This document shows positions 1-34,232 of a stretch of DNA of 34,232 nucleotides, piece by piece. Position numbers and translations under genes: made by a program. Source of the stretch: Methanospirillaceae archaeon (GTDB lineage: Archaea; Halobacteriota; Methanomicrobia; Methanomicrobiales; Methanospirillaceae). The notes below the pieces were generated by a model. The model ran no database searches and was not told where the DNA came from. It saw only the letters and a list, made by a program, of their open reading frames with translations. The stretch is from the NCBI GenBank assembly GCA_016926505.1, contig JAFGOM010000099.1:1-34232 (forward strand). The letters run 5' to 3'. Position 1 is the first letter of the stretch. Every line of letters starts with the position of its first letter.

Positions 1-465
1 AAGACAGAGGTTGTTGCAGGCAAGCAGGTATGATGGGGAGAGGGTGACTGCTTTTCGGTAGTACCTGATTGCAGTATCATAATCGGTCCTGTTTGCATAT
101 GCAGTCCCGAGATTGCAATAAAACGGCGCTGCATGAGGTTTTATGGAAACAGCCCGGGTAATCAGGGGAATGGCCTCTTTCAATTTTCCTTCTGAGATGA
201 GAGCAAGGCCGAGGAGATTCAAAAGATTGGGATCGTCAGGTTTTATGGAAAGTCCGGAGCGGTATGCCTTTTCTGCACCGGTATAATTGCCACAATCCAT
301 CTCTTGCTGCCCGATAACCATCCAAAAGGCAGGGTTTGATGACGGGAGGGGAGCACAATCAGAAGATCCTATCTCTGATCCATGCCAATATATTATCTGC
401 GTACCGATAACCGGAACGATAATGAGAAGAGTGAGAAGGGCGGGGAGGATTGCCGGATGTTTCAT
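1..465 (-). CDS. TPR-repeat protein with N-terminal membrane anchor, partial (runs off window)
   Basis: The reverse strand is open from an ATG at 465 to base 1, exactly 155 codons, with no stop, so the C-terminus lies outside the window. The first 20 or so residues (MKHPAILPALLTLLIIVPV) form a signal peptide or membrane anchor. About 40 residues later come tandem tetratricopeptide repeats with the usual W/LG/A/Y/P spacing, for example GNYTGAEKAYRSGLSIKPDD, then EGKLKEAIPLITRAVSIKP, then TDYDTAIRYYRKAVTLSPS. TPR arrays of this kind are protein-interaction scaffolds; the anchor suggests an extracytoplasmic location. No partner can be named. The gene is divergent from the metallopeptidase at 521, with only about 55 bp between the starts, so the two may share a promoter region. 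Confidence 0.8.
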   Translation of the reverse strand, partial: MKHPAILPALLTLLIIVPVIGTQIIYWHGSEIGSSDCAPLPSSNPAFWMVIGQQEMDCGNYTGAEKAYRSGLSIKPDDPNLLNLLGLALISEGKLKEAIPLITRAVSIKPHAAPFYCNLGTAYANRTDYDTAIRYYRKAVTLSPSYLLACNNLCL

Positions 466-520
466 CTTCTATATGATAATGGATTTGCATTACTAAAACC
501 AGTTACCAGACTACCCGGGA

Positions 521-2272
521 GTGAGCAGAATTTTTGAGATGAACCAGATACCTGAAGTGATGCTCTTTCATCTGAAGAACCGGCAGATAGATATATCGTA
601 CCGGTTGCGTATCAATCCTGCACGGAAGCGTATGGAACTTTTTATCCTGCCAGACGGTTCACTTGAGGCACGGGTTCCTTCGCATACCGCAAAACAGGAT
701 ATTGAAGAATTTATTACTGAACAGGCTGCCTGGATTATTGAGAACAAGGCAAAAGCAGAGAAAGAGGCAGAGAAAAAGGCAGAAAAGAAAAGGACAGAGC
801 GGCCTAGTATTCCTTACGATCCGTCACTTCCCTATAATATCCTCTTCGGACTAGACGGTGAACCGATCCGGTACCTGATTCATGTTAATACAAAAAGAGG
901 AAATATAAAAATTACCTGCAAAGACGGGATGGTTCATGCATCGGTCCCGCCAGATTATCATCTTCCTGAACTCGGGAATTATATCATTGCGAATACCTCG
1001 TGGATACGAACCAGGATAAAAAATGCGAATCCGTACCCTGACAGTCATAAGACTGATACGGTTCATCTCAAAGACGGGCATGAGGCCTTTTACTGGATCT
1101 TTCCTACAACACTCCTTGATACCTATCGTCTTATGGTAAGTGATGCCGGGACTATCCTGGTATTTGTTCCCCGGTGGAGCAGTATAGTAGAAATCAGGGA
1201 GTTTGTTACCGGGGAACTTGATACAAAAACCACCGGGAATGTCCCAAATCCGTCTTTGGAACAGAAATCCGGGGAGCAGATAATGTCCTCATCACAAAGC
1301 CCGGCTACAAAGGGTATCCCATCCCTCTCAACAGGATATACGGTTACCCGGGTTGTGAACCGGACTTGTATCTCATTTATTCTCTTCCCTACCGGGAAAC
1401 TGGAGGTCAGGGTTCCATGGGCATACAACCGGAAGATGGTGAAGAAAAAGATTCGGGAGCAGGAAGCATGGATCCGGGAGACCCGGGAGAGACTGGCTGA
1501 AGCAGTCAGGAAAGATTCTCATATGCAGTTTCAACCCTCTGTTCCGTATCAGATATTCTGCTGTTCCGATGCTCATTCCTTCCAGTACCGGTTACAGATA
1601 AGAACCCGGAGAAAGACGTACTCCTTACAGATTACCCCAGATAAAGAACTGGTGATTCAGTCACCGGTTCAGTATAACATCGAGACGATTGAAGAATTTA
1701 TCTTCTCGAAACAGAGATGGATCGAGAAAAAGCAGGAGTATTTCGATTCGGTTCAGATCGTGGCACAACGGCAGTACATGACGGGAGAGGTGTTTTACTA
1801 CCTTGGAAAGCGGTATCTACTCGATATAAGAGAGGGATTTAAAAATGCCGGTGTCACATTAGAGGAAGACTGTATCATCGTAACCATACCGCCTGACATC
1901 TGCTCTTCTTCTCATCAAGAACCGGTACAAAGACTTGTCACTGAATGGTACCAGAATAAAGCCTCTTTACTGATGCCTGATCTGGTAAACCGGTATTCCC
2001 ATATGATTCAAAAACCAGTCCCGACGATCAGGTTCAATACGGTCAAAAGAAAATGGGGGTCATTTTCATGGAGAAAACATGAGATTATGATTAATATCGC
2101 TCTTTTGATGGCGCCGCTATCTCTTGTCGAGTATGTTGCCGCCCATGAAGTCTGCCATATTGTTCATCAGAACCATTCAGAGAATTTCTGGCGATTGATG
2201 GGTGATATCATGCCCGATTACCAGGAACGAAGAAAGGAACTTAAAAAATGGCAGTATGCATACCACCTGTAA
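521..2272 (+). CDS. YgjP/DUF45-family zinc metallopeptidase with extra repeated N-terminal modules
   Basis: The C-terminal half is a standard YgjP-like (DUF45, COG1451) metallopeptidase: strand-rich segment 354-410, RKWGSFS at 510-516, the zinc motif HEVCH at 542-546 (H542, E543, H546), a third ligand candidate H552 in NHSENFW, and the family tail PDYQERRKELKKW at 565-577. YgjP proteins are usually about 230-250 residues; this one is 583. The extra length is made of copies of the family's small N-terminal module (basic strand, D/TG-LEVRVP hairpin, then EEFI..Q.AWI helix) at about 24-78, 115-168, 272-328 and 354-410, with a worn copy at 184-231. A charged Lys/Glu stretch (76-93) follows the first copy. 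Only the last copy joins a catalytic domain. The start is uncertain: GTG at 521, or ATG at 539 or 560. No signal peptide is visible, so it is probably cytoplasmic. The substrate is unknown. Confidence 0.85.
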   Translation: MSRIFEMNQIPEVMLFHLKNRQIDISYRLRINPARKRMELFILPDGSLEARVPSHTAKQDIEEFITEQAAWIIENKAKAEKEAEKKAEKKRTERPSIPYDPSLPYNILFGLDGEPIRYLIHVNTKRGNIKITCKDGMVHASVPPDYHLPELGNYIIANTSWIRTRIKNANPYPDSHKTDTVHLKDGHEAFYWIFPTTLLDTYRLMVSDAGTILVFVPRWSSIVEIREFVTGELDTKTTGNVPNPSLEQKSGEQIMSSSQSPATKGIPSLSTGYTVTRVVNRTCISFILFPTGKLEVRVPWAYNRKMVKKKIREQEAWIRETRERLAEAVRKDSHMQFQPSVPYQIFCCSDAHSFQYRLQIRTRRKTYSLQITPDKELVIQSPVQYNIETIEEFIFSKQRWIEKKQEYFDSVQIVAQRQYMTGEVFYYLGKRYLLDIREGFKNAGVTLEEDCIIVTIPPDICSSSHQEPVQRLVTEWYQNKASLLMPDLVNRYSHMIQKPVPTIRFNTVKRKWGSFSWRKHEIMINIALLMAPLSLVEYVAAHEVCHIVHQNHSENFWRLMGDIMPDYQERRKELKKWQYAYHL

Positions 2273-2297
2273 TCAGGAAAGGCAGGCATTGCATCAG

Positions 2298-2305
2298 TTT
2301 TTTTT
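2298..2305 (+). terminator. Oligo-T terminator after the YgjP-like gene
   Basis: An uninterrupted run of eight T lies 26 bases after the stop of the metallopeptidase gene. Archaeal RNA polymerase terminates at such T-runs without a hairpin. The convergent DUF2115 gene ends at 2316. Confidence 0.45.
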
Positions 2306-2315
2306 GTTGTGGGAT

Positions 2316-2906
2316 TTATACCCCTTCCATCTGTTTTGCAGGGCAGTAATTACAGATGGAGAAGGGGATATCCTCTTCCTTGTCTCTGAGAGGACAAAAA
2401 TACCCATCCTGCCGTTTTTCTACAATAAATCCTCCCGGAAATGGTGTTCCTTGTGGGTGGCCGGGTTCTTCCATGACAAACATGGCAAAAGCACTGATAA
2501 GGTAATAAAAAAGGGTGTTTACCGGATTTCCGAGATAAAAATCGGTTCCTGAAGCTTCCTCGCTGCTATAGCAGCCGGTCTCTATCATACTGCAGTATGA
2601 TTCATAGGTCTTTTTATCGGTTATCTGATCGGTCATGGTGCGAAACCTGCCTGACCGGTACATCACGAGTAACCGGTGATACATACCAAAGAGTTGTTTG
2701 TCAAAATACGGCCTGATCTTTTCGCGGTAGGGACTCGGGAGTTTATCAGTCTCTCGTTTGATGTTCCCCCCGATTATGGCAAGATCCTGCAGGGAGTACC
2801 GCAGTATCTCTTCTGATATTGCGATTCCGAGTTCCCCTTTCGTTTTTGCAGAACAGAGACGTAAAACTGCCTTTTCTATCCTTTTGTGATTGGTTGGTTT
2901 GCTCAT
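2316..2906 (-). CDS. DUF2115 (UPF0305) family protein
   Basis: This 196-residue protein matches the methanogen-restricted DUF2115 pattern as I recall it: a helical N-terminal part, a GNPVNTLFYYLISAF segment (127-140), a PFPGGF motif (156-160) and a C-terminal cysteine cluster, C171-P, then C185-x2-C188 followed by PA. The three cysteines could bind a metal, but this is not shown for the family. No enzymatic function is established for DUF2115. The gene is monocistronic, convergent with the metallopeptidase and divergent from the isochorismatase-like gene. No signal peptide or membrane segment is seen, so it is probably cytoplasmic. Confidence 0.72.
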   Translation of the reverse strand: MSKPTNHKRIEKAVLRLCSAKTKGELGIAISEEILRYSLQDLAIIGGNIKRETDKLPSPYREKIRPYFDKQLFGMYHRLLVMYRSGRFRTMTDQITDKKTYESYCSMIETGCYSSEEASGTDFYLGNPVNTLFYYLISAFAMFVMEEPGHPQGTPFPGGFIVEKRQDGYFCPLRDKEEDIPFSICNYCPAKQMEGV

Positions 2907-3120
2907 GCAGTCTGTCAGCGAATACGGGTGTTTGTGATTTATTTTCCCAGTACATCTTTGCTGGCAACAGGTATCTCTTTTGGTTTTTAAAAAACAAGTT
3001 TTATCGGATTTTTGTATCTGAAATAAATAAACCGAAAAGGATGCCCGGTTATTATATCAAAAATATCCTCTCTTTCCCATGGCGGTATGGTTATCCGGTC
3101 GTAATGCAGATCGGTTAGGT

Positions 3121-3693
3121 ATGACAAACCCGTGCCTGTGCATCATTGATATGCAGAATGATTTTATCGGACCGGAAGCTCCCCTGCCGATCCCGGGCGC
3201 TCTGGCGGTAATTCCACAGATACAATCGGTGCTTTCTCATTTCAGGGACCAGAAACTGCCGGTGGTTCATATCCAGAGGATTCATCGCAGAGATGGATCT
3301 GATGTGGAACTGACACGTCGGGAACTTTTCCTAAAAACTCCGTTTGCGGTTGAAGAAACAAAGGGTGCAGCAATCATCGATGATCTTGCTCCCCTCCCGG
3401 GGGAGTATCTCATCAGAAAGACACGGATGAGTTCATTTATCGCTACGGATCTGGATATTCTTCTCAGATCGATAGGTATTGATACAATGTATATTACCGG
3501 AATCCAGACCCCGAACTGCATCAGGGCAACCGCTTTTGATGCCCTTGCCTACAATTACCTGCCGGTCCTTGTCAGGGATGCCATCGGTGCACAGACAGAA
3601 GAGGTTCATGAGTCTAACCTGCGGGACATGGCTGCCGTCGGGATGCAGATAATCACGTCAGGAGACGTTGCAGAATGGCTGGGGACCCGGTGA
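3121..3693 (+). CDS. Isochorismatase-like cysteine hydrolase
   Basis: The 190-residue protein carries the catalytic triad of the isochorismatase/nicotinamidase superfamily: D10 in CIIDMQNDF, K100 in LIRKTRMSSF, and the nucleophile C133 in TGIQTPNCIRATAFDA. The cis-peptide region GIQTP precedes the cysteine as is usual. Family members hydrolyse nicotinamide, isochorismate, N-carbamoyl compounds or related amides; the sequence does not single out a substrate, and the metal-binding histidines of true nicotinamidases are not evident. I chose the ATG at 3121, because the domain begins within a few residues of it. An ATG at 3079 would add 14 residues with no domain value. The gene is convergent with the DUF3160 gene, with a short gap between their stops. 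Confidence 0.85.
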   Translation: MTNPCLCIIDMQNDFIGPEAPLPIPGALAVIPQIQSVLSHFRDQKLPVVHIQRIHRRDGSDVELTRRELFLKTPFAVEETKGAAIIDDLAPLPGEYLIRKTRMSSFIATDLDILLRSIGIDTMYITGIQTPNCIRATAFDALAYNYLPVLVRDAIGAQTEEVHESNLRDMAAVGMQIITSGDVAEWLGTR

Positions 3694-3712
3694 TCCCATT
3701 TTGATATTCAGA

Positions 3713-3719
3713 TAAAAAA
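3713..3719 (-). terminator. Oligo-T terminator for the DUF3160 gene
   Basis: On the reverse strand, a run of six T lies directly after the stop codon at 3721-3723. This is a plausible archaeal intrinsic termination signal in the convergent gap with the isochorismatase-like gene. Confidence 0.35.
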
Positions 3720-3720
3720 G

Positions 3721-6009
3721 TTAAAGAGTAAAAGAACTCGTCCACCAGGGTTTTTCTACCGGGGACTCCCGTTGCATCTCCCTCCATGCCTCGTCGGTGA
3801 GACGGTCTGACATGGGCCAGGTAAACTCATAATAGGTCAGTACCGGACCTGCACCGAGGATTATTCTGCCATCAGGAACCGGGTATGCGACGAGGATGAG
3901 ATCAACAAATCCGACTCCTTCTTCCAGTACCCTGCGGGAGTTGGTGTCAGTGTGAACATCTGCTATCATGGTCGTCCAGGTAGTCTTCTCATCCACATCA
4001 CCAAGCAGATCTTTTAATGTATCGCCAAATGTTGCGATAAATTCATAATCGTCTTTTGAGAGTTCACTGTTTGCAAGTTCCCTGACAGAGATGTCAACAA
4101 GACGGGAGAGAACCGCTTCAAGGCGGACCAGCCGATCCTCTGATGACTCATCAAGAACGTCAAGAGAGGAAAGACCGGTGCGGGTCATGGATGTGAGGTA
4201 TAAGAGCCGGTTGTAAAGCTCAGGGTTGGGTTCAACGTACCCCACCACGGGTTTCGTTTCCGGGATGAAAGGAGCACTGGTTGCCCGAAGAGTATAACTC
4301 TGTTTCGCATACAGGATGGTATCGTGTCTGAGTTCTGCCCATGAAGCAAGGGCAGTTGAAAGGCTCTTGTCAAGCCAGGCATCGGTCTGCATAAACGCAG
4401 GGTATCCCTCTTTTGGGTTCTCAAAGAGTGGCATTAAAGAGAAGAGCCAGCCCCAGTAGAGGTTCTTCTGCCACTGTGGATCATCAGGAGACGGCAACTC
4501 CAGGCTCAGATTAGTAACCTGCTGCTGGTAGCGTTCATATTCAGCATTATCAGAGGTTTTTACGTGTTCTGCTGCCCGGTTTGATCCGAGCAATGCCATT
4601 GCATCAAGACCCATGGGAAATCCCCGAAGAGATCCGACGAGTGTGAATGGGGATCCGGTTCCGGTAAATAGTCCGGTATACGGCCCGGTGAGCTCTGAGA
4701 AGATATACGAGTCAGGGATGAACCGCTGTCCCATAAACCGAAATCCCTTTGTTGCCTCGAGGCAGGCATCGGCATCCTCGAGAGTAAATGGCGGATCTAC
4801 GGCACAATCCCCGGTCCCGCCGTAGATCTGCGGGGACGGGAACTGTGCAATTTCAGTCTTTATCTCATGGTACTTCTCTGTGCTCCACTGGTCTGATGCA
4901 AAGGGTCCCTGAAATACCGTTTGCATGGCCTGCCGGTATTCATATGGCCCGAGGTCGTCTGATGTCCCGACAAAGAACGAGGTAGTTTCATAGATACGGT
5001 TCCATCGTTGTAAGAGTTTTGGATCTGCATGGAGCAGGTCTGATATGAGGAGTGCCTGACAGGTCTGGATCTGTGCATCCTCTTCACTCACGATACCGTC
5101 AGGACCGCCTTTTAAGAGAAAACTCATCCTTCCATACCACATCATCGAAAGGAAGTAGTTCTTGAGTTTCTCTGATCCCGTGTAATGGCCCCGGGGAACA
5201 TACTGGGAGTAATCTTCAGAGTAATGAAAGACCGGTGACTCAAAAAACCCTTCATGAGCAGTGATCAGAGACAGTTCCGCATTCACCTCATCCCGAACCA
5301 GGACCGGTATCTCAAACCGGTATTTTTCTTTCTCCTCGATGGTAAAGGATTCAGGTGAATCTGCATCTTCCTCTAAAAGGAACAGATTATCAAGGTTTAT
5401 CTCCTCTTGTATCTGTCCGGGATCCGGCTGCAGAAGTTTCTGGCCGACTGAGAAGAACGCAGCATTTCGTTTTGCCGCTTCTTTCATCTCTCCGGTCTCT
5501 TTCTCGTATGATCGCAGGTTTTTTGTGAGAAGATCGTTACCCAGTGACCAGATCTGATCATAGAGTTCACGTTCCTCGAGATCCCGTAAGGTTTTGTCAA
5601 ACTGGATGTGATAGAGGTGCAGGAGCGTGTCAGAGGTCACAAAGATGGGAATATCATTATTTTTGAGGTTCTGATACGGGGCAGCAATATCCTGTTCATA
5701 GGCATAAAAAGGGTTTGCAACAACGACAGATCCCTGTTTCTGTATCTTTGCAAGGATTTCCGGCGACAGGGAAAGTGCGGATGTCACATTTTTCAGGTTG
5801 GATATGGATCCTGACTGGTATGGAAGCGGTTTATCAGGGACTGATGCTCTCACGTCCATAGGTTCATAGAGGGGAAGCGAACCGGTTATCGTATTCATTT
5901 TTCCCTCCTGTACCGGGGAAGTGTCTGTTCCACAAGCACACCCGGATACGAAGATGATACTTGCAAGAACCAATACTGCGATAATCTGCCTGATTTGTAT
6001 TTCATGCAT
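3721..6009 (-). CDS. DUF3160 family secreted lipoprotein
   Basis: This 762-residue protein starts with a lipoprotein-type signal peptide: hydrophobic residues 8-20 followed by VSGC with C24 as the lipidation candidate, then a Thr/Ser/Gly linker. The body matches the DUF3160 family, including the hallmark FVTSDTLLHLYHIQFDKTL near residue 125. The protein is otherwise globular, with many aromatic residues and no further membrane segment, so it should sit on the outer face of the membrane. DUF3160 has no known activity. The start is supported by context: no Shine-Dalgarno sequence precedes the ATG at 6009, but a TATA-like element lies about 26 bases upstream, as expected for a leaderless mRNA. 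It is a single-gene unit. Confidence 0.8.
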   Translation of the reverse strand: MHEIQIRQIIAVLVLASIIFVSGCACGTDTSPVQEGKMNTITGSLPLYEPMDVRASVPDKPLPYQSGSISNLKNVTSALSLSPEILAKIQKQGSVVVANPFYAYEQDIAAPYQNLKNNDIPIFVTSDTLLHLYHIQFDKTLRDLEERELYDQIWSLGNDLLTKNLRSYEKETGEMKEAAKRNAAFFSVGQKLLQPDPGQIQEEINLDNLFLLEEDADSPESFTIEEKEKYRFEIPVLVRDEVNAELSLITAHEGFFESPVFHYSEDYSQYVPRGHYTGSEKLKNYFLSMMWYGRMSFLLKGGPDGIVSEEDAQIQTCQALLISDLLHADPKLLQRWNRIYETTSFFVGTSDDLGPYEYRQAMQTVFQGPFASDQWSTEKYHEIKTEIAQFPSPQIYGGTGDCAVDPPFTLEDADACLEATKGFRFMGQRFIPDSYIFSELTGPYTGLFTGTGSPFTLVGSLRGFPMGLDAMALLGSNRAAEHVKTSDNAEYERYQQQVTNLSLELPSPDDPQWQKNLYWGWLFSLMPLFENPKEGYPAFMQTDAWLDKSLSTALASWAELRHDTILYAKQSYTLRATSAPFIPETKPVVGYVEPNPELYNRLLYLTSMTRTGLSSLDVLDESSEDRLVRLEAVLSRLVDISVRELANSELSKDDYEFIATFGDTLKDLLGDVDEKTTWTTMIADVHTDTNSRRVLEEGVGFVDLILVAYPVPDGRIILGAGPVLTYYEFTWPMSDRLTDEAWREMQRESPVEKPWWTSSFTL

Positions 6010-6030
6010 GGAGGAGTATTAGTTGGAGAT

Positions 6031-6040
6031 AATAAATATT
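6031..6040 (-). promoter_or_regulatory. TATA-like promoter element of the DUF3160 gene (leaderless)
   Basis: On the reverse strand the element reads AATATTTATT and is centred about 26 bases upstream of the ATG at 6009. That is the usual TATA-to-start distance in archaea, so transcription would begin at or next to the start codon. This agrees with the lack of a ribosome binding site. Confidence 0.45.
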
Positions 6041-6145
6041 CTCTCCCGGGATCTGAAATCATGAGAAAACCCGTCTGACAGACTTTTTATCCCTGGGAAA
6101 ATCAATTTTCCAGATAAAAGATAGCCAGTGCTTCTATAAAGGATA

Positions 6146-6340
6146 TCAGGATATGGAGTCATCAATTCTCAAGGCCTTGCGATTTGGTTTTTCTGCACGC
6201 ATTTCACGCTTGTACTCATTCTTGAGCCGATATGCCATTGATTGTTTGAACTCAATGAAAATATGTACCCTGTCGATAATACCCTGGTGACGGGGGCTGT
6301 AACCCGGCAGAAGAACTGAGAGAAGGATATGCCAAACATC
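6146..6340 (-). pseudogene. Possible remnant of an unrecognised gene
   Basis: On the reverse strand a frame is open from about 6382 to a TGA at 6146-6148. It encodes peptides that look like real protein, for example LLPGYSPRHQGIIDRVHIFI and then KQSMAYRLKNEYKREMRAEK. There is no ATG near its beginning and it overlaps the start of the DUF1622 gene, so it looks like the 3' end of a lost gene. I do not recognise the family. A chance open frame remains possible. Confidence 0.3.
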
Positions 6341-6377
6341 ATTTGCCTTATATGATGAATAAGTGTATGGAGTATGT

Positions 6378-6749
6378 ATGTTTCATCCAGCAGATAGTGT
6401 CATCATTACCGGGATAGAGACTGCATCAGTAACCATTGAGGTCCTGGCAGTAATTATTATATTCGGGGCGGTTATCTTTGGAACGTGCCAGTATATCTGG
6501 GCAACGTTCGTAACCAGATCTGATACCTCTATTCGGTACTCGCGATATAAGCAGGGTCTTGGAAAATCGCTTCTTTTAGGTCTGGAAATTCTCGTTGCTG
6601 CTGATGTTATCAGGACTGTGGCCCTTGAACAGACGATCGAGAGTATCATCTCGTTGGGCATACTGGTTCTTGTCAGAACATTTCTCTCCTGGGCACTGGT
6701 CGTTGAGATCGAAGGCACATGGCCCTGGCGTATGCATTCTGATGAATGA
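6378..6749 (+). CDS. DUF1622 family integral membrane protein
   Basis: The 123-residue protein has hydrophobic segments at about 18-38, 66-82 and 90-110. It carries the DUF1622 signature: a basic loop ending KQGLGKSLLLGLEILVAADV (58-77), a second motif VLVRTFLSWALVVEIEG (97-113) and a WPW tail. No function is known for DUF1622. I placed the start at ATG 6378, which has GGAG five bases upstream (6369-6372). The alternative GTG at 6363 has no such signal. It stands alone between a degraded segment and a broken TPR gene. Confidence 0.75.
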   Translation: MFHPADSVIITGIETASVTIEVLAVIIIFGAVIFGTCQYIWATFVTRSDTSIRYSRYKQGLGKSLLLGLEILVAADVIRTVALEQTIESIISLGILVLVRTFLSWALVVEIEGTWPWRMHSDE

Positions 6750-6935
6750 TACCGTCCTATCGTCTCTTTTTTTGGTTTTATCGCTAGAAACTCGGAGTAA
6801 ATGTTATCTGGCTTTTGGGATACGAGCGGTATCACCGGAATTATTATTTTGTTTAATTATACCGCAAATCATGTATCGTGAAGTGAAAACTATTTCATGC
6901 AGGGTTTCATCATCTCGGAGTGATAATCACCTCTT

Positions 6936-7950
6936 ATGAACAGACTATCTGTGTTCCTTCTTTCGCACTGGGAGTACTGATCCTTGCGAACGTGGTATGT
7001 GCGGATTCAAATGAACTTATCAATCAGGCCCTTGAAATGGTATGGAATGGCGATTATGAGCAGGCGCTTGAGATATATGACAAGGCAATTGATGCGGCAA
7101 AAACAGAGGAAGTAAAAACGGTAGACATTTACTATCCTTTATACGAGGCATATCTACGAAAAGCCCAGTGTTTATATGATTTAGAACGATATGAGGAGTT
7201 TAACGCAATTTATGACCTGTTACTGGATGATTGTCCTGAGGAGGTTATGAGTTCTTATTCATTATGGACTAAAAAAGGGGAGGTTTTATTTAAACTGGGA
7301 AGATTGAGGAAGCAGTTGATGCATTGGAAAATAGTATCGAGGCACGAGAGGGTCATTCGGATATAACGCCTAATCAATATTGTTTGATAGGGCTGGCTTT
7401 ATCAGAGTTAGGAAGATATGAAGAAGTGGTTATCGCTTTTGATTCCGCTCTTGAGAATAGATGGAATGATCAATGGTTTGATGAAGATCTGAGGGGAGCC
7501 AGAGAGAAAGCAGTCGCTGCATTAGAGGAACACGAAGTTGCATATGAGCAGGAAGAGCATGAGGCAGCAGCCGAAGCTCAGCCAAAACCAGCCCTTGAAT
7601 CTGATGGATTCCCACAACCCCCGCCTGACGGTTGCAATGATTTTGGATGTGACTGCAGCAATTATGCAACGAAATGTCAGAATTTGTATTATTATGTATA
7701 CCCTGCTGACGTAACGCGGACGCTGGTTCAAAAACAAGGCAGTGCTGCAGATAAAAAATATCGTCATTCGTGCTGCAGCGGTTTTGAGACAGATCCTCAC
7801 TTTGATAATCCCGATGAGGAGGAAGAACCAGCAGTATCTCCTGATAAAAAAACATCAATAGGTTATACTGATTATACCGGGCCTTGTGTAAATCTGGACG
7901 GGGATTGGGTAGACTGTAATACCGGTGAGATTAAACCAGATGACAGGTAG
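6936..7950 (+). pseudogene. Secreted TPR/Cys-rich protein gene split by two frameshifts
   Basis: Three frames read on from one another. An ATG at 6936, after GGAGTGA (6917-6923), begins MNRLSVFLLS. One missing base near 6966 moves this into the frame reading ALGVLILANVVCADS, which completes a signal peptide. That frame carries TPR-like helices (GDYEQALEIYDKAID, then KKGEVLFKLGR) up to about 7306, where a second missing base moves it into the frame IEEAVDALENSIEAREG, which continues to the TAG at 7948. The last third has a Glu-rich linker, a Pro-rich stretch and a Cys-rich module (DGCNDFGCDCSNYATKC, then HSCCSGF), ending with a TGPCVNLDGDWVDC motif. Both breaks are consistent with a doublet reduced to one base (GG to G, AA to A). 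Intact, it would be an exported protein of about 338 residues. It is either decaying or an assembly error. Confidence 0.7.
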
Positions 7951-8086
7951 TAATCAATAAAAATAAATTTTTTGGGTTAGGGATGAGGTAGATCGTTTTA
8001 CCCATGATTAGTTACCCCGGCGATAACCATGCATCAGGTCTTATTGATGTAATGAAGGAGACTGTATACATCCTTGTATCAACATC

Positions 8087-8235
8087 AGAGAAGCCTTCTT
8101 AGTATCATGATACAAACCTGTATTACAGATGGTATCTCATTTCCCGGTTGTCCTGGTACACGGGTGGCGTTCGGGCCCCTGGATCTTTAACCGTTTACGG
8201 GAACGGCTATAAGCATCAGGAATACAAACTTACCT
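8087..8235 (+). pseudogene. Truncated duplicate of the 5' end of the downstream lipase gene
   Basis: This segment is clearly similar to 10729-10885, covering the leader (agagaagccttctt) and the first 27 codons of the alpha/beta hydrolase gene at 10770. Its own frame, from ATG 8129, encodes MVSHFPVVLVHGWRSGPWIF and continues NRLRERL, then meets a TAA at 8210-8212. The similarity fades around 8235. It contains the oxyanion HGW motif but no catalytic serine, so it cannot be functional. It marks one edge of the rearranged island. The flanks 7951-8086 and 8236-8312 hold nothing else that I can identify. Confidence 0.8.
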
Positions 8236-8312
8236 ATGATCAACGGGAATTATCTTTTTGCATAAGGCAAATCGTGCAACAGCCACTTAAAACGGAATAA
8301 TAGAAAAAAATC

Positions 8313-8705
8313 TTATCCCTGGAGATTATTGAACTGTTCTGATGACCATTCTAAAATTATATTCATCAGTTCAATTGCTTCCTCGATATTAATAATCTCA
8401 TCATGAATGCCTCCATATCTTCCAATAACTGCATAGGGAGTCAATAATGCAAGAGTTTCAATGGATACAGGTAGATCAATTTTCAATTCCTCTAATTGAT
8501 AGGCACATTCTGAAAGATCGTGAGTCCTCCTTAATGGCTGTTTGTGTAAGATGAGAATCGCTTTTAATGCCTTTTCAATTGATTGTTGTGCATGAAAACA
8601 GATAATATGAGGTGGTAACTCTTTGTGATGAGATAATATGATACAGGCATCCTGATCGGCATGAGCCAATTCTAATAGGCGTTCAGCTTCCTGTAACAGC
8701 TTCAT
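8313..8705 (-). CDS. HEPN-domain protein, probable toxin of an MNT-HEPN module
   Basis: The 130-residue helical protein fits the HEPN family (PF05168 type): FHAQQSIEKALKAILI at 37-52, RRTHDLSECA at 59-68, and LTPYAVIGRYGG at 88-99. R96 to H101 forms the R-x4-H motif that in active HEPN proteins is the ribonuclease site, so the toxin looks catalytically competent. In known MNT-HEPN pairs the HEPN protein is the RNase toxin and the nucleotidyltransferase neutralises it by adding AMP; by analogy this is inferred here. Its start lies inside the 3' end of the nucleotidyltransferase gene (23-base overlap), which indicates coupled translation with the antitoxin first. Confidence 0.85.
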   Translation of the reverse strand: MKLLQEAERLLELAHADQDACIILSHHKELPPHIICFHAQQSIEKALKAILILHKQPLRRTHDLSECAYQLEELKIDLPVSIETLALLTPYAVIGRYGGIHDEIINIEEAIELMNIILEWSSEQFNNLQG

Positions 8706-9009
8706 ACAATATTTTTCCTTCTTTTATAGCCCACCATAATACCGTTCCAGGGTATGGATCAGCAGCTTCATCCTCTCCATACACTAAAACATCTACACCT
8801 ATTCCTGGGTATACTCTTCCGATTGCATTTCTATAAGTTACCATCTGCCTTCCTCTCCCCTCCGTATTTTTTACTATTACAAGGAGGTCGAGATCTGAAT
8901 CTTCAGTTGCATCGCCACGAGCGTAAGAGCCAAAAAGGATGATTCGGGATGGATTGGCAACCTGTAGAATTTTTTTGGCAGATTGTAATATTTGAGTATA
9001 GGAAAGCAT
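8683..9009 (-). CDS. MNT-type nucleotidyltransferase, probable antitoxin of the HEPN module
   Basis: The 108-residue protein is a minimal nucleotidyltransferase. It has G27-S28, ten residues, then D39-x-D41 (GSYARGDATEDSDLDLLV), and a third acidic residue D73 in GIGVDVLVYG, which together form the metal and nucleotide site. The active site is therefore complete. In characterised MNT-HEPN systems this enzyme AMPylates the HEPN toxin. It is the first gene of the pair. Bases 8953-9009, its first 19 or so codons, are part of a direct repeat whose second copy at 10307 holds a truncated duplicate of this gene. Confidence 0.87.
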   Translation of the reverse strand: MLSYTQILQSAKKILQVANPSRIILFGSYARGDATEDSDLDLLVIVKNTEGRGRQMVTYRNAIGRVYPGIGVDVLVYGEDEAADPYPGTVLWWAIKEGKILYEAVTGS

Positions 9010-9274
9010 ACAAGAATCAAATTATAATAATAATTCTCTTTTCCTGATAATATATCTTATGCAGAAAGTTTTACCTTGGAAAATGAGAAGATAATGTGAA
9101 TTCTGGCTGCAAGGCTCAACAATACCTGATACAAATATTCATACCCTTTAGTCTTTCTGAACTATCTCATTCAGCGTAGCCCGCAGGTACAGAATCCGGT
9201 TGATATCTTCTGCAATCCGTTTCATCTCACCGGGATCAAGGTAATCAGTATTCATTGCACCTGCCGTCTTTGAG
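8953..9274. repeat. Direct repeat, left copy (about 322 bp; partner 10307-10629)
   Basis: The two copies align along their whole length by eye with scattered substitutions and small gaps. Each contains, on the reverse strand, the 3' end of a cofH-like gene, a short spacer and the 5' end of the mnt gene. The copies are direct and lie about 1.35 kb apart, with the AbrB-PIN pair between them. I see no transposase or terminal inverted repeats, so this is a segmental duplication rather than an insertion sequence. Confidence 0.85.
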
Positions 9275-9400
9275 ATAAACCCTTCATACATGGGTTTAAC
9301 TGGTCATTTGCATCGGCAAGGAGACATAATAGTGCCATCTCTGTGCCCATCTGTACCCAGGAGATCTGGATATTGTTAAAATGTGAGTATTCAGTAATCT
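9148..9400 (-). pseudogene. 3' remnant of a cofH-like gene (copy 1)
   Basis: The reverse strand from about 9400 to a TAA at 9148-9150 reads HFNNIQISWVQMGTEMALLC, then after a one-base gap near 9297 MYEGFISKTAGAMNTDYLD, and ends LRATLNEIVQKD. This lines up with the last 80 or so residues of the intact CofH at 13401 (DNIQASWVKTGTKM, SKTAGAMNTDYLDP, EIVKKE) but is clearly diverged at the base level, so it comes from a paralogue. The radical SAM core is missing. It lies just upstream of the mnt gene on the same strand. Confidence 0.8.
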
Positions 9401-9641
9401 GAAGTAAATCAATAATACTCTCTTAACCCAAAAAATCTGCCTAATTCCTGAGAAGGATAGGGGTTAAAAGCCAAACATTCAAAATTATCCCGCAATTAAG
9501 ACCAACCTTTTTCCCTGAAATATTAAATGCCCTTTCATTATTTCTTCAGATTTTTAAGATATGTACTAAACCTTGAATTGAAAACATGCTATTACAGGGG
9601 AAGTCAAATATATTCAGGAATAGAATATACCAGAATATCTT
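9401..9641. other. Non-coding AT-rich spacer before the AbrB-PIN pair
   Basis: No credible gene is visible. The segment is AT-rich, unlike the cofH tail before it, and holds only the presumed promoter of the antitoxin gene at its right end. Confidence 0.4.
9606..9614 (+). promoter_or_regulatory. TATA-like element of the AbrB-PIN operon (leaderless)
   Basis: The element AAATATATT is centred about 32 bases before the ATG at 9642, and no Shine-Dalgarno sequence lies in front of that ATG. This fits a leaderless or very short-leader transcript, which is common in archaea. Confidence 0.4.
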
Positions 9642-9899
9642 ATGACCACGAAATCTTATCATATCGGATCTGGATTATTTATTCCTGATTCTCTTCTTAA
9701 AGAGGCAGGCATTGAAAATAATGAAGTTGAGATCGAAATTTCTGATAATCAGATTAGGATTACCTCCCCAAGAATATCAAAAAAATTAAAGAAAGGAGTA
9801 ATAAATCAAGATTCGGAATTCTGGAAGCTGATTGGATTAATAAAAACGCCAGGTGTAGATGGACGGGAACATGATCAATATCTCTACAATACACAATAA
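9642..9899 (+). CDS. AbrB/SpoVT-type antitoxin (VapB-like)
   Basis: The 85-residue protein begins with a swapped-hairpin AbrB-like DNA-binding domain: GSGLFIPDSLLKEAGI (9-24) followed by NNEVEIEISDNQIRI (26-40). The C-terminal part is polar and probably wraps the toxin. VapB-type antitoxins bind their own promoter and inhibit the partner RNase. Its 3' end overlaps the PIN gene by 41 bases in another frame, typical of co-translated toxin-antitoxin genes. Codon use is AT-rich, unlike the metabolic genes further right, which suggests acquisition by transfer. Confidence 0.8.
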   Translation: MTTKSYHIGSGLFIPDSLLKEAGIENNEVEIEISDNQIRITSPRISKKLKKGVINQDSEFWKLIGLIKTPGVDGREHDQYLYNTQ

Positions 9900-10299
9900 A
9901 CTTGTATTTGTTGATACAAGTGCGTTATATGCATTATTTAATGAAAATGATACAGATCATCAATCCGCTGTTACCTGCATGCATGATTTGGTTAATGATC
10001 AATTTACGTTTTTAATTTCAAATTTCATCATAGATGAAATTTACACGCTTCTTCTTACTAAAGCTAATCTATCCACTGCCTTATTTGTTGTTGAATATCT
10101 GATAAAAGAATGGATAATCAAACATGTAGAGACAGAAGATGAAGATAAGGCTTTGAACATCTTAAGGTCATCAATCGATAAAACCTATTCATATACTGAT
10201 GCAACCACTTTTGCTCTCATGGAACGGCTTAAAATAGGCTCTGCTTTTTCATTTGACAACCATTTTTTTCAATATGGACTGATTGTATATCCTAGATAA
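9859..10299 (+). CDS. PIN-domain ribonuclease toxin (VapC-like)
   Basis: The 146-residue protein carries the four acidic residues of the PIN active site: D19 in VFVDTSALYAL, E60 in NFIIDEIYTLL, D114 in YSYTDATTFALM, and D133 in AFSFDNHF. VapC toxins of this kind are Mg-dependent RNases that cut tRNA or rRNA. The ATG at 9859 has AGGTG three bases upstream. An ATG at 9871 is an alternative that brings the start closer to the first strand. It overlaps the antitoxin gene. Its stop lies only seven bases before the right copy of the direct repeat, so this pair sits exactly at the recombination junction. Confidence 0.85.
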   Translation: MDGNMINISTIHNKLVFVDTSALYALFNENDTDHQSAVTCMHDLVNDQFTFLISNFIIDEIYTLLLTKANLSTALFVVEYLIKEWIIKHVETEDEDKALNILRSSIDKTYSYTDATTFALMERLKIGSAFSFDNHFFQYGLIVYPR

Positions 10300-10303
10300 T
10301 GAA

Positions 10304-10363
10304 TTAATTGGCAATCTGTAGAATTTTTTTGGCAGATTGTAATATTTGAGTATAGGAAAGCAT
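10304..10363 (-). pseudogene. 5' fragment of a second mnt gene
   Basis: The reverse strand from ATG 10363 encodes MLSYTQILQSAKKILQIAN and then a TAA. The first 19 codons match the intact mnt gene at 9009 with one change (V to I), and the similarity ends abruptly where the PIN gene's flank begins. The rest of this copy has been lost. Confidence 0.8.
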
Positions 10364-10629
10364 ACAAAGATCAGAACTATAATGAAATGCATCTTTTCCT
10401 GATAATATATCTTATGCAGTAACTTTTACCATGGAAAATGAGAAAATATCAAGAATTCTAGCTGCAAGGCTCAAAAATACCTGATACGAATATTCATACC
10501 CTTTACTCTTTCTGAACGATCTCATTGAGCGAAGCCCGCTGGTACAGAATCCGGTTGATATCTTCTGCAATCCGTTTCATCTCACTGCGATCAAGGTAAT
10601 CAGTATTCATTGCACCTGCTCTCTTTGAG
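10307..10629. repeat. Direct repeat, right copy (about 323 bp; partner 8953-9274)
   Basis: This is the second copy of the segment described at 8953. It contains the mnt 5' fragment and a second cofH tail. Between 10640 and 10728 nothing is recognisable. The lipase leader, itself duplicated at 8087, follows. Confidence 0.85.
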
Positions 10630-10636
10630 TTGAATG
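10503..10636 (-). pseudogene. 3' remnant of a cofH-like gene (copy 2)
   Basis: On the reverse strand about 42 codons, ending at a TAA (10503-10505), read SKRAGAMNTDYLDRSEMKRI and end LYQRASLNEIVQKE. This matches copy 1 and the tail of the intact cofH at 13401. It is shorter than copy 1, losing similarity at about 10636, and lacks any catalytic part. Confidence 0.8.
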
Positions 10637-10769
10637 GGATCCCTAATCATATCCCGCTCCACATTCGAGGTGCGTCTCCGCTGATCACGTAAATGGTTAT
10701 CCTCTCACCTGATCATTTTATTACCTTTAGAGAAGCCTTCTTCGTATTATGATTCAAATCTATTAACTA

Positions 10770-11561
10770 ATGAGCTCTCCTTTTCCGATTGTTCTTGTAC
10801 ACGGGTGGCGTTCAGGCCCCTGGATCTTTAACCGCTTACGGGAACGGCTGGAAACAGAAGGAATACAGACGTGGTCATTTGATTACTCCCGCGAATCACA
10901 TAAAAATCCGGCAGAACTGGCACCGTCTCTTTCCGGATACATCCGGTCGATGCGGGAAAAGACCGAGTATACCGGGCAGATAGATATCATATCCCACTCG
11001 ATGGGAGCCATGGTTTCCCGTACCTTCTGCGAGGTGTTTAACCGGGCCGAGGGAGAGAACCGCATCAGGAGATGGATAGGGATTGCTCCGGTCAATCACG
11101 GGGCTCCCATCTCTAATCTCTTTGTCAGTGCACGTAATTACCAGTTCCAGTACAATTGCAGGTACCCAAACCTCTCACCTGAAATCGAGCGGTGCATGCA
11201 GGACGGGGCCATTGTGGGCAATATGACCTTCGGACCATTTCTCGAAAAAATAAATAAGGCCGGCCTGTGCAGGCAGATCCAGTACTATGTCATCGCCGGA
11301 CATAATCCGGATAAAGAATACCGGTTCTGGCCTCTGTTAGCCGGACAGACCGTAACCATGCAGGAAGGAGAGTATATGATGACCTACGATGGAGACGGGA
11401 TGGTCCCGAACCGATACTCGGTCCTTACCGGACATCCGTTCCTCCTCTTCTCTCCTCTCAATGATCCATACCGGATGCCAGCTGAATGGTTTAACCATAA
11501 CCGGCTCCCCCGATCTCCTGTTGTGATTGACACCGTCATCTCACTCCTCCTTGACCGGTAA
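10770..11561 (+). CDS. Alpha/beta hydrolase, lipase-like
   Basis: The 263-residue protein has the layout of small lipases and esterases: strand IVLVHGW (7-13) carrying the oxyanion region, the nucleophile elbow SHSMG with S76, acid candidates D207 or D209 in TYDGDGMVP, and the base candidate H243 in WFNHNRLPRSP. No signal peptide is present, so it acts inside the cell unless exported by another route. The substrate is unknown; acyl esters or lipids are likely from the fold. A truncated duplicate of its 5' end lies 2.6 kb upstream at 8087, so the gene was part of the rearranged unit. Its codon use resembles that of the metabolic genes to the right rather than of the AT-rich toxin pair. The region 11562-11840 holds no gene that I can see. 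Confidence 0.83.
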   Translation: MSSPFPIVLVHGWRSGPWIFNRLRERLETEGIQTWSFDYSRESHKNPAELAPSLSGYIRSMREKTEYTGQIDIISHSMGAMVSRTFCEVFNRAEGENRIRRWIGIAPVNHGAPISNLFVSARNYQFQYNCRYPNLSPEIERCMQDGAIVGNMTFGPFLEKINKAGLCRQIQYYVIAGHNPDKEYRFWPLLAGQTVTMQEGEYMMTYDGDGMVPNRYSVLTGHPFLLFSPLNDPYRMPAEWFNHNRLPRSPVVIDTVISLLLDR

Positions 11562-11840
11562 CTGAAGCTTTTACCCTCGCGTGATGGTACTGGTCCCTGG
11601 GAAAGTACGAGAAAACGGGGGTTTGAATAATATGCCGGATAAACCGCTTGTCAGATGATTAGTTTCTATTCCCAACGATTTTTGGGTTATTTTTTTCTGG
11701 ATACAAAATTTTTCGAAAAGATACTTTTATCATGAGATCCGGGCACCTTACAGTAGACGAAATTTTCTTTTCGGTTCTGATCGTTTGTCCGGAAGAATAC
11801 AGTCGTGACATGAGGATAAACAGAAGGTAATGGAATAATA

Positions 11841-13373
11841 ATGGATTTCTCCAGAAAAATTGAGAGTATCGAGAAAGAGATTGGAAGACTCTCTCCCGTG
11901 CAGAAGATCCTGCTTGGAACCGATGGATCGGTGACCCGCCTCCTTGAGATAATAACCGGCAGTGCAGTAACCATACAGACCCGCATCCAGAAAATCATCC
12001 CTGCAGATGCGCCAGTCGCAGAAGATCTTGCTATCAGGGAAGGAGATCCTGTCAATTACCGGGTCGTCGAGATAAAAAACAAAGACTCTCCTGAAGTTCT
12101 CATCTATGCCGTATCCCATACTCCGATAGAACGTCTCTCCCCCGGGATCAGGCTGGATCTGATGCAGGCAGATATCCCGATAGGCAGGATCCTAACCGAA
12201 CACCGGATGGAGACCCGCCGCGAGATAACAGATGCATATACCGCCCTTGCAGACGAGGACTCACGTGCAGTATTCCAAATCTTTGAGAAGGAGACACTCT
12301 TAAACCGGAAATACCGGATTATTCACGATGAAAAGCCGCTCATCTCCATCAGGGAGACCTTTCCTTATACCCGCTTTTGTGATGAGAAACGACTTCTTAT
12401 CGAGGCTCCCTCCCGCCTTCACCTCGGCCTCATCGATATGCATGGAGGTCTGGGCAGGGTTGATGGAGGTATCGGGATAACATTACAGAATCCAAAGACC
12501 CTTCTTGAAATAAAACCTCATGCATCATTGCAGGTGCATGGGACCGATCCCGATTCCGTGAGCGTTGTACGAGACGTCGCAGGCCGTCTTTTTTCACATC
12601 TTGGTATCCGGACGGGAGCTGATATTACGATACGATCCTCGTATGATCGGCATGTCGGTCTTGGAAGCGGTACAAGCCTTGCTCTCTCAACTGCGTATGC
12701 GGTATGCCAGTTGTATAACAAGAGCATGACTATCAGGGATCTCTCACGAATGGTAGGGAGAGGAGGGACGTCAGGTATCGGGACCGGAGCGTTTGAAAAA
12801 GGGGGATTTATCATCGATGGCGGGCACAGTTTTGGGGGGTCCGGGGAAAAAAGCGTATACAGCCCCTCCTCAGCATCATCAGGAGTACAGCCGGGTCCGG
12901 TAACCGTCCGCCATGAGTTCCCTCCTGACTGGAAGATCTGTATTGCCATACCATTTATCCCACCCGGGGCACATGGTCCCGGGGAACAGGATATCTTTAC
13001 CCGGTTCTGTCCTGTTCCAATACACGAGGTCAGAGAGATATGTCATGAAGTCCTCATGCGGATGCTTCCGGCAGTTGCGGATCATGACATCGAACAGTTT
13101 GGACGGGCCGTGAACTCAATACAGAACCTGGGCTTTAAGAAGGTTGAACTCTCACTCCAGCCTGAGTATTATCCCGGGCTGTTAGAAGAGATGCGGTTAT
13201 CCGGGGCTGTCGGTGCAGGAATGAGTTCCTTTGGTCCGGCACTCTATGCGATCTCTGATACCGGCATGGAGGATATCATGCAGGCATCACGACGCTACCT
13301 TGACCAGTATGACGGGGGAGAGGTGTTTCTTACCCGGGCCAGGAACGAGGGAGCGGTAATCAGAAATACCTGA
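11841..13373 (+). CDS. Chorismate-lyase-like domain fused to beta-RFAP synthase (methanopterin biosynthesis)
   Basis: Two domains are visible in 510 residues. Residues 1-175 fit the DUF98/UbiC-like chorismate pyruvate-lyase fold: LLGTDGSVTRLLEIITG (24-40), INYRVVEI-type strand (71-78), and IGRILTEHRMETRREI (114-129), which holds the Arg and Glu expected near the active site. Residues 184-510 are the RFAP synthase branch of the GHMP kinase superfamily: EAPSRLHLGLIDMHG (188-202), the phosphate loop HVGLGSGTSLALS (271-283), and GRGGTSGIGTGAF (307-319). RFAP synthase condenses phosphoribosyl pyrophosphate with a hydroxy- or aminobenzoate, losing CO2, as an early step to tetrahydromethanopterin. 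Lyase activity on chorismate would supply 4-hydroxybenzoate directly. The fusion is seen; substrate channelling is inferred. The synthase alone is usually about 320 residues. cofH follows 27 bp later, so the two are probably one operon. Confidence 0.85.
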   Translation: MDFSRKIESIEKEIGRLSPVQKILLGTDGSVTRLLEIITGSAVTIQTRIQKIIPADAPVAEDLAIREGDPVNYRVVEIKNKDSPEVLIYAVSHTPIERLSPGIRLDLMQADIPIGRILTEHRMETRREITDAYTALADEDSRAVFQIFEKETLLNRKYRIIHDEKPLISIRETFPYTRFCDEKRLLIEAPSRLHLGLIDMHGGLGRVDGGIGITLQNPKTLLEIKPHASLQVHGTDPDSVSVVRDVAGRLFSHLGIRTGADITIRSSYDRHVGLGSGTSLALSTAYAVCQLYNKSMTIRDLSRMVGRGGTSGIGTGAFEKGGFIIDGGHSFGGSGEKSVYSPSSASSGVQPGPVTVRHEFPPDWKICIAIPFIPPGAHGPGEQDIFTRFCPVPIHEVREICHEVLMRMLPAVADHDIEQFGRAVNSIQNLGFKKVELSLQPEYYPGLLEEMRLSGAVGAGMSSFGPALYAISDTGMEDIMQASRRYLDQYDGGEVFLTRARNEGAVIRNT

Positions 13374-13400
13374 AGGATACGAATCATAAAAGGCAGAAAA

Positions 13401-14522
13401 ATGGACACAGGGAACAATAATACCAGATCAAAAGAGATTCGAACCATCATCTCCCAGGTTCTTTCAGGGCACCGCCTCACGGAAGATGAAGCAGTCCTCC
13501 TCCTGCAATCACGAAACCGGGATATGATGGAAGTACTTGCTGCTGCGGATCAGGTCAGGGAAGAGAAGGTAGGTGACCGGGTCACCTATGTACGGAACTA
13601 TAATATCAATATAACAAATTATTGTGTCAATTCGTGTGGATTTTGTGGTTTTTCGAGAAAAGAACATGATGATGATCTCTATTATTATCCGTTCGAGACA
13701 ATCGAAGCAAAGGTAAAGAAAGCCTTGAAACATGATATTACCGAGATCTGTTCTGTTAGCGGGCTTCATCCCGATTTTAATGCCCAGTCCTACCTTGATA
13801 TTATCACTCACATTCATCATGCCGCTCCTTCTGTTCATATCCATGCCAGTAACCCGATGGAGGTTGCGTACGGGGCAGGAAAGAGCGGTATCCCGACAAT
13901 TGAGATGCTATCCCTGATGAAAGAGGCGGGTCTCGGAACATTGTGCGGGACTGCTGCCGAGATTCTTGTTGATGAAGTCAGAAAGATAATCTGCCCGCAG
14001 AAGGTCGATACACAAACCTGGGAGCGGATCATCAGGGAAGCACACCGTCTTGGTATCAGGTCGACTGCTACCATCATGTTCGGTCATATCGAGTCGGTCC
14101 GGGACCGGGCACGGCACTTAGAGGTTATCAGGAATATCCAGGATGATACCAAAGGATTTACTGAATTTGTACCCCTCTCGTACATTCATTACAACTCTCC
14201 CCTGTATCTCAATGGGATAGCCCGTGCCGGGGCGACCGGTTCTGAGGATCTGCTTATGACTGCAGTAAGCCGCCTGTATCTTGATAATTTCGATAACATC
14301 CAGGCATCCTGGGTCAAGACCGGTACAAAGATGGCCCAGATATCGCTCATTGCCGGGGCAAATGATCTTTCAGGGACGATGTATGAAGAGTCTATCTCCA
14401 AGACTGCAGGAGCGATGAACACCGATTACCTTGATCCTAAAGAGATGAAGCGGATCTGCGAGGATATCGGCAGAACGCTGTACCAGCGGACTACGCTTTA
14501 TGAGATCGTAAAGAAAGAGTAA
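13401..14522 (+). CDS. cofH: Radical SAM enzyme of the CofH type (F420/FO biosynthesis)
   Basis: The 373-residue protein is a COG1060 radical SAM enzyme. The iron-sulfur motif is C75-x3-C79-x2-C82 (NYCVNSCGFCGF), preceded by VTYVRNYNINITN as in CofH. A glycine-rich GTAAEIL segment and the C-terminal motif SKTAGAMNTDYLDP are also family features. CofH joins a tyrosine-derived radical to 5-amino-6-ribitylaminouracil, and with CofG makes FO, the chromophore of F420. The paralogues MqnC and MqnE use the same fold, so the name rests on overall similarity. No cofG is next to it; instead it follows the RFAP synthase fusion at 27 bp. Tails of a lost paralogue lie at 9148 and 10503. No ribosome binding site is obvious. 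Confidence 0.75.
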   Translation: MDTGNNNTRSKEIRTIISQVLSGHRLTEDEAVLLLQSRNRDMMEVLAAADQVREEKVGDRVTYVRNYNINITNYCVNSCGFCGFSRKEHDDDLYYYPFETIEAKVKKALKHDITEICSVSGLHPDFNAQSYLDIITHIHHAAPSVHIHASNPMEVAYGAGKSGIPTIEMLSLMKEAGLGTLCGTAAEILVDEVRKIICPQKVDTQTWERIIREAHRLGIRSTATIMFGHIESVRDRARHLEVIRNIQDDTKGFTEFVPLSYIHYNSPLYLNGIARAGATGSEDLLMTAVSRLYLDNFDNIQASWVKTGTKMAQISLIAGANDLSGTMYEESISKTAGAMNTDYLDPKEMKRICEDIGRTLYQRTTLYEIVKKE

Positions 14523-14560
14523 CCGGTATTTTTTGGTACTTCAGGATTTCACCTTTCCAA

Positions 14561-14571
14561 AAATTTTTTGC
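14561..14571 (+). terminator. T-run downstream of cofH
   Basis: An A5T6 stretch about 40 bases after the cofH stop, with another T6 run at 14529-14534, is a plausible archaeal terminator for the RFAP synthase-cofH transcript. Confidence 0.35.
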
Positions 14572-14784
14572 CTCCCTGATAGAGAATACATAAAAACCGT
14601 TTCCCGCTGCAATCCCCCAATTTTTACCGGGTAAAAAGAGACAGTCATTATCGGATATCAGGGATATGATGCAGAGAAGTCTGATATTTCTCTGATAAAA
14701 GAGAGGAAGTCTGATTGGAAATGTTTGATTTCCTTTTTATTCCTCACTAATGACCGGCATATCTTCTGAATGCACCGGGCTGTA

Positions 14785-14985
14785 TCACTTCTGTGCAATG
14801 ATGGTAGGGATTACTGCACTTGCTATCACCACTCCTACCTGGACCGAGTACTGGGTTGTGTCAATATAGCCCATCTGCAATCTGAAAACACTTGATATCG
14901 TTCCAAAGGTAAGGCCGGTAGACATGAGCAGTGTAGTATACATCCCTCCACCGGGATGTACCGTTTTGCAAAATAATCGTATCTA
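14785..14985 (-). pseudogene. C-terminal remnant of a cation/proton antiporter (CPA2/KefB-like)
   Basis: On the reverse strand a frame ending at TGA 14785-14787 encodes GMYTTLLMSTGLTFGTISSV and then TTQYSVQVGVVIASAVIPT and IIAQK. These are the last two membrane helices of monovalent cation/proton antiporters (GMYTTLLMSTGLTFG is characteristic). The preceding frame YFAKRYIPG joins it only across a one-base deletion near 14955. Nothing upstream restores the rest of the gene, so this is a relic. Confidence 0.65.
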
Positions 14986-15045
14986 TATATCCTGATGAGA
15001 GAAAAGTTCTCCCAGAGAAAGCTTTGCGTATCATGCTGAAAATAA

Positions 15046-15531
15046 TACGTACTGAGATCTTCTCACCTCCCTGCCCTTATCCAGGAGATCATCGTCATAT
15101 GCAGCCCCAACATTATCGGGGGAAAACAAAGGAGATCTGGAAGAACCAAAAAACTGTTTATAAGCCGGGAATTCACTCCTTCCCTGGGGTATGGCAGGAT
15201 AAAAGAATGCATCCGTGATGTTCAGAACAGCCTTTCTTACGATCCCCTTGTCGCACGGTTTGATGCAGTATCCTATTTTGACTCGATCTCCTATGAGGTT
15301 TTGTTGAATCATTCTGTACAATGCGACTGCCCGGTATATCATATGAATATCGTCTGCCAGTATCATTCAGGCCCGGACGGTTCCCGGTCTGATGTAGGTA
15401 TGTTAGCCGGTGGTTCGCTCTTACCTCTCCCCGGAGTATTGTATCCCGCACCTCTGGATACTGTGTTTTATGATATGAAAGATGATATCCTGTACTTGAC
15501 TTTGTACATTTATACCTTACATCTGGCTTAA
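15046..15531 (+). pseudogene. Long open frame without a credible start; probable gene relic
   Basis: A frame of about 161 codons runs from just after a TAA at 15043 to a TAA at 15529. It has no ATG before 15343; TTG at 15301 is the first near-cognate start. Peptides such as SLGYGRIKECIRDVQNSL and VARFDAVSYFDSISYEV read like a folded protein. A shadow frame on the other strand looks less protein-like. I do not recognise the family. The flanks of this region (14572-14784, 14986-15045 and 15532-15848) show no intact gene; a 43-codon reverse frame at 15574-15705 is the only other candidate. Confidence 0.3.
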
Positions 15532-15848
15532 CCTCTTTTAGCGGAACAAATTTTTCAACTCTATCTTCTCCAGTTAACCTGTTATTCTGTCAGTTACATC
15601 CAGGAACCAACGGGTTTTCTCTTGGTTTTCCGTTTCAATCTCAATATTTAACCTTTTTACAGATATGACAAATGGCGATGTACTGAGCAGTTGAGTTACC
15701 GACATGATTCTCTTATCTTGAATAAAAATAATTTAGATGCCACTTCGCAAAAATTCTCTTTTGTATTCCCGGCATAAAGGGAAGGAAAGTTCCAAAAAAA
15801 GCTGTCATTCATAATCAAACATCACAATCCCACCTGCACAAAACCGGG

Positions 15849-17396
15849 TTAGATCTCCCACCGTTGTATATTCCTTGTTTCCGGGTCAAATACAATCCCG
15901 ATCTCATAGACCTGTCTTGTGTCTGACTGATACTTTTCTGCATAACCACGTTTTTTAATCTGGTCCAGAGGACTTTCATCCCCACTCTTATCGAGACCAA
16001 GCACTTTGAATTCAAAGATAAAGATCCCGGTCCGTGTCTTAACCGTCAGATCTACTCTGCCTTTATTCGTGGTATCTTCTGGAATAACGTCATATCCAAG
16101 GCTTGCAAAATAGGTGTATACCACACTGGCATAATACCCTTCATACCCTGCGATCGGGTTGTTTCTATACCAGTCATAGGGAATGGAAGCAAAGAACGAA
16201 TGAAAACAAGACTGTAATTGTTCAATATCCCTTTGTTCCAGTGCATTATACAACCGGTCACGAATCCCGGAGATATCATGACCACTCAATGCCTCTGAGA
16301 AGAGAAAATTAAGTGATGTTCTGACCTCGGTGTTTGGATAGCCAAGGACGCAGCGAAATCCCCGGATTGGATCAGCAGACCAGGATTTTATCGTCAGGTA
16401 CCCTGCCTGAAAAAGAAGCGTTTCTACCCTTATATACTCAGGATCAAAGGACCCCAGGAGTTCATTACCTGCAACAAGTCCGTCATATTCAGCAGGAAGG
16501 CGGGGGTTTTTCTGCCAGAGGGCGATAAGAAATGAAGGTGTGCCTGTCTCAAACCAGTATGGTCTGAATGTTCTCTCGCCAAAAAAGAGAAGAATATCAA
16601 ACGGATTATAAACCGTTTCCCCTGTCCATGAATACCCGTCATACCATTTTTTCACTTCATCCAAGTCTAAATCAGCTAAATATCCGAAAAAAACGGTTTT
16701 TAGGTCCTCGTGAGTATATCCACATATTGCTGAATATCTGGAGATAAGTGTGATATCCTGCAGGTTATTCAATCCAGAGAATATTCCTGTTTTGGCAAAT
16801 TTAGAAACCCCTGTGAGAAGAACAAACTTGAGATAAAGATCAAGAGGCTTGATTGCTCCATAAAAATTTTTCAGACAATCACGCATCTCCTGCACGAGGC
16901 TTATATCCCCGATATTATCAAGAATCGGTCTGTCGTACTCATCGATGAGGATGACTACCTGTTTTTTTGTTTTTTTTGCGATTTTTGGAATAAGTGAGAG
17001 TAACCGATCCCCGGGATCCCCGGAGCTTTTATCTATCCCATATAATTCTTCCCACTCATCTAGAGTGCCGGTCAATCGATTGAAAAGATCAGAGATATCC
17101 TTAAGCGTCCCCCCTGCAAAATCAACCCTTAAAACCGGATAGGTTGTATTAAAGTCCCACTCTGCCTCAGGAGAATCGAGATACAGCCCAAAGAAGAGAT
17201 CCTTTCTTCCGGAAAACGCACAATCAAGCGTATCGATAAAGAGACTCTTCCCAAACCGCCTTGGACGAGAGAGAAAGTAATACTTCCCTTTTATCACTAA
17301 ATCTGAGATAAACCAGGTTTTATCGACATATGCATATCCTCCGGTTCTCATCTCTGAAAATGACTGGACTCCGATTGGTAGTTTTAAAGGACACAT
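15849..17396 (-). CDS. AAA-ATPase-like protein with C-terminal PD-(D/E)XK nuclease domain
   Basis: The 515-residue protein has the arrangement AAA-ATPase_like (PF09820) plus PDDEXK_9 (PF08011). The N-terminus reads YVDKTWFI, then the P-loop SRPRRFGKS (43-51, K50-S51) and the Walker B motif VVILIDEYD (147-155). The C-terminus has the nuclease-fold motif GRVDLTV (D449) followed by FIFEFKV (E462, K464). The family is common and multi-copy in some methanogens and in Bacteroidetes. Its role is unknown; links to mobile elements or defence have been proposed only from the domains. It is a single gene without an obvious partner, on the strand opposite to cofH. The start at ATG 17396 fits the family N-terminus. 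Confidence 0.85.
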   Translation of the reverse strand: MCPLKLPIGVQSFSEMRTGGYAYVDKTWFISDLVIKGKYYFLSRPRRFGKSLFIDTLDCAFSGRKDLFFGLYLDSPEAEWDFNTTYPVLRVDFAGGTLKDISDLFNRLTGTLDEWEELYGIDKSSGDPGDRLLSLIPKIAKKTKKQVVILIDEYDRPILDNIGDISLVQEMRDCLKNFYGAIKPLDLYLKFVLLTGVSKFAKTGIFSGLNNLQDITLISRYSAICGYTHEDLKTVFFGYLADLDLDEVKKWYDGYSWTGETVYNPFDILLFFGERTFRPYWFETGTPSFLIALWQKNPRLPAEYDGLVAGNELLGSFDPEYIRVETLLFQAGYLTIKSWSADPIRGFRCVLGYPNTEVRTSLNFLFSEALSGHDISGIRDRLYNALEQRDIEQLQSCFHSFFASIPYDWYRNNPIAGYEGYYASVVYTYFASLGYDVIPEDTTNKGRVDLTVKTRTGIFIFEFKVLGLDKSGDESPLDQIKKRGYAEKYQSDTRQVYEIGIVFDPETRNIQRWEI

Positions 17397-17911
17397 GGAA
17401 AGACCTGCTTAGAAGATAAGAGACGCGAGAACACATCTTTCTTCCGGATGTCTTAATTCTCATATGAATTCACGTCATGCTTGATGTATGAATAATTTCG
17501 GTTATTCACGGACTTTTTATGGGTAGCGTACGATTCTCTCTAAAAAAACCTCATGTGACTTATAGTCACACATCAAAAACATGAAAATCTGTATCCTTGC
17601 TGCCGATAAAGCAATACAGTGGACAGAAATGCCGCTTACATTTTAGGTCTTAAACCTGTTAAAAAAACAAAATGGTATCTGTCCAGCAATATCGGATAGT
17701 GGGATTAAATCCATAACGATAAAGGGATGGGATTGCATACCCCCCTTCTGTGTCTTCTTTAGATCGATTGGTAAATATCCCGGTATTGTGTTATTTCTCT
17801 TATCAATGAATAAGATCGAATAAATAGATGGAAAATATTTCTTGAGAGAGATGTTCACTTTGTGTGTTTAAGATGTTGTTTGTTTCCGGTTAAAGTGTTC
17901 AGATCTTAGCA
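17397..17911. other. Intergenic region without a convincing gene
   Basis: The segment is AT-rich with T-runs. A 71-codon reverse frame at 17643-17858 (MNISLKKYFPSIYSILFID...) is the only candidate. It has no recognisable motif and no clear ribosome binding site, so I leave it as doubtful. Confidence 0.35.
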
Positions 17912-18517
17912 TTATTCTTCATTCTCCTGTTTCTTTAGAAAATCCATGCTGATATACGAGAAGATCGCCATGCCGATGGCATTTCCAAGGATCATGGGTA
18001 ATGCGATTGAACTGACGATCTCCACCGCTGCAGAGAAGGGGCGGGTAATGAGAAGAATGAGAGCCATGTGCAGGCACTCCATGAGGATTGCAAAGATGAT
18101 TGCAGTTTTGATACCACAGAACCGGCGCTTGTACCAAAGATAGATTATCCCTGCAAACAGACCGGCAAGTATGGTTGCAATAGAACAGGGAACTGCAGTA
18201 ACCCCTCCCATTGATAACCGGTGCAGACCCCCGATTAAGCCTGCACCAACTCCGGCAAAAGGACCTGCGATAAGGCCCGCTATCATCGGCCCCATATCCC
18301 GAACATTGACGATTGCACCGAGTACCTCAAATCCGGAGCAGGTCAAAAAGATTGCGAAGAGACCGAAGAGGACTGCAACAATGAATATCGATATCCATTT
18401 CCCTTTTACTATATCTGGATTAACAAGAATTTTCGACCGGGTAACAATCTGACTCACGACAATAATAACACAGATCATCTGGATTAAATTGACCAGCATA
18501 TCAATAATTGAAGCCAT
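17912..18517 (-). CDS. Stand-alone 5TM receptor domain protein (LytS/YhcK type)
   Basis: The 201-residue protein is almost entirely membrane-embedded, with hydrophobic helices at about 5-25, 43-65, 75-97, 107-127, 138-158 and 165-192. The centre carries the 5TMR-LYT signature VNVRDMGPMIAGLIAGP (71-87), then GVGAGLIGGLHRLSMGG (89-105) and CSIATILAGLFAGIIY (111-126). This domain normally forms the sensor part of LytS histidine kinases or diguanylate cyclases. Here it stops soon after the last helix (DFLKKQENEE), with no output domain. It may be a transporter-like or sensor subunit that works with a separate kinase. A TATA-like sequence lies about 35 bases upstream of the ATG at 18517. Confidence 0.8.
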   Translation of the reverse strand: MASIIDMLVNLIQMICVIIVVSQIVTRSKILVNPDIVKGKWISIFIVAVLFGLFAIFLTCSGFEVLGAIVNVRDMGPMIAGLIAGPFAGVGAGLIGGLHRLSMGGVTAVPCSIATILAGLFAGIIYLWYKRRFCGIKTAIIFAILMECLHMALILLITRPFSAAVEIVSSIALPMILGNAIGMAIFSYISMDFLKKQENEE

Positions 18518-18632
18518 AAAATCTCTTTATTATTTGCCTGATGTCAATATACGTTTTTTTCATTGGATCGCTATTATGTAAAGAGGGTACGCATGGTTAT
18601 GATAATTAATCGAGAAAAACCAGTTCTATAAC

Positions 18633-19811
18633 TCATATATCATCCTGCTTTTTGCAACAGATCTCTTCAATAGCATCACAGACCGTTTTGCACTGATCCA
18701 TGGTATTAAAACAGGAGAGACTGATTCTCACCGTTCCTTCCCCACCGGTAAGATGATCATGGATCCAGGGAGCACAGTGAAGACCGCTTCTCGTGATGAT
18801 CCCGTACGCTTTAGCAAGCATGAACCCGATGTCGTCAGGATCGGTTCCCGGTACCTGAAATGAGAGAATCGGAGTCATGGGATCAGAATGAAGCAACCGG
18901 ATCTCATCGATATCCTGCAGCCGTCCAAGGATAAACCGGATCATCTGCAGGGTATTGCGGGTGATGGTTTCCTGGCCGGTATCCCTGATGAATTCTATCC
19001 CTGCCTGTAATGACGCAATACCGATGAAGTTGGGAGTGCCGGCTTCAAACCGGTGTGGCATCTCTGATGGCTGAACAGGAGATCGGGAATCCATCCCTGT
19101 CCCCCCCTGGCGAATCGGAATGATTGGTTCAGGTGTTCGCAGAAAGAACCCTCCGGTTCCCGGAACTCCGAAGAGATACTTGTGACCGGTAAAGACAAAT
19201 GCATCACAGGGAATACGGGAGAGATCCACCGGGACCTGTCCGGCACTCTGGGCCCCGTCAATGATGGTAAAGATATCCTGCTCAGAGAAGATATGGCATA
19301 TCTCTTCTATATTCTGGATTGTTCCAATGACATTTCCGGCATGGGAGACAAGCCCGAGCCGGGTATCAGGGGTGATCGCTTCCTGCACCGCTTCAGGCAG
19401 GATCATCCCACTCCTGTCGGGAGGAATACGGGAAAGGGAGAGAATACCTGCTTCCTGCTCATGTAACAGCGGTCTGATTACCGAGTTGTGTTCAAAAAGC
19501 GTTGTAACTGCAGAGAACCGCTTGTTCTGCGAGGCACAAAACCCATGGATAAGCAGATTCAGGGCATCAGTTGCATTTGCAGTAAAGACAAACTGATCCG
19601 GGTCCGGAATATGGAACAGATCCGCGAGCGATACCCGGGTATCGTATAAGTAATCAGGGATATCAGAAAGCGTGGTCCTTCCATGCTCGGAATACGGGCC
19701 CCGGGCTGCCACTGATGCCTCCCGGAGAACTGATTCCGGTTTCGGCCACGTAGTTGCGGCATTATTGACGTAAACCAACTCTTTGATGACAGTATTGTTC
19801 AATGAGATCAC
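18633..19811 (-). CDS. Class V aminotransferase, cysteine-desulfurase family (TIGR01977-like)
   Basis: The 392-residue PLP enzyme has YVNNAATTWPKP at 14-25, D185 in IIDGAQSAGQ (cofactor pyridine N), the Schiff-base lysine K211 in FTGHKYLFGVPGTGG, FEAGTPN (255-261) and the catalytic-cysteine motif RSGLHCAPWIHDH with C346. This pattern fits the cysteine desulfurase/selenocysteine lyase relatives of TIGR01977, which release sulfur or selenium from cysteine analogues. It could feed sulfur to the thiI-larE genes 5 kb away, but that is inference. The start is uncertain: the GTG at 19811 has AGGGTG upstream, while the TTG at 19802 has GGGTGATC three bases before it. No iron-sulfur scaffold gene is adjacent. 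Confidence 0.85.
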   Translation of the reverse strand: MISLNNTVIKELVYVNNAATTWPKPESVLREASVAARGPYSEHGRTTLSDIPDYLYDTRVSLADLFHIPDPDQFVFTANATDALNLLIHGFCASQNKRFSAVTTLFEHNSVIRPLLHEQEAGILSLSRIPPDRSGMILPEAVQEAITPDTRLGLVSHAGNVIGTIQNIEEICHIFSEQDIFTIIDGAQSAGQVPVDLSRIPCDAFVFTGHKYLFGVPGTGGFFLRTPEPIIPIRQGGTGMDSRSPVQPSEMPHRFEAGTPNFIGIASLQAGIEFIRDTGQETITRNTLQMIRFILGRLQDIDEIRLLHSDPMTPILSFQVPGTDPDDIGFMLAKAYGIITRSGLHCAPWIHDHLTGGEGTVRISLSCFNTMDQCKTVCDAIEEICCKKQDDI

Positions 19812-20074
19812 CCTGCACCCTGCGGAACCGACTCATCCGTAAGGATTTTTTTCGGGATCTTAATCTTTCTGCAACGCTCATGAATATCTGTTGCCGTTAT
19901 TCTGTCTCCCGGTCAGGAGACTGCATCCTTTTTGCAGAGATAATATTGATTCTGCACTGGTATCATCTTTCCTTATTACAAAAATCTGACTTGGGAAACT
20001 GCATCAATGACATTGTTTCTGACATGATACTCCCTGCAGAGAGATAAATATCATACCCGGTAACAGGTACTCAG

Positions 20075-20737
20075 ATGTTTGGATTAATCACCGGTTCCTT
20101 TGAATTCCTGCTCCATCTCGATGACTATCTTCCTGCACTCGTGTCCATGTATGGAGATATCATCTATAGTATCCTTTTTTGTATCATTTTCTGTGAAACC
20201 GGGCTTGTCATTACTCCCTTCCTGCCCGGCGATTCTCTCCTCTTTATTGCAGGGACCATCGCCGGTCTTGGGGGACTCAATATCGGCATTCTTCTTGTCA
20301 GTCTGTATGCTGCAGCAATAATCGGTGACTCAGTAAATTACTATATCGGCAGGCGTATTGGGCAGAAGATTATTGATATGAATCTTGTTTTCATTCGAAA
20401 CGAGCATGTCGAGAAAACACAGGAATACTTCTCGAAATACGGGCCGGTAACCATTATTATCGCCCGTTTCGCACCCTTTATCAGGACACTCGCCCCGTTC
20501 TTTGCAGGGATGGGTAAGATGAGATATCCCACTTTTCTCTTCTATAATGTTACCGGAGCGATTCTCTGGGTCAGCACGTTCCTTCTGGCAGGGTATTTCC
20601 TGATACATATCCCGGTTGTGCGGGATAATATGTCCCTGGTTGCATTCATCATCATCGTTATCTCTCTCTTCGCAGTCGGCTCCATTGTTATCGAAGTAAT
20701 CCGGTTCCTGAAACCTTCCATCACTCACAAACCATAA
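20075..20737 (+). CDS. DedA family membrane protein (VTT domain)
   Basis: The 220-residue protein has the DedA/SNARE-associated layout. There is an entrant loop with FCETGLVITPFLPGDSLLF (39-57), where E41, P51 and G53 are hallmarks, then GDSVNYYIGRRIG (84-96), then RFAPFIRTLAPFFAGMGKM, where the two arginines and prolines are conserved. Hydrophobic helices cover most of the chain. DedA proteins act in phospholipid translocation and membrane homeostasis. The ATG at 20075 follows AGGT about eight bases upstream. It is a single gene, divergent from the aminotransferase. Confidence 0.88.
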   Translation: MFGLITGSFEFLLHLDDYLPALVSMYGDIIYSILFCIIFCETGLVITPFLPGDSLLFIAGTIAGLGGLNIGILLVSLYAAAIIGDSVNYYIGRRIGQKIIDMNLVFIRNEHVEKTQEYFSKYGPVTIIIARFAPFIRTLAPFFAGMGKMRYPTFLFYNVTGAILWVSTFLLAGYFLIHIPVVRDNMSLVAFIIIVISLFAVGSIVIEVIRFLKPSITHKP

Positions 20738-20866
20738 CGGAACTTATTCTATGGCACACAGGGAAAAGTCATTTCCTTTCTTTCTTATCGGGTATCATCG
20801 ATATATCTGGTCAGGTATTGATATTATCCCGATTTCCTCAATAAGGCCGATATCCCGGGAAATATT

Positions 20867-21157
20867 ATGGAGATCATACAAACAAAGAGGTCATCCCGGT
20901 GTACCGGCGGATCAGTAATCTTTTCATGTACTCTTAACAAGAAGATCGATGAAAATTTTATTGCGGTCCTGAAACGGATGGGGGAGCCGGAATGAAAAGT
21001 GCCTGGATCGATACAGATGATTACCTTCTCCTATGGGGGATGGTTAACGATCAAGGCGATGACAGGAGATACGATTCTGCACGTGAACTGCCGGAACGAG
21101 GATGAGGCGCGTGTAAAAGAGTGGATCCGTGAATTGATACCGGATTGTGCCGAGTAA
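20867..21157 (+). pseudogene. Small (96-codon) gene interrupted by an in-frame TGA
   Basis: Reading from ATG 20867, one frame runs to the TAA at 21155-21157 with a single internal TGA at codon 43 (20993-20995). Before it the product reads GGSVIFSCTLNKKIDENFIA and VLKRMGEPE; after it KVPGSIQMITFSYGGWLTIK, then TGDTILHVNCRNEDEARVKE and WIRELIPDCAE. Both halves have protein-like composition in the same frame, so a frameshift is not needed. The simplest reading is a nonsense mutation (from CGA, GGA, AGA or TGG). Selenocysteine is possible in principle but no archaeal SECIS with its GAA loop is seen in the 3' region. I do not recognise the family. Region 20738-20866 upstream holds nothing else. 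Confidence 0.6.
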
Positions 21158-21179
21158 AAAACCAGGGACCCCTGGTTTT
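21158..21179 (+). terminator. Perfect inverted repeat after the TGA-interrupted gene
   Basis: A nine-base stem, AAAACCAGG and CCTGGTTTT, flanks a four-base loop (GACC) directly after the TAA. It ends in T4 and looks like a hairpin terminator. Its position argues that the upstream 96-codon frame was a genuine transcription unit. From 21180 to 21475 I see no gene. Confidence 0.55.
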
Positions 21180-21475
21180 CATGCCAGTATACCGGGGAGT
21201 TAGGGAAGTGTTTTTAATAGGCAGACGATAACACAGTATTTTAACCCGTCCACAAGAGTTTTTTTACGAGTCCCTGATTATCAGGCCTCGGTTTTGTTAT
21301 TGTGCCGGAAATGATGATATGAATAATCATCAACCGGCTGATTAATCTGTTAGCGATTATTCATCATCATTTTAGCTTTGATTGATTAGATCAGTGAATT
21401 ACCCGAATGTTGAAGTTTCGATGATTAATGAACAGGAACGGTATTGATTACCCTGTTCGTCATCTGGCTGTAAAC

Positions 21476-22300
21476 TCATTTTTCGGTCACTATCTGATAT
21501 TCATCCCCATTAGTGGTGATGACAATGGTTCCGTTACTATCAGTGCGGTATAATTCTGCTCCTGTTTCCCTGATACGATCACAGGTTCCTGATGACGGGT
21601 ATCCTTCTTCATTATCTGATCCCACCGATATGAGGGCAACTTCAGGCTGCACTTCTGCAAGAAACGGTTTTGAACAGGTAGCAGGTGCACCATGATCTCC
21701 TACGAGTAGTATCTGTGAGTTCATGTAATAATTATCAACAAGAACCGATTCGAGATCTGCGTTTGCACTGCTCATGAACAGGAATTTTATCCCGTCATAG
21801 TCCAGCTGGATGACAATCGGTGCATCCGTATCGCTTCCTGGTGAAAGCACCTTGACATAAATGTCATCATCAAAATCAAGATAATCTCCGGCATAGGTCT
21901 CTTCATGCGGAATTGACTCTGCAGATATCAGTTCTCTGATTTTTTTATTCCTGTTGCTGGCCGTTTGTTCTTTATCATCGATGTACAATCTGACAACACA
22001 TGCTCCAAGGATCTCTTTTATCCCTCCGATATAGCCTGGGAGGGATGATGTGGATACCATCATATCAATCGTGTCTGCATTATGGCTGGTAAGGTATGAG
22101 ATTAACTCTTCGGCATACTCTTCCGGTCCTGCGTCAATGAGCAAATTTTTTTCATTAAACTGGATTAAAGCGGCATTGCCGTGGCTGACATTAATATAAT
22201 GCACAATAAGTTCGTTCTCTTCTTCTCCGATTACTGCGACAGGTAACAGGAGACAGATAATGAGGACCAGCAATCCTGATATAATGCTACTCACATTCAT
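21476..22300 (-). CDS. Secreted ComEC-type metallo-beta-lactamase-fold protein lacking metal ligands
   Basis: The 274-residue protein has a signal peptide (hydrophobic 6-25) and the ordered motifs of the ComEC/Rec2 competence-type metallo-beta-lactamase fold: VSHGNAALIQF (38-48) for QGDAILI, LLIDAGP (53-59), YIGGI (90-94), LLVGDHGAPATCSKPFLAEV (198-217) and QPEVALISVGSDNEEGYPSS (218-237), then LYRTDSNGTIVITTNG (250-265). The metal motif HxHxDH, expected at about 83-90, reads STSSLPGY, so all four ligands are gone. The GHHG motif is GDHG, and the final GHPHP is EGYPSS. The fold is thus kept but the enzyme is very probably inactive as a metallohydrolase. It is divergent from the metallophosphatase gene at 22738. 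It may bind a ligand or a partner. Confidence 0.82.
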   Translation of the reverse strand: MNVSSIISGLLVLIICLLLPVAVIGEEENELIVHYINVSHGNAALIQFNEKNLLIDAGPEEYAEELISYLTSHNADTIDMMVSTSSLPGYIGGIKEILGACVVRLYIDDKEQTASNRNKKIRELISAESIPHEETYAGDYLDFDDDIYVKVLSPGSDTDAPIVIQLDYDGIKFLFMSSANADLESVLVDNYYMNSQILLVGDHGAPATCSKPFLAEVQPEVALISVGSDNEEGYPSSGTCDRIRETGAELYRTDSNGTIVITTNGDEYQIVTEK

Positions 22301-22322
22301 AAGGGTGATTTGTTGGTGTACG

Positions 22323-22334
22323 TTTTAATAAAGG
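22323..22334 (-). promoter_or_regulatory. TATA-like element of the beta-lactamase-fold gene (leaderless)
   Basis: On the reverse strand the sequence CCTTTATTAAAA is centred about 28 bases upstream of the ATG at 22300, with no ribosome binding site between. The rest of 22335-22737 has no gene. It contains an eight-base inverted repeat (TTAAGAAA at 22518-22525 and TTTCTTAA at 22533-22540) of unknown role. Confidence 0.4.
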
Positions 22335-22737
22335 TTACTGTTGTTCTGGCATTGAATAATCGTTTATTTAAAAGAATATCGATTATTCTCCTTCTTATGT
22401 GATGTTTTCTTTATTCTTACATAATACCGGTGATTTATCTCCATCGCACCTGTTTTTCTGTTTATTTCATTCTTTATTATGAGCATCAATACCAGATCTG
22501 TAAATAGTTCAACGCTTTTAAGAAATTATGCTTTTCTTAAGTTTCATATCTGGTAAAAATTTAGGGTTATGAACCGAAATAAAAACAGGCAGGATTTTGT
22601 AAAAGATACACTTTCCTTCTGGTATCACTAAATAATGGTCAGATGAGAGAGAATGAAAATGAGATCCAGGACATTATTTTTATCTGTTTTAGCACTGAAT
22701 AAGTCTGTTGATTGTGAACCGGGAATGGGTGTTTGAT

Positions 22738-24366
22738 GTGATAAAACCTTGTACTATACTGAAATATGGAATTGTTTTCTGTATTTTGCTTATTCTTTTC
22801 TCTCCCTGCTCTTTTGCCGATGAAAATGCGGGTACCAATGTAACGATTATTCTGACAAATGATCGGCACAGTCATCTCGAGCCGTTTACCAAGGGGGGAG
22901 AACTTAGCGGCGGAATCGCACCGTTTGCAGCAATTGTTCCTACGCTAGAGAAAGACGCCGGTTCATCCCTGTTGCTCTCGTCAGGTGACATCACTTCAGG
23001 AATCCTGTATAAGGAATTCGGGGGAAAACCGGAACTTACCTGTTACTCACTGATTGGTTATGATGCAGCCGTTCCGGGCAATCAGGAATTTACCTATGGT
23101 GAGACGTTATATGCTGATTCACTACAATATGCAGATTTTCCTGTCGTCTGTTCAAATTTAAAAACCGCGGATGAGAATCTGGCAGATCAACTACAAGAGT
23201 CTCTCATCATTGAGAAGGGTGGAATTTCATATGGTCTCTTCGGTTTTGTACCGCCAAATCTTCATTATCTGGCTAATATCAGCAACAAAACAATAGTCTC
23301 CGCTGACGTTGAGACCATTGCAGAAAAAACAGTCTCTGATTTAAGAGGTCAGGGTGCTGATATTGTTATCCTTCTCTCACACATGGGAGTAGATAAGGAT
23401 CGTTCCCTGGCTGCTAATGTGTCAGGAATTGATCTTATTGCAGGGGGACATGATCATTATCTCATCAATGAAACGGTTCAGGGGCCTGATGACTGGACAA
23501 CGATAATTATTCAGGACGGGTGTTACGGAGAATACCTCGGTCTTCTTGCGTTTCAGTATACGGGTAACGGAATGGTAAATTATACCTTTAACCGTCTGAC
23601 CGTGAACGGGACCGGAGATGAAGATCCGGCCATTGCAAAGATTGTGTCAGACACGCAGGCAGATTACCAGTCCCTGATGCAGGAACCCTATGGAGAGACC
23701 TCAGTTGATATCGATACCCGGAAAAGCACGGTCAGACGCGAAGAAGCAAATTCAGGCAACCTGATCTCTGATGCCTACCGGGCAGCATCTCCCGGGGCGT
23801 TGATAGGATTTGTTCAGGGTGGCGGCATCAGGGGCGATACCATCTATGATAAGGGACCGCTGTTATTAGCTGATATTTATGAAATGCAGCCATATGAGAA
23901 TGAACTCTTTGAGATACGACTATCCGGTGCCGATCTGAAACAGACCTTTGAGATTAGCGGAGCCGGGATAGCAACTGAAAATGAAGATCCGAAACAGGGT
24001 GCACTTTTGCAGGTGAGCGGCCTGAAGGTTACGTACGATATGGCACGTCATCCGTTTATGGCAGAATATGATGAAAACGGAGATTTAATCTCAATCATGA
24101 ATAAGGGAGACCGGGTAACTGAACTGCTGGTTTTGACTGATACCGGATATCAGCCGATACAGGAAGATTCTCTCTATCAGTTAGTTACCTCGGCGTTCCT
24201 TGTCAACGGAGGAAACGGATATTTCACCTTGAAAAAGGCAGCTTCAGACTGGAAATATGATGTAGGCATTACTGATACTGAAGCGTTGGCAGAGTACATC
24301 AGTAAAAACAGTCCGGTATCTCCAAAGACACAAGGGAGGATAATCGTGAATAACAGGGTTAATTAA
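22738..24366 (+). CDS. Secreted 5'-nucleotidase/2',3'-cyclic phosphodiesterase family metallophosphatase
   Basis: The protein (542 residues from GTG 22738, which has GGGTG six bases upstream; a TTG at 22708 is the longer option) begins with a signal peptide ending near CSFADENAG. The N-terminal metallophosphatase domain has D42-x-H44 in ILTNDRHSHLEP, D84 in SSGDITSG, N115 in PGNQEF, H215 in LLSHMG, and H238 and H240 in AGGHDHYL. The C-terminal domain (about 320-535) carries NSGNLISDAYR, the VQGGGIRGD loop and the NGGNGYF motif that bind the nucleotide. It should dephosphorylate nucleotides outside the cell. The catalytic histidine of GNHE is a glutamine (Q116), so activity may be low or altered. 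It is divergent from the beta-lactamase-fold gene. Confidence 0.87.
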   Translation: MIKPCTILKYGIVFCILLILFSPCSFADENAGTNVTIILTNDRHSHLEPFTKGGELSGGIAPFAAIVPTLEKDAGSSLLLSSGDITSGILYKEFGGKPELTCYSLIGYDAAVPGNQEFTYGETLYADSLQYADFPVVCSNLKTADENLADQLQESLIIEKGGISYGLFGFVPPNLHYLANISNKTIVSADVETIAEKTVSDLRGQGADIVILLSHMGVDKDRSLAANVSGIDLIAGGHDHYLINETVQGPDDWTTIIIQDGCYGEYLGLLAFQYTGNGMVNYTFNRLTVNGTGDEDPAIAKIVSDTQADYQSLMQEPYGETSVDIDTRKSTVRREEANSGNLISDAYRAASPGALIGFVQGGGIRGDTIYDKGPLLLADIYEMQPYENELFEIRLSGADLKQTFEISGAGIATENEDPKQGALLQVSGLKVTYDMARHPFMAEYDENGDLISIMNKGDRVTELLVLTDTGYQPIQEDSLYQLVTSAFLVNGGNGYFTLKKAASDWKYDVGITDTEALAEYISKNSPVSPKTQGRIIVNNRVN

Positions 24367-24579
24367 TCCTTATTTGAGGCAATGCATTATGTCAACGATA
24401 ATGACAGTTGTCAGTGGATTACCGCCATTGACAATACTGCAGATACGCGAATTGCGATTGTCTTACTCTGGACAGACGTCTTTTTTATTCTGAATACGGG
24501 TCATTACCCGTATTATTTAAACCTTTCACAAGGAAAGGAGCCTGCAAAAAAAGGGATTAATTTTCGCGTTGCGTATCAA

Positions 24580-25386
24580 TCAGGAAATATCTGTTTCATC
24601 CATGCTCCCTGACCGGTATCCTTTCAGATCCAGTGTTACATAACAAAACCCAAGGGTATGAAATTTTTCCTCTATCTTTTCCCGGAGCCTCAATACCTCT
24701 GCCATCTCTGCAGGGAGGACCTCGATCCGTGCAATTGTTCCGTGGTGCCTGACCCGTGCCTGACAAAAACCATAATCATTGAGGATATCCTCCCCTTTTT
24801 CTATCATCAGCAGTTTCTCGTCGGTTATTTCTTCACCGTACGGGATCCGGGAGTAAAGACAGGCTGAAGATGGCAGGTTCCAGAATGAGTATCCTTTCTT
24901 TCGGGCAATTTCCCTGATATCATCCTTTGTTATCCCGGCCATGATATAGGGGTGAATAACCCCACACGAGGTAAAAGCATCGATTCCCGGACGGTTCTCT
25001 AAAAGATCTGATGCATTGGCACCATCAGCAATAAAGCGGCAACCATACCGTATCCTCTCATATTCAAGAACCGGGTAGTTCCCGAGTTTGCATAACCGGC
25101 ACCGGGTGGCAGGATTTTCTTTTCGTATCTCTTCAGATAAAGGTACCGCAGGAACGGTTGTGAACGGGAGGGATAATTCTTCTGCAATCTCCCGAGCCGT
25201 ATGGTATGCCCGTTCTGATAGTTCCGGTCCAATCAAAAGGACACACTGTATTCCGCGGGTACCAAGAACTTCCCGGGAAAGTGCAGCAAGTACAGAACTG
25301 TCAATCCCCCCTGAATAGGCAATAAGAAGGGGTGCATGGGCATGAAGAATCGCTGCAAGATCTTTTATCTTCTGCTCAGTATCCAT
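24580..25386 (-). CDS. larE: LarE family ATP-dependent sulfur transferase
   Basis: The 268-residue protein is a PP-loop ATPase of the LarE type: AYSGGIDSSVLAALS (23-37) binds ATP, a cysteine pair C96-x2-C99 sits in ATRCRLCKLG, and a third cysteine, C176, is in LPSSACLYSRIPYG. In Lactiplantibacillus LarE the cysteine at this last position is destroyed to donate sulfur to the nickel-pincer cofactor of lactate racemase. The three-cysteine form seen here fits LarE relatives that bind an iron-sulfur cluster instead. No larA, larB or larC is in the window, so another sulfur acceptor is possible. The gene lies 23 bp after thiI on the same strand and is probably in its operon. Confidence 0.85.
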   Translation of the reverse strand: MDTEQKIKDLAAILHAHAPLLIAYSGGIDSSVLAALSREVLGTRGIQCVLLIGPELSERAYHTAREIAEELSLPFTTVPAVPLSEEIRKENPATRCRLCKLGNYPVLEYERIRYGCRFIADGANASDLLENRPGIDAFTSCGVIHPYIMAGITKDDIREIARKKGYSFWNLPSSACLYSRIPYGEEITDEKLLMIEKGEDILNDYGFCQARVRHHGTIARIEVLPAEMAEVLRLREKIEEKFHTLGFCYVTLDLKGYRSGSMDETDIS

Positions 25387-25409
25387 AATCCTTCAAACCC
25401 GGTGATCCT

Positions 25410-26522
25410 TTATTTTTCTTCTGTTCCTGTCATCCCAATCTCTTTCTCGAGCAGTGAGATCTTATCTCTTTCTGAGGTTGTTGCAGGCCGGAACGGGATA
25501 ACAGAGCAACAACCGGGAACCTGCATGATAGAGATCTGAAACGTTCCAATCTGTTTTGCAATCTGTATCGTCTCTTCCTTGTCAAACCCGATTAGAGGGC
25601 GGTATACCGGGATATGTACCGCATCATCCAGGACATAGAGATTATCAAGTGTCTGGGATGCCACCTGGGCAACCGATTCACCGGTAACGATTCCTTTCGC
25701 TCCAACCTCTTGTGCATACTCCTCTGCAATCCGGTACAGGTGTCTTTTACATAATACACAGCAATACTTCTCGAGATTTCGTTTCTTTAACGTGAAGCGG
25801 GTCTCATAGACCTTTTCATCAGGAATGACCTTCAAAGTCAGATCCGGCTGGTACCTCTGGAGATGTGAGATAAGTAAACGTGCTCTCTCTTCAGACCGGT
25901 CATCATGGAACGGGGCTATCTTTACATATACCGGATACAGGATACATCCCCGCTTCATCATCATGTACATCGCTACCGGGGAGTCGATACCTCCGGAATG
26001 AAGAGCAACAAGCTTTCCTGACGCACCTTCCGGCACACCACCCGGACCATCAAAGACTTCATGGTACAGGTAACACGACTCGTTCCGTATCTCGATATGC
26101 AGCTCCAGATCCGGATTTGTTAAATCTACTGAAATATGGGGCCATGCTCTGCAGACTTCTGCACCGATATCACGCGCAAGTTCCTGGGATGAGAAGGTAT
26201 GCTTCCCGGTCCGGCGGACGCGAATCGCAAATGACTGACAGGATGGTATTCCTGCTTCCTCTGCAAAGGGAATTATCTGGTCTCTTAAATCAGAAAGATT
26301 AACCATTCTGCAGGGAGAATACGAATAAACTCCAAAGGTATATCCAATCTGGTCAGGATCCACCTCCCCGGATATCCATATCCTGCCACGTGTTTTTGAG
26401 ATAGTACAGAGAGGAATCTTTCGTTTTAAGGATGAGATGAGCAGATTTTCCCATACTCTCCTGACCGGTTCACTTTTAAGAAAAATCTCTGAGTACCGGA
26501 CAAGCCAGGTGTCAGCATGCAT
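25410..26522 (-). CDS. thiI: ThiI-like tRNA 4-thiouridine synthase (no rhodanese domain)
   Basis: The protein (370 residues from ATG 26522, preceded by AGGTGG; a GTG at 26528 is also possible) has an N-terminal ferredoxin-like and THUMP region (to about 165) and a PP-loop ATPase with LHSGGIDSPVAMYMM around residue 175-188. It lacks the C-terminal rhodanese domain of the bacterial enzyme. In its place are C255-x2-C258 (EKYCCVLCKRH) and a cysteine pair in QVPGCCSV near 338. This matches the methanogen type, in which these cysteines are thought to hold an iron-sulfur cluster and sulfide is the sulfur source. ThiI activates U8 of tRNA with ATP and replaces oxygen by sulfur. larE follows. Confidence 0.88.
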   Translation of the reverse strand: MHADTWLVRYSEIFLKSEPVRRVWENLLISSLKRKIPLCTISKTRGRIWISGEVDPDQIGYTFGVYSYSPCRMVNLSDLRDQIIPFAEEAGIPSCQSFAIRVRRTGKHTFSSQELARDIGAEVCRAWPHISVDLTNPDLELHIEIRNESCYLYHEVFDGPGGVPEGASGKLVALHSGGIDSPVAMYMMMKRGCILYPVYVKIAPFHDDRSEERARLLISHLQRYQPDLTLKVIPDEKVYETRFTLKKRNLEKYCCVLCKRHLYRIAEEYAQEVGAKGIVTGESVAQVASQTLDNLYVLDDAVHIPVYRPLIGFDKEETIQIAKQIGTFQISIMQVPGCCSVIPFRPATTSERDKISLLEKEIGMTGTEEK

Positions 26523-26763
26523 TACCACCTGTTTGTTTTATCAGGATACCAATGTTGGTCACAACTGTTACACAAAATGCAGGGAGATGATGTAATCCGC
26601 ACCTTCAGGATCTCCTTTATTCGTATACGATTAAGAGGTCAGAAGAGTCTCAATGCAAATAATGAATCAGGCATTTTTGTATTGTCCTGGTTATTGTTCC
26701 ATTCAGATTATCGGATGTACTTCCGAATTTAACTTCAGACTGATTAGCTCAATTATTATTATC

Positions 26764-27411
26764 ATGATTTATGAGAACCCGGATTTCGTTCCGGAAGATG
26801 ATGATATCATACCTCTCACGGAGCCCCCTTTCTACCTTCCGGATTTTGAAGTGGCATACCGGTATATTATCGATGAGTATGAGGTCGCCCCACGCGAACT
26901 TGCTATCTTTATTCCCTGTGCAATCAGGAAACCATACAGTACGAGCCCCAGCCACCGCATCATCAGGAAGATAATATCAGATCTTCTGGACTCATCGCGG
27001 TATCATATCGTTATCTTTGGAACCTGTGGTATTCTCCCTGCAGAACTTGAGACCATGTATCCGTATGCCCACTACCGGTACATGCTTGGAAAGGTCAGGG
27101 ATCCCACGATACAGCAGGATTTTTTGAGAATAGAGACCGAAAGGGTTGCCGGGTATCTGAAGAAGACACAATATACCTACAAACGCCGTATTGCCTACTG
27201 TATCGGACTCTTCAGAAGGGCATTCATAGAGGGATCAGAAAAATCAGGGATTCCGATTGACCTCATTCTGCCTTCCCAGGATATAATAGATACGATTATA
27301 AAATCCGACGGGTCGTTCCCGGAAGGAAGTCTCTGTATGGACGAGTATCTGCAAGAATTTTATCAGGCTCTGGCAACAATAAAACAATCCATGGCAGATG
27401 ACCTCAGGTAA
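26764..27411 (+). CDS. DUF5591 (archaeosine-synthase C-domain-like) protein
   Basis: The 215-residue protein (from ATG 26764) contains AIFIPCAIRKPYSTSPSHR (47-65) and IFGTCGILPAELETMYPYAH (84-103). These resemble the PCSARKPYS...SHR and GVVPRELE..YP.AHY motifs of the DUF5591 domain that archaeosine synthase uses on preQ0-modified tRNA. Here the domain stands alone, without the TGT-like, PUA or other parts. A role in tRNA modification is likely but not shown. An upstream ATG (26653) would add 37 residues rich in Ile that do not look coding. No ribosome binding site precedes 26764, so the transcript may be leaderless. The gene is divergent from thiI. Confidence 0.6.
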   Translation: MIYENPDFVPEDDDIIPLTEPPFYLPDFEVAYRYIIDEYEVAPRELAIFIPCAIRKPYSTSPSHRIIRKIISDLLDSSRYHIVIFGTCGILPAELETMYPYAHYRYMLGKVRDPTIQQDFLRIETERVAGYLKKTQYTYKRRIAYCIGLFRRAFIEGSEKSGIPIDLILPSQDIIDTIIKSDGSFPEGSLCMDEYLQEFYQALATIKQSMADDLR

Positions 27412-27474
27412 ATGCCAAAAGAAAGAACCGGCGTCAGTTCGATCTTATCCTGATAACTGTTAATCGTACATTGA

Positions 27475-27783
27475 TCAGAAAAAGGCCGGTATCCACAAGA
27501 TCCTGTTTGTATTTCTCTCCTTAAAACCGGATATATTTTTTACAGAGAAGATCACATTGTTCCTAGGAGACGATCACCAGGCATCTCAGGAGATCTGAAA
27601 GCAGAGAAACCGGATTCATCAACGGGAAAGAGTATTAAACGGTTTATTCTCCAGGAATTCCCTTATAATGAGGGGTACCCGTGGAGGGTATCGGTCATTC
27701 ACATCACGGATCCGTATTTTTCAATTTCAGGGTTCCATGAGGAGGGGGAGATTTTTATCACGATCCATTACCGGATACATTAG
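27475..27783 (+). other. Open frame without a start codon, possible gene relic
   Basis: A frame free of stops runs from 27475 to the TAG at 27781. It has no ATG, GTG or TTG at a useful place. Its last 50 codons read like protein: KSIKRFILQEFPYNEGYPWR, then VSVIHITDPYFSISGFHEEG, then EIFITIHYRIH. It ends 27 bases before the ATG of the REC-PAS-PAS gene. It may be a decayed gene or use an unusual start. I do not recognise the family. Confidence 0.3.
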
Positions 27784-27810
27784 TATGTTTTGTTGAAGAA
27801 GGGAGAGAAG

Positions 27811-28917
27811 ATGATATCAATATTATTGGCTGATGATCAGGAAGAACTGCTGGATATCACGAAATTATTCCTGGAACGTGATGGTGAGATAGAGGTCGAT
27901 ACCGCTCCTTCTGCAGCTATCGCAATCGAGATGCTTCGGAAGAAGAAGTACGATGCCATCGTCTCTGATTATGAGATGCCCATGATGGACGGGATTGAAT
28001 TTCTCAAGACAATCAAACGGGAACGAATGAAAAAACCGTTCATCATCTTTACCGGAAGAAGCCGAGAGGACATTGTTATTGAAGCATTAAATACCGGTGC
28101 TGATTTTTATCTCCAGAAAGGATCCGATCCAAAGGTCCAGTTTGCCGAGTTAAAGAATATGATAACGCAGGCGGTGATGCGCAAACGCATCGAAGAAGCC
28201 CTGTTACAGTCAGAGACAAATTACCGGACCCTTGTTGAATGCACGGAAGATTCCATCTACATGGTCGACAAGCTCGGGCGATATCTTTTTATGAACACCC
28301 ATCACCGCAAGCGTCTTAACATCGAGAATCAGGATTACAAGGCACTCATTTATGATGACCTTCACACCTCAGAAGATACCACATACTTCATGAACCTCGT
28401 CTGCCAGGTCATCAAAGACGGAAATCCTGTCGTAAATGAGTACGAGCAGAATGGCAGGTGGTTTGTGAGGACCATCAGTCCGGTAAAAAATGAGATAATC
28501 GAACAGAACATTGCAGCAACCGTCATTTCTACCGAGATAACCCAGATGAAACAACTCGAGAAGGCATATGATACCATGGAAGCATTCTTTGAGACTCTCG
28601 TGGACTCAACAGAAGACTCCATTTATCTGGTAGACAAAGACTGCAATTATCTCTTTATGAACACCCATCACCAGAAAAGACTTGGTATCTCTGATGATTC
28701 CTACAAGGGACGATCCTATCGGGATTATCATGATGAGGCTGATTCTTCCCAGTTTTCTTCCCAGATTGCACTTGTATTACAACAAAAAGAACCGGTCCGG
28801 AATCTGAATAAATATAATGGTCACTGTTTTGTCAGGACATTCAGCCCGGTATATGACAAAAAAACAGAGGATATCATTGGTATTGTTGTGATATCAATCG
28901 ACTCCAAGTATAAGTGA
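27811..28917 (+). CDS. Response regulator with two tandem PAS domains (REC-PAS-PAS)
   Basis: The 368-residue protein (from ATG 27811, with GGGAGAG four bases before it) has a receiver domain (2-125) with an acidic pair (LLADDQ), phosphoacceptor D53 in IVSDYEMPMMDG and the LQKG lysine. Two PAS domains follow, at about 132-240 and 255-365. These are very alike: both hold TEDSIYxVDK, YLFMNTHHxKRL and FVRTxSPV, so they come from an internal duplication. No kinase, GGDEF or DNA-binding domain follows, so output would be by protein contact. The nearest likely partner is the kinase at 29762. The paired residues NTHH could bind a ligand. Confidence 0.87.
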   Translation: MISILLADDQEELLDITKLFLERDGEIEVDTAPSAAIAIEMLRKKKYDAIVSDYEMPMMDGIEFLKTIKRERMKKPFIIFTGRSREDIVIEALNTGADFYLQKGSDPKVQFAELKNMITQAVMRKRIEEALLQSETNYRTLVECTEDSIYMVDKLGRYLFMNTHHRKRLNIENQDYKALIYDDLHTSEDTTYFMNLVCQVIKDGNPVVNEYEQNGRWFVRTISPVKNEIIEQNIAATVISTEITQMKQLEKAYDTMEAFFETLVDSTEDSIYLVDKDCNYLFMNTHHQKRLGISDDSYKGRSYRDYHDEADSSQFSSQIALVLQQKEPVRNLNKYNGHCFVRTFSPVYDKKTEDIIGIVVISIDSKYK

Positions 28918-29048
28918 ACATCAGTATGCTTCATCCTGTCTCAAAATCCGGGATCGTAATAAATCACGCTTTTCGGTTTTAAAAAAATCAGATCAGAAAG
29001 GCTTTGATGATTCAGATTAAATTCCTTAAAAATCAAGGGTAAATACCG

Positions 29049-29354
29049 ATGATTCGAAGAATTACAGCAAACATCTCTTGTGATCTCGCTGCTTTAATCT
29101 CATTTATTCCCATGGTTGTATCCGGACTGATACTGTATCTGTACTGGCCGACAGGAAGCAGAGGATTTACCGGAGGGAGAAATCCCTTTTTTGTTTCTGA
29201 AATTTTCGGGCTCTCACACGAGAACTGGGTCCTGATTCATGACTGGTCAAGTCTTTTCTTTGTGATTTTCGTCGTGATTCATCTCATTCTTCATTACCGT
29301 TTTTTTCGTTTCATGAAAAAACATATTCTTTCCACTCATGCAGAGAAGAAATAA
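29049..29354 (+). CDS. DUF4405 family small membrane protein
   Basis: The 101-residue protein has two membrane helices, about 12-33 and 66-86. Between them is GLSHENWVLIHDWSSLFF, and after them VIHLILHYRFF. H57, H64, H78 and H82 lie in the positions used for haem in cytochrome b-like DUF4405 proteins. Haem binding is therefore plausible but not shown. The gene sits alone between two signalling genes, so it might be part of a redox-sensing pathway, which is only inference from position. Confidence 0.65.
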   Translation: MIRRITANISCDLAALISFIPMVVSGLILYLYWPTGSRGFTGGRNPFFVSEIFGLSHENWVLIHDWSSLFFVIFVVIHLILHYRFFRFMKKHILSTHAEKK

Positions 29355-29761
29355 CTATTCTACTCCGGAATATTTCTATGCAAATCCTTCATCCATTGAT
29401 CACAGGGATTTGGATAATTCTTCCTCATTAGAGGGTAATTGGGATTCCCGTTCAGATCAGAATCGTTATTTCCTCCCTGCAATCGACGAATAACTATATA
29501 GGTCTGAAAGGTAATTTCTTGAATGAATAAGAAAAAAAACGATCCTGTCTAAACGAAAAACAGGATTGGTATCCAATGAAATGTACAATGAAAAGATTCC
29601 AACCCCCGGATGAAAGCATTGGTGGGAAAAAAAAGATGCAAAGTACTACCTGAATTGCTTTGTGATCATTGGAATCATGGAACCAAATGAAGAGTTACCA
29701 TACCATATAGCCGGTTTGTCTGAAGATGTACCCTATCTGTCCCGGATTGTAAGGAAGGTTA
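29355..29761. other. Intergenic region without a gene
   Basis: This 407-bp stretch has A-rich runs and a seven-base inverted repeat (ATCCTGT at 29542-29548, ACAGGAT at 29560-29566). No open frame or recognisable RNA gene is seen. It probably holds the promoter of the kinase gene. Confidence 0.4.
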
Positions 29762-32701
29762 ATGCCGGGTCCTCAAAAAAGTATGTATAAGATACTGTTT
29801 GTTGATGATGAACCCTCGATTCTTGAGATAGGAAAGCTCTTTCTTGAAGAGATAGGAGACTTCTCTGTTGATACCGTTCCGTCTGCCGTTGATGCATTAC
29901 AGATCCTCAAAACTTCATCATATGATGCCATTATTTCAGATTACCTGATGCCCGGGATGGATGCTCTCCGGTTTTTGCATGAGCTCCGATCAAAGGGGGA
30001 CACCACCCCGTTTATTCTTCTGACCGGGAAAGGATGCGAAGAGATAGTCATCGATGCTTTAGAAGAGGGGGCAGACTACTACCTTCAGAAAGGAGATGAT
30101 CCTGATATTCTCTTCCGGCGCCTGAGTAACAAGATACACCAGATAATTGGTAAAAGGCAGGCTGATAATGCAATCCATGAGAGTGAAGAACGATTCAGAC
30201 GAATTTTTGAGTCCTTTGAGGATCTTTACTTTCAGACCGATATGAATGGAACCATTATTCTCTTATCTCCGTCGGTATTCCGGATATCGGGATGGAAAGA
30301 AGAGGAACTGATCGGAAAGGAAGTAACATCTGTTTACCTGAATCCTCATGAAAGAAACCAATTTATCGCGAAATTACAGAAATCAGGACATATCAAGGAT
30401 TACGAAATAACACTGCTAAAAAAGGACGGTACACCTGCCATTTCTTCTATCTCTGCGAATCTTCTCTATGATCCGGAAGGGAATCCATCAGGTATCTCAG
30501 GAACACTCCGGGATATCACATCACAGAAAAAAACCGAAGATACATTACGGGAGATAAATTCGTTCTTAGAGAATCTGATTACCAGTGCCAACGGACCTAT
30601 CATTGTCTGGGACCCGGAGTTTAAGATAACGCGGGTAAACCGTGCCTGTGAACTGCTGATTGGAAGAACTGCACAGGAAGTTATCGGAAAACCTCTCCAT
30701 CTTCTTTTCCCCCCCTCAGATAAGGAACACCTGATCCGGTTGATAAAGACAACATCGGCAGGAGTCAGGTGGGAAACGGTTGAGATACCGATTATGCACA
30801 AAGACGGGGGGATAAGGACTGTTATATGGAATTCATCTACCATTTATGAGCAGGATGGAAGAAAACCGATAGCAACCATCGCCCAGGGACAGGATATCAC
30901 CGATAAAAAACATCTCGAAGAAGAGAAGGAAAAGGCGGTTGAACAAATCCAGTACAATTTTGCCCAGCTCTCTATCTTAAACGATGGCATCAGAAACCCG
31001 CTTGCCGTGATTCTGGGATCCATTGAACTGAGTGATGATCCTGTGCTTATCAAACGGATTTCTGAACAGATACGAGAGATTGATGAGATGGTGAATCAGC
31101 TTGACAAACGCTGGATTCATTCAGAGAAGATCCTTGACTATCTGCAGAAGCATCACCAGATAACCATTGATCCTACTCTGAAATCACCGGACAGTTCTCT
31201 CCTGCCAGAGGTTTGTGCAGATGATACCATACCTCTTGTTGAGGAGATACAGGCCGAGTTGTATGCCATTCTTGACAGTATCGATGCCCTTGTATATGTT
31301 TCAGATATCAATACCTATGATCTGCTGTACGTAAACCGGTACGGACGGGCACTCTATGGCAATGTCATCGGAAAGAAATGCTACCAGAGTGTTCGTGATT
31401 CACCAGACGGTCCGTGCTCATTCTGTACAAATAAGCACCTGATCGATGGGATGAGACCAACCGGGGTATACCAATGGGAATACTATGATGAGCTTCGGAA
31501 CCGGTGGTATGACTGTCGTGATCAGGCATTTTTATGGAGTGATGGCAGGCTTATCAGGCTTGAGATTGCGACAGATATTACGGGTAAGAAAGATATTGAG
31601 GAACTGCTGCGGACAAACAAGGAGAAATACCACTCAGTATCAACGATGCTGCGCAGGATGTGTGATAACGTCCCTGACATGATATGGGCAAAGGATACCG
31701 GGCTTCGTTATCTCTTCACCAACCGGGCACTATCAGAGCAGTTCCTTTTTGCAAAGGATCTGAAGGAACCCTTTGGGAAGACTCAGGAATTTTTTATCGA
31801 AAGGGAACGAAAAACCCACTCCGATGATCCGAACTGGTACACGTTTGGAGATAATTGTTCTGATTCAGACAGGATAACCTTAGAGAAAGGGACCAGCGGC
31901 CACTTTATTGAGTCCGGAATAATCAGGGGTGAGCACCATATCCTAACCGTCTATAAAACTCCGTTCTATGATGAGGACGGGATGATGATTGGGATTGTAG
32001 GGTCTGCACGGGATATCACAAAAGAAAAGATGGCAGAGGATGCGTTACGTATTGCAAACCAGAAACTTCATCTTCTCACCGCTCTTACCCGGCATGATAT
32101 CCTAAACCAACTCCAGGCGATGCAGCTCTCCCTGGAACTCGCAATGGAGAGTGATGAGCCAGGGTCCATATCCCGGAATCTTTCCCGTGCCTATGCAGCC
32201 GGTGAACGGATTGAGAAGATCATCGTCTGGACCCGTGATTATGATGATCTCGGAGCAGTAAGTAGTTCATGGGTTATGCTCAAAAAAATCCTCCAGTCAG
32301 CGATAGATAAACAAAAAACCGGTCATGTGAAGATACACAACATGATACCTGACCATTTCTTCATCTATACTGATCCTACAATCAGAAAGATCTTCTCGAC
32401 ACTTTTTGAGAATGCACTCACCCATGGCAAATCCGTATCGGTTATCAGAGTCTCTGCCGAGATACGGGATCAGACCTGTATTATCATCTGTGAGGATGAC
32501 GGAACAGGAATCGAGCCTGACAAGAAAGAAGAGATCTTTATTCATAACTATGGAAAAAATGCAGGTATCAGTCTTTTTCTGGCACGGGAGATCCTCGCCA
32601 TCAATGGTTTTTCCATTAAAGAGACCGGTATTGCCGGGCAGGGTGCACGGTTTGAGATAACGGTTCCCGGAGCACGGTTCCGACAGGACTCTGTGCCATA
32701 A
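29762..32701 (+). CDS. Hybrid sensor histidine kinase, REC-PAS-PAS-(degenerate DHp)-PAS-PAS-DHp-HATPase
   Basis: The 979-residue protein is soluble, with no membrane segment. Domains in order: receiver (8-130) with phosphoacceptor D60 in IISDYLMPGMD; PAS at 140-258 and 265-385; a helical pair at about 395-455 (SILNDGIRNPLAVILG) that looks like a DHp domain with N407 in place of histidine; a PAS at about 495-600 with C552-x2-C555 in GPCSFCTNKHL; a PAS at 625-760; a DHp with H778 in TALTRHDILNQLQAM; and a HATPase_c domain with N884 in LFENALTHG, then CEDDGTGIEPDKKEEIF and a GISLFLAREILAI helix. It should autophosphorylate at H778. The REC domain at the N-terminus suggests it is also a phosphorelay target. 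The REC-PAS-PAS protein upstream shares its receiver style. AAGGAAGGT precedes the ATG. Confidence 0.87.
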   Translation: MPGPQKSMYKILFVDDEPSILEIGKLFLEEIGDFSVDTVPSAVDALQILKTSSYDAIISDYLMPGMDALRFLHELRSKGDTTPFILLTGKGCEEIVIDALEEGADYYLQKGDDPDILFRRLSNKIHQIIGKRQADNAIHESEERFRRIFESFEDLYFQTDMNGTIILLSPSVFRISGWKEEELIGKEVTSVYLNPHERNQFIAKLQKSGHIKDYEITLLKKDGTPAISSISANLLYDPEGNPSGISGTLRDITSQKKTEDTLREINSFLENLITSANGPIIVWDPEFKITRVNRACELLIGRTAQEVIGKPLHLLFPPSDKEHLIRLIKTTSAGVRWETVEIPIMHKDGGIRTVIWNSSTIYEQDGRKPIATIAQGQDITDKKHLEEEKEKAVEQIQYNFAQLSILNDGIRNPLAVILGSIELSDDPVLIKRISEQIREIDEMVNQLDKRWIHSEKILDYLQKHHQITIDPTLKSPDSSLLPEVCADDTIPLVEEIQAELYAILDSIDALVYVSDINTYDLLYVNRYGRALYGNVIGKKCYQSVRDSPDGPCSFCTNKHLIDGMRPTGVYQWEYYDELRNRWYDCRDQAFLWSDGRLIRLEIATDITGKKDIEELLRTNKEKYHSVSTMLRRMCDNVPDMIWAKDTGLRYLFTNRALSEQFLFAKDLKEPFGKTQEFFIERERKTHSDDPNWYTFGDNCSDSDRITLEKGTSGHFIESGIIRGEHHILTVYKTPFYDEDGMMIGIVGSARDITKEKMAEDALRIANQKLHLLTALTRHDILNQLQAMQLSLELAMESDEPGSISRNLSRAYAAGERIEKIIVWTRDYDDLGAVSSSWVMLKKILQSAIDKQKTGHVKIHNMIPDHFFIYTDPTIRKIFSTLFENALTHGKSVSVIRVSAEIRDQTCIIICEDDGTGIEPDKKEEIFIHNYGKNAGISLFLAREILAINGFSIKETGIAGQGARFEITVPGARFRQDSVP

Positions 32702-32872
32702 CTATTCCGTCTGTTTTTGATTTGCCTGACAGGAATGAGTATACGTACGGATTAGGATCATCATTTTGTCGTTTATGTCTCATATCCTGTCTTTTTACCC
32801 TTTCCATTCTCGTACGATCTCTTCTTTAAAAAAAGGGAGAAGTGAGTGGTGTGTATTGCAAAGATGAATTAA

Positions 32873-32881
32873 TTATAAATA
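32873..32881 (+). promoter_or_regulatory. TATA box of the Hsp20 gene
   Basis: TTATAAATA lies about 45 bases before the ATG. With a start of transcription some 26 bases downstream, the leader would be about 18 bases and would contain the GGAGG at 32910-32914. It is the clearest promoter in the window. The region 32702-32872 has no gene. Confidence 0.6.
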
Positions 32882-32921
32882 CTATTATCACTAACCTATC
32901 GTTACCATAGGAGGAATGCCT

Positions 32922-33455
32922 ATGACACGTGAAAAACATGAGAGAAATAAAACTGATGTTATGCCGGTTACTCCTGGTTCTTCAATGGCAACCCGGAGAT
33001 TCCCCGGTCTAATTGAACATGATTTTGATTCCCTGTTCGATGACTTACGGAAATCTTTTGATCTCATGATGAGACCTTATTTCCCGGTAGAACTCTCACT
33101 TCGTCGCCCTGAGATGATTCCCATCAGGTATCCCCCCCTTGACTTTATCGATGGCGGTGACCACTACCTCATAAAAATCGAACTCCCTGGTTTTACCAGG
33201 GAAGATGTTGATGTGCAGGTAACACCTGAGGGCGTAACCGTTTCAGCAAAGAAAGAAGAGGAGAAGGAAGAAGAGAAGAAGAACTATATCCACCGTGAAC
33301 GCTCGTACTCAACCTATGAACGTGCTATCGTATTCCCAGAAGAAGTGGATCCCTCAAAGGCACAAGGAACGATGAAAGAAGGGATCCTTGAGTTAAAGGT
33401 AATGAAAAAAGAGGTTCGTCCCGAACAAAAGCCACGGAAATTGGAGTTACAATAA
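32922..33455 (+). CDS. Small heat shock protein (Hsp20/alpha-crystallin family)
   Basis: The 177-residue protein has a variable N-terminal arm with FDSLFDDLRKSFDLMMRP, then the alpha-crystallin domain: PLDFIDGGDHYLIKIELPGF, TREDVDVQVTPEGVTVSAKK and a long charged loop (EEEKEEEKKNYIHRERSYS), then the FPEEVDPSKAQGTMKEGIL strand pair and LELKVMKKE. It holds unfolding proteins in a refoldable state. The ATG at 32922 is seven bases after GGAGG. The ATG at 32916 is only one base after it and so is less likely. It has its own TATA box and T-run terminator, so it is monocistronic and probably stress induced. Confidence 0.92.
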   Translation: MTREKHERNKTDVMPVTPGSSMATRRFPGLIEHDFDSLFDDLRKSFDLMMRPYFPVELSLRRPEMIPIRYPPLDFIDGGDHYLIKIELPGFTREDVDVQVTPEGVTVSAKKEEEKEEEKKNYIHRERSYSTYERAIVFPEEVDPSKAQGTMKEGILELKVMKKEVRPEQKPRKLELQ

Positions 33456-33463
33456 AATCCTCA

Positions 33464-33478
33464 TTTTTTCTTTTTTTT
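33464..33478 (+). terminator. Oligo-T terminator of the Hsp20 gene
   Basis: Two T-runs (six and eight T separated by one C) lie directly after the Hsp20 stop. This is a strong archaeal intrinsic termination signal. Confidence 0.6.
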
Positions 33479-33499
33479 CGTTTTCCTGATTCCTTTGGA

Positions 33500-33902
33500 T
33501 TGGATTATACCGGAGATGAATATCTCAGGATGTGTTCAGGAGGAGACTGGGCTGACTGTTTTGATAAACCCTGTTTTGTTCCGTCATCAGATCCTCTGGC
33601 AGATGGAAAAACAGATAGGCTGGCGGCTGATTATGCCATCTGTGAGTGTGGCATTGCGACCGATATTACTGATTCGGTGATTGTCGGTTCGCAGGAACCC
33701 ATCTGTACAAAAAAGACAAAATGCCAGGATTACCTCTGGTCAGCAGGAGATCAGAACCTGATGGGTCCGGGAACGACTGCCTGGTAAATATCTCAAGGAG
33801 CATCCCGAGGATTATCCAGAGCAGGCAAATGTCACGATGAACTGTCCGAATTGCAAAACCTGTGCAGAATGGGCAGATCTCAATATGACCGAACGAGAGT
33901 AA
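33500..33902 (+). pseudogene. Cys-rich protein gene, 5' truncated and frameshifted
   Basis: A frame running through 33500 encodes a Cys-rich product: MCSGGDWADCFDKPCFVPSS, then DYAICECGI and EPICTKKTKCQDYLW. It stops at TAA 33785-33787. Moving one base forward near 33780 continues it as GKYLKEHPEDYPEQANVTMN and CPNCKTCAEWADL, to a stop at 33900-33902. Both parts share the same style, so one extra base (or two missing) has broken the gene. The only start is a TTG at 33500 with no ribosome binding site, and the frame is open further upstream into the Hsp20 terminator. The cysteines suggest metal binding or disulfides. I do not recognise the family. Confidence 0.5.
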
Positions 33903-34232
33903 TGCCGTTGAACGGGGGTATTTCCCCTTCTTTTTTACCTCTTCATCTGGATATATCATACCGGTCAGCGATTCAGAAGAATAAAAGAGTGAGACAGAAC
34001 TGATGAGAAAGGGATGGCAATGATGCCATCAATAACCGATGTATGCGATACATTATGCGATATAAATTTTTGAATCAGAATCCATACCTTGTGATAGGAC
34101 GTAACAGGGAACATCAAGGAATGGTTCATACATGGTAGAATAGCCGTTTGACGTTTTATTCCCCGAGTGAAAATTCACCTGGCGGAACCTGTCAGAAGAA
34201 AGGATAATTCCCGATCGTTATGATTCGGGTGA
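33903..34232. other. Terminal segment with no gene seen
   Basis: These last 330 bases contain no convincing frame on either strand. A gene could begin beyond the window edge. Confidence 0.4.

Follow-up and report, generated by a model that had tools for sequence, protein, structure and literature searches.

A chorismate-lyase-like domain joined to RFAP synthase in Methanomicrobiales: a predicted bifunctional start of the methanopterin arylamine branch

In the window, the whole stretch of 34,232 nucleotides analysed here from a Methanospirillaceae archaeon (contig JAFGOM010000099.1), a single gene joins a chorismate-lyase-like domain to RFAP (RFHP) synthase, and this fusion is old and common. 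The encoded protein is very probably (probability about 0.86) a bifunctional chorismate lyase/PRPP:4-hydroxybenzoate C-ribosyltransferase acting at the start of the methanopterin arylamine branch. The N-terminal domain would take pyruvate off chorismate to give 4-hydroxybenzoate, and the C-terminal domain would condense this with PRPP to 4-(beta-D-ribofuranosyl)hydroxybenzene 5'-phosphate, releasing CO2 and pyrophosphate; later enzymes would then aminate this product. The order of the two steps, lyase and then condensation with PRPP, had been proposed in an earlier note on this DNA and holds, while the activities, the substrate and any hand-over of 4-hydroxybenzoate between the sites are what we infer from the sequence.

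The fused gene and its domains

The gene, its parts and its downstream neighbour are located as follows.

11841..13373, + strand: fused chorismate-lyase-like domain and RFAP (RFHP) synthase, one uninterrupted open reading frame with ATG start, 510 amino acids
11913..12368, + strand: PF01947 chorismate pyruvate-lyase (Rv2949c-like) domain, residues 25-176 (Pfam, E=6.4e-27)
12369..12398, + strand: inter-domain junction of about 10 residues, ...ETFPYTRFCDEKRLLIEAPSRLHL, of similar length in 20 of the 21 fused proteins compared
12399..13358, + strand: RFAP synthase domain (GHMP fold), residues 187-506 (NF040726 above cut-off)
13401..14522, + strand: cofH (F420 biosynthesis), TIGR03551 above cut-off

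Both domain calls of the earlier note, which had also proposed a profile search for them with PF01947 and TIGR00144, are borne out by models scoring above their cut-offs. The N-terminal PF01947 domain reaches 94.8 bits (Pfam gathering cut-off 22), with GHMP kinase domains located C-terminal to it, and the C-terminal part scores 374.1 bits with the NCBIfam equivalog NF040726 (cut-off 328, E=5e-112) and 338 bits with TIGR00144 (cut-off 113.5). A PDB sequence search aligns residues 17-180 with 2nwi (AF1396, E=1.5e-32) and residues 186-504 with ForT (6yqq, E=2.6e-30). A structure predicted for the full chain with 22 aligned fused proteins as input (mean pLDDT 90.1, pTM 0.86) resembles the same two proteins in separate regions, with a Foldseek TMt of 0.93 for AF1396/2nwi and 0.86-0.88 for ForT. 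An origin of 11841-13373 as a chance reading frame or an assembly join is out, because full-length fused homologues with 48-56% identity were aligned from 21 other genomes.

In the lyase domain, R74 is aligned by MAFFT with R76 of UbiC (E. coli K-12 record) and is present in 100% of the PF01947 relatives examined. E172, present in 98% of these relatives, is offset by a single column from UbiC E155 in the same alignment, the pairing of the two being a one-column shift made by eye (ETF / ELF). R76 and E155 form the catalytic pair of UbiC, and both R74 and E172 are invariant in the 22 fused proteins. Another reading of the N-terminal domain, as a catalytically dead, UTRA-like ligand-binding regulator of the RFAP synthase domain, is highly unlikely. 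UTRA and chorismate lyase do share a fold, and the PDB sequence search gives a weak match to the regulator 2ikk (E=0.23), but the invariance of the catalytic-aligned R and E argues against such a role, as does the co-occurrence of separate PF01947 genes with RFAP synthase in other families. Moreover, a UTRA-like N-terminus, which the earlier note had itself raised against a lyase, does not appear among the Pfam matches of the reading frame up to E=1.

Among the residues for the aromatic acid and PRPP in the RFAP synthase domain, R192, R206, H271 and R307 are found in 81/81 aligned sequences, D199 in 80/81 and T278 in 79/81. D199, R206 and H271 are equivalent to D19, R26 and H98 of the M. thermautotrophicus enzyme (MTH0830; numbering transferred by motif spacing), and R192, T278 and R307 to R19, T106 and R135 of ForT (numbering from the PDB-search alignment). 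Mutagenesis has shown the importance of D19 and R26 in MTH0830 (PMC6787355), and of R19, T106 and R135 in ForT (PMC8183095).

The cofH gene starts 27 bases downstream of the fused gene on the same strand and is probably co-transcribed with it. Among the genomes compared, cofH adjoins the fusion only in this one, and no general conserved neighbourhood of the fusion was found. In genome G164 (L066:6354-9626) trpE comes after the fused gene on the same strand and is itself followed by three reading frames of trpG-, trpD- and trpC-like size, that is, a chorismate-using operon as far as assignment by size goes. The window also contains a small overlapping pair of reading frames (9642-10299), the second with a PIN domain and the two possibly a toxin-antitoxin pair, and, on the minus strand (15849-17396), a predicted AAA-ATPase-like protein with a PD-(D/E)XK nuclease domain.

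Distribution, history and loss of the fusion

The distribution was surveyed with PF01947 and TIGR00144 in 393 genomes of the window's phylum, a strong RFAP synthase being defined by E<1e-60 and counts being tallied by hand; coverage outside the phylum consisted of 14 control genomes. Fusion was deduced from open frames of more than 500 amino acids spanning both domains, where matches were listed, and 21 homologues were read at full length. Among the 83 genomes of Methanomicrobiales, the order for which the earlier note had proposed a survey, both domains are present in 58, neither in 20, RFAP synthase alone in four and PF01947 alone in one, and the domains are fused in 58 of the 83. The fusion extends beyond this order, to all 14 genomes of the Methanotrichaceae-like family f22 and all five of family f12. 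A scan of genome contigs with P0001 gave one relative, L002 (Methanosaeta sp. UBA204, Methanotrichaceae), which the RFAP synthase tree places within f22. Genomes of family f7 encode the two functions in adjacent but separate reading frames in the reverse order, RFAP synthase and then lyase. No description of the fusion was recognised in a full-text literature search judged by title and the start of the abstract, most subscription journals being outside its scope; RefSeq/InterPro may list the architecture.

A strong RFAP synthase accompanies PF01947 in 206 of 209 genomes. Of the three genomes that depart from this, G263 and G307 are incomplete, and G329 is degenerate: its reading frame breaks off close to where the lyase domain ends, with no RFAP synthase frame after it in the stretch read. 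The earlier note regarded the fusion as direct evidence for the 4-hydroxybenzoate route, a claim that stands in part: the fusion speaks for a functional linkage, but does not amount to proof of lyase activity. That 4-hydroxybenzoate serves another product and that the fusion is incidental is extremely improbable. Elsewhere quinones and further products derive from this compound, but the retention of the fusion across Methanomicrobiales, f22 and f12, the adjacency in f7 and the co-occurrence all speak against it. The presence of the fusion in three surveyed groups of the phylum ties lyase and ribosylation together genetically.

The lyase-domain tree requires one change of state between fused and unfused, with the G329 remnant left out. 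The RFAP synthase tree requires two, because unfused copies of genus g21 sit beside f12, and the AU test does not reject a single clade of all fused copies (p-AU 0.41). One old fusion event is the simplest reading of these trees, and transfer of the fusion between groups is possible.

Strong RFAP synthases lacking both PF01947 and UbiC are found in families f14, f16, f19 and f11 and in genera g64, g29 and g61 of family f9, and UbiC was found in 0 of 36 genomes from lineages with RFAP synthase but without PF01947. Since RFAP synthase occurs in some relatives that lack PF01947, this domain is not a universal source of the aromatic acid. A replacement lyase encoded beside RFAP synthase in these lineages was sought and rejected, as the annotated shared neighbours are all housekeeping genes (ribosomal L16, aIF-2 beta, fibrillarin, Nop and dihydroorotate dehydrogenase). 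Genus g21 (L086, L087, L088) has RFAP synthase, but the genomes tested yielded neither the lyase domain nor PF00425 nor UbiC.

About 20 of the 83 Methanomicrobiales genomes, single-contig genomes among them, have neither lyase nor RFAP synthase, and six genera (g2, g4, g13, g16, g24, g25) include both genomes with the gene and genomes without it. Genome G056 is a clean single-gene loss: 193 bp (L145:13474-13667) stand in place of the 1782 bp with the fused gene in G282 of the same genus (L069:5467-7249). TIGR00284 (MJ0301-like), the next condensing enzyme, was found in 46/46 genomes examined, including 18 of the 20 that have neither domain. A TIGR00144-like paralogue was considered as a replacement RFAP synthase and rejected, since the R26 equivalent is missing in 10/10 copies and the R135 equivalent in 9/10. 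A tentative and rather doubtful extension of the bifunctional reading is that 4-hydroxybenzoate is passed between both sites of a single-gene branch head, and that, the fused gene being lost as one unit, the losers that keep TIGR00284 obtain an arylamine precursor from neighbours or use an undiscovered RFAP synthase substitute. The repeated loss raises the question of cofactor exchange or a missing enzyme.

Chorismate or aminodeoxychorismate as substrate

The genome carrying the window has a single PF01947 domain and no match to UbiC (PF04345). Its one chorismate-binding protein scores best with TrpE models, slightly under the equivalog cut-offs, and is encoded in a trp operon with trpG and genes matching trpD, trpC, trpF, trpB and trpA. 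Each of 80 genomes of the phylum likewise encodes at most one chorismate-binding protein, bar two split reading frames. No dedicated aminodeoxychorismate synthase was found in this genome or in the 80 others, which makes chorismate the likely substrate of the N-terminal domain.

This domain might instead act on aminodeoxychorismate and give p-aminobenzoate for RFAP synthase, a reading that appears very unlikely. The elimination chemistry would be analogous, and TrpE could have a side activity as aminodeoxychorismate synthase, but the known lyases for aminodeoxychorismate depend on PLP and have a different fold, and the position of the sole chorismate-binding protein in the trp operon, with at most one in the 80 relatives, argues against this reading. 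The RFAP synthase of M. thermautotrophicus was assayed with p-aminobenzoate and accepts it in vitro, but with a millimolar KM, 3.9 mM (PMC6787355). The use of p-aminobenzoate in that study counts against the bifunctional reading, as do the possible side activity of TrpE with its scores under the cut-offs, the RFAP synthases without PF01947 and the failure of the lyase domain to reach NF037993, the cyanobacterial chorismate lyase equivalog (40.8 vs 175 bits).

The bifunctional reading agrees with the work of White's laboratory, to which the earlier note had appealed for a 4-hydroxybenzoate precursor, in the form in which White 2011 (Biochemistry 50:6041) is cited by others. It is cited for PurB making the methanopterin arylamine from an N-succinyl intermediate (PMC3261824), a step that, as described in that citation, fits amination after ribosylation, and the ForT authors cite it in calling the methanopterin enzyme ribofuranosylhydroxybenzene (RHP) synthase (PMC8183095). 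The debate over p-aminobenzoate or 4-hydroxybenzoate as the start of methanopterin has drawn on in-vitro substrate use and on White 2011 as so cited; to this disputed first step the fusion, as a predicted bifunctional enzyme, would lend strong genomic support. One protein would also allow the whole entry to be assayed from chorismate and PRPP. Methane formation requires methanopterin, and inhibitors of RFAP synthase have been proposed as a means to cut methane (PMC6787355).

Relation to known enzymes

The lyase domain shares family and fold with the standalone PF01947 lyases Rv2949c and AF1396 (2nwi; TMt 0.93, 40-44% identity in the Foldseek alignment), and the positions aligned with the catalytic R and E are kept; those two are separate proteins, whereas the window's protein carries the domain in one chain with RFAP synthase. 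Rv2949c, the namesake of PF01947, makes 4-hydroxybenzoate, for phenolic glycolipid synthesis (PMC7205293). E. coli UbiC would share the proposed reaction and has the aligned catalytic R and E, but belongs to another Pfam family (PF04345) than the fused lyase domain. The methanogen RFAP synthases MTH0830, MJ1427 and AF2089 fall in the same NCBIfam equivalog as the C-terminal part, with the equivalents of D19, R26 and H98 kept, while the fused protein has about 180 extra N-terminal residues with the lyase domain. The C-nucleoside synthases ForT and PyfQ have the same fold and PRPP-binding residues as the fused protein, but ForT has no fused lyase and its aromatic acid is 4-amino-1H-pyrazole-3,5-dicarboxylate (PMC8183095).
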